From positions 3,348,001 to 3,412,000 of the forward strand of contig NC_012982.1 in the NCBI RefSeq assembly GCF_000023785.1: a stretch of 64,000 nucleotides of DNA. The letters run 5' to 3'. Below are positions 1-64,000 of this stretch, piece after piece. Both the position numbers and the translations under genes were made by a program. Positions within the stretch are counted from its first letter, which is position 1, and each line of letters opens with the position of its first letter. Source of the stretch: Hirschia baltica ATCC 49814 (GTDB lineage Bacteria > Pseudomonadota > Alphaproteobacteria > Caulobacterales > Hyphomonadaceae). Below the pieces are notes generated by a model. It did not search any database. It worked only from the letters and a program-made list of their open reading frames with translations, and was not told where the DNA came from.

Positions 1-6
1 AAGACC

Positions 7-1353
7 CTACTCCAACTGAAACGGCTCCCCTGCCATATCTGCCAATAGGTAGTCATCATTATTGGCATTGATGTTGAGTTTGCCAAAAGCAAAAGCTGTG
101 CGGTCTATGATAATGTCACGCGGGCGTAGTTCGCGGGAAAGCTCCAAGCCATCAAGCGTGCGGCAACGGGAAAAGGCCACATAGGCCTGACCGTGGGCAA
201 ACATGCCATTGTCAAAATCGATATAGACATTATCCAGCGTCATGCCTTGGGATTTGTGAATGGTGACCGCATAAGCTAATCGTAATGGCAATTGCTTGAA
301 TGATCCCACGACCGTTCGGCTGACAGATTTTTTATCGGAATCAAAATCATAGCGATATTTTTCCCAAGCTTGGGGCGCAATGCGGTAGGTCTCGCCGTCA
401 ATTTTCACAAATACTGAGCTCTCGCCCAACGCTTCAACGATACCGATTGAGCCATTCACCCACCTGCCCTCTGGATCATTCTTGATCAGCATAACGCGCG
501 CGCCAACTTTCAGATCAAGAAAAGCATCGGTGGGGAAAGAGCGCTCATCAAACTGACCATCACTCACCCCTTCATAGCTTGTGGCGACGCCGGGTAATTC
601 ATCGAGGCGTTGCTGATTTATCCGCCATGCCGCCGCATTATTGGGGGTGAGCACAATATGCGTTTCGGATGCATCGGCAGGCGTGCGCGATGAAACACGC
701 TCCTTCAGAGTTTGCTCTTCTTCGGGTCCAAGCCGACCATTTCGCAACGCATTGAGCACATTTAAAAAACGCTCATCTTCTTGTCGAAACACATGTTTAA
801 GCGCCGCAAGCTGGAATGCGCCATCCTTAAAAGCTTGGGAAAGAAAAAACCATGGCCCGCCAAAACGGTCATGCAGAATTGGCTCAACTTCACTTTCCAC
901 AATAGGCGGCAATTGATGCAAATCGCCTGATAAAATCACGCGCACACCGCCAAAAGGCCGCTTATCATTGCGGTTTAGGCGCAACATATCCGACATGCAT
1001 TGCAACATGTCCGAACGCACCATTGAAATCTCGTCCACGACGAGCGTTTCCATTGTTTTGACCAGGCGCTGATTACGCATTTTTTTCACATCAGCCGCAT
1101 CCAGCAAGCGGGGCGGGAATTTAAAAAATGAATGTATTGTCTGCCCGCCTGCATTTACCGCCGCCAAACCAGTGGGTGCTAGCACAACGGATTTATCTCC
1201 CGTTGCACGCAAAAGTCGCTTCAGCATGGTGGTTTTACCGGTGCCTGCGCGCCCCGTCAGGAAGAGATTGCGGTGACCCGTCAATATCTCCTTGAGCAAA
1301 GGATCGTAAGTTGCCGACTCACCATCCTTGTTTGGGGTCACATAAATCACCAA
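7..1353 (-). CDS. Pif1/RecD-like DNA helicase (AAA ATPase)
   Basis: Predicted ATP-dependent DNA helicase of superfamily 1, 448 aa. A Walker A motif (GRAGTGKTT) lies at residues 34-42, a Walker B motif (VVDEIS) near 105, and a C-terminal UvrD/RecD-type motif (VTIHKSQGMTL) near 363, the usual order for bacterial Pif1-like proteins. It probably acts on DNA in the cytoplasm; its exact role is unknown. The start is read as TTG at 1353 because AGGAAG sits 8 nt upstream; a GTG one codon later is possible. It is divergent from the MoeB-like gene across about 100 bp that must hold both promoters. Confidence 0.85.
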   Translation of the reverse strand: MVIYVTPNKDGESATYDPLLKEILTGHRNLFLTGRAGTGKTTMLKRLLRATGDKSVVLAPTGLAAVNAGGQTIHSFFKFPPRLLDAADVKKMRNQRLVKTMETLVVDEISMVRSDMLQCMSDMLRLNRNDKRPFGGVRVILSGDLHQLPPIVESEVEPILHDRFGGPWFFLSQAFKDGAFQLAALKHVFRQEDERFLNVLNALRNGRLGPEEEQTLKERVSSRTPADASETHIVLTPNNAAAWRINQQRLDELPGVATSYEGVSDGQFDERSFPTDAFLDLKVGARVMLIKNDPEGRWVNGSIGIVEALGESSVFVKIDGETYRIAPQAWEKYRYDFDSDKKSVSRTVVGSFKQLPLRLAYAVTIHKSQGMTLDNVYIDFDNGMFAHGQAYVAFSRCRTLDGLELSRELRPRDIIIDRTAFAFGKLNINANNDDYLLADMAGEPFQLE

Positions 1354-1460
1354 GTGAAAGACTTCCTATGAGTAATTGAGCTGATACAATAATAAATGCT
1401 AGCGACGACAATCTCTGAAAATTCAGGACCGATTCGCCGCAAATCAGCTAGGTACAAAGC

Positions 1461-2228
1461 ATGAATCTAACTTCAGAACAAATCCAACGTTATGCACGCC
1501 ACATCATGCTGCGTGAAATTGGCGGTCCGGGCCAGCAAAAATTGCTTAAATCAACAGTCGCGCTTGTCGGCGCTGGCGGTTTGGGCGGACCAGCAGCTTT
1601 GTATTTGGCGGCTGCGGGCGTTGGAAATATTAGATTGATAGATGATGATGAAGTGTCACTTTCCAATCTGCAAAGACAGATTTTGTTTTCAACCTCTGAA
1701 ATTGGTGCCCCAAAGGTAAAAAGCGGCAAAGAAAGGCTTGCCGCACTCAACCCTGATTGCTCAATCACTGAAATTTCCAAACGCCTAAATGCCGATAACG
1801 CCGCCGAATGTATTGGTGGTGCTGATTTTGTGCTGGATGGATCAGACAGTTTTCAGACGCGATTTGATGTGAACCAATTTTGTCATGACAATAATCGCAC
1901 GCTTATTTCTGGGGCAGTTGGCCGTTGGTCAGGACAAGTCTCTGTTTATAAATCGGGCTTGACCAAAGCCAATGAGAAAAAAGATAAACTCCCCTGCTAT
2001 CGCTGTCTGACACCTGAATTGCCCGAAACCGAAATCAGCTGCGCAGAAATCGGTGTCATTGGTCCCCTTACCGGCATTGTTGGCGCACGCATGGCGATGG
2101 AAACAGTTAAAGAAATTACCAAAGCAGGCCAATCCATGGCAGGACGTTTGTGGATTTATGATGCGCTATCTGGCGATGGCCGTACGATCAAATTACCCAT
2201 TGATCCCGCTTGTCCATGTTGTTCTTGA
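1461..2228 (+). CDS. moeB: MoeB/ThiF/HesA family adenylyltransferase
   Basis: E1-like enzyme, 255 aa, that adenylates the C-terminal Gly-Gly of a ubiquitin-like sulfur carrier (MoaD or ThiS) for molybdopterin or thiamine synthesis. The Rossmann motif GAGGLGG is at residues 37-43, the zinc cysteines are C179/C182 plus the C-terminal CPCC (251-254), and the conserved cysteine in EISCAEIGVIGP is C194. There is no rhodanese extension, so it is the short MoeB/HesA form. No carrier gene is adjacent, so the choice between MoeB and ThiF is open. An AGG lies 8 nt before the ATG. Confidence 0.85.
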   Translation: MNLTSEQIQRYARHIMLREIGGPGQQKLLKSTVALVGAGGLGGPAALYLAAAGVGNIRLIDDDEVSLSNLQRQILFSTSEIGAPKVKSGKERLAALNPDCSITEISKRLNADNAAECIGGADFVLDGSDSFQTRFDVNQFCHDNNRTLISGAVGRWSGQVSVYKSGLTKANEKKDKLPCYRCLTPELPETEISCAEIGVIGPLTGIVGARMAMETVKEITKAGQSMAGRLWIYDALSGDGRTIKLPIDPACPCCS

Positions 2229-2337
2229 GAAATACAATGCACGCACGCTCTTGCCGGATATTCGACACTCTCCTACCTTCTATAATGTGGTCGCCAAATA
2301 AATTGCGAACACAAACGAACGCTGGGAGTTAATCAAT

Positions 2338-3381
2338 ATGGTGCGCTTCATCCTTGGGGTTGTCGTTTTTTTTACGTTGGTTTTCACAGCTGCGTGGTTT
2401 TCACTCACTCATCCTGATATGTCTTATGCTGAACTCGATGAAAAATACGCAGTCTCTGCATCAAAATTCATAACGTTAGAATCTGGCGCACGTGTCCACT
2501 ATCTGGATTCTGGGCCCGCCCCCGAAAACACAACATCTCCTCCGCTCATTTTAATCCACGGTTACACAAGTAGCTCGTTTGAATGGAGCAATTGGATCAA
2601 ATCTTTAAGAGGCAGATATCACATCATAGCGGTAGATTTACCCGCCCACGGTCTAACGGAAGCTTCGATGAATTATATTCGCGAAGAAGCCGGCATGGTA
2701 AATTTCGTCGATGAATTTACCCAATCCCTCAATTTATCTAGCTTTGTATTGGGTGGTTCTTCACTGGGCGGACGCATTAGTTGGGAATACAGTCTCATTC
2801 ACCCTGAAAAAGTGGACTCTCTCATATTAATTGGCGCGGATGGCTGGGAAGTATCAGAAACAGCAACATCCTTTGATCCCATCATAAAAGATCTCAATTC
2901 CTACCCACTTCTGGCACCTGTATTGAGGTTTTTTGATATGAAAACCTTTATCACAGCGAGGGTCCAACAGAGTTTTCTAAACCCTGATGAAGCAAACCCT
3001 GAATTGATAGACAGATTTTCTGATTTCACATTCGCACCAAACCACAGAAAAGGTCTGGTTGAACTCGCCTTACAGAAACACACGCTTGATCCCCAAAGGG
3101 AAAACTCAATTCCTACCCTCATCTTGCAAGGGGAAAAAGATGCGATCGTGCCATTAAGTTACGCCACGAAATTTCATCAGCTCGCACCTAATTCAACGCT
3201 GCTGACCTATGAAATGGCGGGTCACAATCTACATATGGAAGCCCCAAGGCGGTCACTTGAGGATGTGCTAGAATTTCTAACGAATGAACAGCGTCCAAGA
3301 CCGCGCAATTCCTATCAGGAATTGGAAACATCTTCTTATACGAGAGAGTCAGATACGGTTTTGCCAGTCTCCAAGAACTAA
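2338..3381 (+). CDS. alpha/beta-fold hydrolase, membrane-anchored or exported
   Basis: Alpha/beta hydrolase of 347 aa with a hydrophobic N-terminus (about residues 4-22) that acts as signal anchor or signal peptide, so the enzyme likely works outside the cytoplasm. Visible elements: oxyanion-loop HGY at 74-76, nucleophile elbow GSSLG with Ser142, the acid in GEKDAIVP (D268) and the histidine in AGHNLHME (H296). The substrate cannot be told; esterases, epoxide hydrolases and C-C hydrolases share this pattern. Residues after about 315 form a polar, probably disordered tail. GGGAG lies upstream of the ATG. The gene converges with the lipoprotein gene that follows, 12 bp away. Confidence 0.85.
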   Translation: MVRFILGVVVFFTLVFTAAWFSLTHPDMSYAELDEKYAVSASKFITLESGARVHYLDSGPAPENTTSPPLILIHGYTSSSFEWSNWIKSLRGRYHIIAVDLPAHGLTEASMNYIREEAGMVNFVDEFTQSLNLSSFVLGGSSLGGRISWEYSLIHPEKVDSLILIGADGWEVSETATSFDPIIKDLNSYPLLAPVLRFFDMKTFITARVQQSFLNPDEANPELIDRFSDFTFAPNHRKGLVELALQKHTLDPQRENSIPTLILQGEKDAIVPLSYATKFHQLAPNSTLLTYEMAGHNLHMEAPRRSLEDVLEFLTNEQRPRPRNSYQELETSSYTRESDTVLPVSKN

Positions 3382-3393
3382 ATGCTCGAAGAC

Positions 3394-3825
3394 TTAGACG
3401 CCCCACTCGTTTGCGAGGCAGCCATTGCCGCGAAAAGAGAATTCTTCAATCACATTGCTGTCTTCAACAATGAATTGCGTGCTGCAAACTGATTTAAGAA
3501 TATATCTGGGCACCCACACTTTACGCGCCTCAACAAAACGACGTGTTTGAGTTTTGCCATTATCTGTCTCAAACTTAGCAGACGTGCGATAATAACGGTG
3601 ATCAAAATATCCACCACGTGGAAGATCCTTGGAAGCTTTATAGATCCAGATTTCACGACCATCTTCCAGCTTATTTACTGTAGACGGCTTACCCCACTCA
3701 TTTAACAATTGTTGAGTCGACTGTCCTTGGTATTGAGTCAGCTGCTTACGATAACCCTCTGCTGTTTCACAGGCAGCTAGGCTCGTAATCGCTAAAAAGC
3801 TAAGACACATCAATTTGAGTTTCAC
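3394..3825 (-). CDS. hypothetical lipoprotein
   Basis: Predicted small lipoprotein, 143 aa. The N-terminus has a basic residue pair, a hydrophobic core and the lipobox LAAC (Cys19), so the mature protein should be lipid-anchored. After the cysteine comes a segment (GQSTQQLLNEWGKPS, then DGREIWIY) that resembles the fold pattern of SmpA/BamE-like small lipoproteins, but I cannot assign it to that family. Two cysteines in the C-terminal half (in KSVCS and GNGCL) could form a disulfide. It is monocistronic and converges with the hydrolase gene. Confidence 0.7.
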   Translation of the reverse strand: MKLKLMCLSFLAITSLAACETAEGYRKQLTQYQGQSTQQLLNEWGKPSTVNKLEDGREIWIYKASKDLPRGGYFDHRYYRTSAKFETDNGKTQTRRFVEARKVWVPRYILKSVCSTQFIVEDSNVIEEFSFRGNGCLANEWGV

Positions 3826-3980
3826 AACAAAACTCCCCGCGCGGACACTACATTAAATCAAGTTAAGGTTTCCCATTATTGTCCTTAAAAAAAGTTAATG
3901 TCACGCGAAAAGTTACAAAAAGTTTATGAAAAAGCACATTTCAGTTATGCATTTCTAGATATCGGTATAATCAATCCTCA

Positions 3981-4004
3981 AAACTCCCGTCATTAGGGAG
4001 CTTT
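3981..4004 (-). terminator. probable terminator of the 2-hydroxyacid dehydrogenase gene
   Basis: On the minus strand, AGCTCCC and GGGAGTT pair across a 7-nt loop (7 bp, one G-U) and are followed by a short T-run, about 30 nt after the stop codon of the dehydrogenase gene. The T-tract is weak. Confidence 0.45.
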
Positions 4005-4032
4005 GGCTTGTATCGTCCGTCATGCATCAGGC

Positions 4033-5019
4033 TTAAATCAATTCTGGTAAAACACGGTCTGGAACCATGTGGCCATCAAGAAAATTCTTAATATTGATGA
4101 TGACTTTTTCACCCATTTCCGTCCGCGCCTCAACGGTAGCTGACCCCATATGCGGCAAGAGAATAACATTCTTCAATGCCAATAAGCGTGGATTTATTTC
4201 TGGTTCATTCTGGAAAACATCCAATCCCGCTCCAGCGATCTGCCCCGCTTCCAACGCACTTATCAGCGCATCCTCATCAATCACCTCTCCACGCGACGTG
4301 TTGACGATGTAAGCATGAGGTTTAAGCAGCTTTAACCGGCGCTCATGCAACAAATGATATGTGGCCGGCGTTGCTGGACAATTGACAGAAATAATATCCA
4401 TACGAGAGATCATCTGGTCCAGACTTTCCCAATATGTCGTCGCAAATTGGGCTTCAATCGCAGGAGAAACACGATTACGATTGTGATAGTGCACTTCCAG
4501 CCCAAAAGCTCTGGCGCGACGCGCAACGGCCTGCCCTATGCGCCCCATCCCAATAATACCGATACGCTTGCCGAAAATACGGTGACCCAACATATAAGTT
4601 GGTGACCAGCCTTTAAATTCACCCGCACGTAAAGCATCAACCCCTTGTACCATACGGCGCGGCAGAGCCAATATCAGCGCCATGGTCATATCAGCCGTAT
4701 CTTCAGTCAGAACACCCGGCGTGTTAGTAACAATAATGCCTTTTTGAGCCGCTGCTTTAACATCAATATTATCAACACCCGCTCCAAATTGAGCGATCAT
4801 CTTCAACTGACTGCCTGCATTGGCAATCAATTCTGCCGTAATATTGTCAGTGAGTGTGGAAACAAAAACATCAGCCCTCTCCAGCGCATCGGCTAAGCGA
4901 TTTTCTGTGAAAGCTTCGTCATTTGTATTTAGTTCCACATCAAATAATTCGCTCATCCGCTGCTCGACTGGTTTAGGGAGCTTGCGAGATATGACGACTT
5001 TTACCGTGTCCCGTGGCAT
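4033..5019 (-). CDS. D-isomer 2-hydroxyacid dehydrogenase (glyoxylate/hydroxypyruvate reductase type)
   Basis: NAD(P)-dependent reductase of 2-keto acids, 328 aa, cytoplasmic. The N-terminal catalytic domain contains GAGVDNID, the nucleotide-binding domain has GIIGMGRIGQ near residue 155, and the catalytic trio is visible as Arg in NTSRGEVID, Glu in QNEPEINP and His in LPHMGSA. Length and motifs match GyaR/GhrB-type glyoxylate or hydroxypyruvate reductases; formate or phosphoglycerate dehydrogenase is less likely because there is no ACT domain. Substrate preference is inferred. It is transcribed alone, divergent from the SH3 gene. Confidence 0.85.
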   Translation of the reverse strand: MPRDTVKVVISRKLPKPVEQRMSELFDVELNTNDEAFTENRLADALERADVFVSTLTDNITAELIANAGSQLKMIAQFGAGVDNIDVKAAAQKGIIVTNTPGVLTEDTADMTMALILALPRRMVQGVDALRAGEFKGWSPTYMLGHRIFGKRIGIIGMGRIGQAVARRARAFGLEVHYHNRNRVSPAIEAQFATTYWESLDQMISRMDIISVNCPATPATYHLLHERRLKLLKPHAYIVNTSRGEVIDEDALISALEAGQIAGAGLDVFQNEPEINPRLLALKNVILLPHMGSATVEARTEMGEKVIINIKNFLDGHMVPDRVLPELI

Positions 5020-5161
5020 TCAGTGTCTCCAATATTATTTTCTTTTTTATGAGCACATAGCAAATCAGCACTAAAATTCCAAATTTTGAATTAAATGCAT
5101 GGGTACAACAAATTTGGAAATTAAGGTTAAGACGTCATTCATCATGCGAGGACATTGTGAC

Positions 5162-5178
5162 CCATCATTAAATGATGG
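5162..5178. repeat. 8-bp perfect inverted repeat over the SH3 gene start
   Basis: CCATCATT and AATGATGG flank a single base. The second arm includes the first possible ATG (5172) of the SH3 gene. It could be an operator or a small hairpin that hides the start codon; nothing else supports either role. Confidence 0.4.
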
Positions 5179-5765
5179 TCATGATTATGTATTCGAGTCA
5201 AAACGCTCACTCTAAACGTCTCTTTGTAATTTTCTTCCTTTTGCTTTCTGCAATGGGTATGTCTGCTATGGTGCCGGCATTCGCTCAATCCGATTTCACA
5301 ATCGAACCTGCGAGCCTGACACCTTATGTGAATCCCCAACAGGAAAGACGTATTTCCAAATTTTCCAGCATGCCAGTTCCGCGCTATGCCAGCCTCAAAT
5401 ATAATGAAGTCAATGGACGCTTAGGGCCGGGATTGGAATATCCGATAAAATGGCAATATCAGAGAAGCGGCCTACCTGTCTTAGTCGTCAAAGAATCTAA
5501 GAATTGGCGTAAAATTCGTGACCCACAAGGCGATGAAGTATGGGTGCACCAACGCATGTTAGGTGCACGTCGTACAGGCATTACCTCCACGAACGTTATC
5601 ATGTACCAAAAACCGGACCTTGAAACGCTTCCCATAGCAGAAGTGGAAATGGGCGTTGTCGCCGATATTGCTGAATGTGAGGGTGATTGGTGCCGTGTTG
5701 ATATTGATGGTAGAAATGGTTGGGCCTACAGAAATTCTATCTGGGGCGTTGACGATCTAGGTTAG
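5172..5765 (+). CDS. exported protein with two bacterial SH3 domains
   Basis: Secreted or periplasmic protein of up to 197 aa. A signal peptide ends near FAQS (about residue 39 of the longest reading). Two SH3-like modules follow: one from YASLKYNEVNGRLGP to about WVHQRML, and a second from TNVIMYQKPD to the end with GDWCRV and GWAYRN. Such modules usually bind cell-wall peptides, so a role near the envelope is likely, but there is no catalytic domain. In-frame ATG codons at 5172, 5175, 5181 and 5187 leave the start uncertain; none has a strong ribosome binding site. Confidence 0.8.
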   Translation: MMVMIMYSSQNAHSKRLFVIFFLLLSAMGMSAMVPAFAQSDFTIEPASLTPYVNPQQERRISKFSSMPVPRYASLKYNEVNGRLGPGLEYPIKWQYQRSGLPVLVVKESKNWRKIRDPQGDEVWVHQRMLGARRTGITSTNVIMYQKPDLETLPIAEVEMGVVADIAECEGDWCRVDIDGRNGWAYRNSIWGVDDLG

Positions 5766-5917
5766 TAGAAACCGATTTCATTCACCCTATCAGCCCACAC
5801 AGGGGTTTGCCCTTCTGAAACCTCGTGCTAACCCGTCTCCAAAATGTTTGTCGTTTTGATTTGCTAAACTGTATAGCACACCCCAATTCGGCCTTTGTGT
5901 TTTGGAGAAGGCGTTAA

Positions 5918-6448
5918 ATGTCCAACCCTGCTGAATATCATGAAGCTCAAGCTTCATACTCATATGAAGACCTTATAAAATCTAGCGAAGGCACATTGTT
6001 TGGACCTGGAAATGCCCAGCTTCCGGCTCCACCTATGCTTATGCTAGATCGTATTTTAAACATCAGCCTTGAAGGCGGTGAATATGGTAAAGGTAAATTA
6101 GTCGCAGAACTCGATGTAAATCCTGAGCTATGGTTCTTTGCATGTCACTTCCCCGGCGATCCAGTTATGCCCGGTTGTCTTGGCCTAGATGCTATGTGGC
6201 AGCTTGTCGGATTTTGGCTTGGATGGTCTGGTTCCCCAGGAAAAGGTCGTGCTTTGGGTGTTGGTGATGTTAAATTCACTGGACAGGTGACAAATGACAT
6301 CAAAAAAGTACGATATGAGATTAGCATCAAGCGTGCAATTCGCGGTCGTTTGGTTATGGGGATCGCTGATGGTCAAGTCTTTGCTGATGATCAGAAGATA
6401 TATCAAGCTAAGGACCTAAAGGTAGGGCTATTTAAACCCGAAGCCTAA
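5918..6448 (+). CDS. fabA: 3-hydroxydecanoyl-ACP dehydratase/isomerase FabA
   Basis: FabA, 176 aa, dehydrates 3-hydroxyacyl-ACP and isomerises trans-2-decenoyl-ACP to the cis-3 form, the branch point to unsaturated fatty acids. The hot-dog fold active site is clear: His77 in [14 protein letters not shown] and Asp91 in LGLDAMWQ, corresponding to H70 and D84 of E. coli FabA. GGAGAAGG precedes the ATG. The next gene is fabB, 65 bp downstream in the same direction, the standard pair. In many Alphaproteobacteria fabI follows; here fabI is about 20 kb away on the other strand. Confidence 0.96.
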
Positions 6449-6513
6449 GCTCTATAGTTTCAATATGGCTGCGCCCCACAAGCGGCGCGCCCGAGTCAAA
6501 AAGGTAAGCGCAC

Positions 6514-7746
6514 ATGAGTGCAACTGGTCTTCGTCGCGTCGTTGTTACAGGAATGGGAATTGTTTCTTCTATTGGTGATAACATCAAAGAAGTCACCGAG
6601 AGTCTAAAAAACGGCAAGTCTGGAATTACGTTCAGCCAAGATTATGCAGATCGTGGTTTCCGGTGTCATCTTGTTGGAAAACCCAAAGCAATCCCTAAAG
6701 AACACATCGAAAAGCGCGCAATGCGTTTTATGGGCGATGGGTCTGGCTATTGCTATATGGCAATGGAACAAGCGCTTGAAGATTGCGGCCTTCCAGAAGA
6801 ATTGGTCTCCAATCCCCGCACAGGCCTTATTGTTGGCACAGGCGGCCCTTCAACGCGCGCGATTGTAGAAGCAGCCGATATTGCACGCGAAAAAGGCATT
6901 AAACGCATCGGACCTTTTGCCGTACCTAAAGCCATGTGTTCGACTGCATCTGCTGCGTTATCGACCATGTTTAAGATTTTGGGTGTAAACTACTCAATCT
7001 CCTCTGCTTGCACGACATCCCTTCACTGTATTGGTGCTGCTGCTGAGCAAATCCAATGGGGTAAGCAAGATATTATGTTTGCCGGCGGCGGCGACGAAGT
7101 CGAGTGGAGCTTCTCTGCCCTCTTCGATGCTATGGGTGCGATGTCTTCCAAATACAATGACACACCAACAAAAGCCTCTCGCGCATTTGATGAAAGTCGC
7201 GATGGTTTCGTCATTTCAGGTGGAGCCGGTATTCTTGTATTGGAAGAATATGAACATGCCAAAAAGCGCGGCGCCACTATTTATGGTGAAATCACAGGCT
7301 ATGGCGCAACATCTGATGGCCATGACATGGTTGCCCCCTCTGGTGAAGGTGGTTTACGTGCCATGCAACAAGCGCTTGCCACAGTGAATGCGAAACCAGA
7401 CTATCTAAACCCTCACGCCACTGCGACACCAGTTGGTGACATGGTCGAGCTGGAAAGCGTTCGCAAGTTATTTGGGAATAATGCAGAAGACCAACCCATG
7501 ATATCCGGCACCAAGTCAATGACCGGACATGCAATGGGAGCAGCGGGGGTGAATGAGGCCATTTATTCTCTGATTATGATGAAAGAGAATTTCGTTGCAC
7601 CTTCAATCAACATCGAAAATTTAGACCCTGCTGCCATTGGCATGAATATTATTCGGGAAGCGCGAGATGCTGCCCTTAAAATGGTAATGTCGAACTCATT
7701 TGGTTTTGGTGGAACAAATGGGTCTGTGATCTTCTCAAAGATCTAG
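6514..7746 (+). CDS. fabB: beta-ketoacyl-ACP synthase I FabB
   Basis: Condensing enzyme of 410 aa that elongates acyl-ACP including the unsaturated intermediates made by FabA. The Cys-His-His triad is visible: Cys166 in SSACTTSLH, His in [12 protein letters not shown] (near 301) and His in [11 protein letters not shown] (near 337). The glycine-rich C-terminus [12 protein letters not shown] is typical of the family. AGGTAA lies 9 nt before the ATG. Co-transcribed with fabA and closed by a strong terminator 28 bp downstream. Confidence 0.96.
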
Positions 7747-7774
7747 AATTTCCTCATATATTTAAAAACGCAAT

Positions 7775-7808
7775 AGCCCTTAATCCTATGGATTGAGGGC
7801 TTTCTTTT
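7775..7808 (+). terminator. intrinsic terminator of fabA-fabB
   Basis: AGCCCTTAATCC pairs with GGATTGAGGGCT (12 bp, one G-U) around a 4-nt loop, followed by TTCTTTT. It separates the fatty-acid pair from metK. Confidence 0.85.
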
Positions 7809-7860
7809 GGAAATTCACCAAACTGATTCAATTCTCCCCTTCCCAAACAGTTATTATGAT

Positions 7861-7882
7861 CATATAAAGGTATCTTTATATG
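7861..7882. promoter_or_regulatory. 22-bp palindrome upstream of metK, candidate methionine/SAM regulator operator
   Basis: CATATAAAG and CTTTATATG form a perfect 9-bp inverted repeat around GTAT, ending 26 bp before the chosen metK start. ArsR-family SAH/SAM-responsive regulators (SahR, SamR) are reported to bind palindromes with an AAAGATATCTTT-like core in front of methionine-cycle genes; this site resembles that from memory. As RNA it could also form a hairpin, but no U-tract follows and it does not look like a known SAM riboswitch. Confidence 0.55.
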
Positions 7883-7908
7883 TGCAATTCAGTATAGGGA
7901 TGTTGTCA

Positions 7909-9084
7909 GTGAAAAAGAATTACTACTTTACGAGTGAAAGTGTGTCCGAGGGACATCCTGACAAAGTATCCGATAGAATATCAGATTCTATCGTTGATCT
8001 ATTCCTTTCGCGCGACCCAGAAGCGCGTGTGGCTTGTGAAACACTAACGACAACCAACCTGATCGTGCTTGCCGGTGAGATGCGTATTGCAGATGACCTC
8101 ATGCCATCTATGGAAGAGATCGAAACAACAGCACGCGAAGCTGTGCGTGACATTGGATATCACCAAAAAGGCTTCCACTGGAAAACAGCTGAATTGATCA
8201 ACCGACTACATGGTCAATCAACTGATATCGCCATGGGTGTTGATGAGGGTACTGGTGATTTTAAAGAAGAAGGTGCTGGCGACCAAGGTATTATGTTTGG
8301 TTATGCAACAAACGAAACACCTGAATTAATGCCTGCCCCAATCATTTATTCCCACCAAATTTTGAAAAAAATGGCAGAGCTTCGCAAATCTGGATCTCAA
8401 CCAGAATTTGAACCAGACGCAAAATCACAAGTTAGCCTTCGCTATGAAGATGGACGTCCTGTTGGTGTCTCTTCTGTGGTTGTATCCACACAACACAAAT
8501 TCGGTTTCACACCATCCGATATTCGTGAAATGGTACGCCCTGTTGTTCAAAGTGTTTTGCCTGAGGGTTGGTTTCCACCTGAAGAAGAATTCTATGTAAA
8601 CCCAACGGGTAACTTTGTTATCGGTGGTCCAGATGGTGATGCAGGTCTAACAGGCCGTAAAATCATCGTTGATACTTATGGTGGAGCTGCACCTCACGGT
8701 GGTGGTGCTTTCTCCGGTAAAGACCCAACAAAAGTTGACCGTTCAGCTGCTTATGCAAGCCGTTACTTGGCTAAAAACATTGTTGCGGCTGGCCTAGCTG
8801 ACCGCTGTACAATTCAACTTTCTTACGCGATTGGTGTTGCTAAACCACTTTCCATCTTCATCAATACTGATGGCACAGCCAAAATTGATGAAGCGGTAAT
8901 TGAAGCTGCAATTCCAAAACTTATGGACCTGTCTCCACGCGGCATTCGTACACATCTTGGTTTAAACAAGCCAATCTATGCACGCACAGCTGCCTACGGA
9001 CATTTCGGCCGTGACCCAGAAGCTGATGGTGGTTTCTCATGGGAAAAGACAGACCTAGTCGACTCTCTTAAAAGTCTGGCATAG
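7909..9084 (+). CDS. metK: S-adenosylmethionine synthetase MetK
   Basis: MetK, 391 aa, makes S-adenosylmethionine from methionine and ATP in the cytoplasm. Signature segments are present: [16 protein letters not shown] near the N-terminus, [12 protein letters not shown] in the middle and the glycine-rich [16 protein letters not shown] loop. I place the start at GTG 7909 because AGGGA lies 8 nt upstream and the protein then begins [17 protein letters not shown] as in homologues; an upstream in-frame extension to 7807 would run through the palindrome. In other Alphaproteobacteria an xre gene lies upstream; here fabB does. Confidence 0.95.
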
Positions 9085-9126
9085 AACGCTCTTCTAATTT
9101 TACTGGAAGACGGATAAAAATAGCTC

Positions 9127-9846
9127 ATGACGACGCCCGAAGATGAAAAGAAAAGCAATGGATCAGAATTTGGTCCATTGCGTACTTTCGGTAGAACGGG
9201 CGGACGTCCTTTATCGACACGTCAACAAAAATTGATGGATGAGCTACTTCCTAAACTCTCGGTCAATATAAATGATCATATTGCCAGTTTTGATCCAAAC
9301 GAATTGTTTGAAGGAAAACCCAAAGAAATCTGGTTTGAAATTGGATTTGGCGGTGCCGAACATCTAATTGGGCAGGCGCAAAACAATCCCGATATCGGAT
9401 TTATTGGCTGCGAACCTTTTCTAGAAGGTGTCGCCAAAGCTGTGACACTCATTTGGGAAAATGAGATTCCAAATATTCGGCTTCATGCCTATGATGCGCG
9501 GGATATTCTAAATGGTCTGGCAGATCAAAGCCTCGATCGCGTTTTTATCATGTTTCCCGACCCATGGCATAAAACAAAACACCATAAGCGCCGCCTCATC
9601 CAACCCGAATTTCTGGAAACTTTATCTCGCGTTTTAAAGCCCGGCGGCAAAGTAAGATTTGCAACAGATTGGGCAAATTATGCAGATTGGGCTTTGGAAC
9701 GTTTTGAACAATCACCACATTTTGAATGGACAGCAACCAAGGCGGACGATTGGCGCATCCCCCCTGCTGACCATGTCACGACACGTTATCAAACCAAAGG
9801 TCTAGGAGATTGCAAACCCGTCTTCTTGGACTTTGCAAAAATCTAA
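9127..9846 (+). CDS. trmB: tRNA (guanine-N7)-methyltransferase TrmB
   Basis: Class I SAM-dependent methyltransferase of 239 aa that forms m7G46 in tRNA. The SAM-binding loop WFEIGFGGAEHL and the family signature FPDPWHKTKHHKRRL are present, with the ending TRYQTKGLGD also usual. It lies 42 bp after metK in the same direction, the conserved metK-trmB pair. Its last 4 bp overlap tail-to-tail with the pseudo-receiver gene on the other strand. Confidence 0.94.
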   Translation: MTTPEDEKKSNGSEFGPLRTFGRTGGRPLSTRQQKLMDELLPKLSVNINDHIASFDPNELFEGKPKEIWFEIGFGGAEHLIGQAQNNPDIGFIGCEPFLEGVAKAVTLIWENEIPNIRLHAYDARDILNGLADQSLDRVFIMFPDPWHKTKHHKRRLIQPEFLETLSRVLKPGGKVRFATDWANYADWALERFEQSPHFEWTATKADDWRIPPADHVTTRYQTKGLGDCKPVFLDFAKI

Positions 9847-10391
9847 CCAGCCTTTTGACTTTGCTGACCCATTTTCTTGAGTAATTCTTCTTTTCTGCGC
9901 TCTTCCGTTTTAGGAGGCGTAGCTGCGGGAGCTGTGCGGCGGTCTGGCCCAAAATAGTCACCGACACGCACAAATTGGCGCTGTGTTTCACTCATACGCT
10001 CTATGGTTTTCCACAAACGCGCACGTGAGAAAGGTAGACACAAAATGCCATCATAACCCGAACGAACAATCATATTGATCAATTGCGCAGAGCTACTTCC
10101 TGTTACAAAAAACACCTGAGCAAACGGATCCCGCACTTTTTCTTCATTGCGAAGGGCAGAAATAATCTTTCTAGGATCAACACGGCTACTACCATTGACG
10201 AGTATCGTACCCATGCTGTGAACAGCAGATTGCTCCATCATTTCATCAGGGCTTGTTGCGCTAACAATATTGCGAACGCCATATGGTTTAAGCATGTCAC
10301 GCTGCATGCGAACCAATTCAATGTTTTCGCTATATATCAATAATTGCTGATTTTTAGGGTCCCTTTTAGGGGCTTCAAATTTCTCAATCAT
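9843..10391 (-). CDS. receiver-like (pseudo-receiver) protein
   Basis: Protein of 182 aa with the alternating strand/helix pattern of a response-regulator receiver (LLIYSENIELVRMQRDML, then TILVNGSSR, FFVTGSSS, YDGILCLPFSRARLWKTI). The usual phospho-acceptor Asp seems replaced by Asn in ILVNGSS, so phosphorylation at that place is unlikely. After the domain comes VGDYFGPDRR, a motif I associate with alphaproteobacterial receiver proteins, then a charged Lys/Glu tail. There is no DNA-binding domain. It probably works by protein contact; partner unknown. Confidence 0.65.
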   Translation of the reverse strand: MIEKFEAPKRDPKNQQLLIYSENIELVRMQRDMLKPYGVRNIVSATSPDEMMEQSAVHSMGTILVNGSSRVDPRKIISALRNEEKVRDPFAQVFFVTGSSSAQLINMIVRSGYDGILCLPFSRARLWKTIERMSETQRQFVRVGDYFGPDRRTAPAATPPKTEERRKEELLKKMGQQSQKAG

Positions 10392-10667
10392 AAAAAACCT
10401 ACATTATTGTATATGCTTGTATCGAGAATGAACTATCCCTAATTTTGATTAACATAAGGTGTGTATTTGTTTACCAAATTCCTGTAACTACAAAATAAGG
10501 CCACTTATATTGAAATTACACTTCGAATTTCAGTCGAAAACTCATGATTACTTGAAATATATTCCATATATCAAAACCAGTTGGCCCAATTGCGTATACG
10601 GTGTTGAGGAAATTGGCGGCATGAAATATTCAATATATTGTTTGTCATGACAGTTTAAATCCATCAC
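10392..10667. other. AT-rich intergenic stretch between pseudo-receiver gene and rimP promoter
   Basis: About 280 bp without a convincing gene. It should contain the promoter of the divergent pseudo-receiver gene. I see no RNA gene here; a 63-codon open frame lacks any supporting feature. Confidence 0.5.
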
Positions 10668-10696
10668 TCGACATTCTTTAAAACATGGCGTATAGG
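10668..10696 (+). promoter_or_regulatory. candidate sigma70-type promoter of the rimP-nusA operon
   Basis: TCGACA and TATAGG are separated by 17 bp, a good fit to -35 and -10 elements. Transcription would start near 10703, only about 16 nt before the strong hairpin at 10719. Confidence 0.5.
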
Positions 10697-10718
10697 GTAT
10701 GCAAAGCTGAAATTAAAC

Positions 10719-10751
10719 AGCGGCGGCCCTGGTAACTAGGCCGCCGCTTTT
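10719..10751 (+). terminator. intrinsic terminator/attenuator in the rimP leader
   Basis: AGCGGCGGCC pairs with GGCCGCCGCT (10 bp, GC-rich) around a 10-nt loop and runs into TTTT. It sits 40 bp before rimP and just after a candidate promoter, so it either ends a tiny RNA or attenuates the operon. NusA autoregulation through its leader is known in E. coli; attenuator searches have reported rimP leaders, though a match here was not tested. Confidence 0.75.
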
Positions 10752-10791
10752 CGTTCCAGAACCCTGTTATTACCATCTAAACGGACTTAAA

Positions 10792-11403
10792 TTGCGCGCA
10801 TTATCTGAAATAGAAAAACGTATTCTCGATATTATCGAACCTGAAGCGACAAGCATCGGTTTGGAAATCGTACGTGTACGCATGATGGGTGCCAATACGC
10901 CCATTCTTCAGATCATGGCTGAAAAGCCCGACGGTACAATGGATGTCGAAGATTGTGCCAAACTTTCTCGCGCTATTGGTCCCGTACTTGACGTGGAAGA
11001 CCCTATTCATTCAGAATACAATTTAGAAGTTTCTTCTCCTGGGATTGATCGCCCTTTGACAAGAGAAGGTGACTTTGCAAATTGGAAAACATACGAAGTT
11101 CGTATTGAATTAGGTATCCCTATTGACGGTCGCCGTCGCTTCCACGGCACGATCACCGATGAAGTGAATGGCATTGTTTCCTTGGACCTTAAAGATGGTT
11201 CAAAAGCTGAAATTTCTATCGTCGATATGGTGAAAGCCTCCTTGGTGATGAATGATCGCCTGATTGAAGAAGCCCAATCTCGCGGACAAGCACCCGAACT
11301 GGATGAAGACCAATTCGACGAATTTGAAGACGAAATAGACGACAACAATAATGCGAACCCCGACAATAATGTCGACAACGCGGCACAAAGAGAGGATGAC
11401 TGA
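10792..11403 (+). CDS. rimP: ribosome maturation factor RimP
   Basis: RimP, 203 aa, assists maturation of the 30S subunit. The N-terminal domain (EKRILDIIEPEATSIGLEIVRVRM) and the signature EYNLEVSSPGIDRPL are clear. The last 40 residues are an Asp/Glu/Asn-rich tail beyond the usual length. The start is TTG at 10792, with GGA 6 nt upstream; no ATG fits. The stop overlaps the nusA start by one base (TGATG), so the two are translationally coupled. Confidence 0.93.
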   Translation: MRALSEIEKRILDIIEPEATSIGLEIVRVRMMGANTPILQIMAEKPDGTMDVEDCAKLSRAIGPVLDVEDPIHSEYNLEVSSPGIDRPLTREGDFANWKTYEVRIELGIPIDGRRRFHGTITDEVNGIVSLDLKDGSKAEISIVDMVKASLVMNDRLIEEAQSRGQAPELDEDQFDEFEDEIDDNNNANPDNNVDNAAQREDD

Positions 11404-13121
11404 TGAGCACCATCGGCGTTTCAGCAAACAAGCTGGAAATCCTAGCAATCGCAAACATATTGGCAGCTGAAAAGCAGATCGACAAAATGATCGTGCTGGA
11501 AGCAATGGCCGAGGCTATTCAAAAAGCAGCCCGTTCGCGTTACGGCCAAGAGCACGATATTCACGTTCACATCGACCCAAAATCTGGCGAGACGACGATA
11601 ACACGTGTGCAAACTGTTGTTGAAGAAGTTGAAGACCCTGCTCACCATTTGTCTTTGGAAGAAGCCAGAGAAATTGACCCAAATGCTGAAATCGGCACCG
11701 AGTTCAAAGAAATTCTTCCGCCTTTCGAATTTGGTCGTGTGGCTGCTCAAACAGCAAAACAGGTTATCACTGGTAAGGTTAGAGACGCTGAACGTGATCG
11801 CCAATACGAAGAATTCAAAGACAAAGAAGGTCAGATCATCAATGGTATTGTCAAACGTGTTGAGCACGGCAATATCATAGTCGACCTTGGTCGCGGGGAA
11901 GGTATTATCCGCCGCAATGATGGTCTTCCACGTGAAAACCTCAATCCGGGTGATCGTGTTCGCGCCATTCTTTATAAAGTTTCCCGTGAGCCTAAAGGTC
12001 CACAACTTTTCCTTTCTCGTGCACACCCAACCTTCATGGTTGCCCTCTTCTCACAAGAAGTGCCTGAAGTTTATGAAGGCGTTATCGAGATTAAAGCATG
12101 TTCGCGTGACCCAGGATCTCGTGCAAAAATCGGTGTGTTGTCACACGATGCGTCTGTTGATCCAGTTGGTGCTTGTGTGGGTATGCGCGGTGCGCGTGTT
12201 CAGGCTGTTGTGTCAGAACTTCAAGGCGAAAAAATCGACATTATCCCTTGGTCAGAAGATGAAGCCACATTCATTGTGAACGCGCTTCAGCCTGCTGAGG
12301 TCTCTAAAGTTGTTGTTGATGAAGACGAAGAACGTGTTGAAGTGGTGGTCGAAGAAAGCCAATTCCCACTTGCAATTGGTCGTCGCGGTCAAAACGTAAG
12401 ACTAGCATCACAACTCACAGGCTGGCAGATTGACCTAACAACTGAGGCTCAAGATTCTGAACGCCGTCAGAAAGAATTCCAAGAACGCTCTGGACTCTTT
12501 ATGCGCGCGCTTGATGCTGATGAAATGCTGGCGCAATTGCTGGCTTCTGAAGGTTTTGAAAACATTGAAGAGATCGCGTATGTCGATCTTGAAGACTTCG
12601 CATCTATTGATGGCTTTGATGAAGCCGTTGCTTCTGAGCTTCAAACACGTGCACGCGAATATCTTGAACTTCTTGCCGCAGCGATGGACAAGAAGCGCAA
12701 AGATCTTGGCGTCACAGATGAAGTTGCCTTTATGGACGGTGTAACACCTGTCATGGCAGTTCGCTTTGGTGATGATGGTATCAAGACAATTGATGATCTA
12801 GCAGGCCTCGTACCTGACGATCTTATCGGTTGGAAAGAACCAGATGCAAAAGGCAAATCACGCTGGCAACCCGGCCTATTGGCCAAAGGGGAAATGACAC
12901 GCGATGCTGCTGAATTATTCATTCTACGTGCGCGTGTTCTAGCGGGCTGGGTAGAAGCTGAAGTTCTAGAAGCAGAATTAGAAAAACGCGCAGCTGAATT
13001 AGAAGCTGCCGAAGCCGAGTTCGAAGGTGAACTCGGAAACCTAGAAGCAGCGGAAGCTGCATTCGTTGACCTGGAGGGCACATCTGATGACTCAGAACCT
13101 GCCCCGGAAACAGACGAATGA
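11403..13121 (+). CDS. nusA: transcription termination/antitermination factor NusA
   Basis: NusA, 572 aa, binds RNA polymerase and nascent RNA to control pausing, termination and antitermination. Order of domains: N-terminal polymerase-binding domain, S1 domain (GQIINGIVKRVEHGNIIVDL), KH1 (VGACVGMRGARVQAVVSEL), KH2 (PLAIGRRGQNVRLASQL), then helix-hairpin-helix C-terminal repeats. The last 60 residues are an Ala/Glu-rich, strongly acidic probable coiled coil ending in a disordered tail. It overlaps rimP by one base, and its 3' end contains the ribosome binding site and start of ylxR. Confidence 0.96.
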   Translation: MSTIGVSANKLEILAIANILAAEKQIDKMIVLEAMAEAIQKAARSRYGQEHDIHVHIDPKSGETTITRVQTVVEEVEDPAHHLSLEEAREIDPNAEIGTEFKEILPPFEFGRVAAQTAKQVITGKVRDAERDRQYEEFKDKEGQIINGIVKRVEHGNIIVDLGRGEGIIRRNDGLPRENLNPGDRVRAILYKVSREPKGPQLFLSRAHPTFMVALFSQEVPEVYEGVIEIKACSRDPGSRAKIGVLSHDASVDPVGACVGMRGARVQAVVSELQGEKIDIIPWSEDEATFIVNALQPAEVSKVVVDEDEERVEVVVEESQFPLAIGRRGQNVRLASQLTGWQIDLTTEAQDSERRQKEFQERSGLFMRALDADEMLAQLLASEGFENIEEIAYVDLEDFASIDGFDEAVASELQTRAREYLELLAAAMDKKRKDLGVTDEVAFMDGVTPVMAVRFGDDGIKTIDDLAGLVPDDLIGWKEPDAKGKSRWQPGLLAKGEMTRDAAELFILRARVLAGWVEAEVLEAELEKRAAELEAAEAEFEGELGNLEAAEAAFVDLEGTSDDSEPAPETDE

Positions 13122-13827
13122 TGTAGATCCAGACGGGAAGTCTGGCGCAGACATTGAGATAGAAACAGACACTGGTCCGCCAAAGAAAAAAAGCGGTGGA
13201 CCAAGTGATCCTATGCGTCGTTGTATTGCAACGGCGACAAACCAACCACAATCTGCTATGATCAGATTTGTGGTGTCTCCTGATGGAATGGTCATACCCG
13301 ATGTCGCCGCCACCCTTCCGGGACGCGGCGCATGGGTAACTGCGACATCAGAAGCATTAGACTTGGCTGTTTCCAAGAAAGCCTTTTCTAGAGCCTTTAA
13401 AAAATCTGTTCAGACAGATCCAACATTGACACAACAGACACACCAATTGTTGTTTCGACGCTGTCTTGATCTTTTGGGGTTCGCAAAACGGGCTGGAGAC
13501 CTTATCTTAGGGTTTGATCAAGTCAGAGAAGAAATTCGCATGGACGAACCTTCTTGCTTGATTGAAGCGCTAGATGGCGCTAGCGATGGGCGCAAGAAGA
13601 TTTTGTCTCTTGCCAAAGCCATTTTCGGCGATGACGAGCCTTCAGAGCAACCGATTATTGTCGGATGTTTCACTTCTGAAGAATTGGGCATGGCCTTAGG
13701 GCGTGAGCGTGTGATACATGCTATCGTCAAAGAGGGTCGATCCGCCCGTAATTGGATCATTGAGGTAGAGCGATTGGGCGGTTTTCGTCCATTGCGTCCG
13801 TCAGACTGGATGTCTTTGGCGGTTTAA
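13087..13827 (+). CDS. YlxR-type RNA-binding protein fused to L7Ae-like domain
   Basis: Protein of 246 aa. Residues 40-110 form a DUF448/YlxR domain (MRRCIATATNQPQSAMIRF, then PGRGAWV), and the second half is an L7Ae-like RNA-binding domain (LLGFAKRAGDLILGFDQV). Alphaproteobacteria usually carry this fusion between nusA and infB; a nucleic-acid binding role is likely, the exact one unknown. GGAGGG lies 8 nt before the ATG at 13087, so I prefer this over an ATG seven codons earlier. It overlaps the nusA 3' end by 35 bp. Confidence 0.88.
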   Translation: MTQNLPRKQTNDVDPDGKSGADIEIETDTGPPKKKSGGPSDPMRRCIATATNQPQSAMIRFVVSPDGMVIPDVAATLPGRGAWVTATSEALDLAVSKKAFSRAFKKSVQTDPTLTQQTHQLLFRRCLDLLGFAKRAGDLILGFDQVREEIRMDEPSCLIEALDGASDGRKKILSLAKAIFGDDEPSEQPIIVGCFTSEELGMALGRERVIHAIVKEGRSARNWIIEVERLGGFRPLRPSDWMSLAV

Positions 13828-13880
13828 TTGATTTTTAGGTCGTCTCGATAATCGAACCGGCCACAACATGAAGAATTTGC

Positions 13881-16574
13881 ATGAGCGACACTAAAGACGC
13901 GCAGAACAATAACAACTCCAATGCTAACGGCACACCAGCCGGTCGCAAACCCCTATCTGTGTCTGGCGGCGCAGGCGGCGGGACTGTGAAGCAAAGCTTT
14001 TCTCACGGACGGTCAAAACAAGTCGTTGTTGAGACTAAAAAGAAAAAGCGTGTAGTTGTACCCAATAAAAACGGTCGGCCTGGCGGGCAACCCAATGCCA
14101 AAGGCGGAAAGCCGATGTCAGCTGCTGCAGCCGCAGCCCGCAAACTCGGTCTTTCCGAAGAGGAGTTGCGTGCACGTCAAGTGGCTCTGGCACACAGAAA
14201 AGCTGCCGAAGAAAAGCGCAAAGCTGAACGCGAGCTATTGGAAAATGCTCAACGTCAACGCGTTGAGAAAGCCAAATCCCTTGAAGCCGAAGCACAAGAG
14301 CGCGTCGACGCAGATGTGCGCCGTAAGGCTGAAGAAGAAGAGCGCAAGCAAGCTGAAATTGATGCTAAGAAAGCAGCAGCTGAAGCAAGCAAGCAAGCCG
14401 CCGAAGAGAAAAAAGCTGCTGCCGAAGAAGAATCCATGGCAAAGCGTACAGCTGCGCCTAACCCAAAACGTGAAAAACGTATCACGAAACCGGACAAACC
14501 AAGTTCAAAACCGGTTGAGATACAAGCTGAAGGTCCACCACCTGATCCAGATGCACTTTCTGAACTTGGCGGACGTATCAAAAAGGCCCGTCCAGTTGGT
14601 GAAGAACCTGCTGAAAATCGCGGTAATAAACCTGCTCCATCACGTCGTTCACAACCAAAACGCCGTCAAGGTAAGCTAACCATCACAGCGGCACTTGGTG
14701 CCGATGAGGATCGTCAACGTTCACTTGCTTCATACAATCGTGCGAAGCAAAAAGAACGCGAACGCCGCTTGAAAATGGGCAAACAAGAGGCTGAAAAACA
14801 GTCTCGTGAAGTTGTCGTACCTGAAACAATCACGGTTCAAGAACTTGCTAACCGTATGAAAGAACGCGTCGCCGACGTTGTGAAATTCATGATGCAGCAA
14901 GGCGAAATGATCCGCGGGATAGACACACTTGATGTTGATACAGCCGAGCTTATCGTCGAGGAATTTGGACACACCATCAAACGTGTATCTGAAGCTGATG
15001 TTGAGATCGGACTAGACGGCCCAACAGATGATGATGGCGACCTAAAAGACCGTCCACCCGTTGTAACAATCATGGGTCACGTCGACCATGGTAAAACCTC
15101 CCTCCTCGATGCTCTTCGTCAAACAGACGTTGTTGGCGGCGAAGCGGGTGGAATTACCCAACACATTGGTGCTTATCAGGTTAAATTGAAATCTGGTGAC
15201 AAGATCACATTCCTTGACACACCTGGTCACGCGGCATTCTCTGCGATGCGTGCCCGTGGTGCCAATGTCACCGATATTGTGATTGTAGTTGTGGCTGTTG
15301 ATGATGGGGTCATGCCTCAAACTATCGAGGCGATTAAACACGCTAAAGCGGCCGATGCTCCGATCATTATTGCTGTGAACAAATGTGATAAAGTCGACGC
15401 GGATCCAACAAAAGTTCTGACCGAACTTCTTCAACATGACATTCAAGTTGAAGCCATGGGCGGTGATGTTCAGGCAATCAACGTGTCTGCACTCAAGAAA
15501 ACAGGTTTGGATGAGCTTACTGAAGCGATCTCTATGCAGGCTGAACTGCTTGAGTTGAAAGCCAACCCAGACCGTGAAGCCGATGGTATCGTGATTGAAT
15601 CCAAACTGGATAAAGGTCGTGGTCCTGTTGCAACTGTTATTGTGCAACGTGGTACATTGAAACGCGGAGACATTCTGGTCGCTGGCGGTCAATGGGGTAA
15701 AGTTCGCGCACTCGTCAACGAACGCGGTCAACAAATGAAAGAAGCTGGCCCGACAGTTCCTGCCGAAGTGTTAGGTCTTGATGGTGCCCCTTCCCCTGGA
15801 GACCCATTCGTTGTGGTCGACAATGAAGCCCGTGCGCGTGAAATTACTGAATATCGCCAACGCATGCTGAAAGACAAAGCAGCTTCTGCTCCGGGTGCAC
15901 GTGCATCACTTGAGCACATGCTTGCCCGCCTAAAAGATGGTGTAACAACAGAACAAGCTAAAGAAGCTCAGTTGGTTGTTAAAGGTGATGTTCAAGGTTC
16001 TATCGAAGCGATTACGCATTCCCTAGACACGCTTTCAACGGATGAAGTGAAAGCACGCGTCGTTTATGGTGCTGTGGGTGGTATCTCTGAAAGTGATATT
16101 CTACTTGCAAAAGCATCCGAAGCGCCAATCATTGCCTTTAATGTGCGTGCGAATAAGCAAGCGCTTGCATTGGCAGAAAAAGAAGGCGTTGAAATTCGCT
16201 ATTACTCAGTGATCTATCAATTGCTGGATGATGTGAAAGCGACACTTTCCGGTATGTTGGCTCCAGAGCGCCGCGAAACATTCATCGGTTACGCAAAAGT
16301 GCTTCAAGTCTTCAACATTTCCAAACTTGGAAAAGTGGCTGGGTGTCTCATCACAGAAGGTGTTGTGAAACGCGGTTGTGGTGTTCGTTTGCTACGTGAT
16401 GACATTGTTATCCACGATGGCGAACTTTCAACATTGAAACGCTTCAAAGACGAAGTCTCAGAAGTCCAATCCGGTATGGAATGTGGTATGGGCTTTGTTG
16501 GGTATCAAGATTTGAAACCAGACGATGTTATCGAATGTTTCGAAGTTGAAATGATCGAGCGTTCACTCGACTAG
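13881..16574 (+). CDS. infB: translation initiation factor IF-2
   Basis: IF-2, 897 aa, GTPase that places fMet-tRNA on the 30S subunit. A long Ala/Lys/Glu-rich N-terminal region (about residues 60-300) is followed by the IF2_N domain ([22 protein letters not shown]), the G domain with [21 protein letters not shown] and NKCD, and the C-terminal beta-barrels. The N-terminal region varies between species and here resembles other Alphaproteobacteria. It is part of the rimP-nusA-ylxR operon and is closed by a terminator. Confidence 0.96.
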
Positions 16575-16595
16575 GCATCGAATTTTTATAGATTT

Positions 16596-16629
16596 AGGGC
16601 CGTAATTCATATGAGTTGCGGCCCTTTTT
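16596..16629 (+). terminator. intrinsic terminator after infB
   Basis: A nearly perfect 15-bp palindrome (AGGGCCGTAATTCAT against ATGAGTTGCGGCCCT, two G-U pairs) is followed by TTTTT. It ends the rimP-infB transcript, so rbfA and the genes after it need another promoter. Confidence 0.88.
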
Positions 16630-16745
16630 ATTTGTACACACTTCGATCGCCACGCTTCCACAGGAATATTTTCTACCTCCCAAACGAAATGTTTAAGTAA
16701 TCAGCCTAGTTTGTTTACAACACATCGTAATACTGAGAGAAACAT

Positions 16746-17339
16746 ATGCCTGAAACAGAGGTCCCGCTTCGCCCCGATCACTCCACGGGTATTGAACTTT
16801 CCTATCGGGACCATATTTCCGCCTCGGGATATATTTCGCCTCAACAATTGAAAAAATTCATCAAAACAAGACGTTCCAATGGATTGGGGCCAACAACTAT
16901 TTATTATGCTGGCGTTGCTGCTCCGGTTATTTCTGCATCTACATTGAATTTGTTCGAAACGTTTTTCTCACAGTATAATATATCTGATTACACCGTCATG
17001 ATGCTTTCCATGTTTTTCTCTGCAAGTGCGGGATTGTCATGGTTTTTGATTTTTAACAGGCTCGCAGAGCGCCAGAAATCAGCTAGAGATAATGAAATAA
17101 CGCAAGCTCAGAGCTTTAAAATAGATGCTTCCGGCATCCTGCTTAACCGAAAAAATATTGAATCAAAGATAGAATGGCCGGCCATAGTGGACATTCGGAC
17201 CACAAAGCACTACATCGCTTTCATTGTAGAAGGCGCAAATGATTTCTTTATACCTGTTGATTGGTTCAAAGACCGTGATCAGATGAAAGAAGCCACAAAT
17301 AAAATAGCTGCGCTAAGGCCGCCTCCTTTCAACACTTAA
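16746..17339 (+). CDS. YcxB-like membrane protein
   Basis: Protein of 197 aa with two predicted membrane helices (about residues 56-74 and 80-102) and a soluble C-terminal half. The C-terminal part (FKIDASGILLNRKNIESKIEW, then YIAFIVEGANDFFIPVDWF) fits the YcxB-like C-terminal domain, whose function is not known. It interrupts the otherwise conserved infB-rbfA neighbourhood and is preceded by its own short spacer, so it may be an independent insertion. GAGA lies just before the ATG. Confidence 0.65.
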   Translation: MPETEVPLRPDHSTGIELSYRDHISASGYISPQQLKKFIKTRRSNGLGPTTIYYAGVAAPVISASTLNLFETFFSQYNISDYTVMMLSMFFSASAGLSWFLIFNRLAERQKSARDNEITQAQSFKIDASGILLNRKNIESKIEWPAIVDIRTTKHYIAFIVEGANDFFIPVDWFKDRDQMKEATNKIAALRPPPFNT

Positions 17340-17437
17340 TGCCGACCAAATTGTTGGAAAGGTATACGTCGCCAATCTGCAAACAATGCAAATTGTGCTA
17401 TATCGTCCGACTGAAGAATTCATAGAAAGGTCCTAAA

Positions 17438-17869
17438 ATGCCAAAAAGTAGATTTTCATCCGCCAAAGGACCCTCTCAACGCCAGCTTCGCGCTGGAGAG
17501 CTTGTACGCCACGCTCTTGTCGATATTTTGCTCAGAGAACAATTCAACGATCCTGCCCTCGCCGATGTTTCAATCACAGTGTCTGAAGTGCGCATGTCAC
17601 CAGATCTTCAGCATGCGACCTGCTATGTTGCCCCATTAGGTGGTGATGAATCTGCACAAGAAAGTATCGTACACGGACTAAATCGTGCTAAGGGTTTCTT
17701 GAGAGGTCGACTCGGAAGGGAGATCGACATGAGATATACGCCTCAATTGCGCTTTTTGTCTGATGATTCCTATACGGAAGCCGGCAAAATTGGTGACTTG
17801 CTGGCTTCACCTGAGGTCGCGCGTGATCTCATAGAAAAAGACGATGATGAATCAGAAAACAATATGTAG
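17438..17869 (+). CDS. rbfA: ribosome-binding factor A
   Basis: RbfA, 143 aa, a KH-like factor for late 16S rRNA/30S maturation. The opening SQRQLRAGELVRHALVDIL and the segment VSEVRMSPDLQHATCYVAPLG are typical, as is RYTPQLRFLSDDSYTEAGKI. AAAGG precedes the ATG. The 3' end overlaps, in another frame, a 38-codon open frame that reads like a small lipoprotein. Confidence 0.94.
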   Translation: MPKSRFSSAKGPSQRQLRAGELVRHALVDILLREQFNDPALADVSITVSEVRMSPDLQHATCYVAPLGGDESAQESIVHGLNRAKGFLRGRLGREIDMRYTPQLRFLSDDSYTEAGKIGDLLASPEVARDLIEKDDDESENNM

Positions 17870-17963
17870 CGCCCTTTTCGTAATTCTTTTAGCCACATTA
17901 ACTGCGTGTGCGACTGCCCCTGTCAGTGAGAATATTCTCGTTTCCATGCAGGCATCGAATTAG
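17847..17963 (+). CDS. possible 38-aa small lipoprotein overlapping rbfA
   Basis: An open frame of 38 codons begins inside the last codons of rbfA in a different frame. The peptide has a polar start (MNQKT), a hydrophobic run (ALFVILLATL) and a lipobox LTAC with Cys22, followed by 16 mostly polar residues. That layout is what entericidin-like or other tiny lipoproteins look like. The ribosome binding site is weak, but overlap with the rbfA end would allow translation by coupling. It may be chance. Confidence 0.35.
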   Translation: MNQKTICSALFVILLATLTACATAPVSENILVSMQASN

Positions 17964-18123
17964 AAACCGGTATTTTATCCTAGATTATCTAAATGCATTG
18001 ACCCTTGGTCCATGTATGCTAGCCAGCGCGCATAGCAATTGCACATCTGCTTTATACAACCAGATTTAACGAACACCCCCCATTCATGACGTCCAAGCCG
18101 TCAGAATGGCTTTGGAGACTCAT

Positions 18124-19086
18124 ATGGGACGTAAACGCAAAAAAGGTTTACCCGTTCACGGTTGGCTTATTCTTGATAAACCCGAAGAATTGGGGTCAAC
18201 GCAGGCTGTCGGCAAAACGCGTTGGCTTTTAAACGCACAAAAGGCAGGCCATGGCGGCACGCTAGACCCCCTCGCTTCAGGTATTCTTCCAATTGCTTTT
18301 GGTGAAGCCACCAAGACAGTGCCTTATGTGATGGAAGCCATAAAAGATTATCGCTTCACCATACGCTTTGGCACATCCACGACGACACAAGACCGTGAAG
18401 GCGATGTGTATGCATCATCTGATGTGCGCCCTAGCCCGCAACAAATCGCAGACATACTTGAAACCTTTATTGGTGAGATTGATCAGGTTCCACCCAAATT
18501 CTCGGCAATAAAAGTCAATGGCGAACGCGCCTATGATTTGGCGCGTGATGGTGAAGACGTTGAATTAGAAGCACGAAAAGTGCACCTCTATGCCGCTAAA
18601 TTAGAAAATTGCCCCTCACCAGACCTTGCCGTTATTTCAGTTACAAGCGGGAAAGGCTTCTATATTCGCTCTTTAGCACGCGATATCTGTGCCGCTTTGG
18701 GAACAGAAGGCCATGTTGCAGCCCTTAGACGCACAAGAGTCGGAAGTTTTTTCGAAGAATCATCAATAACACTAGAAAAGTTCGCCGAAATCGGCGATAG
18801 AGATGCACTTGAGGCTCAATTAGTCCCGATTGAGACCGCGCTGGACGACATCCCGGCGCTGGCCATCAGTGGGGAAGACGCTTCAAAGCTTAGGCAAGGT
18901 CGCGAAATCGTCCTTTTGCCACACTTGGTTGAAGCTTTCAAAGAAAAGCGTCGCCCTCGTATAGTCAACGGGGAAGACGCCTCTAGGATCGCTTTAGCAA
19001 AAGAAGGTGAAAAGGCAGTCGCTCTTGGCGAAGTTCGTGCGGGTCGGTTTGTGCCGGTTCGTGTATTTAACTTTAATATGGAGTAA
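18124..19086 (+). CDS. truB: tRNA pseudouridine-55 synthase TruB
   Basis: TruB, 320 aa from this start, isomerises U55 of tRNA. The catalytic aspartate lies in [23 protein letters not shown] near residue 45; [19 protein letters not shown] and YIRSLARDI are further signatures. GGAG at 18114-18117 is 6 nt before ATG 18124, so I prefer it over the ATG six codons upstream, which has no binding site. The stop codon overlaps the rpsO ribosome binding site. Confidence 0.94.
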
Positions 19087-19090
19087 CACG

Positions 19091-19360
19091 ATGTCGATTA
19101 CTGTTGAGCGTAAAGCTGAGCTAATCAAAAAATTCGCCACTAAAGAAGGCGACACAGGTTCACCAGAAGTACAAGTTGCGATCCTTACAGACCGCATCAC
19201 AACTTTGACTGAGCACTTCAAAGAGCACAAAAAAGACAACCACTCTCGTCGCGGACTCCTGAAAATGGTGTCTCAGCGTCGTAAGTTGCTAGACTATGTT
19301 AAGTCTAAAGACGTGAACCGTTATAAGGTTCTCATTGAAGAATTGGGTATTCGCCGCTAG
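19091..19360 (+). CDS. rpsO: 30S ribosomal protein S15
   Basis: S15, 89 aa, binds the central domain of 16S r[20 protein letters not shown] and the C-terminal [12 protein letters not shown] are diagnostic. The start at 19091 gives the normal family length; its GGAG (19080-19083) overlaps the truB stop, implying coupled translation. The rpsO-pnp order is conserved in most Proteobacteria. Confidence 0.97.
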
Positions 19361-19375
19361 GGCGCGCCCATTCAT

Positions 19376-19402
19376 CCGCCGGTCCTCGGGACCGGCGGTT
19401 TT
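19376..19402 (+). terminator. rpsO-pnp intergenic terminator/hairpin
   Basis: CCGCCGGTCC pairs perfectly with GGACCGGCGG around TCG, followed by TTTT. It lies 25 bp before pnp. In E. coli the same gap holds a partial terminator and an RNase III-processed stem used in PNPase autoregulation; a similar role is inferred. Confidence 0.85.
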
Positions 19403-19426
19403 CGTATGTAGGAAAGAAAAAAATAT

Positions 19427-21556
19427 ATGTTCGACATTCAAAAAGTTACTATCGATTGGGCAGGCCGCCCTTTGACACTGGAAACAGGTCGCATTGCCCG
19501 TCAAGCCGATGGTGCTGTTCTTGCCACTTATGGTGAGACGTCAGTTCTTGCGACAGTTGTCGCAGCGAAAAAAGCAAATCCTGATTTGGATTTCTTCCCG
19601 CTAACTGTAAACTACCAAGAAAAATATTATGCCGCTGGACGTATTCCAGGTGGCTTTTTCAAACGTGAAGCTCGCCCGACTGAAAAAGAGACGCTGACAT
19701 CACGTTTGATCGACCGTCCGATCCGTCCACTATTCGTACCGGGCTTTAAAAACGAAACTCAAGTTGTTCTGACTGTCTTGTCATACGACATGGAAAACGA
19801 TCCAGATGTTGTGGCTATGGTTGCTGCTTCTGCTGCGCTAACAGTTTCCGGTGTACCTTTCATGGGTCCAATCGGTGCAGCGCGCGTTGGCTATAAAGAT
19901 GGCGAATACATCATCAACCCAACACTTGACCAAATGGCTGACACGCAGCTTGACCTTGTTGTCGCTGGTACACAAGACGCCGTGATGATGGTTGAATCAG
20001 AAGCTAAAGAACTTTCTGAAGAAGTTATGCTTGGCGCTGTTATGGCTGGTCACGAGAGCTTCCAAACAGTTATCGATGGCATTATCGACCTTGCTGAGCG
20101 TTCTGCAAAAGAGCCTTGGGACTTCCAACCAGAAGACAAATCTGCTGAGCTTGCTAAACTTGAAGAGCTTGTTGGCGCTGACATTTCAGCCGCTTACAAA
20201 ATCAAAGAAAAAGCCGAGCGTTACGCTGCTGTGGGTGAAGCCCGCGAAAAAGCCGCTGCTCAATTGGTTGTTTCTGAAGAAAACCCTGAAGGCTGGAGCG
20301 AAGCTTTCTTCAAAGGTATTTTCAAATCCCTTGAAGCAAAAGTTGTTCGTGGCGACATCATCAAAACAGGTGTGCGTATTGATGGCCGTGCTTTGGATCA
20401 GGTTCGCCCAATCCTTGGTGAAGTGTCTATCCTTCCGCGTACACACGGGTCTGCCCTCTTCACACGTGGTGAAACACAAGCAATCTGTGTGGCAACACTT
20501 GGTACGGGTGAAGACGAGCAATTCATTGACGGCCTAGAAGGTACATCAAAATCAAACTTCATGCTTCACTACAACTTCCCGCCTTACTCTGTGGGTGAAG
20601 TTGGACGCATGGGCGGCGCTGGTCGCCGTGAAATCGGTCACGGTAAATTGGCTTGGCGTGCGCTTAAGGCTGTTCTTCCATCAAATGAAGACTTCCCTTA
20701 CACACTTCGTCTTGTATCTGAGATCACTGAATCAAACGGATCATCTTCAATGGCGACTGTTTGTGGTAGCTCATTGGCAATGATGGATGCGGGTGTGCCA
20801 ATCACACGTCCAGTATCTGGTATCGCTATGGGTCTTATCAAGGATGAAGACGGTATCGCCGTTCTTTCAGATATCCTTGGTGATGAAGACCATTTAGGTG
20901 ACATGGACTTTAAAGTGGCTGGTACGACTGAAGGTCTAACATCACTTCAAATGGACATTAAGATCGCTGGTATCACAAAAGAAATCATGCAGACTGCGCT
21001 TGAGCAGGCTAAAGGCGGACGTGCTCACATCCTAGATGAGATGAACAAAGCCCTTGATGGATCACGTGATGATGTGTCTGGAAATGCACCACGCATCGTG
21101 ACAATGTCTATCCCGACTGACAAAATCCGTGATGTTATCGGAACCGGTGGTAAAGTTATCCGTCAGATCGTTGAAGAAACAGGCGCGAAAGTGTCTGTGG
21201 AAGACGATGGGACTGTTAAAATCGCTGCGGTGGACAAAGAATCTATCGACGCGGCTTACAAATGGATCCACGGCCTAACTGCTGAGCCTGAAGTTGGTGA
21301 AATCTACGAAGGTAAAGTTGTTAAAGTCATGGACTTTGGTGCTTTCGTAAACTTCTTCGGCGCAAAAGACGGTTTGGTTCACATCTCTCAGCTTGCTGAA
21401 GAGCGCGTGAAGCAAACATCTGATGTGGTCAAAGAAGGCCAAACTGTTTGGGTTAAACTTCTTGGCTTTGACGACCGCGGTAAAGTTCGTCTTTCCATGA
21501 AAGTGGTCGACCAAGAAACAGGAAAAGAAATCGCCAAAGAAGGCGACGACGCTTAA
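19427..21556 (+). CDS. pnp: polyribonucleotide nucleotidyltransferase (PNPase)
   Basis: PNPase, 709 aa, phosphorolytic 3'-5' exoribonuclease of the RNA degradosome. Two RNase PH domains flank an all-alpha linker; the second contains [18 protein letters not shown] domain ([22 protein letters not shown]) and an S1 domain ([20 protein letters not shown]) follow near residues 560-700. AGGAAAG lies before the ATG. The gene ends just ahead of a palindromic repeat and a duplicated terminator. Confidence 0.97.
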
Positions 21557-21569
21557 AACTAAAAAGCGA

Positions 21570-21700
21570 CTGTCATCCCAAACTTGATTTGGGATCCACT
21601 TATCAACTGGGATTGGCTCTTCGGCGCGAAAACGCAGATTAGCCAATCTCAATGCCAGACGAGATAGGCAAGTGGATCCTGACTTTCGTCAGGATGACAG
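21570..21700. repeat. palindromic repeat element A (REP/MITE-like, 131 bp)
   Basis: Bounded by 9-bp terminal inverted repeats (CTGTCATCC and GGATGACAG) with a second nested pair inside (GGATCCACTT at 21592 and AAGTGGATCC at 21670), so the whole element can fold into a long hairpin. It encodes nothing. Elements of this type (TCATCC...GGATCC arms) are scattered between genes in many Alphaproteobacteria. Confidence 0.8.
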
Positions 21701-21774
21701 ATGATTGAATATTTAAAACGGCCGTGTCAGAAATGATACGGCCGTTTTTTATGGGGGATTATTCCTTATGAAAG
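21629..21774 (+). repeat. duplicated cassette, copy 1
   Basis: This stretch (3' half of repeat A, the terminator, a G-rich ribosome binding site and an ATG-AAA) matches 22433-22581 with only scattered substitutions and a few short indels. In copy 1 the ATG at 21768 opens just 17 codons before a stop, so the reading frame is not maintained, whereas copy 2 starts a 132-aa exported protein. Confidence 0.75.
21717..21751. terminator. bidirectional terminator after pnp, copy 1 of a duplicated cassette
   Basis: ACGGCCGTGTCA pairs with TGATACGGCCGT (12 bp, one G-U) around a GAAA tetraloop, with TTTTTT on the plus side and TTTT on the minus side. It can end pnp and the convergent unknown gene at 21749. 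An almost identical hairpin recurs at 22525. Confidence 0.85.
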
Positions 21775-22231
21775 TCACAACACTATCGCTGGGAAAATCG
21801 GCCAACACCTCCTCCAAATGAGAAACAGAAAAAGTCTTTCTGGCAACCTCAAACGACTCATCGTCCACAGACCCGCTATAAAAATGCAGTAAAATCCCTA
21901 CATTGTTTATACCCTCAATATTCAGTAGTCGTTCTACAACATCCTTCCACATAGAAAGACTGTCAGGGCCAGACCCACCAGACACGCGGTTACTGGTCTT
22001 CAATCGATCCTTCAACCAACGGTCAAGTTTTGACTGTGACCACCCTTTGCGTTTCAAACGGGTGAGATCTTTAGAAAAATCCTCATCAGAAATTTTGGTT
22101 TGTGAGAATGATAATACGGTTCCACAATCGCAATGTTTGCCACTTAGCAAAAACTGCTGCTCACCTGTCATTAAAACATCGGCTACAGATGCATTATCAA
22201 TGGTTGAAATTAAACGACGATAGTCTTTCAT
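21749..22231 (-). CDS. hypothetical protein between duplicated repeats
   Basis: Unrecognised soluble protein, 160 aa from the start chosen here. It has a short HCDCG motif near residue 30, a basic stretch (LTRLKRKGWSQSKLDRWLKDRLK) in the middle and an acidic C-terminal half; no signal peptide or membrane helix. The frame is open further upstream to 22408, but that part reads through the repeat sequence and is unlikely to be protein; an ATG at 22291 is an alternative. It lies between the two copies of the terminator cassette, as if carried or isolated by the duplication. Confidence 0.5.
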   Translation of the reverse strand: MKDYRRLISTIDNASVADVLMTGEQQFLLSGKHCDCGTVLSFSQTKISDEDFSKDLTRLKRKGWSQSKLDRWLKDRLKTSNRVSGGSGPDSLSMWKDVVERLLNIEGINNVGILLHFYSGSVDDESFEVARKTFSVSHLEEVLADFPSDSVVTFIRNNPP

Positions 22232-22432
22232 CACTTCTGTCAATTCAGAAACGAAATTTTTATGAATAATAAGAGTGATGAAATGGCACATTTGGGAAGC
22301 TATATATAACTTTGTGTTTGCTGGCAAAGCCACCCGAAACCATCTTTCTTGCGAAAACAGGAATCCAGTAAAACAATTAAAGACGCGCCAAGCGCGACTT
22401 ATTCTCACAGCTGGATTTGGCGCATTGGCTTA
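22232..22432. other. intergenic stretch with degenerate repeat arms
   Basis: No gene is evident. A partial palindrome is present: CAGGAATCCAG near 22350 and CTGGATT near 22411, consistent with remains of another repeat element upstream of cassette copy 2. It should also hold the promoter of the minus-strand unknown gene. Confidence 0.4.
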
Positions 22433-22581
22433 AAAACGAAGATTAGCCAATCACAAGGCCAGACTAGATTGACAAGTGGATCCTGACTTTCGTCAGGATG
22501 ACAAGCAGTGATTGAATATCGAAAGCGGCCGTGTCAGAAATGATACGGCCGTTTTTGTTGGGGAGAATTTTGCTATGAAAT
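22433..22581 (+). repeat. duplicated cassette, copy 2
   Basis: Second copy of the 21629-21774 segment. It keeps the GTGGATCCTGACTTTCGTCA repeat arm, the GAAA-loop terminator and the G-rich Shine-Dalgarno followed by ATG-AAA. The offset between copies is 804 to 808 bp, the difference coming from small indels. Confidence 0.75.
22525..22555 (+). terminator. terminator hairpin, copy 2
   Basis: GCGGCCGTGTCA and TGATACGGCCGT pair around GAAA, followed by TTTTT. There is no plus-strand gene immediately upstream for it to serve, and it stands 20 bp before the start of the exported protein gene, which therefore needs read-through or a promoter in a very short space. Confidence 0.7.
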
Positions 22582-22973
22582 ATATTACTTTAGCTTTTTT
22601 AGGACTAATTTTTATCTCCTCCGCAAACGCGGATATTTCTTATAATTGTGGAGTTAAAAAAATTGTTCAGTTGAGTGAAAAGGGGAATTTAGTTCAAACA
22701 AAATGGACTAAAATGTTGGAAAAGCAAAAGGAACGGATAATATTCGTCCCAAATTCAGGTTTTTTTAAAATACTAGGAAACTCTCAAAATTTAAAATTTG
22801 AAGTAATTGAAAATGGAAGCAGCGCTAACTCACTCAAAGCCATACGAATTGTTCAAGGACCGGCCTCCACTGTCTTAGAAACTTTTCGTATAAACACCTT
22901 TTCTAAATTTGAATTCCTATATGTCTCCGGTGATACAGTAAGAACAGGTACATGCCTTGAATTAGGTAAATGA
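22575..22973 (+). CDS. hypothetical exported protein
   Basis: Unrecognised protein of 132 aa with a clear signal peptide (MKYITLAFLGLIFISSANA, cleavage near residue 19) and a mature part with cysteines near its start (SYNCGVKK) and end (GTCLELGK) that could pair. GGGGAG lies 9 nt upstream of ATG 22575. Its base composition is more AT-rich than the neighbours, and it stands directly behind a repeated terminator hairpin, both hints of recent arrival or of a decaying gene. Function unknown. Confidence 0.6.
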   Translation: MKYITLAFLGLIFISSANADISYNCGVKKIVQLSEKGNLVQTKWTKMLEKQKERIIFVPNSGFFKILGNSQNLKFEVIENGSSANSLKAIRIVQGPASTVLETFRINTFSKFEFLYVSGDTVRTGTCLELGK

Positions 22974-22990
22974 CAAAAATCCTGTCTCCA

Positions 22991-23140
22991 CTGTCATCCC
23001 GAGCTTGACTCGGGATCCACTTTTCAAAACAGACTGGCGTTTCAAATTCAACGCACGCATCCAAAACGAGAGCATTTTTCTTAAATATCAAAGCCAGCTC
23101 CAGCCCACAAGTAGATCCCAAATCAAGTTTCGGATGACAT
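22991..23140. repeat. palindromic repeat element C (REP/MITE-like, about 150 bp)
   Basis: Terminal inverted repeats TGTCATCC (22992) and GGATGACA (23132) enclose nested arms (CGGGATCCACTT and AAGTAGATCC). It shares ends and arm sequence with element A, but its central part differs. It lies between convergent genes. Confidence 0.7.
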
Positions 23141-23144
23141 GTGT

Positions 23145-23227
23145 TGTCGCGGACATGACGGCCTCCACTCACCAAGATGTACTAGCTTTTCCCACCCTAT
23201 AGTCAGCCTCACATCATTCCCGCGACA
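23145..23227. repeat. inverted repeat next to element C
   Basis: TGTCGCGG and CCGCGACA lie 67 bp apart, facing each other. No coding content is seen between them. It may be part of another small palindromic element. Confidence 0.35.
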
Positions 23228-23235
23228 CAACAAAA

Positions 23236-23526
23236 TCATTCAGGGCAAAGGTCAAAATACAGATCGCGCCAATACGGGTTATCACTTTCTATCAACGAAA
23301 TTTTCCATCGCCTTTGCCAGTTTTTGAGTTGTTTTTCGCGCTTGATCGCCGCCTCAATATTGTCAAACCATTCAACATAGACGAGCCGGTTGACCGCGTA
23401 TCGCTTCGTATAACTATCCACAACACCTTGTTTATGCTCCCAAATGCGGCGCGCAATATTATTGGTCACACCAATATAAATCGTGCCCTGATCTTTGGAT
23501 GCAACAATATAGATAGCATAGCTCAT
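23236..23526 (-). CDS. GIY-YIG domain protein (putative endonuclease)
   Basis: Single-domain GIY-YIG protein, 96 aa from ATG 23526, close to the usual length of the free-standing UPF0213-like group. The motif appears as YAIYIVAS at the N-terminus and GTIYIGVTNNIARRIWEH, with the conserved Arg and a later Glu in AAIKREKQLKNW. These proteins are thought to cut or bind DNA, but most stand-alone members have no known task. Neighbouring palindromic repeats may be substrates, though that is speculation. An upstream ATG (23562) would add 12 residues. Confidence 0.8.
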   Translation of the reverse strand: MSYAIYIVASKDQGTIYIGVTNNIARRIWEHKQGVVDSYTKRYAVNRLVYVEWFDNIEAAIKREKQLKNWQRRWKISLIESDNPYWRDLYFDLCPE

Positions 23527-23583
23527 AGATAGAACATTATGAGAACAAATTATGTAGGACAAGTCTAAACTTATCCCAGCCCC

Positions 23584-23940
23584 TTAATCAGAAAAACAAA
23601 TCTTATTTTTGTCTAGATCCCGCACATAAGCAGAAAAACGCGGGCCGCGTTGATTGGGCTGGCCTTCACATGTGCCGCCAAGATCAATTGCTTTTTTATA
23701 AAGGCGTTCCACTTCCGCAGGCGAACCAACACTAAAGCCAATCATGCTGCCATTGCCATGCGTGGCGGTTTGCGCATCAAAGGGAATAGCCAGAGCAAAA
23801 GCAAAATCCTCGCTTAGCCAATAGGTCATACGATCACTTGCCACCATTTTATTCATCTCGGCATGATCAAAAAGTGAGTCATAAAATTTAACGCCAGCAT
23901 CCATATTATTCGTGCCAAGCACCACATAGTTTAATTTCAT
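23584..23940 (-). CDS. VOC family protein (glyoxalase/bleomycin-resistance fold)
   Basis: Protein of 118 aa with the paired beta-alpha-beta-beta-beta layout of the vicinal oxygen chelate fold: MKLNYVVLGTNNMDAGVKFYDSLF at the start and FSVGSPAEVERLYKKAIDLGG, RGPRFSAYVRDLDKNKICF at the end. It may bind a metal and small molecule; the specific reaction is not readable. GGAG lies 8 nt before the ATG. It is followed on the same strand by the GIY-YIG gene. Confidence 0.8.
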   Translation of the reverse strand: MKLNYVVLGTNNMDAGVKFYDSLFDHAEMNKMVASDRMTYWLSEDFAFALAIPFDAQTATHGNGSMIGFSVGSPAEVERLYKKAIDLGGTCEGQPNQRGPRFSAYVRDLDKNKICFSD

Positions 23941-24105
23941 CTTGGTATCTCCAAACCCTAAATTGCCCCGTAAAGCGGTGGAATCTAGATAAACCAGCCA
24001 ATTACCAGCTCATGTCAGTAGTGTTTTAGAGATCTCAAGATTGTGCTTTGCTTATTCGTCAGCTATCGGTGCAATATCCAAAACAATTTTAAAGAGCCTT
24101 CCCTC

Positions 24106-24795
24106 ATGAACAAACCTTATATGATCGCAATTACGGGCGGATCAGGCTCTGGAAAATCTACACTCGCCCAAGCCCTGCTTGATAAATTGGGCGAGGACAA
24201 AGTCCTGCTTATGGGCGAAGATAATTATTACAAACCGCGCGAACACCAACATCCAGATGCGCCTTTATGGTCGATGAAGGAAATGGAAGAACGCGTCGAT
24301 TTTGATGACCCTGCTTCCAAAAATATGGACATGTATGAAGCCCACCTCGTCGCGCTTCGCCAAGGCAGAACAATCTCTCAACCCGTTTATGATTTCACCA
24401 AGCATGACCGCATTGATGGCGCAGAAAAAGTGTTATCACCGCCCCCAATCATTGTGTGTGAAGGTGTGCACACGCTCAGTGACAAATCTTATTTCAACCT
24501 GTTTGATCTAACGATTTTTGTCGAAACACCTGCGGATTTACGTCTGGCCCGCCGCATTGAGCGCGATGTAAACGAGCGCAATCGCGATCTAGACCGCGTG
24601 CTTGCACAATATCTCAATTTCGTGCGCCCCGCCCATGCGCAATTCACTGAACCAGCCAAATTCCTCTGTGATCTCATCATCAAAGATGAAGGCCCGCTGG
24701 CGGCACAAGTTGGCTCACCCAATGCGCGCGCTGAAGCACGCCTACTTGCCCCTTTATGGAGTTATCTCCTCGAAGAAGGCATCATCAAAAGCTAA
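24106..24795 (+). CDS. uridine kinase-like P-loop kinase
   Basis: Phosphoribulokinase/uridine kinase family protein, 229 aa. Walker A is GGSGSGKST at residues 11-19, followed by MGEDNYYKPR in the place of the nucleoside-binding DSFY region, then VYDFTKHDRIDG and VCEGVHTL (Walker B-like). The likely reaction is phosphorylation of uridine or cytidine with ATP or GTP. I start at ATG 24106 because the protein then begins as homologues do; the frame is open 21 codons further up. It converges with the acetyltransferase gene. Confidence 0.8.
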   Translation: MNKPYMIAITGGSGSGKSTLAQALLDKLGEDKVLLMGEDNYYKPREHQHPDAPLWSMKEMEERVDFDDPASKNMDMYEAHLVALRQGRTISQPVYDFTKHDRIDGAEKVLSPPPIIVCEGVHTLSDKSYFNLFDLTIFVETPADLRLARRIERDVNERNRDLDRVLAQYLNFVRPAHAQFTEPAKFLCDLIIKDEGPLAAQVGSPNARAEARLLAPLWSYLLEEGIIKS

Positions 24796-24808
24796 GGCTC
24801 GCCTTAGC
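24785..24808 (-). terminator. probable terminator of the fabI-MBL-acetyltransferase operon
   Basis: GCTAAGGC and GCCTTAGC (8 bp) form a tight hairpin; read on the minus strand it is followed by TTTTGAT. It overlaps the 3' end of the convergent kinase gene. Confidence 0.5.
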
Positions 24809-24813
24809 AAATG

Positions 24814-25470
24814 CTAGCTAAAGCTTTTCAAGACTTCAATATCATTGCCGCGAATGGCATTTAGCGCCTTAGAAATGCGCTCGATGGGCCAGTCCCACCA
24901 AGCAAGTTCTAAAAGTGTATTGATCGTCTTCTCATCAAAGCGCTGACGCACAATCTGCGCTGGATTACCAACAACAACGCTGTAAGGCGGCACATCTTTG
25001 GCGACAACTGCCTTAGCCCCAATAATGGCCCCATGGCCAATGCTCACGCCCGGCATAATGGTCGCGCCGCGTCCAATCCAAACATCATGTCCAACCACCG
25101 TATCGCCTCGCAAACCATCGGTGACAGTCGCCATATCAAATCCATTTTTCCACCCTTTTCCAAAAGTGTGAAACGGAAAAGTAGAAAAGCCAGTCATGGC
25201 GTGGTTTGCACCATTCATGATAAATTCAATGTCTGTTGCAAAGGCACAAAATTTCCCAATGATGAGTTTATCACCAATGAAATCAAAGTGATATTTCACG
25301 CAATGTGTTTGAAAATGCTCAGGGCCCTTCGGATCATTATAATAGCTATACTCCCCCACTTCGATATTAGGGGATGTCACAACAGCTTTTAAAAATTCCG
25401 TATCCCATATCGGTCGCGGGGTCAGCGGGTCAGGTCCCAATTCATTATTTTTTGATCGTGATGCTGGCAT
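24814..25470 (-). CDS. CatB/Vat-type O-acetyltransferase (xenobiotic acyltransferase)
   Basis: Hexapeptide-repeat acetyltransferase, 218 aa, left-handed beta-helix trimer type. The region [25 protein letters not shown] contains the catalytic histidine (H90), [13 protein letters not shown] is the loop typical of chloramphenicol (CatB) and streptogramin A (Vat) acetyltransferases, and hexapeptide repeats [21 protein letters not shown] follow. The true substrate may be an antibiotic, a sugar or another hydroxyl compound. It starts 17 bp after the metallo-beta-lactamase stop on the same strand and is the last gene of a fabI-led operon. Confidence 0.85.
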
Positions 25471-25487
25471 GAAAATGATCTCAGGAT

Positions 25488-26276
25488 TTAATCAAGTTTT
25501 GGCCGTGCAATATACGCTGTATTTTTCAAAATCTCGCGCCCCGCTGGCTTGCCATGGCTTGGAATAACAATCTGGCTATCTGGGAATGCGTTTGCTGCGT
25601 TTTCAACAGCCTTTGACCAATAGCCAAGATTTGCATCATCGATATTTCCCAATGAAGTCGTCATTCCGGGGCGGATCATGCACCCGCCAAATAATATGTT
25701 ATTCACGCCCTCATTGACCACGATATTATCTTCGGAATGCCCACCGCCAGGGTAGAGAATCGTCAACCCTTCCCATTCAATCTGGCTTCCAATTTCAGAA
25801 ATATTCAGAACATTTTTAGCCGGCATTAAACCGCGCTCAATCGCCAATCTATTTGTTAAATCAGTTGCAAAGGTTTCAACCCCCAGCATATGCAAAGCGT
25901 CCATGCCGCCCATTTTATCGCTGTGTGCATGCGTATGAATGGAAGCCCGTATCGGCTTTTGTAAGGTATCTTTTGCCCATGCAACAATTTCAGCAGTTTG
26001 GGCATCATTCCAAGCCGTATCAACAAGCACGCTATAATCGCCGCGCTCAATGATCAGTCCATTTGTACGGATATTTCCCCATGGCGGCACAACTTTATAA
26101 CCCGTGTGCATCCATACGCCCGTCCCGAGTTTTACAAACTCTACGGGCTTTTCCGCAACACCTTCAATGTGCGTTGATTGCTCAGACTGTTGGGATAAAA
26201 CAGGCACTTGATGCATGCACCCTGAAAGGAACACAAAACCTAAAAGCAAGGATATTCCAATCAGGGTGTAACGCAA
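25488..26276 (-). CDS. subclass B1 metallo-beta-lactamase, NDM-like lipoprotein
   Basis: Zinc hydrolase of 262 aa. The N-terminus carries lipobox LSGC (Cys20), so it is probably lipid-anchored in the periplasm, as NDM-1 is. All B1 zinc ligands are visible: H114, H116 and D118-equivalent site in [11 protein letters not shown] (with H116, H118, D120 in this protein's own numbering), H180 in [10 protein letters not shown]199 in FGGCMI and H241 in [15 protein letters not shown] is identical to the NDM-1 segment as I recall it. The start is TTG 26276: GAGGAA 8 nt upstream overlaps the fabI stop, so translation is coupled to fabI. Activity on beta-lactams is inferred, not shown. Confidence 0.9.
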
Positions 26277-26281
26277 TTTTT

Positions 26282-27094
26282 CTATTCCTCAGATGGCTCA
26301 GGCACACCCACAACATGGAAACCTGCATCTACGTGAAGCACTTCACCCGTGATAGAAGCACCAATAGGAGACAATAGATAAAGAGCGGCTCCAGCCACAC
26401 CTTCCATTTTTGTATCTTCACCCAAAAGAGACATATCACGTCCAGCAGACATAAGAGACTTAGACCCTTTAATACCCATCAACGCCAAAGTCCGCATTGG
26501 TCCCGCAGAAATCGCGTTCACGCGCACGCCCTGTTTACCCATATCGCGGGCGGCATAGCGTGTCGCCGCTTCAAGTCCAGCCTTTGCCACACCCATCACA
26601 TTGTAAGATGGAATAACACGCTCAGACCCAAGATAAGTCAGGTTGATGATAGACCCACCCTCTTCCATCATTTCAGAAGCACGGCGACATACATCAATAA
26701 AAGAGAAAACAGAAATATCCATCGCACGCGCAAAACCTTCACGCGTTGTGTTGTGAACCATGGAACCTTTCAGCTCATCCTTGCCAGCATAGGCAATTGC
26801 GTGAACAACGAAATCCAACTTGCCGTATTTTTCTTTGAGTGTCGCAAAAGCTGCGTCCATCTCATCATCATTTGTCACATCCGCTGAAATCATCGTGTCC
26901 ATGCCGATGGATTCAATCAGGGGACGTACGCGGCGCTCCAAAGCTTCACCTTGATAAGTAAAAGCCATTTCCGCACCCTGTGCGGCCAATTGCTGGGCAA
27001 TACCCCATGCAATGGAGTTTTGGTTTGCGACACCCATGACCAAGCCACGCTTGCCAGCCATCAAGTCACCTTTAGGGAAGTTCCAGTCCGCCAT
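26282..27094 (-). CDS. fabI: enoyl-ACP reductase FabI
   Basis: NADH-dependent enoyl-ACP reductase, 270 aa, last step of each fatty-acid elongation round and target of triclosan-type inhibitors. The FabI version of the SDR fold is clear: GVANQNSIAWGIA at the cofactor loop and the Tyr-x6-Lys pair in SYNVMGVAKAGLEAATRY. GGAG lies 8 nt before the ATG. Elsewhere in Alphaproteobacteria fabI often follows fabA-fabB; here it leads a minus-strand operon with the metallo-beta-lactamase and an acetyltransferase. Confidence 0.95.
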   Translation of the reverse strand: MADWNFPKGDLMAGKRGLVMGVANQNSIAWGIAQQLAAQGAEMAFTYQGEALERRVRPLIESIGMDTMISADVTNDDEMDAAFATLKEKYGKLDFVVHAIAYAGKDELKGSMVHNTTREGFARAMDISVFSFIDVCRRASEMMEEGGSIINLTYLGSERVIPSYNVMGVAKAGLEAATRYAARDMGKQGVRVNAISAGPMRTLALMGIKGSKSLMSAGRDMSLLGEDTKMEGVAGAALYLLSPIGASITGEVLHVDAGFHVVGVPEPSEE

Positions 27095-27384
27095 ATGGGG
27101 ATCTCCGTCGAATAAAAAATCGGTTGAATTAACTTAGTAATAATTCGTTACAATACGTCAACCACAAGCAATCCCTACCCGCAAGCACACGAACCCACCA
27201 AAACCACATGACAAACCCAAAAACGCGAGACTATAGCAACACGAAAACCACAGAAGGTCATCACACATTCCGCCCTCAATGACACTTCTGTCGACAATAT
27301 CACCCGATAAATTTGCGTTACTACAGACCCTTTTAATCATATCAAAAACCCCATCTTAGCGTCGAGAAACTACAGATTAATGTT
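27095..27384. other. divergent intergenic region fabI / GntP permease
   Basis: About 290 bp with no convincing gene. It must contain the fabI promoter and, at its right end, the LacI-type operator of the permease gene. A 60-codon minus-strand open frame here has unusual composition and no ribosome binding site. Confidence 0.5.
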
Positions 27385-27398
27385 TGACAACGTTATCA
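27385..27398. promoter_or_regulatory. LacI-family operator upstream of the GntP permease
   Basis: TGACAAC-GTTATCA is a 14-bp palindrome with one mismatch and the central CG step (AACGTT) typical of LacI-family sites. It lies 45 bp before the permease start. A near-identical site lies at 28869, before the beta-glucosidase gene; the LacI-type gene at 33876 is the likely binder. Confidence 0.7.
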
Positions 27399-27442
27399 TT
27401 TGGTGGCCTAGTCAACCCAAAAATCGCCTGGGGAGGTAAGAC

Positions 27443-28801
27443 ATGTTTTCAGCACCAATACTCTTTACGATCATCGCTATCGCCACACTCTTATTTCTGG
27501 TTTTGAAAGTAAAACTCCCCGCATTCATCGCTTTGCTCATGGTGAGTTTAGGGTTTGGATTATGTGTCGGCATGACGCCCGACAATGTAATTGAAGCCGT
27601 AAAATCAGGCATGGGCGGCACGTTAGGCTTTGTTGCTATTGTCGTCGGACTTGGCGCTATGATGGGAGTATTGCTCGAACAATCTGGTGGTGTGCAGGCA
27701 ATATCAACCACTGTCCTCAAACGATTTGGAGCTGACAGATCTCAATACGCACTTGGTCTTATTGGATTTATTGTCGCCATCCCCGTTTTCTTTGATATCG
27801 CCTTCATCATATTAATGCCCGTTTTGATGGGCTTACAAAAATCAACGAAAAAGCCACTTGTTTTCTACGCAATTCCCCTCCTTGCAGGCCTTGCCGCAAC
27901 ACACGCATTCATCCCGCCAACCCCCGGCCCAATCGCCGTGGCCGACATTTTAAATGCAGACCTTGGATGGGTCATCGCATTTGGGGCTATTGCAGGCCTG
28001 CCAGCCACCCTTATTGCGGGGCCAATTTTCGCAAAAAAACTCGCAAAAATGAAAGAATTTCTAACACCTGAAGGTCTATTTGATACAAGTCCGGATACCC
28101 CGATTGAAGAGATTAAAAATCCAATCGGGTTTATGGCAGCGATCTCGACCATTTTGATACCTCTTGCGCTTATCCTCGTAAGCACACTTACAAAAATGAG
28201 TATCGACAACACACAAGAAACGCCTTTGTATATTGAGGTCATTCTCTTCACCGGACACCCTTTCATCGCCTTGTTAATTGCTTGTCTTTTCTCATGGTAT
28301 TTCATCGGTATTAGACGCGGTGTAGACGCCCCCACCTTGAATACAGCCATGGTAAAAGCCCTAGAACCAGCAGGAATTATCGTACTCGTCACTGGTGCTG
28401 GTGGCGTGTTTAAACAAATGCTTGTTTCATCAGGAGCTGGTGCAGATGTAGCAGCCCTATTGCAAGCCAATGCCTTGCCAATTGTTTGTTTTGCTTTTGT
28501 TATTGCGGTTATTGTCCGCGTTGCTCAAGGCTCGTCTACCGTCGCAATGATAACCGCTGCAGGGCTTACAGCACCCGTTGCTGAAACAATCGGCATACAA
28601 GGCCCACAACTCGCCCTGCTCGTTATCGCAATTGCTTCTGGCGCATCAGTGCTTTCACATGTCAATGATTCAGGTTTTTGGTTGGTCAGTCGGTATTTAA
28701 AATTTAGTGAAGCACAGACCTTAAAAAGCTGGACAGCGTCCACAACGATACTAGGCGGAACGGCGTTTCTGATTGTGTGTTCGCTCTGGCTAATAACCTA
28801 A
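27443..28801 (+). CDS. GntP family gluconate/sugar-acid permease
   Basis: Integral membrane permease of 452 aa with about 12-13 hydrophobic helices, belonging to the gluconate:H+ symporter (GntP) family: GLGAMMGVLLEQSGG, PVFFDIAFIILMPV and the PPTPGPIAVADIL loop are characteristic. It likely imports gluconate or a related sugar acid. GGGGAGG is near the start. A LacI-type operator lies just upstream, and the next gene is the beta-glucosidase with its own copy of that operator, so both appear to be in one regulon. Confidence 0.88.
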   Translation: MFSAPILFTIIAIATLLFLVLKVKLPAFIALLMVSLGFGLCVGMTPDNVIEAVKSGMGGTLGFVAIVVGLGAMMGVLLEQSGGVQAISTTVLKRFGADRSQYALGLIGFIVAIPVFFDIAFIILMPVLMGLQKSTKKPLVFYAIPLLAGLAATHAFIPPTPGPIAVADILNADLGWVIAFGAIAGLPATLIAGPIFAKKLAKMKEFLTPEGLFDTSPDTPIEEIKNPIGFMAAISTILIPLALILVSTLTKMSIDNTQETPLYIEVILFTGHPFIALLIACLFSWYFIGIRRGVDAPTLNTAMVKALEPAGIIVLVTGAGGVFKQMLVSSGAGADVAALLQANALPIVCFAFVIAVIVRVAQGSSTVAMITAAGLTAPVAETIGIQGPQLALLVIAIASGASVLSHVNDSGFWLVSRYLKFSEAQTLKSWTASTTILGGTAFLIVCSLWLIT

Positions 28802-28867
28802 TCCAGCCATAATCATCAGTATACGGATTAATTAAAATTATAGATAAAAAACACCATATTCTATATT

Positions 28868-28895
28868 TTGACAACGTTGACAAATAAGCCATACT
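28868..28895 (+). promoter_or_regulatory. promoter with overlapping LacI-family operator before the GH3 gene
   Basis: The palindrome TGACAAC-GTTGACA (28869-28882, one mismatch) overlaps TTGACA (28868-28873), a perfect -35 element; CATACT 16 bp downstream is a plausible -10. A repressor bound here would block RNA polymerase. Confidence 0.7.
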
Positions 28896-28996
28896 TGTGA
28901 ATAAATACGGCAAAATATTAATTTGATAAAAGATAGGGGTTTGTGTCGGAACCAGAATTTGAAACAGCTTTCAAATAATGGAGCACATATAAAAGC

Positions 28997-31363
28997 ATGA
29001 AAATTTCTTTGAAAAACAGCCTACAATCAGCTTTATGTATTGCAGCTTTAACTGGATGTACCGCACTCTCCGGTGCAGAAAACCCTAGTGCTGCAAGTCA
29101 AGCTGAAATGGTCGCAGCTAGTAAAGTTACACAAAATGATGCGGCAATGGCTTGTCTCTCTGAGCGCGCTAAAAACCTATTAGCCGTTATGAGCGTTGAA
29201 GAAAAAATTGGGCAGCTGCATCAGGCTGCCGGTGGACGCAGCAAAAACCTCAATTCAAAACTGACACCTGAAGAATTAGACAAGGTACGGCGCGGCGAAA
29301 TCGGTTCCTATCTTCACGTTGCTGGCGCAAAAGAACTTGGTGAGTTGCAAAAAGTTGCTATCGAAGAAAGCACTCATGGCATTCCGCTTCTATTCGCAAT
29401 GGATGTTGTGCATGGATATAAAACCATCTTCCCTGTTCCCCTTGGCATGGCAAGCACATGGGAACCAGCTATGTGGGAATCAGCTTCCAAAATAGCCGCT
29501 GAAGAATCAACAGCTTCCGGCCTACACTGGACATTTGCACCCATGGTCGACATTGCCCGTGATCCACGCTGGGGCCGTATAGTCGAAGGTGCTGGTGCTG
29601 ACCCCTATCTTGGTTCAGTTATGGCTGTTGCTCAGGTCAAAGGCTTTCAGGGAAATGACCTTGCCGCTGGAAACACAATGCTCGCCACCACAAAACACTT
29701 AGGTGTTTATGGAGCACCTACAGGTGGACGTGATTATGGAACAAGCGACGTATCTGAGCGCACAGTCCACGAAATCTACATGCCTCCTTTCTATGCTGCG
29801 AACGCTGCAGGAAGCGGCTCCTACATGACGGCATTTAACGATATTGCCGGCATACCAACGACAGCAAATGAAGAACTCGTAGACGGCGTTTTACGCGAAG
29901 ATTGGGGCTTTTGTGGCATGATCGTCAGCGATTGGAACGCCATTGACGAGCTACGAAACCACGGCATCGCCGCCGACCGTCCACATGCTGCTGCACTCGC
30001 GCTTAAAGCCGGTGTCGATATGGATATGACGAGCGAAGTTTATAAAAATGATCTGGCTGAAGCCATAAAACGCGATCCATCATTGATGGCTGACCTTGAT
30101 CTAGCTGCGGGCCGTATCATTACGATTAAAGAAAAACTCGGACTATTTGATAATGCTATGGCTTATCATGATGAAGCACGAGAAGCTTCGCAATTGCTGA
30201 CACCAGCTAATCGCGCTGAAGCCAGAAAAGCAGCGCAAATGGCTGCTGTTCTTTTGAAAAACGACAATAATGCGCTTCCGCTTTCTACTGAACCCCAAAG
30301 AGTGCTTGTCGCAGGCGCTCTAGCTCAAGATGCGCTAACTCAACTTGGCTCATGGCGTGCACGCGGTGATGTTAACGATGTCGTCAATATTATTGATGGT
30401 CTAAAAAACAACGCCCCTGAAGGCATAGAAATAGATTATGTGGTCGGCGCTGATCCATATAATGACGATGTTTCCGGCCTATCAGACCTGACAGAAAAAG
30501 CAGCAAATGCAGATCGTATCCTACTCGTATTGGGTGAGCATTTCGACCTTTCAGGTGAAGCGCGTAGCCGCTCCGACCTAGAAATTCCCCCAAGCCAGCA
30601 AGCCATGCTGCAAGCGGCAATTGATACAGGAAAACCTGTTTCTGTTATTCTTGTGACCGGACGTGCACTTGCCATTCCTGAGGTTGATGCAGGCGCGGAT
30701 GCAATCTTAAACATCTGGATGGGCGGTATCGAAACTGGAAATGCAGTAGCGGACCTTGTTTACGGAAAAGTATCCCCAGCAGGTCGTTTGCCGATTTCTT
30801 TTCCGCATAAAACCGGACAAGCACCATTCACTTATTCAGAAAACCCCGGTGGTCGTCCAGCAGATCCAGACATCACCAAAGATACTAACCGATTTATGGA
30901 CCTGCCAATCACACCGCTATATGCATTTGGTCATGGCTTGAGCTATTCCAGCTTTGAATACAGTGATTTAAGCGCCGCATCCAATCAGGTGACTGCCGAT
31001 GGCTCCATCGAACTTTCAGTGCAAGTTACAAACACCGGTGATGTTGCGGCCGATGAAGTTGTTCAACTTTATATGAGAGACAAACTTTCTTTCGTTGCGC
31101 GACCTAAATTGGAATTACGCGGCTTTAAACGCATCTCGCTTGAACCAAACCAAACTGCAAATGTCACATTTACGCTTTCTCCACAGCAAGCGGCAGTCTA
31201 CAAAAGCAGAAATAATTGGGCGGTTGAATCGGGTGAACTGGAGTTTTTCATCGGTCATTCTGCACAAGATTTAACATCTAGTCAGACTATTGAAATAACA
31301 ACGAGCGCAAAAAGCAAAATCCCTGCTGCGGCCATTGAAACAAAAGTGAGTGTCTCTAAATGA
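28997..31363 (+). CDS. bglX: exported GH3 family beta-glucosidase, BglX-like
   Basis: Glycoside hydrolase of family 3, 788 aa, releasing glucose from beta-glucosides. The N-terminus has a signal with lipobox LTGC (Cys21), so it is probably a periplasmic or outer-membrane lipoprotein. The TIM barrel holds the catalytic nucleophile D312 in GMIVSDWNAI; the second domain carries HFDLSGEARSRSDL, in which a glutamate may act as acid/base, and a fibronectin III-like domain ends the protein (VTNTGDVAADEVVQLYMRD). Length and layout fit BglX. The stop overlaps the lactonase start by 4 bp. Confidence 0.92.
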   Translation: MKISLKNSLQSALCIAALTGCTALSGAENPSAASQAEMVAASKVTQNDAAMACLSERAKNLLAVMSVEEKIGQLHQAAGGRSKNLNSKLTPEELDKVRRGEIGSYLHVAGAKELGELQKVAIEESTHGIPLLFAMDVVHGYKTIFPVPLGMASTWEPAMWESASKIAAEESTASGLHWTFAPMVDIARDPRWGRIVEGAGADPYLGSVMAVAQVKGFQGNDLAAGNTMLATTKHLGVYGAPTGGRDYGTSDVSERTVHEIYMPPFYAANAAGSGSYMTAFNDIAGIPTTANEELVDGVLREDWGFCGMIVSDWNAIDELRNHGIAADRPHAAALALKAGVDMDMTSEVYKNDLAEAIKRDPSLMADLDLAAGRIITIKEKLGLFDNAMAYHDEAREASQLLTPANRAEARKAAQMAAVLLKNDNNALPLSTEPQRVLVAGALAQDALTQLGSWRARGDVNDVVNIIDGLKNNAPEGIEIDYVVGADPYNDDVSGLSDLTEKAANADRILLVLGEHFDLSGEARSRSDLEIPPSQQAMLQAAIDTGKPVSVILVTGRALAIPEVDAGADAILNIWMGGIETGNAVADLVYGKVSPAGRLPISFPHKTGQAPFTYSENPGGRPADPDITKDTNRFMDLPITPLYAFGHGLSYSSFEYSDLSAASNQVTADGSIELSVQVTNTGDVAADEVVQLYMRDKLSFVARPKLELRGFKRISLEPNQTANVTFTLSPQQAAVYKSRNNWAVESGELEFFIGHSAQDLTSSQTIEITTSAKSKIPAAAIETKVSVSK

Positions 31364-32376
31364 TCTCCAGAAGAACATATTTACTTGGTAGTGGCGCGCT
31401 CGCCATCGCTGCATGTACAGCCGCAAACTCACCTGTTGAAGACAACGGCCTCGTCACTTTGGAAGCATTTGACCCTGATTTTGCAAAATACATTGCGCCA
31501 GATGCATCTGCAATCAGTCTATCAACGGGCCATCAATGGTTGGAAGGCCCAGCTTGGGATTCCAATCGTGAAACTTTGTATTTCACTGATGTCCCACAAA
31601 ATATTGCTTATGCTTGGAACCAAGCAGATGGTGTTTCTACTTTTCTAAAGCCATCGGGTTCAGATGTAACAACAGAAGATGGTTTTCGCGAACCCGGAGC
31701 AAACGGCCTTTGGTATGAAGATGGTGACACCCTCCTCATATGTAATCACGGTAAACGCGCACTTGAACGCCTCGACCTAAAATCAGGCACACGCACGCAA
31801 TTAGTATCTTCTTTCGAAGGTAAGAAATTTAACAGTCCAAATGATGTGGCTAAAGCTAAAAATGGTGATCTGTTTTTTACTGATCCCCCTTATGGACTTA
31901 CCGATCTAGATGCGTCTCCACTCAAGGAAATGAAGGCCAATGGCGTTTATGTTCTAACCTCCGAAAATGAAATTCTTCGCTTGCTTGAGGATATGACTTT
32001 TCCAAACGGTATTGCAGTTTCTCCCGATCAGAAAACTATTCTGATTAGCCAATCAGATCCTGAAAATCCTATCGTCAGAAATATCACGATTGATGAAAAT
32101 TATGCTGTCGTGTCAGATTCTGTGTTCTTCGATGCCAAAGAATATCAATCAGAAACCAGCCCGGGATTACCTGATGGCATGGCAATGGTGAGCGATGGTG
32201 CCCTCTTCGTTACTGGACCTGGTGGCGTGTTCTTATTGTCACCTAAAGGTAAAGCATTGGGACGCATCAATACTGGGAAAGCCACAGCAAATTGTGTATT
32301 TGGAGAAGCCGGCAACACGCTTTTCATCACAGCTGGCGATAGCTTGCTAAAACTACCAACACTTTGTCACGCCTAA
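31360..32376 (+). CDS. SMP-30/gluconolactonase family protein, Tat-type lipoprotein
   Basis: Six-bladed beta-propeller lactonase of 338 aa. The N-terminus SRRTYLLGSGALAIAAC joins a twin-arginine signal and a lipobox-like cysteine (Cys19), so the folded enzyme is probably exported and lipid-anchored. Propeller and metal-site segments are WLEGPAWD, ANGLWYED, KFNSPNDVAKAKNGDLFFTDPPYG and GLPDGMAM. It should hydrolyse an aldonolactone such as gluconolactone to the acid, which the GntP permease could then import. The ATGA overlap with bglX shows translational coupling. Confidence 0.88.
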   Translation: MISRRTYLLGSGALAIAACTAANSPVEDNGLVTLEAFDPDFAKYIAPDASAISLSTGHQWLEGPAWDSNRETLYFTDVPQNIAYAWNQADGVSTFLKPSGSDVTTEDGFREPGANGLWYEDGDTLLICNHGKRALERLDLKSGTRTQLVSSFEGKKFNSPNDVAKAKNGDLFFTDPPYGLTDLDASPLKEMKANGVYVLTSENEILRLLEDMTFPNGIAVSPDQKTILISQSDPENPIVRNITIDENYAVVSDSVFFDAKEYQSETSPGLPDGMAMVSDGALFVTGPGGVFLLSPKGKALGRINTGKATANCVFGEAGNTLFITAGDSLLKLPTLCHA

Positions 32377-32480
32377 TCAAAAATCTCCAATTTGTCCCTG
32401 AAGTAAAATTCGCATAAGCTGCCTCAAACCAGATTGGAATTGAAAACCGATTAGATTCCAGCGATTAAGAAAGCATTTGC

Positions 32481-33851
32481 ATGGACAAACGGTCTGATTC
32501 AATCGCGTGGCGAACCATGATCGGTTACGGGGTTGGAGATTTTGGCCTCAACATATACTGGAACTCACTCTCATTAATATTGATGTTCTGGTATGCTGAT
32601 GTTGTGGGTCTTCCCCCAGCAATAGCAGGTGTTATTTATTTTGTCGGATTGCTATGGGATGCAATCTCAGATCCGATCGTTGCCTATTTCGCTGAAAGAA
32701 CGCGAACAAAATACGGAACTTACCGGCCCTATATATTATTCGGAAGTGGACTTTTGGGGCTAGTATTTGCAATGCTCTTTTGGATTCCTCCTTTCAAAGG
32801 AAGCCTTTTGATCGCATCTCTATTGATCACACATATATTATTTCGAACTTGCTATACTTTTGTAGCCGTCCCCTATTCCGCTCTATCTTCTAGATTGTCC
32901 TTTGACAGTCGAAACCGGACAGTAATTTCTGGCGTCCGCATGTTTTGCGCATTTAGTGGTATGCTTGCCGTTTCACTTTTGTGGTTTCCATTGGTTAGAT
33001 ATTTCAATAATGGTGAAGAAACGGAGCCAAACGGCTTCCTCCTCGCAGCGACGTTCGGCAGTATCATTGCGACCAGTATGCTGCTCATTTGTTTTTTCAA
33101 TACCAAGGAACGCCGCCCCCCCGGAAAAGATCAACTACCAACCAAGAAGTTACTAGACTTCATCACCAGCACAATTTCCAACAAAGCACTCATGCTCATG
33201 CTTTTGGCAATATGCTTTCAATCTGCTGGCGGTGCGAGTTATTTAATCCCACTCACTTTCTTTATTGAAATCAATCAATCAACATTTGCGTCAAAAGAGG
33301 CAATTCTGACAGTTTCAGCCATTGCGATGTTGGCAGGCGTCCCTGTATGGACAATTGCTATCTCCAAATTTGGTAAGAAAATCGCATGGCTAGCGGCGAC
33401 TTCAGTTGTCACGCTTTCTGGTATATCTTTAGCCTTCATCCAATTGCCTCTCATTCATCGTATTCCGCCTGAGATAATAGGCCTTGGATTTGGAAGTAGC
33501 GCATTTGGTGTCCTAGTATGGTCATTCATCCCGGATACTGTTGAATATGGGCAATGGACATCAGGCGTCAGAAATGAAGCAGCAGTATTTGGCTCGGTCA
33601 CACTCGTTCAAAAAATTTCCAGCGGCATGACAGGCTTATTTGTCGGTATGATGCTGTCTTATCTGGGATATGATGCCCACCTTGAGACCCAATCAACGCC
33701 TGTCGTTCAAGGGATTCGCTTATTTATTTCTCTCTTACCCGGTCTCTTATTATTTATCTCCACCATTGTCATATTCATAATGCCTCTAAATAGACGGCGG
33801 CATGCAAATATTATCAATGAATTATCAAAATCCCGCCAATATGACGGTTAA
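32481..33851 (+). CDS. GPH-type sugar:cation symporter (MFS superfamily)
   Basis: Membrane transporter of 456 aa with about 12 helices. The N-terminal segment YGVGDFGLNIYWNSLSLILMFWY and DAISDPIVAYFAERTRTKYGTYRPYI are the hallmarks of the glycoside-pentoside-hexuronide (GPH/MelB) family. It probably imports glucose or a short beta-glucoside with a cation. It follows the lactonase gene by about 100 bp without a terminator and precedes the LacI gene by 24 bp, so it belongs to the same transcript. Confidence 0.88.
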   Translation: MDKRSDSIAWRTMIGYGVGDFGLNIYWNSLSLILMFWYADVVGLPPAIAGVIYFVGLLWDAISDPIVAYFAERTRTKYGTYRPYILFGSGLLGLVFAMLFWIPPFKGSLLIASLLITHILFRTCYTFVAVPYSALSSRLSFDSRNRTVISGVRMFCAFSGMLAVSLLWFPLVRYFNNGEETEPNGFLLAATFGSIIATSMLLICFFNTKERRPPGKDQLPTKKLLDFITSTISNKALMLMLLAICFQSAGGASYLIPLTFFIEINQSTFASKEAILTVSAIAMLAGVPVWTIAISKFGKKIAWLAATSVVTLSGISLAFIQLPLIHRIPPEIIGLGFGSSAFGVLVWSFIPDTVEYGQWTSGVRNEAAVFGSVTLVQKISSGMTGLFVGMMLSYLGYDAHLETQSTPVVQGIRLFISLLPGLLLFISTIVIFIMPLNRRRHANIINELSKSRQYDG

Positions 33852-33875
33852 AACGCAGTGTGTGAGGATGTTCTA

Positions 33876-34910
33876 ATGAACGGTCTACCCCCCAAAATGA
33901 AAGATGTGGCAGAACTTGCTGGCGTCTCTATAAAAACAGTCTCTCGCGTTTTAAACAATGAACCGCACGTCAAAGACGAATTACGAGATAAAGTCAAAAA
34001 TGCTATAGAAGCTCTTGGCTATGTGCCCAGCGCCAATGCGCGCAGCCTGCGAAGCAATCGCGGCTACAAGATTCACTATATTATGCACAATAATCGCAGT
34101 AATTATGTGAATTCTATTCAGGCAGGCACCATCCAAACCTGTCAGGACCATGGGTATCAATTGGTTGTGTCAATGCTGAAAAATATTGATGCAATGTCCG
34201 ATGATGAAATAGTGCAGCGTCTAGAACGCCTACCCACACACGGGGCACCCGATGGAGCTGTGCTTGTATCACCCCTTTCCAATCATCCCAAAGTCAATGA
34301 TATCCTTAAAGGCATGAAAATCCCAATCGCACGTATTGGCCCCAATGACATTGAAGATGATGAATACGATGTCAAAATAAACGAACGTGAAGCCGCCCAA
34401 GAAATCACCGAATACCTAATCAAACTTGGTCATCACCGCATTGGTTTTATACGCGGTAAAGAAGATCAGAATGCCACGCTCGAACGCTATAATGGCTATG
34501 TTGATGCGTTAAAAGCGCATAAACTTGAAATTGATCCTACGCTAACACAGCCAGGTAATTTCGAATTTGAAAGCGGTTTCACTGCGGGTAAACATCTACT
34601 AACATTGTCTAATTCACCTTCTGCGATCTTCGCATCAAATGATGACATGGCGGCAGGTGTGTTAAGTGCTGCTCACCAATTGGGGGTTTCTGTTCCTGAC
34701 CAACTCTCTGTTGTTGGTTTTGATGATTCAGAACTAGCCTCAAAAATTTGGCCTACTCTAACAACTATTCGCCAGCCCCTCTTGGAATTGGGAAGCGTTG
34801 CAACTGAATTGCTGATCGCAAAATCCCAAAACACAAAAGATGTATCTACAAAGAATTTTCTTCCTCATAAACTCATCATCCGAAATTCAACCGGGCCTGC
34901 TCCGGCATAA
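33876..34910 (+). CDS. LacI family transcriptional repressor of the sugar locus
   Basis: LacI/GalR regulator, 344 aa. The helix-turn-helix MKDVAELAGVSIKTVSRVLN is at residues 8-27, the hinge helix region (NARSLRSNR) near 55, and a periplasmic-binding-protein-like effector domain fills the rest (FASNDDMAAG, VVGFDDSELAS). GAGGA lies 7 nt before ATG 33876, which I prefer to a GTG six codons upstream. The two TGACAACGTT palindromes at 27385 and 28869 are its likely operators, giving autoregulation as the last gene of the operon. The inducer is probably a beta-glucoside or sugar acid. Confidence 0.9.
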   Translation: MNGLPPKMKDVAELAGVSIKTVSRVLNNEPHVKDELRDKVKNAIEALGYVPSANARSLRSNRGYKIHYIMHNNRSNYVNSIQAGTIQTCQDHGYQLVVSMLKNIDAMSDDEIVQRLERLPTHGAPDGAVLVSPLSNHPKVNDILKGMKIPIARIGPNDIEDDEYDVKINEREAAQEITEYLIKLGHHRIGFIRGKEDQNATLERYNGYVDALKAHKLEIDPTLTQPGNFEFESGFTAGKHLLTLSNSPSAIFASNDDMAAGVLSAAHQLGVSVPDQLSVVGFDDSELASKIWPTLTTIRQPLLELGSVATELLIAKSQNTKDVSTKNFLPHKLIIRNSTGPAPA

Positions 34911-34974
34911 AGTAGGAAGCTTTGAAAGCTGCACATCTTTAACAAGCGGCGTGACAATATGAAGAAAGAAGTAA

Positions 34975-35051
34975 TGGTGCACCCAAGAGGATTCGAACCT
35001 CTGACCTCTGCCTTCGGAGGGCAGCGCTCTATCCAGCTGAGCTATGGGTGC
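34975..35051 (-). tRNA. tRNA-Arg (anticodon CCG)
   Basis: A full cloverleaf is readable on the minus strand: acceptor GCACCCA/TGGGTGC, D-arm GCTC...GAGC, anticodon stem CTGCC/GGCAG with loop CTCCGAA (anticodon CCG, codon CGG), T-arm AGAGG-TTCGAAT-CCTCT. The 3' CCA is encoded. Total length is 77 nt. Confidence 0.96.
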
Positions 35052-35096
35052 AGACTTGCTGGACTATTTGGCATTTTCCGTAAGAACAATCAACAC

Positions 35097-35151
35097 GTCA
35101 CAGCAACCAAATAAGTTTTTGAGGTCGATCCCTCAAAAAGGTTGATGTGAC
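35097..35151. other. long nested hairpin between tRNA-Arg and the XRE gene
   Basis: Outer arms GTCACAGCAACC and GGTTGATGTGAC match at 11 of 12 positions; inner arms TTTTTGAGG and CCTCAAAAA are perfect around TCGATC. A 7-nt bulge lies on the left side. The 3' arms are A-rich in both directions, so it is not a standard terminator; it may end the XRE-lnt transcript in another way, protect RNA ends, or be a small mobile repeat. Confidence 0.6.
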
Positions 35152-35166
35152 ATGTTGTTTGTCAAA

Positions 35167-35592
35167 CTATGCGTTTGACTCATTGTCTGCGAATGCTTCT
35201 GCAGAATTACGTACCATCGTCAAAATTGACTGACGTAATTTCGGATCAGGAATCGATTGAAATGCAACGACAAGGTCAACTGCATCAGCATCGATCAACC
35301 CCGTCAAAGCTTGATCCTTATCACTTTCGGCAAACGAGCGATTCATCGCCTCGTCCATTTCCTCAACACCCATGAAGAAATAACCGATTGTCGTTTCGAG
35401 AACGCGTGACATTTCAAACAGCCGTCCCGCTGAAATTCTATTCACGCCCTTCTCATATTTCTGGATTTGTTGAAACGTTAACCCCAGAAGTTCCCCTAAC
35501 TTCTCTTGACTAAAGTTTAACTCTCGTCGTCTCCAGCGAACACGTCTTCCGACATGTTTATCGATTGAATTTGGTAACTTATTCTCAGACAT
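35167..35592 (-). CDS. XRE family transcriptional regulator
   Basis: Helix-turn-helix protein of 141 aa. The HTH is VRWRRRELNFSQEKLGELLGLTFQQIQKYEKG at about residues 17-48; the rest includes ETTIGYFFMGVEE, a pattern common to alphaproteobacterial regulators of this length. Its neighbours (lnt on one side, metK in relatives) are conserved; here metK is 27 kb away. Target genes are unknown. Confidence 0.88.
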   Translation of the reverse strand: MSENKLPNSIDKHVGRRVRWRRRELNFSQEKLGELLGLTFQQIQKYEKGVNRISAGRLFEMSRVLETTIGYFFMGVEEMDEAMNRSFAESDKDQALTGLIDADAVDLVVAFQSIPDPKLRQSILTMVRNSAEAFADNESNA

Positions 35593-35706
35593 TCAAAACA
35601 CTTTGTAAAACTACTGCCCCACAACAGTAGACGGGAATATGTAGGGATTACCCTAGCTCAATGATCTTTTTCCATAGTAAATCGTCTAAATTGTCAACCT
35701 AAAGGT

Positions 35707-37407
35707 TCAATCTCTTGGCAAAGTAATCCAACAAATTAAAATTAACAGAATCATTCCAATTGCGAATACATCTCTATATTTACTATACATCGTCGGTGGC
35801 AAAGCGTTCGGAATGTGTGAGTCTAGTATTCGCGACTTCCAACCTTTAGGATCTTCTGGATATATTTCAAAATCTGGTGCGTGTGCTAAATCAGTCACAC
35901 GCCCATAACCGTCCACCATCCCTGAAATACCGCGAGATGCAACCCTCGCCATAGGCAACCCTTCTTCGATTGCACGATATTTGGCATGTTCAAAGTGCTG
36001 ATATGGTGCCCACAACGGTCCAAACCATGAATCTATCGAAATATTGACGATCCAGTCGGCTCGTTCGAACGCCATGTCGGATTCTACACCGCTAAATTCT
36101 GTTTCAACATTTCGCTTTGGAAGAAGCCCTGGAAACAAAGCTTCATAGCAAATCAGAGGCTGAAAATCAGGAACCCCTTCCACTGATAAAGGCGCTGGCG
36201 GTGGCCCTGCATGAAAACCTGCTTCTGCTATTTGTTGTAAGGCACCTATACCAATACGCGAGGCTAATTTACGAAATGGAACCATCTCTCCAAAGGGAAC
36301 CAGACGGTGCTTTTTGTAGATTGCTTCTGCCACGGGACTTTCCGCGGACAAAACAGCCATTGAATTATACCAACGTTCAGGACGCTGTGTTCTATCTACA
36401 AAACTCGTTCCGACAATCAAACGACGCGCGCCCAAAGTTTCAGTGACAGGGTCTAAAGCATCGGGATACTGCAATAATGCATACGGAACGGCCCCTTCCG
36501 GCCAGATCACAATTCTTGGATTGTCGCCCGTGTCTGGTTGAGTCAGTTGTAAGTAACGACGTAAAACCAGCTTTCTAATTTCTGGCTTGAATTTTTCGCT
36601 TTGCGGCACACCAACATCGACGAGTCGAACTTCCGGTCCAACGCTTTGGCTAGTTGCATCAGATAAACGATGTGAGCCCCAGCCCCAAGCCGATCCAAAA
36701 ATGACTGCAACTAAGATAATAGGCACGGAGCGTCCAACGCTTCCCATCTTAGTACCCACTTGTGTGCGGCCATCACAAAGGGCTGCAGGCGCACTAAAAA
36801 ACACAAGTGTGAGAAGACTTAACCCCCAAACACCGAAGACGGAAGCTGTCTGAGAAACAGACCCACCCGGTGCCCAAACCATGGCTGGAATATTCCAAGG
36901 AAAGCCGCCAAATAAATGCCCGCGCGTCCATTCAGCAATAAATAAAGTCAGGGCAAAAAGCATAACGCGCGCTGGACCGGGAACCCAGAAATTAATCGCC
37001 AAGCGCATAATAACAGCCCAGATAAATGCCAAGCCTAATGGCAAGAGCATCGACATCCAGACAAGTGCAGCATGGGCTTTTGCATCGACAAGAAACGCAA
37101 AAGCGACCCAATGAAATCCAACCCCAAATTGTCCAAAAGCAAACAATAAAGTCCGCGCAAACACGGCTGATCGAGGTTTTTTCTGACGAGTCGCCCCATC
37201 AATCATCCAAACCAAAGCGACCAATGATATCATCATCATTGGCCAGAAATTTAATGGCGCAAATGACAAATTTGATAGAGCACCGAAGACAAAACAAGCG
37301 ACTAATGCTGGTGTCCCACTTAAGCCATTCAGAAAATTATATGGCACTGCCAAAAAATTCCCGCTTGGCGCGAACTCTTCACCAACAGTCTTGAACTTCT
37401 CAAACAT
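35707..37407 (-). CDS. lnt: apolipoprotein N-acyltransferase Lnt
   Basis: Inner-membrane enzyme of 566 aa that adds the third acyl chain to lipoproteins. About six to eight N-terminal membrane helices are followed by a nitrilase-type domain with the triad Glu in WPEGAVPY, Lys in KKHRLVPFGE and Cys in ICYEALFPG, and a final membrane helix. GAGG lies 6 nt before ATG 37407; a TTG at 37419 is an upstream alternative. The window has several lipoproteins (lactonase, GH3, MBL, BON) that would be substrates. It follows corC closely. Confidence 0.93.
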   Translation of the reverse strand: MFEKFKTVGEEFAPSGNFLAVPYNFLNGLSGTPALVACFVFGALSNLSFAPLNFWPMMMISLVALVWMIDGATRQKKPRSAVFARTLLFAFGQFGVGFHWVAFAFLVDAKAHAALVWMSMLLPLGLAFIWAVIMRLAINFWVPGPARVMLFALTLFIAEWTRGHLFGGFPWNIPAMVWAPGGSVSQTASVFGVWGLSLLTLVFFSAPAALCDGRTQVGTKMGSVGRSVPIILVAVIFGSAWGWGSHRLSDATSQSVGPEVRLVDVGVPQSEKFKPEIRKLVLRRYLQLTQPDTGDNPRIVIWPEGAVPYALLQYPDALDPVTETLGARRLIVGTSFVDRTQRPERWYNSMAVLSAESPVAEAIYKKHRLVPFGEMVPFRKLASRIGIGALQQIAEAGFHAGPPPAPLSVEGVPDFQPLICYEALFPGLLPKRNVETEFSGVESDMAFERADWIVNISIDSWFGPLWAPYQHFEHAKYRAIEEGLPMARVASRGISGMVDGYGRVTDLAHAPDFEIYPEDPKGWKSRILDSHIPNALPPTMYSKYRDVFAIGMILLILICWITLPRD

Positions 37408-37426
37408 AGGCATCCTCAAATATGCC

Positions 37427-38347
37427 TTAGCTTACCGCCTTGGCCGACTCTTTTATGCCTGCTGTCGTAGCAGGTGAATGGGTTGCTCCGCAACGGACTC
37501 TCAGCTTTTTGATACGTCGTGAATCTGCTTCTATAACCTCAAAAGCGACATTTGAAGGATGCTGAACAATTTCCCCTCTATGGGGAACTCGGCCTGCAAG
37601 CGCAAACACCAATCCGCCCAGTGTGTCTATCTCATCTTCATAGTCTGCTAGGGCAAGAGAAAGTTCAGATTCTTCTTCAAAATCTTCAATTTCAGCCCGC
37701 GCATCCGCTTCCCACACACCCGGCGCTCTTTGTTCAAAATGCGCTTCTTCTTCATCATGCTCGTCTTCAATATCTCCGACAATCTGCTCTACCAGATCCT
37801 CCAAAGATACGAGACCATCTGTCCCACCATATTCATCAACCACAAGTGCAAGGTGAATTCGGCTAGTTTGCATTTTCACAAGAAGATCAGGCAAACGCAT
37901 GGATGCCGGAACAAAAAGTATTTCCCGCTTTATCTTAGCAAGCAGTTTTTCATTGCTCATGCTATCAACGCCGTCGCCGCTCGCAAGTTCAGCCACAAAG
38001 TCTTTGATGTGAACAAGACCGATCGGATCATCGAGAGCTTCGCGATAGACTGGCAGCCGCGAATGAGACTCCTCAGTGAAGATTTTCAACAACTCTTCAA
38101 CAGTCGTCTCAACCTCAACAGCTTTTATCTCAACTCTCGGGATCATGACATCTGAAACTGTAGCTGTTTCAAACTCGGCCACCCTCAATCGCATTTCTGA
38201 GGGGGACGGTGTCGTTGAACTGGATTCATTTATCGTTTCGACGTCTTGGGTCGCACGATTAGAACCAGAAAACAAATTTCCTAATTTCGAGAAAAGCCCG
38301 CCGTTCCTACGGCTGATTTCCTCGCTACTCGAATCATCATCGGGCAT
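37427..38347 (-). CDS. CorC/HlyC-type CBS-domain protein
   Basis: Cytoplasmic CBS-pair protein, 306 aa. TVSDVMIPRVEIKAVEVETT opens the first CBS motif near residue 60, and MRLPDLLVKMQTSRIHLALVVDEYGGTDGLVSLEDLVEQIVGDI is the second; the C-terminus is a CorC_HlyC transporter-associated domain. Unlike membrane CNNM-type relatives it has no DUF21 helices. Roles in magnesium/cobalt efflux are reported for CorC; lnt next to it is the conserved arrangement. The start is 2 bp after the ybeY stop. Confidence 0.9.
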   Translation of the reverse strand: MPDDDSSSEEISRRNGGLFSKLGNLFSGSNRATQDVETINESSSTTPSPSEMRLRVAEFETATVSDVMIPRVEIKAVEVETTVEELLKIFTEESHSRLPVYREALDDPIGLVHIKDFVAELASGDGVDSMSNEKLLAKIKREILFVPASMRLPDLLVKMQTSRIHLALVVDEYGGTDGLVSLEDLVEQIVGDIEDEHDEEEAHFEQRAPGVWEADARAEIEDFEEESELSLALADYEDEIDTLGGLVFALAGRVPHRGEIVQHPSNVAFEVIEADSRRIKKLRVRCGATHSPATTAGIKESAKAVS

Positions 38348-38349
38348 GT

Positions 38350-38835
38350 CTATGCCGCATCTCCATATGGGTCTGGTAGTCCAAGCGGCGCAAGAATTTG
38401 TGCCTCCAACCCTTCCATTGTGTTCGCTTCATCATCAGACATGTGATCATAACCTAAAAGATGCAAGAAGCCATGCACCAAAAGATGCATAACATGCAAT
38501 CTAAAGTCACGTCCAAGTTTATCTGAATCTGCCTTTGCAACGTCTAGGCCAAGCGCAAGATCACCTAGAAAAGTCTGCATACCGGGCATTGATGCACCTT
38601 CAGCCGGAAAGGATAGCACATCCGTTGGCTTATCCTTGCCACGCCATTGGGCATTCAAAGTTTGCATTTCGGCGTCATTTGTCAAAAGAACTTCGACCAA
38701 ACCGCTCTCACCTGTTTTCTGAGCGGCAGCCTCAAGTGCCGTCTCGATGATTGCTTCACAATCATCAAGCGCGACAGACCAGCCATCATCTTCGATTCTC
38801 AAATCAACTGATAAAATAACTGGATTATCAGGCAT
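38350..38835 (-). CDS. ybeY: endoribonuclease/rRNA maturation factor YbeY
   Basis: YbeY, 161 aa from the start used here, acts in 16S rRNA 3'-end maturation and ribosome quality control. The zinc-binding H3 motif is HLLVHGFLHLLGYDH near the end, preceded by TDVLSFPAEG. The start at ATG 38835 overlaps the phoH stop by 8 bp; the frame is open further into phoH, with another ATG at 38844. Cotranscribed with phoH upstream and corC downstream. Confidence 0.93.
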   Translation of the reverse strand: MPDNPVILSVDLRIEDDGWSVALDDCEAIIETALEAAAQKTGESGLVEVLLTNDAEMQTLNAQWRGKDKPTDVLSFPAEGASMPGMQTFLGDLALGLDVAKADSDKLGRDFRLHVMHLLVHGFLHLLGYDHMSDDEANTMEGLEAQILAPLGLPDPYGDAA

Positions 38836-39844
38836 TGCGTCCATTCTCGTCATCATCATAAGCTGTGACAATACGGGCAACAAGATCATGCCTAACAACA
38901 TCTTTGGCTGTCAGCGCAGTCTGCGCAACGCCCTCAACACCTTCCAGAATTCGCATTCCATGCGCCAAACCTGATGGTGAACGGTCCGGTAAATCAGTTT
39001 GTGATGGATCACCCGTCACAACCATGCGTGAACCACGCCCTAAACGCGTCAAAACCATTTTCATTTGTGGAATTGTTGCATTCTGCGCTTCATCAATAAT
39101 GACAAATGCATTTTTCAGCGTCCGTCCCCGCATAAAAGCAAGTGGTGCCACTTCAATTTCTTTGCGTGCTTTGCGGCGCTCTACTTCTTGTGCACCAAGC
39201 AATTCATTCAATGCGTCCCAAATTGGAAGCATATAAGGATCAACTTTTTCTTCCAAAGCACCCGGCAAGAAACCCAATTGCTCACCCGCCTCAACAGCCG
39301 GACGTGCGACAATTAAACGCTCTCTCTTACCCGTCTTCAATTCAGCTGCACCCACCGCAACCGCAAGAAATGTCTTTCCGGTTCCTGCAGGGCCCGTTCC
39401 AAAGACAAGTCCCGAAGCATCATCACGAAGTGTTTTCAAATATGTGCGTTGACCCGGTGTTTGCGGCGTGACTGGCTTGTTCAGCCCAGCAATAATTTCA
39501 CCGCCACCAGATGCCGTTGGTAAAGCATCATCTCGCACCAGACGGATGACGCCCTCCAATTCAAAGCCAGATGGATCTGCACCAGCCTCTACGCGATCAG
39601 CAAAAGCTGTCAGCGCCTGCTCGGCAAGTTTAGGGCCCTGCCCCTCACCATCAATGCGAATTTCTCCGCCTTGGCTTTCCACTTTCAAATCAAAATCGGC
39701 GAGATGTAATTCGAGCACCTGTAAATTATGATGTCCCGGACCGCATAAATCACGCAGACGTTTACTGTCTTCCAATTTAAATATGCGAGATGAACGATTT
39801 GCAGATTTCGCTCTATTTTTTGAAGCTGTTTTTTTAGTGCTCAA
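38828..39844 (-). CDS. PhoH-like ATPase
   Basis: PhoH family P-loop ATPase, 338 aa, linked to RNA metabolism and always near ybeY in Proteobacteria. Walker A GPAGTGKTFLAV is near residue 150 and Walker B FVIIDEAQN near 255; an N-terminal KH-like region precedes. The start is TTG at 39844 with AAGAGAA about 8 nt upstream, only 3 bp after the miaB stop. It is in the fur-miaB-phoH-ybeY-corC-lnt transcript. Confidence 0.92.
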   Translation of the reverse strand: MSTKKTASKNRAKSANRSSRIFKLEDSKRLRDLCGPGHHNLQVLELHLADFDLKVESQGGEIRIDGEGQGPKLAEQALTAFADRVEAGADPSGFELEGVIRLVRDDALPTASGGGEIIAGLNKPVTPQTPGQRTYLKTLRDDASGLVFGTGPAGTGKTFLAVAVGAAELKTGKRERLIVARPAVEAGEQLGFLPGALEEKVDPYMLPIWDALNELLGAQEVERRKARKEIEVAPLAFMRGRTLKNAFVIIDEAQNATIPQMKMVLTRLGRGSRMVVTGDPSQTDLPDRSPSGLAHGMRILEGVEGVAQTALTAKDVVRHDLVARIVTAYDDDENGRNA

Positions 39845-39847
39845 GCC

Positions 39848-41215
39848 CTAATTCTCTTCCTTTGTGGTTAGCACACCTGTGAGTGAGCTTAATGTTGCGC
39901 CAACAATCTCAACATCGACAATCTTACCTATCAAGTGCTGCGCATTTTCGACGTGAACTGATTGTAAATAAGGCGACTTGCCCAATGCTTGTCCCTCAAG
40001 TTTACCATTATGCGTAAACAAGACCGGCAGTGTTTTGCCAATCTGATTATTATTAAACTCTGTTGTTTGCTCACGAATAAGCGCCTGCAAACGTTGTAAG
40101 CGCTCGTCTTTTACCGCTTCATCAACCTGACCAAACATTTCAGCGCCTGGTGTACCCGGGCGGCGTGAATATTTAAATGAATATGCCGAAGCATATTTCA
40201 CTTCACGCACCAAATCCATTGTCGCTTCAAAATCCTCATCTGTTTCGCCAGGGAAACCGACGATAAAGTCAGATGCAAGCGCCACATCAGGACGTTGAGC
40301 ACGAATTTGCTTCATCGTTTCAATGTAGGATTCTGCCGTATGGCTGCGATTCATAGATTTTAGAATTTTATTCGATCCGGCCTGAACAGGCAGATGGAAA
40401 TACGGCATCAACACATCCAGCTCACCATAAGCTGTAATGAGATCCTCTTCCATATCTTTAGGGTGAGACGTCGTAAAACGTAGACGTTCCAATCCACCAA
40501 TTTTCGCAAGATGACGCAAAAGTTGGCCAAGGCCCCACTCACCCTCTCCGCCATCAGGTGCAGCACCGTGAAACGCATTCACATTCTGACCTAACAAGGT
40601 GATCTCTTTGACACCTTGCGCAGCCAATCCACGCACTTCTGCAACAATCGCATCAACATTACGCGAAAACTCTGCACCCCGCGTGTAAGGAACCACACAG
40701 AAAGTACAGAATTTATCGCAACCTTCTTGTATGGAAACCAACGCTGACATGCCATCAGCATCACGTTTTATCGGCAGAGCATCGAATTTTTCTTCAACGT
40801 CAAATTCTGTTTCAAGCACATCACCGGTCTGACGTGCGACTTTCGCAATCATCTCAGGAAGCTTGTGATAACTTTGCGGGCCTAGCACCAAATCAACTGC
40901 CGGCTGACGGCGCATAATCTCTGCGCCTTCCGCTTGTGCCACACACCCTGCCACAGCAATGGTCATCTTGCCGCCAGTGTCTGCTTTCATGCGCTTTAAT
41001 TGCCCAAGTTCGGAAAAGACCTTTTCAGTCGCCTTCTCACGAATATGGCAAGTGTTGAGCACAACAAGATCTGCACCTTCCGGCGCATCTGTCGGGGCGT
41101 ATCCAAGTGGCTTAAGAACATCCTTCATACGATCGGAATCGTAGACGTTCATTTGGCAGCCATATGTTTTGATAAATAGCTTTTTAGGGCTCGGTATTTG
41201 TGTCGTATCAGTCAT
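39848..41215 (-). CDS. miaB: tRNA-2-methylthio-N6-dimethylallyladenosine synthase MiaB
   Basis: Radical SAM methylthiotransferase, 455 aa, that adds the 2-methylthio group to i6A37 in tRNA. An N-terminal UPF0004 domain (KTYGCQMNVYDSDRM, with Cys residues for the auxiliary cluster) is followed by the radical SAM motif CDKFCTFC near residue 165 and a C-terminal TRAM domain. It uses SAM, which ties it to MetK. Gene order fur-miaB-phoH is conserved. Confidence 0.95.
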   Translation of the reverse strand: MTDTTQIPSPKKLFIKTYGCQMNVYDSDRMKDVLKPLGYAPTDAPEGADLVVLNTCHIREKATEKVFSELGQLKRMKADTGGKMTIAVAGCVAQAEGAEIMRRQPAVDLVLGPQSYHKLPEMIAKVARQTGDVLETEFDVEEKFDALPIKRDADGMSALVSIQEGCDKFCTFCVVPYTRGAEFSRNVDAIVAEVRGLAAQGVKEITLLGQNVNAFHGAAPDGGEGEWGLGQLLRHLAKIGGLERLRFTTSHPKDMEEDLITAYGELDVLMPYFHLPVQAGSNKILKSMNRSHTAESYIETMKQIRAQRPDVALASDFIVGFPGETDEDFEATMDLVREVKYASAYSFKYSRRPGTPGAEMFGQVDEAVKDERLQRLQALIREQTTEFNNNQIGKTLPVLFTHNGKLEGQALGKSPYLQSVHVENAQHLIGKIVDVEIVGATLSSLTGVLTTKEEN

Positions 41216-41327
41216 GGGGCTGGGTTATGCCCTAAAACCAACAAAGACGCTAGGAGATTCCAAGCCCGATTTGTATTCAATTTTTTCGTGTGACAATCAC
41301 AACGCAAAAGAAAATCAAATATCAGGA

Positions 41328-41738
41328 TTATTTGTCCTTACTGTCGATCGGAATTGCATACAATTCAAGGCGGTGATCTACGAGTTTAAAACCAAGTTTT
41401 TTGGCAATTTCTTCTTGAAGACGTTCAATATCTTCATCGACAAACTCAATGACCTCACCTGTTTTCACATTGATCAAATGATCGTGGTGGCCCGCACCCG
41501 CTTCTTCATACCGTGCACGACCATCCCTAAAATCAAGACGCTCGATAATGTCATATTCTTCAAATAAACGAACGGTACGATAAACTGTTGCAAGTGAGAT
41601 ATTATCATCGATCACTGCCGCACGACGGTGAAGTTCCTCAGCATCGGGATGATCGTTTGCGTCAGATAAAACTCTCGCAATAACGCGACGTTGCTCCGTC
41701 ATACGGAGGCCTTTTTCAATGCAACGCTTCTCTATCAT
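41328..41738 (-). CDS. fur: Fur family metalloregulator
   Basis: Fur-type repressor of 136 aa. The winged helix contains NISLATVYRTVRLFEEYDIIERLDF and the metal site HHDHLINVKTGEVIEF. No paired CXXC motif follows, as expected for alphaproteobacterial Fur/Mur rather than Zur. Whether it senses iron or manganese cannot be told from sequence. AGGG lies 6 nt before the ATG. Located upstream of miaB as in relatives. Confidence 0.9.
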   Translation of the reverse strand: MIEKRCIEKGLRMTEQRRVIARVLSDANDHPDAEELHRRAAVIDDNISLATVYRTVRLFEEYDIIERLDFRDGRARYEEAGAGHHDHLINVKTGEVIEFVDEDIERLQEEIAKKLGFKLVDHRLELYAIPIDSKDK

Positions 41739-41839
41739 GTCAAACCCTTATCCTACCTTAGAAACTGTATGCTCGTATCGCTATTAATTGTCCAGAGACC
41801 ACCCATTATTCGTTACAAGTATATTTAGAAACCCTACAA

Positions 41840-42301
41840 CTACTGCGATAATTTACCAAGTTTAGTACTATAAATGAATGCATCAACACGGCTATTATCT
41901 AATTTTCTGTAATAATTTTTCCGAATGCCTGTCTTTAAAAATCCAAGTTTTTCGTAAAAAGAAATAGCGCTTTCATTGGCTTTCGAAACTTCCAAAAACC
42001 AATTCTTGTCTTGATTATCAGCCCACATTTGATCAGCCGATATCAGCAATTTTTTGGCTAAACCCTGCCGTTGTTTTTCAGGATGGGTCGCGATCGTAAG
42101 AATTTCGATACTATCTACACTCTCCATTACCATCACAAACGCAGAAACTTGTCCTTGCTGTGTAATAAGCAAACCAGAATTTGCAGATTGCTTCAACAAT
42201 TCTTCCATATCACCACTCAACCATGGCTTATCAAAACAATCGGCATGGATTTGCGCAATGGCTGGACAATCTGAAAGCTCTATCTTTCTGACTTCTGTCA
42301 T
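41840..42301 (-). CDS. rimI: ribosomal-protein-S18-alanine N-acetyltransferase-like GNAT protein (RimI)
   Basis: GNAT acetyltransferase of 153 aa. The acetyl-CoA binding motif IATHPEKQRQGLAKKLL is near residue 75 and SFYEKLGFLKTGIRKNYYR near the end; both fit RimI. It starts 10 bp after tsaB, the usual partner. The substrate is probably the N-terminal Ala of S18, but other GNAT targets are possible. Confidence 0.86.
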   Translation of the reverse strand: MTEVRKIELSDCPAIAQIHADCFDKPWLSGDMEELLKQSANSGLLITQQGQVSAFVMVMESVDSIEILTIATHPEKQRQGLAKKLLISADQMWADNQDKNWFLEVSKANESAISFYEKLGFLKTGIRKNYYRKLDNSRVDAFIYSTKLGKLSQ

Positions 42302-42311
42302 TGAGATACTT

Positions 42312-42953
42312 TCACGTGTTTTCGTTGGAAACCGATAGTTTCATCGGCACAGCATCAGGCTCCCTCACATATTGGGGGTTTGCCCGTTCATTATTTGAGA
42401 TCGAAACCGCCCACTTCGCAGCTCTTGAAAGTTTGGGAAACGCTTCCTCATACACAACGTCTTTGAGAACTGCCAAACCATCCCCAAAAACATGATCAGC
42501 TTCACCAACCAAGCCTCGCATCTGAGTAATATCAGCTTCGACAGGCTCTCCTGCGCGCTCACCATCAACAAACATCTGCGCCCACCAGCTTAGGTCAGGT
42601 TCGCGTCGACGCGCAGGAAGCGCCACCAAGACTCGCCCCTGTGTCTCATCCGGCAAACTTGCTTCTAGACTGCTAATGCCAGCTACAGTCACATTTAGAG
42701 CCACCCCTAGCCCTCTAGCAAATGCGACCCCAACCCGCACACCCGTAAACGACCCCGGACCTGCAACGGCAGCGATACGCTGAATTTGATCAAAATTCAG
42801 CCCCGCTTCTAAAACAGCTTGTTTTGTAATCAATGGCAAACGCGTATCATGACCATTACGCATAGGTTCTCTAATATGAGAAAGACATCTATCGCCTTCC
42901 CATATACCAGCTTCACAAGCCTGCCCTACGGTATTAATCGCCAAAATTCGCAT
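42312..42953 (-). CDS. tsaB: tRNA threonylcarbamoyladenosine biosynthesis protein TsaB
   Basis: TsaB, 213 aa, an ASKHA-fold partner of TsaD that helps make t6A37 of tRNA. MRILAINTVGQACEAGIW at the start and AAVAGPGSFTGVRVGVAFARGLGVAL are diagnostic. The ATG lies 23 bp after the Nfu gene, and rimI follows, the conserved order. Confidence 0.93.
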   Translation of the reverse strand: MRILAINTVGQACEAGIWEGDRCLSHIREPMRNGHDTRLPLITKQAVLEAGLNFDQIQRIAAVAGPGSFTGVRVGVAFARGLGVALNVTVAGISSLEASLPDETQGRVLVALPARRREPDLSWWAQMFVDGERAGEPVEADITQMRGLVGEADHVFGDGLAVLKDVVYEEAFPKLSRAAKWAVSISNNERANPQYVREPDAVPMKLSVSNENT

Positions 42954-42976
42954 AGAATATCGCCTGATTAAGCCGC

Positions 42977-43549
42977 TTACATTGCAGCGGCTTCTACCGC
43001 TGTTACCTCTGGTACATAGTGGCGCAACATGTTCTCAATACCACTTTTCAACGTCATCGTTGATGATGGACATCCTGCACATGCACCCCGCATTTGCAGC
43101 GTCACCACACCCGTATCAACATCAAATTTTTCAAAAATAATGTCACCACCATCATTGGCAACGGCTGGACGCACACGTGTTTCAATCAATTCTTTGATTT
43201 CTGCGACTATTTCTGCATTTTCGCCTTCATATATGACTTCTTCAACCGGAGCCGGATCACTATAATCCGCCATGACGGGCATTCCAGATACGAAATGATC
43301 CATGATTGCAGCCAGCGCTTGAGGCTTCAAAATCGCCCAGTCTGTTTCTTGTGTTTTTGTGAGAGCCACGAAATCAGCACCAAGGAAAACCGTTTTTACG
43401 CCCTTGAGAGTAAACAAGAAAGCTGCAAGCGGAGATGAGCCAGCTTCCTTCTCATTTAGAAATTCATACGGCGTCTTAGGAGACACTTCACGACCCGGAA
43501 GAAACTTCAAGGTTTCTGGATTTGGTGTAGCTTCGGTCTGAATAAACAT
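42977..43549 (-). CDS. Nfu-type iron-sulfur cluster carrier (NifU C-terminal domain protein)
   Basis: Fe-S scaffold/carrier of 190 aa. An N-terminal Nfu_N domain (MFIQTEATPNPETLKFLPG) is followed by the NifU-like domain with the CXXC motif in RGACAGCPSS near residue 155. It likely passes clusters to enzymes such as MiaB. AGGTCTCC is just upstream of the ATG. Leads the tsaB-rimI group. Confidence 0.93.
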   Translation of the reverse strand: MFIQTEATPNPETLKFLPGREVSPKTPYEFLNEKEAGSSPLAAFLFTLKGVKTVFLGADFVALTKTQETDWAILKPQALAAIMDHFVSGMPVMADYSDPAPVEEVIYEGENAEIVAEIKELIETRVRPAVANDGGDIIFEKFDVDTGVVTLQMRGACAGCPSSTMTLKSGIENMLRHYVPEVTAVEAAAM

Positions 43550-43639
43550 GATAGGTCTCCTTTAAGAGTCCTGAAATGGCTCTTTTACAAACCAAAAACA
43601 AGTGTCTTTTCCGGTTTTTCCTACTGACACAGTGGGATA

Positions 43640-44191
43640 TTAGTGGCTAGCCCCGCCCATTTCGTCCAATTCATCATCGGTCAAATTACCGGGAATAATT
43701 GTAATGGCCACGGGCCGTTCAGTCAGTGCCTTACCTCGACCAATCCTTGAGACAAGCGGACCTGGCCCGGCTCGTCCAGATCCAGAACCGAGCACAATCA
43801 CTTTTATAGTCTTGTCTTTATTTGTTATTCTAGAAATTGCTTGCTCGGGCTTGCCAATTTCAACAATAATTTCAGCTTCAATATCAATGCGATCTTTAAT
43901 CAATCTTGCGATAGATTTTACCTCAGCCAAAGCATTATCCATAGCCTCAGTTCGCATATCTTCATCAAGGCCGCGCCAATGCCCCATGCCCGACACCTGA
44001 ACCGCGCGCATAATGACCAATCCTGCACCCACGCGTTTTGCACGCATAGCTGCAAATAAAATCGCTGAAAAACACTCTTGAGTATCGTCAGCAAGTGTCA
44101 GAAATTTACGTGTCAGAGCCATGCCTGTATCAGGCTCCATCAATGCTATCTCGTCAAGTCCAGATTGATTCTGAGCAGTTTCAATTTGCAA
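43640..44191 (-). CDS. universal stress protein family protein
   Basis: UspA-fold protein of 183 aa. Features: KFLTLADDTQECFSAILFAAMRAK at the start, VIVLGSGSGRAGPGPLVSRIG as the nucleotide-binding loop, and a Gly-rich Walker-like end. I place the start at TTG 44191: GGGGAGGA is 8 nt upstream. A GTG at 44224 would put that perfect site inside the gene. Usual neighbour of the Nfu gene in Alphaproteobacteria. Confidence 0.82.
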   Translation of the reverse strand: MQIETAQNQSGLDEIALMEPDTGMALTRKFLTLADDTQECFSAILFAAMRAKRVGAGLVIMRAVQVSGMGHWRGLDEDMRTEAMDNALAEVKSIARLIKDRIDIEAEIIVEIGKPEQAISRITNKDKTIKVIVLGSGSGRAGPGPLVSRIGRGKALTERPVAITIIPGNLTDDELDEMGGASH

Positions 44192-44279
44192 TGTACAAAT
44201 CCTCCCCGGATTTGGTTTTGTCACTTTATATTTTTCCGAAATGTAACACGATTTTCAATTTAGGCGAGATAGAAAGCAA

Positions 44280-45242
44280 TTAACTCTGAGACTCTACTGC
44301 TTCAGCAACTTCAAGAAGTGCCATTTCAACCCGATTTAAAAGTTGATATAGAGCGGCAGGATGAGACGCAAAAATCATTCCGTCAGCTTTTCCATTTGCA
44401 ACCAATAAGGGTTTAAAACTTGCGGCCTTTTCCAGCTGAGAAATTGCTTCCGCATGTTCATTTTTAATGGATAGCCCCACGGGAGCCTGCATAATACTCA
44501 AAAACCGGTGTGCCACATAAGCGCGCGCTTTGGCTGTATAAACCGCTTCAATTGCAGATTTTTCAAACAATTTTCTATCAGGGGAATTAATAACGCTTGC
44601 TAATTCACCTGTTGACTGTCTCATCCAAGATATCATCAAATCCACGCGCTCAGCATAGCGTTTGGACGTTAAAGTATCATCATATCGATGTAACCGAACC
44701 CCGCCATTAAAGCTGATTAAAGCTTCACTTGCTGCCCGAATTTCATTTTTGGAGATATCCCGAGACAACAATAAGGCTACAGTATTCAAATCAGCGGCTG
44801 CGCTTCCGCCCAATTCTTCATTGACCAGTTCAGCATAATCACCAATCGCATGCCCCATTGCCTTTTGGTAAGCAGGCATAGCGGTTAAACGCGCCAAAGG
44901 CGACCAAATGGGAGCATCATTTGCCCAACCATGCTGTTCAACTTCGCGCTCCAGTAATTGAGCCCCTACCCCCGCCCAAGGCGAAGACCAAGTCTGCTGA
45001 ATAGATTCTGGAAAGTTTAGATCATCGCTAATCTTATTGGCTTGCAACACCATAAATGGATAAGCAAGGATCAATACAAATCCAGTCGCTATCAATAAAT
45101 AGCGTTTTAAAATTTTTGGAATACGAGATTTTTTAAGAGCTTCGGCCGTTTTCTTTTTTAAAGGTATAGGTTTCTTTATCTCGACCGGCGTCGGCTCTTC
45201 AGCGATAACTTCACTCTTTCGACTGAATTGAAGAACACTCAT
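44280..45242 (-). CDS. DUF2333-like membrane-anchored protein
   Basis: Protein of 320 aa with a basic cytoplasmic N-terminus, one membrane helix (about residues 48-66) and a large exported helical domain. The C-terminal part (RAYVAHRFLSIMQAP, then SFKPLLVANGKADGMIFASHPAALYQLLNRVEMAL) resembles DUF2333 proteins in layout. The family's function is unknown. It sits alone between the stress-protein and copper-chaperone genes. Confidence 0.6.
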   Translation of the reverse strand: MSVLQFSRKSEVIAEEPTPVEIKKPIPLKKKTAEALKKSRIPKILKRYLLIATGFVLILAYPFMVLQANKISDDLNFPESIQQTWSSPWAGVGAQLLEREVEQHGWANDAPIWSPLARLTAMPAYQKAMGHAIGDYAELVNEELGGSAAADLNTVALLLSRDISKNEIRAASEALISFNGGVRLHRYDDTLTSKRYAERVDLMISWMRQSTGELASVINSPDRKLFEKSAIEAVYTAKARAYVAHRFLSIMQAPVGLSIKNEHAEAISQLEKAASFKPLLVANGKADGMIFASHPAALYQLLNRVEMALLEVAEAVESQS

Positions 45243-45330
45243 TAAAAAAACAACCTAAAAGACGAATACTGGCGCACTCAATAGGAACTGAGTGCACCAA
45301 TTTTACAACGTCTCTAAAAATTACGTTTCA

Positions 45331-45867
45331 TTAATGTTTATGTCCAGCGTCTTTTGACACATCTGGCGTAGAAACTGTAAATAATGCACTTGCGGTTCGT
45401 CCAGATTCAAAAGTGAACGTCACATCAGCAGTGTCACCCTCTTTAACGTCATTCACACCGAAAATCATTAAGTGCAAACCTTTGGGCTCAAAAACAACGG
45501 GCACGCCAGCGTTCACATCAACACTATCTACTTTGCGCATCTGCATCATGCCATCTGACATTTCATGCGTGTGAAGCTCTATAGTTTCGGCAACATCAGA
45601 TGACACTGAAATAATGCGATCATCTTGCCCTAACACCATAGTGAAATACCCAGCCGTAACAGTTTTACCACCCAGAGGCGGACGAATAATTCCGTTTTGG
45701 ATGTTGATCGCTGACTCAACGAGGCTCACATCAGGCTGACTTATTGTTGAAGGCTCAGTTGCAGAAGACACATTCTCATCAACTTTATTGCTAGGCGAGC
45801 AAGCCGAGGCCAAAATCAACGCTGAACAAACTAAACCGAGTGAGTTTCCAAAAGTATTCCAAGACAT
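45331..45867 (-). CDS. PCu(A)C-type copper chaperone, exported
   Basis: Periplasmic copper-binding protein of 178 aa. The methionine/histidine copper site is visible: HTHEMSDGMMQMRKVD and, 20 residues on, GLHLMIFGVN. A signal peptide ends at a cysteine (ALILASAC, Cys23), possibly a lipobox although the residue before is not the usual Leu. Such proteins bring Cu(I) to cytochrome oxidase. GGAG is 10 nt before the ATG. Confidence 0.85.
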   Translation of the reverse strand: MSWNTFGNSLGLVCSALILASACSPSNKVDENVSSATEPSTISQPDVSLVESAINIQNGIIRPPLGGKTVTAGYFTMVLGQDDRIISVSSDVAETIELHTHEMSDGMMQMRKVDSVDVNAGVPVVFEPKGLHLMIFGVNDVKEGDTADVTFTFESGRTASALFTVSTPDVSKDAGHKH

Positions 45868-45920
45868 TATTTAAAGCTCCATTATAGCTAGTCTATGTAT
45901 GCAATTGTTCAAATTCAGGC

Positions 45921-46952
45921 TTAGTTTCCCCAAAACCCAACAATTTGACGTACCTCTTTCAAAATCGGATCTGCAAGCGAGCTCGCGCGTTCAGCGCCTT
46001 CTTCCAATACCGCATCAATCTGAGCAGGGTCGGCTATGTAATCTCGCATTTTTTGAGAAATGGGAGCCATCTTTTCAACTGCTAATTCTGCTAAAGCTGG
46101 TTTGAATTTTCCAAACCCTTCACCGCCAAATTCAGCAAGCACATCGGCGCTACTTTTATTCGACAAAGCGCCATAAATCCCAACCAGATTACGCGCTTCT
46201 GGGCGTCCGTCCAATCCCTCTACTTCAGAAGGAAGAACATCAGCATCGGATTTAGCTTTTTTGATTTTCTTTGCAATCGTATCTGCATCATCAATCAAAT
46301 TAATTCGTGACAATTCAGATGGATCAGATTTGGACATTTTCTTTGTCCCATCTTTTAGAGACATAATCCGCGCACCCGGCCCTTGTATAAGCGGCTCAGG
46401 AATTGGGAAAAAGTCCGGCGCATTGAAATCACGGTTAAATCGATTTGCACAATCGCGCGTTAACTCTAAATGCTGTTTTTGATCGTCCCCCACAGGGACA
46501 TGTGTCGCTTTGTACGCCAAAATATCCGCTGCCATCAAAACGGGATAGGTAAACAACCCTACAGACGCGCGCTCAGCATCTTTACCTGCTTTGTCTTTAA
46601 ATTGCGTCATGCGTTCTGCCCAGCCCATGCGAGCGGTACAATTTAAAATCCAAGCCAATTCAGTATGCGCCCGAACCGATGATTGAGCGAACACGATGTT
46701 CTTCTTTGGATCAATTCCAGCGGCCAACCAAGCGGCAACAATCTCCCGAGTTTGACCTGCCAGCAATTTGGGGTCTTGAGGCACTGTAATCGCATGCAAG
46801 TCAACGGCACAAAAAACACATTCATGCGCGTCTTGCATATTTACCCAATTGATCAATGCGCCAAGATAATTGCCAAGATGAAGGTCTCCTGATGGTTGCA
46901 TGCCTGAAAACACGCGTTCTGGACCTTGATAACCTGTATTTAAATCGCTCAT
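45921..46952 (-). CDS. trpS: tryptophanyl-tRNA synthetase
   Basis: Class I aminoacyl-tRNA synthetase, 343 aa, charging tRNA-Trp. The HIGH-like motif HLGN (25-28) lies in [10 protein letters not shown] and the KMSKS motif in [20 protein letters not shown] precedes the ATG. Follows murJ on the minus strand, the order known from Rhizobiales and Caulobacterales. Confidence 0.96.
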
Positions 46953-47037
46953 CTAATTGCGCCTTTTAATTGGAAGAGAACCTAGCCTCTAACGCACAAC
47001 AAGCCGCACATGCAAGCGTTTCAACACCTCGCTTCGA

Positions 47038-48603
47038 TTAAGTTGCAGACCTACGCATGGCATTGCGAATTTCACGCAAAGAAACCGCACCCGTCACCAA
47101 TGCGGCGATCCCATACAATATACCACCGACTGCAACCGTCGCGATTAACGCCAATATCTGAGATTCCCAAAGATATGTCTGGGTCAAATTTTTATAATCA
47201 TTAGCAAAATACAGGAAGCCTCCCAGTATTCCGCACGAAACAAAGACGCGCAGCATTCGGCTAATCAACAACCCGCTAGGTTTGTAATCGCCCCGCTTAA
47301 TCAATGTCAGCCATAGCATGGAAACATTCAGCCAAGCTGCAAAACTTGTCGCCGCAGCTAATGCAGGAAACCCATATTCACCTTGCCCACGTAGCCAGAA
47401 AAAAGCACCCGCACCCAAAACTGTGTTGACCAGAACTGACACGACAGCAAATTGCATTGGACGTTTTGTATCATGGCGCGCAAAAAATGCTGGAGCCAAC
47501 ACCTTCACCAACACAAAAGCCGGCACACCCCACGCATAATGGATTAAAGCACTCGCAGCTAATGTTGAATCCGATGCATCAAACTGGCCCCGGCCAAACA
47601 AAGCATCAATCAAAAAGAACGGTATTATCGCCAGCGCCACAGCGGCAGGCAGCGTTAAAGCCATTGCCAATGAGATACCTTCATCCAGCGTCCTATGCGT
47701 GTCCTCAGAAGACCCCACCTTGCTCATAGCACGGGATAATCTAGGCAATATCGCTACCCCAACAGCCACACCGACAATACCCAGCGGCAATTGATAAAAC
47801 CGATCCGCTGAAGCCAGCCAACCTTTTGCACCTGCTTCAAAAGAAGCAATTGATGATGAAACAATGATATTTATCTGCGTTGCACTGGCAGCCAAAGCGC
47901 CGGGAACAGCAATCTTAGCGACATCTTTCACAGCAGGCGTAATGCGCGGCAGCCTGAACTTTAAATGCACACCCTGATTACGGGCGCCAAACCACAAAAC
48001 AGCTGCCTGCAAAATACCCGCTATTAAAGTTGCCACAGAACATGCAAGCGCGACCATTCTGGGCTCATTAAAACTGAAAGCAGCAATCAACAAACAGATA
48101 TTCATCAAAGTCGGCGCAGCTGCCGATAGCACAAACCGACCAGCGGCGTTTAACACACCCGCAAACAAGGCCGAAAGTGCCATACCCGCCAGATAGGGCA
48201 TTGTTATCTGAGTGAGTAAAATAGACAGGTTGAATATGTCAGGATCATTACGATAACCCGCCTGTAAAACCATCATAATCCACGGCATACAAAACTGGGC
48301 AATAAGTGACAGAATTATCGTCACCGTAAACAACATGGAGAGCGTTTCTGTCGCCATCCGTGTCGCGACTTCATCACCCTCTTCTGCCTGCGACCGCGTA
48401 TATAAAGGAACAAATGCCTGCGCGAATGCTCCTTCAGCTAACAAGCGCCGAAACAGGTTGGGAAATTGCTGCGCTGTTAAATAGGCATCTGTAAGAGGGC
48501 CTGCCCCCAATTTTGCAAAAATCACGGCCTCACGAATAAAGCCCAGAATTCTGCTTCCAAATGTCAAACTTGATTGGACAAAGACATTGCGGGCTAAGCT
48601 CAT
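47038..48603 (-). CDS. murJ: lipid II flippase MurJ
   Basis: MurJ/MviN, 521 aa, about 14 membrane helices, exporting lipid II for peptidoglycan synthesis. The start SLTFGSRILGFIREAVIFAKLGAGPLTDAYLTAQQFPNLFRRLLAEGAF is diagnostic, including the conserved arginines. It begins 7 bp after the glnD stop, so the two are cotranscribed. Confidence 0.95.
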   Translation of the reverse strand: MSLARNVFVQSSLTFGSRILGFIREAVIFAKLGAGPLTDAYLTAQQFPNLFRRLLAEGAFAQAFVPLYTRSQAEEGDEVATRMATETLSMLFTVTIILSLIAQFCMPWIMMVLQAGYRNDPDIFNLSILLTQITMPYLAGMALSALFAGVLNAAGRFVLSAAAPTLMNICLLIAAFSFNEPRMVALACSVATLIAGILQAAVLWFGARNQGVHLKFRLPRITPAVKDVAKIAVPGALAASATQINIIVSSSIASFEAGAKGWLASADRFYQLPLGIVGVAVGVAILPRLSRAMSKVGSSEDTHRTLDEGISLAMALTLPAAVALAIIPFFLIDALFGRGQFDASDSTLAASALIHYAWGVPAFVLVKVLAPAFFARHDTKRPMQFAVVSVLVNTVLGAGAFFWLRGQGEYGFPALAAATSFAAWLNVSMLWLTLIKRGDYKPSGLLISRMLRVFVSCGILGGFLYFANDYKNLTQTYLWESQILALIATVAVGGILYGIAALVTGAVSLREIRNAMRRSAT

Positions 48604-48610
48604 ATCAGGC

Positions 48611-51442
48611 CTATCTGTTTTCTGAGGTCTTCGCGCGCTTCAAGGCTCGCGCTGGTGTTCTTGGAGCCTCTAAATCACCGCGACGCAAGACTTCCAACAA
48701 TTCTTTTGTCAGCAATGCTTCATCAAGGACATCTTCACCCTGAGCCTCAACATAGAAAACATCATGCACAAGCATTCCATAACTTTCGGCGTGAGCCGAT
48801 TGAATGGACAAGCCCTGATTAACAAAAACATTTGCTATTTCCTGCATCAGACCTTGTCGGTTGCGACCAGATAATTCAAGCACAATAGCATTATCAGATG
48901 CTTTTTTATCAATTGAAACAACTGGCTCGACGATAAACGCGGCTTGGCGACGAGAGGCCTTAAAATTATCGTCCGCCAATTCATGCTCAGGTTTTTCACC
49001 AGCAGCCACCGCTTGTAATGCAGTCGTAAGAAACTTCAATCGCTCTGGATCACCTTCACAAAAAGGCTCCCCCGAACTGGTTTGAATTTCAAAAACATCC
49101 AGCACTTTATCATTGCCAGTAGAGAATAAGCGTGCCGATAAAATATCTGCCCCTGCGCTCGTAAGCACTTTACACAAATCCGCATATAAACGCGCACGAT
49201 CATCAGCAAAAACAAGAACTTGAGTGGCACTTAATTCTTTTTCTATTCTGGCGGCAGATGTCGTCTCACCACCAGATGCGGTGATAGTTTCAGCATGCCA
49301 AGCTTGTACATCTGTCTCAAAAGAAATCCAGTAAGCATCTTCCAGATTTTCAAAAGAAGCTGGCAGCTTTCCAATCTTTTCAAACAAAGCTTCACGTCCA
49401 AGGGTCGCCCTTTTGGCAATTTGCGCCTGCACAGACACTTCATCTGCCCGTCCACCACGAAGTGCAGCTTCGGTGGCGTAATACAATTCCCTCAGCAATT
49501 GGCCTTTCCAACTATTCCAAACGCCTGGACCAACGGCGCGAATATCACAAACAGTCAGTATCAAAAGAAGACGCAACCGTTCTACAGTACCAACTTTTTT
49601 CGCGAATGTAGACACAGTCCTAGGATCAGAAATATCCCGCCTTTGCGCGGTGTCACTCATTTCGAGGTGGTTTCCGACCAGCCATGCCACAAGCTCAGCC
49701 TCTTCCGGCTCCATACCCAATCGCAAACAGGCTCCACGCGCCGTTTTGGCACCTTCAATCTGCTGATCACCTTGCCCTTTCCCTGTATCATGCAAAAGCA
49801 TTGCAAGGTATAAAGCACGTCGATGCTGCACTTTAGGAAAGATTTCCGTCGCCAATGGATGTTCACTGACAAGTACATGGCGTTCAATATCATTCATCGC
49901 CTCAACGGCACGAATAGTATGCTCATCCACAGTATAATGATGGTACATGTTGAATTGCGTCTGACCAACAATCCGACCAAATTCTGGTAGGAAATGACCT
50001 AAAACACCTGTTTCATTCATGATTTTCAGTGTTGTTCCGGGATGATGTTTCGAAGTCACAACATCAATAAACAATTCTTGAGCTTCAGGATCTTTGCGAT
50101 AAGACACTTTCAATTCTTTGAGATTTTCTCGCGCGTTTGCAATTGCGTTTGGATGAATATCGTACCCACCTTTATCCGCGACCTTGAATAATCGAAACAA
50201 ATTCAAGGGGTCATCCTTCACAGCGTCAGCGCTCGCATACGATACACGCCCGGCGTCAAGTACAAACCGCTTGTCATCAAGTAATTTTGGCACTGGTGCA
50301 GGCATGAATCGCAAAAGACCTGAAGGCTTCTTTTGTTCAATAGCTTCCAGCTTTGCGCACAATATACGCGTAAGCGCTCCCACTTCTTTTGCCGCAAGAA
50401 AATAGCGTTTCATAAATCGCTCGACACCGCTCATGCCGGCCTTGTCAACAAAGCCCATGCGAGACGCAATTTCGGGCTGAAGGTCAAAACTTAATCTATC
50501 TTCAGCGCGACCCGCGACATAATGCAAATGGCATCTGACAGTCCACAAAAAGCGCGCTTCACGGCGAAATATTGCTGCATCAGATTTTGAAAAAACATGG
50601 TTTTTCAATACGCCATTAAAGTTAGAACCACCATGAATGTATTTCGCCAACCAGAACAAAGTCTGCAGATCTCTCAATCCCCCCTTGCTTTCTTTGACGT
50701 TCGGCTCCACGCGAAATCTCGAACTTCCCTCTCGAGACACACGACGATCACGCTCTTCTAGTTTAGCTTGTACAAATTCTGCAGCACGCCCTTCAACAAT
50801 ATCTTTGTCAAATCGATCATCTAATTCTTTGGCGACGTCTTTATCTCCAAATAACAAACGCTTATCGAGAATTGCTGTGCGTATTGTGTAATCTTCTTTA
50901 GAGAGCCGGATACATTCGTCGATCGTTCGAAATGCATGTCCAACCTTCAGCCCCAAATCCCACAAAGCATAGAGCATGAATTCAATCACACTTTCAGCCC
51001 AAGCTGTTTGCTTATATGTGCGTACAAATAGCAGATCGACATCTGATGATGGAGCTAACGCACAGCGCCCATACCCGCCCACAGCCATAACGGCCATACG
51101 TTCGCCCATCGTCGGATTGTTCGCCCGAATGACATGTACGGTAGTATAATCATATAAAGCGTGAAGCACCTCATCCATAACAGCCGATAAAAGGTTCGCT
51201 GTATCCAGACCATCTGCGCCTGCTTCTAGACGCTCTTGTGCAATCATCCGTCCACGGAATAACGCACCATGCAACAGATCAATCACGCGTTGGCGTGCTT
51301 TTGTACGATCATTCGCATGATCCATATGTGCAGCCGTTAGCTGCACACGTAAATTTCTGGAATCAATAATATCTGAGATACGCCATGCCCCCGGTTTGGA
51401 GCGACGCTGTACGGTTTTTTGTGTCGGGCTTAATTCTGTCAT
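48611..51442 (-). CDS. glnD: bifunctional [protein-PII] uridylyltransferase/UMP-removing enzyme GlnD
   Basis: GlnD, 943 aa, the nitrogen sensor that uridylylates PII when glutamine is low. Nucleotidyltransferase motif GGYGRCALAPSSDVDLLF is at residues 122-139 (D134, D136), the HD domain has LLHDTGKGQGDQ near 555, and two C-terminal ACT domains bind glutamine (VLVFADDRARLYADLCKVL and IVLELSGRNRQGLMQEIANVF). Lies between mutS and murJ as in relatives. Confidence 0.96.
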   Translation of the reverse strand: MTELSPTQKTVQRRSKPGAWRISDIIDSRNLRVQLTAAHMDHANDRTKARQRVIDLLHGALFRGRMIAQERLEAGADGLDTANLLSAVMDEVLHALYDYTTVHVIRANNPTMGERMAVMAVGGYGRCALAPSSDVDLLFVRTYKQTAWAESVIEFMLYALWDLGLKVGHAFRTIDECIRLSKEDYTIRTAILDKRLLFGDKDVAKELDDRFDKDIVEGRAAEFVQAKLEERDRRVSREGSSRFRVEPNVKESKGGLRDLQTLFWLAKYIHGGSNFNGVLKNHVFSKSDAAIFRREARFLWTVRCHLHYVAGRAEDRLSFDLQPEIASRMGFVDKAGMSGVERFMKRYFLAAKEVGALTRILCAKLEAIEQKKPSGLLRFMPAPVPKLLDDKRFVLDAGRVSYASADAVKDDPLNLFRLFKVADKGGYDIHPNAIANARENLKELKVSYRKDPEAQELFIDVVTSKHHPGTTLKIMNETGVLGHFLPEFGRIVGQTQFNMYHHYTVDEHTIRAVEAMNDIERHVLVSEHPLATEIFPKVQHRRALYLAMLLHDTGKGQGDQQIEGAKTARGACLRLGMEPEEAELVAWLVGNHLEMSDTAQRRDISDPRTVSTFAKKVGTVERLRLLLILTVCDIRAVGPGVWNSWKGQLLRELYYATEAALRGGRADEVSVQAQIAKRATLGREALFEKIGKLPASFENLEDAYWISFETDVQAWHAETITASGGETTSAARIEKELSATQVLVFADDRARLYADLCKVLTSAGADILSARLFSTGNDKVLDVFEIQTSSGEPFCEGDPERLKFLTTALQAVAAGEKPEHELADDNFKASRRQAAFIVEPVVSIDKKASDNAIVLELSGRNRQGLMQEIANVFVNQGLSIQSAHAESYGMLVHDVFYVEAQGEDVLDEALLTKELLEVLRRGDLEAPRTPARALKRAKTSENR

Positions 51443-51492
51443 CCAGACTTCCTAGCGCTAATCTGACAATACGAACAGAAACAAATTCTTGA

Positions 51493-54150
51493 TCAGGACA
51501 ATTTTTGTTTCATTGCGTACAAAATTTCCAATGCCTCGCGCGGCGTAATACCGTCCACATCGACATCGACTAGCATTTTTTCAACTTCACTTGGCACAAG
51601 GTTTGGTGCAGGTTCAGCGACAGCCGCAAATAGCGGTAAATCATCCAATTGGAACCCGCCTTTTTGGGCCTCACCTTCCAAGCGCAACAAGACTTCTTCT
51701 GCCCGTTTCACCGCATCTCTTGGCATTCCTGCAAGCTTAGCAACTTGCACACCATAGGACCGATCAGCCGGTCCGGGTTTAACATCGTGCAAAAAGACCA
51801 GATCACCCTGCCAATCCTTTGCGCGAAGAGACGCATTCCCCGCATGGCTTAGCTTTTCGGCAAGGTCAGTTAATTCGTGATAATGGGTCGCAAACAAAGC
51901 GCGACATTTGTTTTTTTCGTGTAAATGCTCAACCGCCGCCCAAGCAATCGCCAAGCCATCATATGTTGCCGTTCCCCGCCCGACTTCATCCAGTATAACA
52001 AACGCTTTAGGCCCGGCTTGGTTTAATATCGCTGCCGTTTCAATCATTTCGACCATAAAGGTAGACCGCCCCCGCGAAAGATCATCAGACGCACCCACAC
52101 GCGAAAACACACGATCAACCAATCCCAACTCAAATTTCTGAGCAGGCACAAAACAACCAGCTTGCGCCATTATCGCTAGCAAAGCATTCTGCCTCAGATA
52201 AGTTGATTTACCAGCCATGTTTGGCCCTGTAATCATCATCAATCGCGCCGTATCACCGCCACTTGCATCCAAACAACAATCATTCGCGGTAAAACCATCG
52301 CCTGCTTTTCTAAGCGATGCCTCCACAACTGGATGACGCGCACCTACAGCATTAAACTGAGTGCTATTATTCAATTGCGGGCGAATTGCACGGTTATCTT
52401 CAGCCCACTGCGCCAGACCAGCCGCAACATCAATCGCCGCCAATGCATCAGCAGCCGCTCTCAATTTTGATGATAAGTTTTCTGCTTCCAAAACCAGCGC
52501 ATTGAAAATTTCCATTTCACGCGCTTTGCCCTCTTCTTCTGCCCGCGCAATGCGGCCATCTAAATCACCAAGTTCGGTTGTGGTGAAACGCATTGCAGAT
52601 GCCAATGTCTGACGATGGATAAAGTCAGAAGCATGTGGACCATTTTGCATCGCAGATGCGTTGCGTGTCGTCACATCAATAAAATATCCCAAAACTTTAT
52701 TATGACGAATTTTCAAACTCGGAATACCGGTTTTTTCGGCATAATCAGCTTGTAATCCAGCGATGATTTTTCGGCTATCATCTCGCAATGAACGCACTTC
52801 ATCCAGTGAAGGATCATATCCTGTGGCGATGAAACCTCCATCACGCGCCAACACAGGAGAATCTTCTTTTATCGCTGTTTCCAGTGTCTGTGCAAAAGCA
52901 GCTAATTCTTCTTGCTGCTCTAAATCTAAAACAGTGCAAGCTTCATCAAGTAAGGATGGCAAACCCGCAATGCCTGACCTAAGCAATCGCGCTGCGAGGG
53001 CACCTGATTTCAATCCAAGCGCCAAAGCACGCAAATCTTTGGGACCACCCCGCCCCAATTGCAATCGCATACGTGCTCGCTCGATGTCTGCACTATCTCG
53101 CAACGCTTTACGCACTTCTTCACGTAAATCTCTATCCGAAACAAACAAACTTACTGCATCAAGTCGACAATTTATCGACACTAAGTCGATAAGAGGTCGT
53201 GACAAATTATCTGCCAAACGTCGCGCACCTGGTGCCGTGATCGTGCAATCAATTGTCGATAGCAACGACCCTTTTCGGCTTCCCTGCGCTGACACATCAA
53301 TTTCCAGACTAGATCTCGTCGCTGGATCAATCGCCATAAAACTAGAGCTTAAATGCCGCTTTGGCGGATCAAGACGCGGCGTTTCTCCTGCTTGTGTCAG
53401 ATGAAGATAATCCAACAGCAATGCACAGGCAGACAATTCTGCATTGGAAAAACTGCCAAAAGCATCAAGTGATTTCACACCCAATGTATCTTTTAATTGT
53501 CGCTCTCCAGATACTTTGTCCGCTTTGGCCCCCGGGCGAGGTGTCACTGCTGTTTTTAAACTTTCCAGCATATTTGAAATCAGCGGCCGCGCCATTACGC
53601 TATCGCTCATCAACAACTCTTTTGGTGCCAGAGAAGCCAAGACCTCTCCAAACGCTTCCGGCGCTGTCTCAAACACCTCAAACCGCCCTGTTGAGACGTC
53701 CGCTAAAGCAATACCTCCCTCAATTCCCCCAGCTGAAACACCTATTGCCGCAAGAATATTCGAAGAACGCGCATCTAAAAGAGAATCTTCTGTCAAAGTC
53801 CCCGGTGTGACAATTCGTACCACATCACGGTTCACGACACTCTTTGAACCACGTTTTTTTGCTTCTTCTGGAGTCTCCAGCTGCTCGCAAACCGCCACAC
53901 AATGGCCAGAGCGGATCAATTTAGCCAGATAACCTTCAGCCGCGTGAAATGGCACGCCCGCCATTGGAATAGGCTCGCCAGAATGCTGCCCTCTAGCCGT
54001 AAGTGTGATATCTAGGGCTTCGGCCGCGATCTGCGCGTCTTCAAAGAAGAGCTCATAAAAATCTCCCATTCTAAAAAATAATAGCGCGTCCTTATGACGT
54101 TCTTTAATCTCTAGATATTGGAGCAAAAAAGGGGATGGTGATTTTGACAT
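51493..54150 (-). CDS. mutS: DNA mismatch repair ATPase MutS
   Basis: MutS, 885 aa, recognises mismatches as a dimer. The mismatch-reading Phe-x-Glu is in FRMGDFYELFFED, the Walker A motif is TGPNMAGKSTYLRQ near 640 and the ABC-type signature region DEVGRGTATYDGLAIAW follows. The start at ATG 54150 (MSKSPSPFLLQYLEIKERH) matches homologues; a longer reading to 54219 has no support. Divergent from maeB over 200 bp. Confidence 0.96.
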   Translation of the reverse strand: MSKSPSPFLLQYLEIKERHKDALLFFRMGDFYELFFEDAQIAAEALDITLTARGQHSGEPIPMAGVPFHAAEGYLAKLIRSGHCVAVCEQLETPEEAKKRGSKSVVNRDVVRIVTPGTLTEDSLLDARSSNILAAIGVSAGGIEGGIALADVSTGRFEVFETAPEAFGEVLASLAPKELLMSDSVMARPLISNMLESLKTAVTPRPGAKADKVSGERQLKDTLGVKSLDAFGSFSNAELSACALLLDYLHLTQAGETPRLDPPKRHLSSSFMAIDPATRSSLEIDVSAQGSRKGSLLSTIDCTITAPGARRLADNLSRPLIDLVSINCRLDAVSLFVSDRDLREEVRKALRDSADIERARMRLQLGRGGPKDLRALALGLKSGALAARLLRSGIAGLPSLLDEACTVLDLEQQEELAAFAQTLETAIKEDSPVLARDGGFIATGYDPSLDEVRSLRDDSRKIIAGLQADYAEKTGIPSLKIRHNKVLGYFIDVTTRNASAMQNGPHASDFIHRQTLASAMRFTTTELGDLDGRIARAEEEGKAREMEIFNALVLEAENLSSKLRAAADALAAIDVAAGLAQWAEDNRAIRPQLNNSTQFNAVGARHPVVEASLRKAGDGFTANDCCLDASGGDTARLMMITGPNMAGKSTYLRQNALLAIMAQAGCFVPAQKFELGLVDRVFSRVGASDDLSRGRSTFMVEMIETAAILNQAGPKAFVILDEVGRGTATYDGLAIAWAAVEHLHEKNKCRALFATHYHELTDLAEKLSHAGNASLRAKDWQGDLVFLHDVKPGPADRSYGVQVAKLAGMPRDAVKRAEEVLLRLEGEAQKGGFQLDDLPLFAAVAEPAPNLVPSEVEKMLVDVDVDGITPREALEILYAMKQKLS

Positions 54151-54349
54151 GGGCGTGCACACTAGCCAGACTAAATTGCACCGCAAGGGTGACAAACCAT
54201 CGAAATTGCATTTTATCACATTGGTGGGTTACTAAACCCATTTTATTCACAGCAGAATGACTCCAAAAGAGAGAAATCTGCAATACAAGCCCGAATAAGT
54301 ACGAGATAATAATAAATAGGCTTAATTGCCACACGAGGACGACACAGAC

Positions 54350-56647
54350 ATGAGCTCCAAACGCCCATCTTTCACGGATGAAGAAGCGCTTGCCTTCCAC
54401 CAGGAACCAACACCCGGTAAGATTTCAATGTTACCGACAAAGCCTATGCAGACTCAAAGAGATCTGTCTTTGGCATATTCCCCTGGTGTGGCGATACCTG
54501 TTGAAGCAATCGCAAAAGATCAAGACCTTGCGTATGATTATACGTCTAAAGGTAATACTGTAGCGGTCATCTCAAACGGGACGGCTATTCTTGGTCTTGG
54601 AAATCTGGGTGCCCTCGCCTCAAAGCCGGTGATGGAAGGTAAGTCTGTTCTATTCAAACGTTTTGCGGATGTTGATTCATTCGACATTGAAATAGATGAA
54701 GAAGATCCCGATAAAATTATCGAATGCGTGCGGATGATCGGTTCGACATTTGGTGGAATCAACCTCGAAGACATCAAATCTCCCGAATGCTTTCAAATTG
54801 AAGCAGAGCTACGTGAGAAACTAAATATCCCAGTCTTCCATGATGATCAGCACGGAACTGCAATCATCGCAGCTGCTGGACTGATCAATGCCGCAGAAAT
54901 TACGGGTCGAAACCTAAAAGATATCAAAGTCGCAATTTCTGGAGCCGGTGCCGCAGGGCTTTCTGTTGCAGGCCTTATCCACCACCTTGGCGTACCTAAA
55001 AGCAATATTTTGATGTGTGACCGCGATGGTGTCATCTATCAAGGCCGTACCAAAAGTATGGATCAATATAAGTCTGCATTTACGGTTAAAACCAAAAAAC
55101 GCACTCTTGCCGAAGCTGTTGATGGCGCTGATGTACTAATTGGCCTTTCCGTAAAGGGTGCAGTCAGTAAAGACATGGTCAAATCTATGGCCAAAAACCC
55201 CATCATTTTTGTGATGGCCAACCCTGACCCTGAGATCACACCGGAAGAAATTCAGGAAGTTCGTAGCGATGCAATCATCGCAACCGGCCGTTCTGATTAC
55301 CCAAATCAAGTCAACAACGTACTTGGTTTCCCTTATATTTTCCGGGGCGCGCTAGACGTTCGGGCATCTGCAATTAACGAAGAAATGAAAGTTGCATGTG
55401 CTCGTGCACTCGCAATGCTTGCACGTGAAGATGTGCCTGATGAAGTGGCAGCTGCCTATCATGGTGCCCGTCCAAAATTTGGACGCGACTACATCATTCC
55501 TGTTCCGTTTGACCCACGTTTGATTTCCTACATCCCTCCTTTTGTGGCCCAAGCAGCAATGGATACAGGTGTGGCGCGCAAGCCAATTGAAGATATGGAA
55601 GCCTATTCCAACACCTTGGCTCGTCGCTTAAATCCATCTGCTGGATTTTTACAGCGTTTCCAAGGCGCTGTACGTCGTGAAGCACCAAAACGTATTGTAT
55701 TTGCTGAGGGTGAAGAACCTGCAATTATCCGCGCAGCTTTTGCCTTTAAAACCCAAGAACTTGGCCACCCAATCCTAATTGGACGCGAAGAACAGGTTAA
55801 ACGCAATATGCGATTGGTTGGCGTTCCCGAAGATGAATTAGAAATCATCAACGCACGTTTGTCTGACAATAATCCAGCTTACTTCGACTATCTTTACGAA
55901 CGCACGCAAAGAAGTGGTCTACTTCAAAGAGACGTGCAACGTATGGTCAATAATGATCGTAACGTATTTGGTGCTTGCATGGTCGCGTGCGGCGATGCTG
56001 ACGGGATGGTTACCGGCCTTACCCGTAACTATAATACAGCGCTTAGAGACATCAGACTTGTTGCAGATGAACGTCGCGGCGAACACGCAATTGGTATGTC
56101 CATCATTATCTCTAAAAATGGACCTCTCTTCGTCGCCGATACATCAATCACAGAAATGCCAACAGCTGAAGAACTTGCAGACAATTCTATTTTGTCTGCT
56201 AAAGTTGTGCGCCGCATGGGCTTTGAGCCACGTGTCGCTTTCTTGTCTAACTCTACCTTTGGATACCCTCATGGTGAGCGGGCAGATGTTGTGCGACAAG
56301 CGGCAGAATTAATGGCAACGCGCGATGATGTCGATTTTGAATATGAAGGTGATATCGCTGTTGATGTCGCGCTAAATCCGAATATGCGCGATACTTACCC
56401 ATTCTCACGCTTAAGTGCCCCAGCAAACATCTTGGTTATGCCAGCCATTCACGCGGCATCTATATCCACCAAACTTGCTGCAAACCTTGGTGACACAACA
56501 GTTGTCGGGCCCCTCTTATTGGGTCTGACCTTACCTATCCAAATTGTACAAATGGGATCAACCGTTTCAGATATCGTCAACATGGCAACATTTGCAGCGT
56601 ATGACCCTCACAGCGACGAAAAAGATGTTCGCTGGAAAGTTGTCTAA
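54350..56647 (+). CDS. maeB: NADP-dependent malic enzyme with phosphotransacetylase-like domain
   Basis: MaeB, 765 aa, decarboxylates malate to pyruvate. The malic-enzyme domain (LAYSPGVAIPVEAI, VFHDDQHGTAIIAAAGLINA, ISGAGAAGLSVAGLI) fills residues 1-430; the rest is a phosphate acetyltransferase-like domain thought to be regulatory. GAGGA lies 10 nt before ATG 54350, preferred to an upstream TTG. Divergent from mutS and closed by a terminator. Confidence 0.93.
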   Translation: MSSKRPSFTDEEALAFHQEPTPGKISMLPTKPMQTQRDLSLAYSPGVAIPVEAIAKDQDLAYDYTSKGNTVAVISNGTAILGLGNLGALASKPVMEGKSVLFKRFADVDSFDIEIDEEDPDKIIECVRMIGSTFGGINLEDIKSPECFQIEAELREKLNIPVFHDDQHGTAIIAAAGLINAAEITGRNLKDIKVAISGAGAAGLSVAGLIHHLGVPKSNILMCDRDGVIYQGRTKSMDQYKSAFTVKTKKRTLAEAVDGADVLIGLSVKGAVSKDMVKSMAKNPIIFVMANPDPEITPEEIQEVRSDAIIATGRSDYPNQVNNVLGFPYIFRGALDVRASAINEEMKVACARALAMLAREDVPDEVAAAYHGARPKFGRDYIIPVPFDPRLISYIPPFVAQAAMDTGVARKPIEDMEAYSNTLARRLNPSAGFLQRFQGAVRREAPKRIVFAEGEEPAIIRAAFAFKTQELGHPILIGREEQVKRNMRLVGVPEDELEIINARLSDNNPAYFDYLYERTQRSGLLQRDVQRMVNNDRNVFGACMVACGDADGMVTGLTRNYNTALRDIRLVADERRGEHAIGMSIIISKNGPLFVADTSITEMPTAEELADNSILSAKVVRRMGFEPRVAFLSNSTFGYPHGERADVVRQAAELMATRDDVDFEYEGDIAVDVALNPNMRDTYPFSRLSAPANILVMPAIHAASISTKLAANLGDTTVVGPLLLGLTLPIQIVQMGSTVSDIVNMATFAAYDPHSDEKDVRWKVV

Positions 56648-56664
56648 ACTAAATCTACTAAATC

Positions 56665-56698
56665 AAAGGCCGCTTGTTTCAAACGAGCGGCCTTTTTT
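56665..56698 (+). terminator. intrinsic terminator after maeB
   Basis: AAAGGCCGCTTGTTT pairs with AAACGAGCGGCCTTT (one G-U) around a tiny loop and continues TTT. It also faces the convergent AmpG-like gene, for which it may work too because the minus-strand arm starts with A-rich bases. Confidence 0.85.
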
Positions 56699-56713
56699 CT
56701 TATGATTGGGTAA

Positions 56714-58087
56714 TCAGGATAAATCCGCTTCACCCTTCGCAGTCTGAGGGCCCATCATTAATATGAAAACAATCAGTGCTGCCGCTGGAATAACGTAGGA
56801 TGCAGACAATAGAAATAACCCTGCATATCCTATAGTTTCGGCTATCACCCCAGAAAAACCCGCTGCAAACTTACAGAAAAATGCATATAGAGAACTCAAA
56901 CAAGCATATTGTGTTGCCGCATTTCTAGGGTCAGTCAGGCTTGAGAGATATGCGATAAATGCTGTCCCTACAAAACCTCCTGCAATATTATCAGCGCCGA
57001 TTGCCGCAAATAACCAGAAATTACTCGGAACTGTAATTCCAACCAATTGCCCATCATTTGCTGCTCGTATCGCATCTGCTTGGTCTGGAATGCCTAAATT
57101 TGCTAACAATGCATAGGCAGCCGTCGTCAAAAACGTTAGCGGAATACCAAATAGAAGCGCTTTTAATACACCTAATCGCGCGACACCAATCGCACCTAGA
57201 AAAGCGCCCGCAATAAGAAACCATGGCCCAAATCCACTTTGAAACCCACCAATAACTGTCTTTGTATAACCAAGGTCTACATAAAGCGGAGCCGCCATAA
57301 CGCCCATCGTGAAATCTGGCAGACGATAAAGCGCGACAACCCCAGCAACGGGCAATATCCATATTCCAAGACGTGAGATCAATTGCTTGAATGGCTCAAC
57401 CAACGCATTTGAAATTGAGATATGAACGGGTTGATTAGCTTTTTCATTTTGTATCCGGACTGCATGCTCAGGCTCTCGCATCAAAAGCACCAATGTGGCC
57501 CCTATGAGCATAATTAAAGCCATAAGCGAAAACGTCACAATCCACGGGAAATAATCAGCCAGAGCCAACCCAACACCGGAAAACATGATTGCAAACCGAT
57601 AGCCCAATTGGTAAATCGCAGCCATTGTTCCCTGATCTACAGTCTCAGCAGATTCAATTCGCCATGCATCAATTGCTATATCCAAAGTCGCACCAGAATA
57701 AGCAAGTATTGCTGCTCCCAATAGCGTCGTCCAAAGTGCATTAACTGGATCAGAACTCGCAATCACAAACAAACCAATTGCTGTGCCTATCATCGCAACA
57801 ATCATCCATGATCGACGTTGGCCTAGCTTATTCGTAAGATAAGGTATTTTTATTCTGTCTACGCCCGGCGACCACAACCATTTCAGCGTATAAGCTATCG
57901 TGATCCAATACATGAAGCCAATCGTTGATTTGTCGATTCCAACGTCACGTAGCCATACCGAAAGTTTTTGGAACACCATCATCAAAGGCAAGCCGGATGC
58001 AAAACCCAAAACTAACATCGACGCAAACTTAGGTTCCTTCAATCTCCCAAGCATATCTATAAATTCGTTGGTTTTAGTTCCCCTCAT
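56714..58087 (-). CDS. AmpG-like muropeptide permease (MFS)
   Basis: Transporter of 457 aa with about 12-14 helices. GFASGLPLMMVFQKLSVWLRDVGIDKSTIGF and YTLKWLWSPGVDRI, ILAYSGATLDIAIDAWRIE are the AmpG signature; AmpG imports anhydro-muropeptides for wall recycling. I begin at ATG 58087: it overlaps the TGA of the hybrid kinase gene (ATGA) and has GGAGGG upstream, so the two are coupled. The longer frame to 58114 lies within the kinase. Substrate is inferred. Confidence 0.83.
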   Translation of the reverse strand: MRGTKTNEFIDMLGRLKEPKFASMLVLGFASGLPLMMVFQKLSVWLRDVGIDKSTIGFMYWITIAYTLKWLWSPGVDRIKIPYLTNKLGQRRSWMIVAMIGTAIGLFVIASSDPVNALWTTLLGAAILAYSGATLDIAIDAWRIESAETVDQGTMAAIYQLGYRFAIMFSGVGLALADYFPWIVTFSLMALIMLIGATLVLLMREPEHAVRIQNEKANQPVHISISNALVEPFKQLISRLGIWILPVAGVVALYRLPDFTMGVMAAPLYVDLGYTKTVIGGFQSGFGPWFLIAGAFLGAIGVARLGVLKALLFGIPLTFLTTAAYALLANLGIPDQADAIRAANDGQLVGITVPSNFWLFAAIGADNIAGGFVGTAFIAYLSSLTDPRNAATQYACLSSLYAFFCKFAAGFSGVIAETIGYAGLFLLSASYVIPAAALIVFILMMGPQTAKGEADLS

Positions 58088-59601
58088 ACCTGCATCCCTC
58101 CTGAGACAGCCCAACTCAATGCCAACTCACGCAGACGTTGAGGGTCTATTGGTTTAGCAGCGATCAAACTAACGCCTGCTTTTTCTGCTTTCGTTTCCAG
58201 CTCAGGATCGACATCCGCCGTCACCGCAATAATTGGCACTTTTCCTGTCACGCCACCTAAAGCACGTATTCGTCGCGTCGCTTCTAAGCCATCCATTACC
58301 GGCATTCGAACATCCATAAAGATGATAGAATACGGCGTATTTTGGACTGCTTCTAACGCTTCAGCACCAGTGCCCGCTGTATCAACAGCAAAACCCGCTG
58401 TCGTTAATGCGCGTTTTGCCAATAAAGAATTTACCGGATTATCATCAGCGATCAAAGCACGAGACCCAGGTAAAGCAGTTTCGATACTTTCTTGGCTCTC
58501 TTTAAATTCCTCACCCCGCGCAGCTATTGCAACGCGTTCAGCGATAGAACTACCCCGCAGCGGCCGGATAAGATAGCCAACACACCCCATTTCACGAAAT
58601 TTAGGAATTTGCGCGCGATCTTCTGGTCTCAGGATAACCAAGGTTGGCGTTTTTTTCGCAGTTTTTTTGATGTCAGCGGGCGAATGAGAACCATCCAAAA
58701 TAGCGACATCGGGCTTTTCTTTGTGCGCAGGCAAGCGACATATCAAATCAGAATCCGCAAGCGCACTCATCACTGCAATTTGAGAGGCACAGCTTGCGCG
58801 CAAATCCACACATAATTGAGTTTTCGAAATAGCCTTTTTTGTACTCTTTTTTGACTCGCTCACCTCAAGCGGCAATGTCAAAAAGAACCCTGCGCCAGAC
58901 CCAAGCTCGCTAGAAATATGCAAACGCCCCTTCATGGCCAATGCAAGTCTTTGCGCGATCGCTAGACCCAATCCGACACCACTATCTTTTCCAGCATCGG
59001 ACGCAGACACCTGCCCATAGGCTGAAAATATTTTTTCTTGGTCTTTTTTGGGAATTCCTGCACCAGTATCGCGAACAGCAAAAACTAATTCACCTGATGT
59101 CGCCAAACGTGCCGTAACCAGTATTCCACCTGCTTGTGTGAATTTAATTGCATTACCCGCAAGATTGAAGAGTATCTGCCTAATGCGCCCTGCATCTCCC
59201 AAAAAGCTTGCTGGCATTCCAGGTGAAGGCGCTGCTGCAATATCAAGATTTGCCGCATGGGCTCTTGGTGCAAGCAATTCAACGACATCCTGAATAAGCT
59301 CAGAAGGATCAAATGCTGCAATATCTAGCGGAATATCTCCAGCTTCAAGGCGTGAATAATCCAAAACATTATTAAGCAAGTCCAGAAGACGAGACCCGCT
59401 TTTTCCAATCGCTTCAACATATTCTTTTTGAACCAAAGAAAGCTCAGTTTCTTTAAGCAAAGAAACCATTCCCAGAATACCGTTCAAAGGCGTACGAATT
59501 TCGTGCGAAACAGATGCCGTAAAGCGCTGCGACGTATCAGGCTCTAATGTCTGCTCAGTGGCAATTAATTCTGGTTTATCAGATGCACTCTGTGATGACA
59601 T
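58084..59601 (-). CDS. soluble hybrid histidine kinase/response regulator
   Basis: Protein of 505 aa without membrane helix. HisKA motif with His33 (SVSHEIRTPLNGIL), HATPase_c domain (NAIKFTQAGGILV, DTGAGIPKKDQEKIF, GVGLGLAIAQRL), a middle receiver-like segment without a clear phospho-Asp (PDVAILDGSHSPADIKK, residue ILDGS may be vestigial) and a full C-terminal receiver with IIFMDVRMPVMDGLEA. There is no sensor domain before the kinase, so it probably takes signals from a partner. The gene end is coupled to an AmpG-like permease. Confidence 0.88.
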   Translation of the reverse strand: MSSQSASDKPELIATEQTLEPDTSQRFTASVSHEIRTPLNGILGMVSLLKETELSLVQKEYVEAIGKSGSRLLDLLNNVLDYSRLEAGDIPLDIAAFDPSELIQDVVELLAPRAHAANLDIAAAPSPGMPASFLGDAGRIRQILFNLAGNAIKFTQAGGILVTARLATSGELVFAVRDTGAGIPKKDQEKIFSAYGQVSASDAGKDSGVGLGLAIAQRLALAMKGRLHISSELGSGAGFFLTLPLEVSESKKSTKKAISKTQLCVDLRASCASQIAVMSALADSDLICRLPAHKEKPDVAILDGSHSPADIKKTAKKTPTLVILRPEDRAQIPKFREMGCVGYLIRPLRGSSIAERVAIAARGEEFKESQESIETALPGSRALIADDNPVNSLLAKRALTTAGFAVDTAGTGAEALEAVQNTPYSIIFMDVRMPVMDGLEATRRIRALGGVTGKVPIIAVTADVDPELETKAEKAGVSLIAAKPIDPQRLRELALSWAVSGGMQV

Positions 59602-59698
59602 GAATACGGCTCGCTTATGGTTTGTTAGACTGACATAGCAATTGCCTTGGTTAACAAAACCTTACATTCATAAATTCCAGACGGCTATGTCTTGAAAA

Positions 59699-61237
59699 TC
59701 AAACCTTTAAGATATCATGTGAGACCTTTGGCAAGCCTATTGGGCGATATCTATAATTTAGCGCTTCTGCGACATGAATCCGCCTGACCAATTGTGATCC
59801 ATCTAAATCAGCTATAGTTCGCGAAACCTTCAACACTCGATGATAGCCACGGGCTGATAAATTTAGTTTTTGCGCCGCCTGCATCAACAAATCCAAACCG
59901 GACTGCTCGGGTGTACAAAATGCATCAATAGCCTGCGTATCAGCATCTACATTTAAACGCCGCGCTCCTGATACTTCACGATATCTTTCTTCCTGCAATA
60001 ATCTTGCTTTAGATACTCGTTCAGCAACTTCCGCACTCCCCTCAGTAGGCGGAGGTAAGGTCAAATCCATCGCCGTCACTGCAGGGACATCAATGAATAG
60101 ATCTATTCTATCGAGAAATGGGCCCGACACGCGCCCCATATAATCGGCTTTACAAGCAGGTTTACGTCGACACAAACTTTCCGATGGGCCACCTCCACAT
60201 TTACACGGATTAGCCGCAGCAATAAGCTGGAAACGACTAGGATAACGCACATGCCTATTCGCCCGTGAAATGACAGCTTCACCATTTTCTAGGGGTTGAC
60301 GGAGGCTATCCAAAACCTGCCCAGAGAATTCTGGAATTTCGTCTAAAAACAAAACGCCATGGTGGGCTAAAGACACCTCACCAGGTCTTGCTTTGATACC
60401 TCCCCCCACTAACGCCGCCATACTGGCCGAATGATGCGGAGATCGAAATGGCCGCACGCGGGAGAGTTTGCCTTTTTCCAGAACGCCCGCAATAGATTGT
60501 ATTTGACTAACTTCCAGCAATTCATGCGCACTTAAAGGCGGTAAAATACCCGCAAGCCGCTGGGCAAGCATGGACTTTCCCGATCCTGGAGGACCAATCA
60601 TCAAGAGGTTATGCCCGCCAGCCGCTGCAATTTCCAAGGCACGCTTAGCGCCCTCTTGTCCTTTGACATCCTTCAAGTCAGGTATTGCAATATTATCCGT
60701 AAGTTCACCTGCTTTCGCTGCAGGGATTTGCTGATTCCCTTTAAAATGAGAAATCAACGCCATCAGGCTTTTTGCTGCTAAGACATGACCACCGGACCAA
60801 GCAGCCTCTGGGCCACAGGCTTCAGGACAAATAAGAGTTTTGTCCATTGCTTCCGCCGCCATCGCCGCAGGTAGCGCACCAGGTATGATGGCGATATGGC
60901 CATCCAAAGACAACTCACCAATCGCCGCCAAATCATCCAGTGCACCTGTAGGAATAACATCTATCGCCTGCAAAAGCGCGAGCGCAATCGCCAAATCATA
61001 ATGGCTCCCCTCTTTGGGAAGGTCAGCAGGCGCAAGATTTACGACGATACGTTTGGGAGGAAAAGATAAACCAAGCGCAGCAAAAGCTGCCCGAACCCGC
61101 TCTTTACTTTCCGCCACGGCTTTATCAGCCAATCCAACTATTGCAAAATGTGGTTGCCCGTTAAAAAGTTGAACCTGAACATCGACGGGATTGGCAGTAA
61201 CCCCTTCAAATGCAAATGTTGTTGTGCGGCTAACCAT
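59699..61237 (-). CDS. comM: YifB/ComM family Mg-chelatase-like AAA ATPase
   Basis: AAA ATPase of 512 aa. A N-terminal Lon-protease-like segment (VSRTTTFAFEGVTANPVDVQVQLFNG) is followed by the Walker A motif GPPGSGKSMLAQRL near 215, and FLDEIPEFSGQVLDSLRQPLE as Walker B. ComM is a branch-migration helicase in natural transformation of Vibrio; relatives are widespread. The zinc-like cluster CKCGGGPSESLCRR is also normal. GGGGGA lies 5 nt before ATG 61237. Confidence 0.9.
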   Translation of the reverse strand: MVSRTTTFAFEGVTANPVDVQVQLFNGQPHFAIVGLADKAVAESKERVRAAFAALGLSFPPKRIVVNLAPADLPKEGSHYDLAIALALLQAIDVIPTGALDDLAAIGELSLDGHIAIIPGALPAAMAAEAMDKTLICPEACGPEAAWSGGHVLAAKSLMALISHFKGNQQIPAAKAGELTDNIAIPDLKDVKGQEGAKRALEIAAAGGHNLLMIGPPGSGKSMLAQRLAGILPPLSAHELLEVSQIQSIAGVLEKGKLSRVRPFRSPHHSASMAALVGGGIKARPGEVSLAHHGVLFLDEIPEFSGQVLDSLRQPLENGEAVISRANRHVRYPSRFQLIAAANPCKCGGGPSESLCRRKPACKADYMGRVSGPFLDRIDLFIDVPAVTAMDLTLPPPTEGSAEVAERVSKARLLQEERYREVSGARRLNVDADTQAIDAFCTPEQSGLDLLMQAAQKLNLSARGYHRVLKVSRTIADLDGSQLVRRIHVAEALNYRYRPIGLPKVSHDILKV

Positions 61238-61310
61238 ATCATCCCCCATATGCTCCAATGTGGTTTAACACAAAAATTAGAACATATGAAGAACAAAAAT
61301 GAACTAATGT

Positions 61311-61631
61311 CTATTCGGCGTCTGTAACATCTGCTTTGGGAATAATAATTTCCGTATCAAAGCTTTCTATTTTCACTGCATCATCCACTGGCAATTCAAC
61401 TTTTCCCAATGCCGTTTGGCCTTCAGTCGCTTCATCAGCGTCCTTGAAATTAAACCCACCTGCTGGCGGGGCTGACGCGTCTCCCGGAATAGAAAAATTG
61501 AAGCTTGAACTCGAACTTGCCGGCGCGCTTGTTGGTTCGCCAGGTGGATTTGCATCATTTTCAGCCGCACAAGCTGACGGAATAAATGCAATCATTGCAC
61601 ACGTAAAAATACCTATAGACAATTGTTTCAT
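61311..61631 (-). CDS. small exported low-complexity protein
   Basis: Protein of 106 aa with a signal peptide (MKQLSIGIFTCAMIAFIPSACAAE); Cys21 makes a lipoprotein possible. The mature part is rich in Ala, Ser, Pro and acidic residues, with two similar NFNFSIPG and FNFKDADE segments. I recognise no domain. It lies upstream of comM on the same strand. Confidence 0.55.
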   Translation of the reverse strand: MKQLSIGIFTCAMIAFIPSACAAENDANPPGEPTSAPASSSSSFNFSIPGDASAPPAGGFNFKDADEATEGQTALGKVELPVDDAVKIESFDTEIIIPKADVTDAE

Positions 61632-61757
61632 AACGAAGATATTCCTTCAAATTCTACTTTAGCCTGTCAAGAAAATGGTCAAAGCCAATCTAAAACACAG
61701 CTTATACCCTATTCGACCCGCCAGCGTTAACTATGTCAACTTTTAGCTTCTATTATA

Positions 61758-62702
61758 TTAGCTCTTTTTGAACTTAGCCTGAATGACATCCCACATTTTA
61801 GCGACTGGATCTATTCCTGTCATTTTCTTAATCGCCTGCGCACCTGTTGGGGAAGTTACATTCACCTCTGTCATATAATTGCCGATCACATCTATACCGA
61901 CAAATATCAGACCACGTCTTTTTAGTTCTGGTCCAATCTTCGCACAAATTTCCAGCTCTCTTTCTGTCAGTTCTGATCCCTGCGCCGTACCACCAACAAC
62001 AAGATTAGAGCGAATTGCTCCTTCTGGCGGCATACGATTAATTGCGCCGCATGGTTCACCGTCAACAAGAATAATTCGCTTATCACCTGCTGTTACATCA
62101 GGTAAAAAAGCTTGTGCGATAAATGGCTCTGGTGCTTTTTCCTGAAACATTTCAACCAATGCTTCAAAATTCCCATCATCCGGCTTGACCCGCACAACTG
62201 AAGCACCGCCATGTCCATAAAGCGGCTTGAGTACGATATCTTTGTGTTTTTTGCGAAAGGCCTGAATCGCCTCAAGCGACCGGCTTATCAAAGTGGGTGG
62301 CTGAAGTTCAGGATAGATAAGCGGAAACACTTTTTCAGGACTTGAAGCAACCCACGCTGGATCATTAACGACAAGCGTGTCTTCTTTGACGAGTTCCAGC
62401 AAATGAGCAGCCGTTAGATAACCCATGTGAAATGGTGGATCCTGACGCATCAAAATGACATCGACATCTACTCGTAAATCGAGCAATACGCGTTCGCCTA
62501 TTTCACAATGACCATCATCTCGACGAAAAACCTTTGCAGGTCTCGCCCATGCCTTCACATCACCCGCATCATAAAAGAGGTCATCAACACCATAAACCCA
62601 TGTCGAAAAGCCACGCGACTGCGCCTCTTCAATCATTGCAAACGTTGTGTCCCCTGCCGGATTCACATTTTCAAGCGGGTCCATTTGAACGGCAATTTTC
62701 AT
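61758..62702 (-). CDS. gshB: glutathione synthetase GshB
   Basis: ATP-grasp ligase of 314 aa joining gamma-glutamylcysteine and glycine. KIAVQMDPLENVNPAGDTTFAM at the start, LMRQDPPFHMGYLTAAHLLE in the middle, and VLKPLYGHGGASVVR as ATP-grasp loop are diagnostic. GGAGG is 12 nt before ATG 62702 and 3 nt before an ATG at 62711, so either start is possible. The BON gene and yraN lie upstream, a known alphaproteobacterial order. Confidence 0.94.
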   Translation of the reverse strand: MKIAVQMDPLENVNPAGDTTFAMIEEAQSRGFSTWVYGVDDLFYDAGDVKAWARPAKVFRRDDGHCEIGERVLLDLRVDVDVILMRQDPPFHMGYLTAAHLLELVKEDTLVVNDPAWVASSPEKVFPLIYPELQPPTLISRSLEAIQAFRKKHKDIVLKPLYGHGGASVVRVKPDDGNFEALVEMFQEKAPEPFIAQAFLPDVTAGDKRIILVDGEPCGAINRMPPEGAIRSNLVVGGTAQGSELTERELEICAKIGPELKRRGLIFVGIDVIGNYMTEVNVTSPTGAQAIKKMTGIDPVAKMWDVIQAKFKKS

Positions 62703-62736
62703 AGCGGGCATTAGCCTCCAGCAAGCATAGAAATAT

Positions 62737-62755
62737 CCTCGGCAATTTGCCGAAG
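62737..62755 (-). terminator. weak hairpin between the BON gene and gshB
   Basis: TCGGCAA and TTGCCGA form a 7-bp palindrome, followed on the minus strand by GGATATTT. The T-rich tail is poor, so read-through into gshB is likely. Confidence 0.3.
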
Positions 62756-62791
62756 AAAATGGTCATTTCCTAAAAGATAGGGTGTTACAAA

Positions 62792-63691
62792 CTATTTGGA
62801 AGAGCCGTTGTCGCCAAATGGGTCTCCATATGGATCTGCATATCCTGAAGACGCATCATTTGGGCTCTCTGGAACAATCAAATATCCATCTGCATCATAC
62901 TGAGCAGCTGGTTGCGCAGGATCATAATAAGGTTGCTGTGTTGGCACAGACTGGTTGGCACCGCCATAAAGTCCTGAATCATCAACCCCATAAGCAGATT
63001 GTGGAGGATTAGGGTCTATATATCCAACTTGACCATCATTTGAATATTGCGGTTGTTGCGTTGGATATTGCGACACTGATGGTGCCGTTTGAATAGGTGC
63101 TGGCTGATTACCATACCCCGCTGGTGGACCCGATTGAGCTGTATATCCAGGCGGTAGTGAGCGATCACGCATTTTCACATATGACACGACACGATCAACG
63201 CCTTTTATTAGGCTAGCATGTTCAGCAGCACGTTTTAATTCAGTTTGATTGCGTGCAAAGCCTAGCAAATAAACAACGCCATTAAATGTCTCAATGTTGT
63301 AATTCACACTTTTAATCTCAGCGTCTCCCACCAAGCGAGAGCGAAGTTTTGTTGTGATCCACTCATCATTGAGATTTTCAAGAATTTTCGTCTTGGGCAT
63401 CACCTCAATTTCATTCGCAACCTCATCAATTGTGCGAACACTCCAAGCGATCTGATCGGCAGTCACTTTGTCTTCTTCTGTTTCAACACGGCCTGTTAGC
63501 AAAACAAGTCTAGACGTGACTTCAACGTCGACTTGTCCAAATCGGCCAGCTGACTCCTTCAGCAGCAGCGCTTTTATTTGGCTCGATGCAGAAGCTTCAT
63601 CAAGACTTTCACCAAAAGTCTTTTCTTGTACAACCGCACAACCGCCTAAACCGATAGAAAGAAGTACGAGGGCAGCGACGCGGGATTTCAT
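62792..63691 (-). CDS. BON-domain outer-membrane-type lipoprotein with Pro/Gln/Tyr-rich tail
   Basis: Lipoprotein of 299 aa, lipobox LGGC (Cys18). Two BON domains follow: residues 30-105 (IKALLLKESAGRFGQVDVEVTSRLVLLTGRVETEEDK) and 110-175 (WITTKLRSRLVGDAEIKSVNYNIETFNGVVYLLG), as in OsmY/DolP-type phospholipid-binding proteins. After residue 180 there is a 120-residue Pro/Gln/Tyr/Gly tail with PQYSND, QQPYYDPAQP and similar runs, likely disordered. GGAG lies 8 nt before the ATG. DolP helps outer-membrane integrity; the tail is extra. Confidence 0.88.
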   Translation of the reverse strand: MKSRVAALVLLSIGLGGCAVVQEKTFGESLDEASASSQIKALLLKESAGRFGQVDVEVTSRLVLLTGRVETEEDKVTADQIAWSVRTIDEVANEIEVMPKTKILENLNDEWITTKLRSRLVGDAEIKSVNYNIETFNGVVYLLGFARNQTELKRAAEHASLIKGVDRVVSYVKMRDRSLPPGYTAQSGPPAGYGNQPAPIQTAPSVSQYPTQQPQYSNDGQVGYIDPNPPQSAYGVDDSGLYGGANQSVPTQQPYYDPAQPAAQYDADGYLIVPESPNDASSGYADPYGDPFGDNGSSK

Positions 63692-63809
63692 GGGTCAAGC
63701 TCCGAGTGAAATGTGAATTGGGCAAAGTTTAGAGCGCTAAGGTTAATGAAGACATATGGCAATAAATTGGCATAAAATTTCTTCTTCATTCCTACTAGCT
63801 TAATTGTAA

Positions 63810-64000
63810 TTAAGGACGCCAAAACGCCTTTAAATGTGACGGGATTTTCCACGGACAAACGACAACCAAATCATAGCGCCAATCATGACTTTTAAATTTC
63901 GTCTTTTTCGCCATCCATATTTCTGCAGTTTTAGAAATACGTCTCCATGACGTTTCAGGTACTGATTGAAGCCCAATATTAATTGTCTTGCGAGCTTTAA
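63810..64000 (-). CDS. YraN-like (UPF0102) protein, C-terminal part, cut by the window edge
   Basis: The last 62 codons of a gene run off the right edge. The readable protein end includes RRISKTAEIWMAKKTKF, then HDWRYDLVVVCPWKIP and HLKAFWRP. It fits the end of YraN/UPF0102 nuclease-like proteins (a helix, then an R-x-D strand and a final helix with F/W). The neighbouring gshB and BON genes agree with that, since rsmI-yraN-gshB is a usual order. Domain start is outside the window. Confidence 0.7.
   Translation of the reverse strand, partial: KARKTINIGLQSVPETSWRRISKTAEIWMAKKTKFKSHDWRYDLVVVCPWKIPSHLKAFWRP

What the first reader, a model, noticed from the sequence alone, without database searches (positions are those of the whole stretch)
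25488..26276. Chromosomal B1 metallo-beta-lactamase sharing a lipobox and active-site loop with NDM
Seen: LSGCM lipobox, [31 protein letters not shown]. Known: NDM-1 is an outer-membrane lipoprotein with LSGC and the same [10 protein letters not shown] stretch. Inference: this may be an environmental relative of the NDM lineage, useful to trace its origin.
Basis: partly seen in the sequence, partly recalled or inferred. Interest (0 to 1): 0.68.

Follow-up and report, generated by a model that had tools for sequence, protein, structure and literature searches.

The report
Known Hirschia metallo-beta-lactamase, HBA
This is the already catalogued, already crystallised zinc beta-lactamase of the marine bacterium Hirschia baltica; it belongs to the same broad branch as NDM-1 and FIM-1 but is only about 37% identical to NDM-1 and is not its specific close relative.

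Summary
A 262-residue subclass B1 metallo-beta-lactamase with a lipobox and all six zinc ligands lies at 25488-26276, on the minus strand, with a TTG start. It is not new. The assembly size matches Hirschia baltica IFAM 1418T exactly. The enzyme is listed by name (HBA) in a 2023 naming review. A PDB chain (6v54 and four more entries) matches it at all but one of 233 aligned residues.

The NDM link is only partly right. A maximum-likelihood tree puts it in a supported group of 12 with NDM-1, AFM-1, ElBla2, FIM-1 and marine alphaproteobacterial enzymes (96/91). NDM's true neighbour there is ElBla2 (100/99). A tree joining the Hirschia pair to NDM/AFM without ElBla2 is rejected (AU p = 8e-5). Identity is 49.8% to FIM-1, 44.8% to ElBla2 and 37.1% to NDM-1. 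The '[10 protein letters not shown]' stretch is not NDM-specific: DKMGG runs through the wider clade, and AFM-1, 88% identical to NDM-1, lacks the exact 10-mer.

One detail not found in the papers searched: all five Hyphomonadaceae copies found lie directly behind fabI, in a chromosomal spot near udk. This fits an old vertically inherited gene, not a recent mobile one.

The parts
25488..26276 (-). Subclass B1 metallo-beta-lactamase HBA, 262 aa, TTG start
   Evidence: ORF; NF033088 above cut-off; PDB 6v54_A identical at all but one of 233 aligned residues
26217..26276 (-). Lipoprotein signal peptide [20 protein letters not shown], lipobox LSGC with Cys20 as predicted lipidated residue
   Evidence: Read from the translation; the same lipobox in H. 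maritima, LSAC in L015 and L016
25890..25931 (-). [14 protein letters not shown]: zinc ligands H116, H118, D120
   Evidence: Alignment columns shared with NDM-1, FIM-1, VIM, IMP
25737..25739 (-). Zinc ligand H180 (BBL H196) in PGGGHSEDN
   Evidence: Alignment
25680..25682 (-). Zinc ligand C199 (BBL C221) in FGGCMIR; R202, three residues on, takes the place of K224 of NDM/IMP
   Evidence: Alignment
25554..25556 (-). Zinc ligand H241 (BBL H263) in PSHGK
   Evidence: Alignment
26282..27094 (-). fabI, enoyl-ACP reductase, directly upstream; 5 bases between its stop and the TTG start
   Evidence: NCBIfam FabI models; spacing; same order in five Hyphomonadaceae loci
24814..25470 (-). Xenobiotic acetyltransferase of the Vat/CatB type, 17 bases downstream of the lactamase
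   Evidence: Vat_ABCDEFH 257 bits, below its 300-bit cut-off; closest solved structures are Vat enzymes
24791..24808 (-). Terminator-like hairpin just after the acetyltransferase gene
   Evidence: Pattern scan; the number of such sites in the region is no more than chance

Best explanation
The gene encodes HBA, the intrinsic chromosomal subclass B1 metallo-beta-lactamase of Hirschia baltica IFAM 1418T. The precursor is most likely exported, lipidated at Cys20 and anchored in the outer membrane facing the periplasm (inferred). There two zinc ions, held by H116/H118/H196 and D120/C221/H263, activate a water molecule that opens the beta-lactam ring of penicillins, cephalosporins and carbapenems (inferred from the family). 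It is expressed from behind fabI, probably as part of a fabI-bla-acetyltransferase transcript (inferred from spacing). The gene is an old, vertically inherited resident of the fabI-udk region in part of the Hyphomonadaceae, in the wide B1 branch that also holds FIM-1, ElBla2 and NDM, and is not the source of NDM.
For: Family and ligands. Organism: genome length 3,540,114 equals 3,455,622 + 84,492 for H. baltica IFAM 1418T. Named HBA in PMC10740994. Phylogeny: group of 12 with 96/91; Hyphomonadaceae subclade 94/89; NDM+AFM+ElBla2 100/99; HBA+NDM without ElBla2 rejected, p = 8e-5. Conserved place behind fabI in five of five Hyphomonadaceae copies, found in 5 of 105 family genomes. fabI lies near udk also in seven loci without a lactamase. 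G+C of the gene, 46.3%, equals the window's 45.9%. No copy of 60% identity or more among plasmid records.
Against: No activity was measured here, and no kinetic paper on HBA was found in the held library. BBL K224 is replaced by Arg, as in FIM-1, so substrate preference may differ from NDM. The operon is inferred from spacing only. Patchy presence (5 of 105) could also come from an old gain at this site followed by transfers.
Confidence: 0.92

Rival explanations
1. It is a specific environmental relative of the NDM lineage, so that NDM descended from a close cousin of this gene.
For: Both lie in one supported group of 12; shared LSGC and [10 protein letters not shown]; a clade of the Hirschia pair with NDM, AFM and ElBla2 is not rejected (p = 0.19).
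Against: 37.1% identity; ElBla2 is far closer to NDM (55.2%); pairing with NDM/AFM without ElBla2 rejected at p = 8e-5; the motif is also in enzymes outside the group and missing from AFM-1.
Confidence: 0.06
2. It belongs to the lineage from which FIM-1 (Pseudomonas aeruginosa) was mobilised.
For: FIM-1 is the best named PDB match after its own structure (231 against 177 bits for NDM-1); 49.8% identity; the quick tree groups FIM-1 with the Hyphomonadaceae enzymes (87); both have Arg at 224.
Against: The careful tree puts FIM-1 on the other side at weak support (84/77) and the test cannot decide (p = 0.447); about 50% identity is far too low for a recent source.
Confidence: 0.15
3. A metallo-beta-lactamase-fold hydrolase with another natural substrate, and beta-lactam hydrolysis only incidental.
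For: The fold is used for many substrates (general knowledge); a marine host; housekeeping gene context.
Against: All six B1 ligands and the B1 equivalog model are met; the related environmental enzyme ElBla2 raised beta-lactam MICs and hydrolysed meropenem (PMC5770381).
Confidence: 0.04

Closest known systems
HBA, Hirschia baltica B1 metallo-beta-lactamase (PMC10740994; PDB 6v54, 6v5m, 6v61, 6v70, 6v71)
   Same: The same enzyme: species, subclass, and sequence over 233 residues
   Different: One residue, Ala257 here and Thr in the PDB chain
FIM-1 (PDB 6v3q)
   Same: B1, DKMGG loop, Arg at 224, 49.8% identity
   Different: Acquired enzyme of P. aeruginosa; exact branching to HBA unresolved
ElBla2 of Erythrobacter litoralis HTCC 2594 (PDB 6v72, assigned from the name 'Beta-lactamase II')
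   Same: Chromosomal marine alphaproteobacterial B1, 44.8% identity, DKMGGM
   Different: Groups with NDM at 100/99; Lys at 224
NDM-1
   Same: B1, LSGC lipobox, [10 protein letters not shown], same larger group
   Different: 37.1% identity, Lys at 224, plasmid-borne beside ble, nearest to AFM-1 and ElBla2

Membership tests
Subclass B1 metallo-beta-lactamase | Zinc ligands H116, H118, H196 and D120, C221, H263 | tested here: met
   All six in the alignment
Subclass B1 metallo-beta-lactamase | Curated B1 model above cut-off | tested here: met
   NF033088 234.3 bits, cut-off 200
Subclass B1 metallo-beta-lactamase | Zinc-dependent hydrolysis of beta-lactams including carbapenems | not testable with these tools
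   No kinetic data found for HBA; shown for ElBla2 (PMC5770381)
NDM family | NCBIfam blaNDM model above cut-off | tested here: not met
   178.2 bits against 580
NDM family | Branch with NDM/AFM to the exclusion of other B1 enzymes | tested here: not met
   ElBla2 is sister to NDM/AFM at 100/99; pairing without ElBla2 rejected, p = 8e-5
NDM family | Outer-membrane lipoprotein | tested here: inconclusive
   Lipobox LSGC at Cys20 read from sequence; lipidation and location not tested, and a lipobox is not specific
FIM family | NCBIfam blaFIM model above cut-off | tested here: not met
   233 bits against 590
Vat streptogramin acetyltransferase (downstream gene) | NCBIfam Vat_ABCDEFH model above cut-off | tested here: not met
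   257.2 bits against 300; Vat-like only

The most novel reading that the evidence does not exclude
A B1 lactamase lineage of Hyphomonadaceae is transcriptionally coupled to the housekeeping gene fabI, in H. baltica followed by a Vat-like acetyltransferase, as an ancestral multi-drug protection unit of marine budding bacteria, and this lineage is the reservoir group from which FIM-1 came.
Probability: 0.1. Interest if true: 0.4.

Novelty: already known. Interest (0 to 1): 0.15.

Why it matters
It settles that a motif match to NDM-1 does not place this enzyme in the NDM lineage and that the enzyme is already named and crystallised. What remains useful is the context: all five Hyphomonadaceae copies sit behind fabI, which points to an old resident gene in marine bacteria and adds to the picture that marine Alphaproteobacteria hold diversity around NDM and FIM.

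Tried and rejected
A first own-genome search failed because the plus strand was given. The first extraction of relatives misread minus-strand loci and was redone. Reading the shared [10 protein letters not shown] as a signature of descent was rejected because it is spread over several branches and missing in AFM-1. FIM-1 as sister of the Hyphomonadaceae group appeared in the quick tree but not in the careful one and stays undecided. Recent horizontal arrival was rejected: composition is normal, the place is conserved, and no plasmid record holds a copy at 60% identity or more. No paper in the held library reports HBA kinetics or cites 6V54. Promoter and terminator scans gave no more sites than chance. 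No AlphaFold job was run because a crystal structure exists.

Full report
Observation. The ORF at 25488-26276 is on the minus strand, 262 residues, with a TTG start five bases behind the fabI stop codon and GAGGA just before it. All quoted motifs are there. The lipobox is FLSGC with Cys20. The six B1 zinc ligands align with those of NDM-1, VIM, IMP and FIM-1. The curated B1 model is passed, 234 against 200 bits. The genome holds only this one B1 gene above the cut-off.

Identity. The assembly has 3,540,114 bases in two contigs. This equals the 3,455,622-base chromosome plus the 84,492-base plasmid of Hirschia baltica IFAM 1418T (PMC3368421). The enzyme is therefore HBA, listed as the B1 family of Hirschia baltica in a review of names (PMC10740994). 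PDB chain 6v54_A matches 233 residues with a single difference, Ala257/Thr, and four further entries share that sequence. The tool calls the chain only 'Beta-lactamase', so its assignment to Hirschia rests on the sequence.

Place among relatives. Over aligned columns, identity is 66.8% to H. maritima, 49.8% to FIM-1, 47-50% to three other Hyphomonadaceae copies, 44.8% to ElBla2 and 37.1% to NDM-1. A careful ML tree of 51 sequences gives a group of 12 (96/91) with five Hyphomonadaceae enzymes (94/89 together), FIM-1, a pair from another alphaproteobacterial family, one enzyme from another family of the same order, and ElBla2+AFM+NDM (100/99). Joining the Hirschia pair to NDM/AFM without ElBla2 costs 60 log units and is rejected (p = 8e-5). 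Joining it to NDM/AFM/ElBla2 (p = 0.19), all Hyphomonadaceae to NDM/AFM/ElBla2 (p = 0.34), or all Hyphomonadaceae to FIM-1 (p = 0.45) is not rejected, so the order of the deep branches is open. The tree has a limited set of named families (NDM, AFM, VIM, IMP, FIM, ElBla2).

The motif. DKMGG is general in this wider clade. [10 protein letters not shown] itself is in L003 and L004, outside the group of 12, and AFM-1, next to NDM-1, has DKMGGMGALH. The motif is therefore not evidence of specific descent. HBA has Arg where NDM, AFM, ElBla2 and IMP have Lys at BBL 224; FIM-1 also has Arg.

Context. The lactamase lies between fabI, 5 bases upstream, and a Vat/CatB-type acetyltransferase, 17 bases downstream, all on one strand. 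The fabI-bla pair is kept in all five Hyphomonadaceae genomes with the enzyme (5 of 105 searched), and fabI lies near udk also in seven loci without a lactamase. The acetyltransferase is found near the locus in H. baltica and, behind a TonB receptor gene, in H. maritima, but not in the other three. None of the other B1 loci fetched shows fabI next door (flanks of about 1.5 kb in most). Gene G+C of 46.3% fits the window's 45.9%. Plasmid records hold no copy at 60% identity or more. This supports an old resident gene with losses; an old single gain followed by transfers is not excluded.

Mechanism. Inferred from the family: export, lipidation, two-zinc hydrolysis of the beta-lactam ring. The related ElBla2 raised MICs in E. 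coli and hydrolysed meropenem (PMC5770381). Nothing was measured for HBA here.

Verdict. A real, ordinary and already known B1 enzyme.

Noticed in passing
window 24814-25470: Vat/CatB-type xenobiotic acetyltransferase gene directly behind the lactamase; also near the locus in H. maritima behind a TonB receptor gene.
   Followed up: partly
L022-L049: Subclass B1 enzymes are common in the order: 32 of 299 genomes have one above the NF033088 cut-off, most in two families other than Hyphomonadaceae.
   Followed up: partly
L048: A B1-like protein with changed zinc-ligand columns (Asn, Gln and Gly in place of H116, H118 and C221; D120, H196 and H263 kept); possibly an inactive or altered member.
   Followed up: no
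L054 and L080: A B1 pair from another alphaproteobacterial family (f183) in the NDM/FIM group, about 48% identical to FIM-1, without a lipobox.
   Followed up: no
window 26276-26300: The GAGGA before the TTG start lies in the last codons of fabI, suggesting translational coupling of the lactamase to fabI.
   Followed up: no
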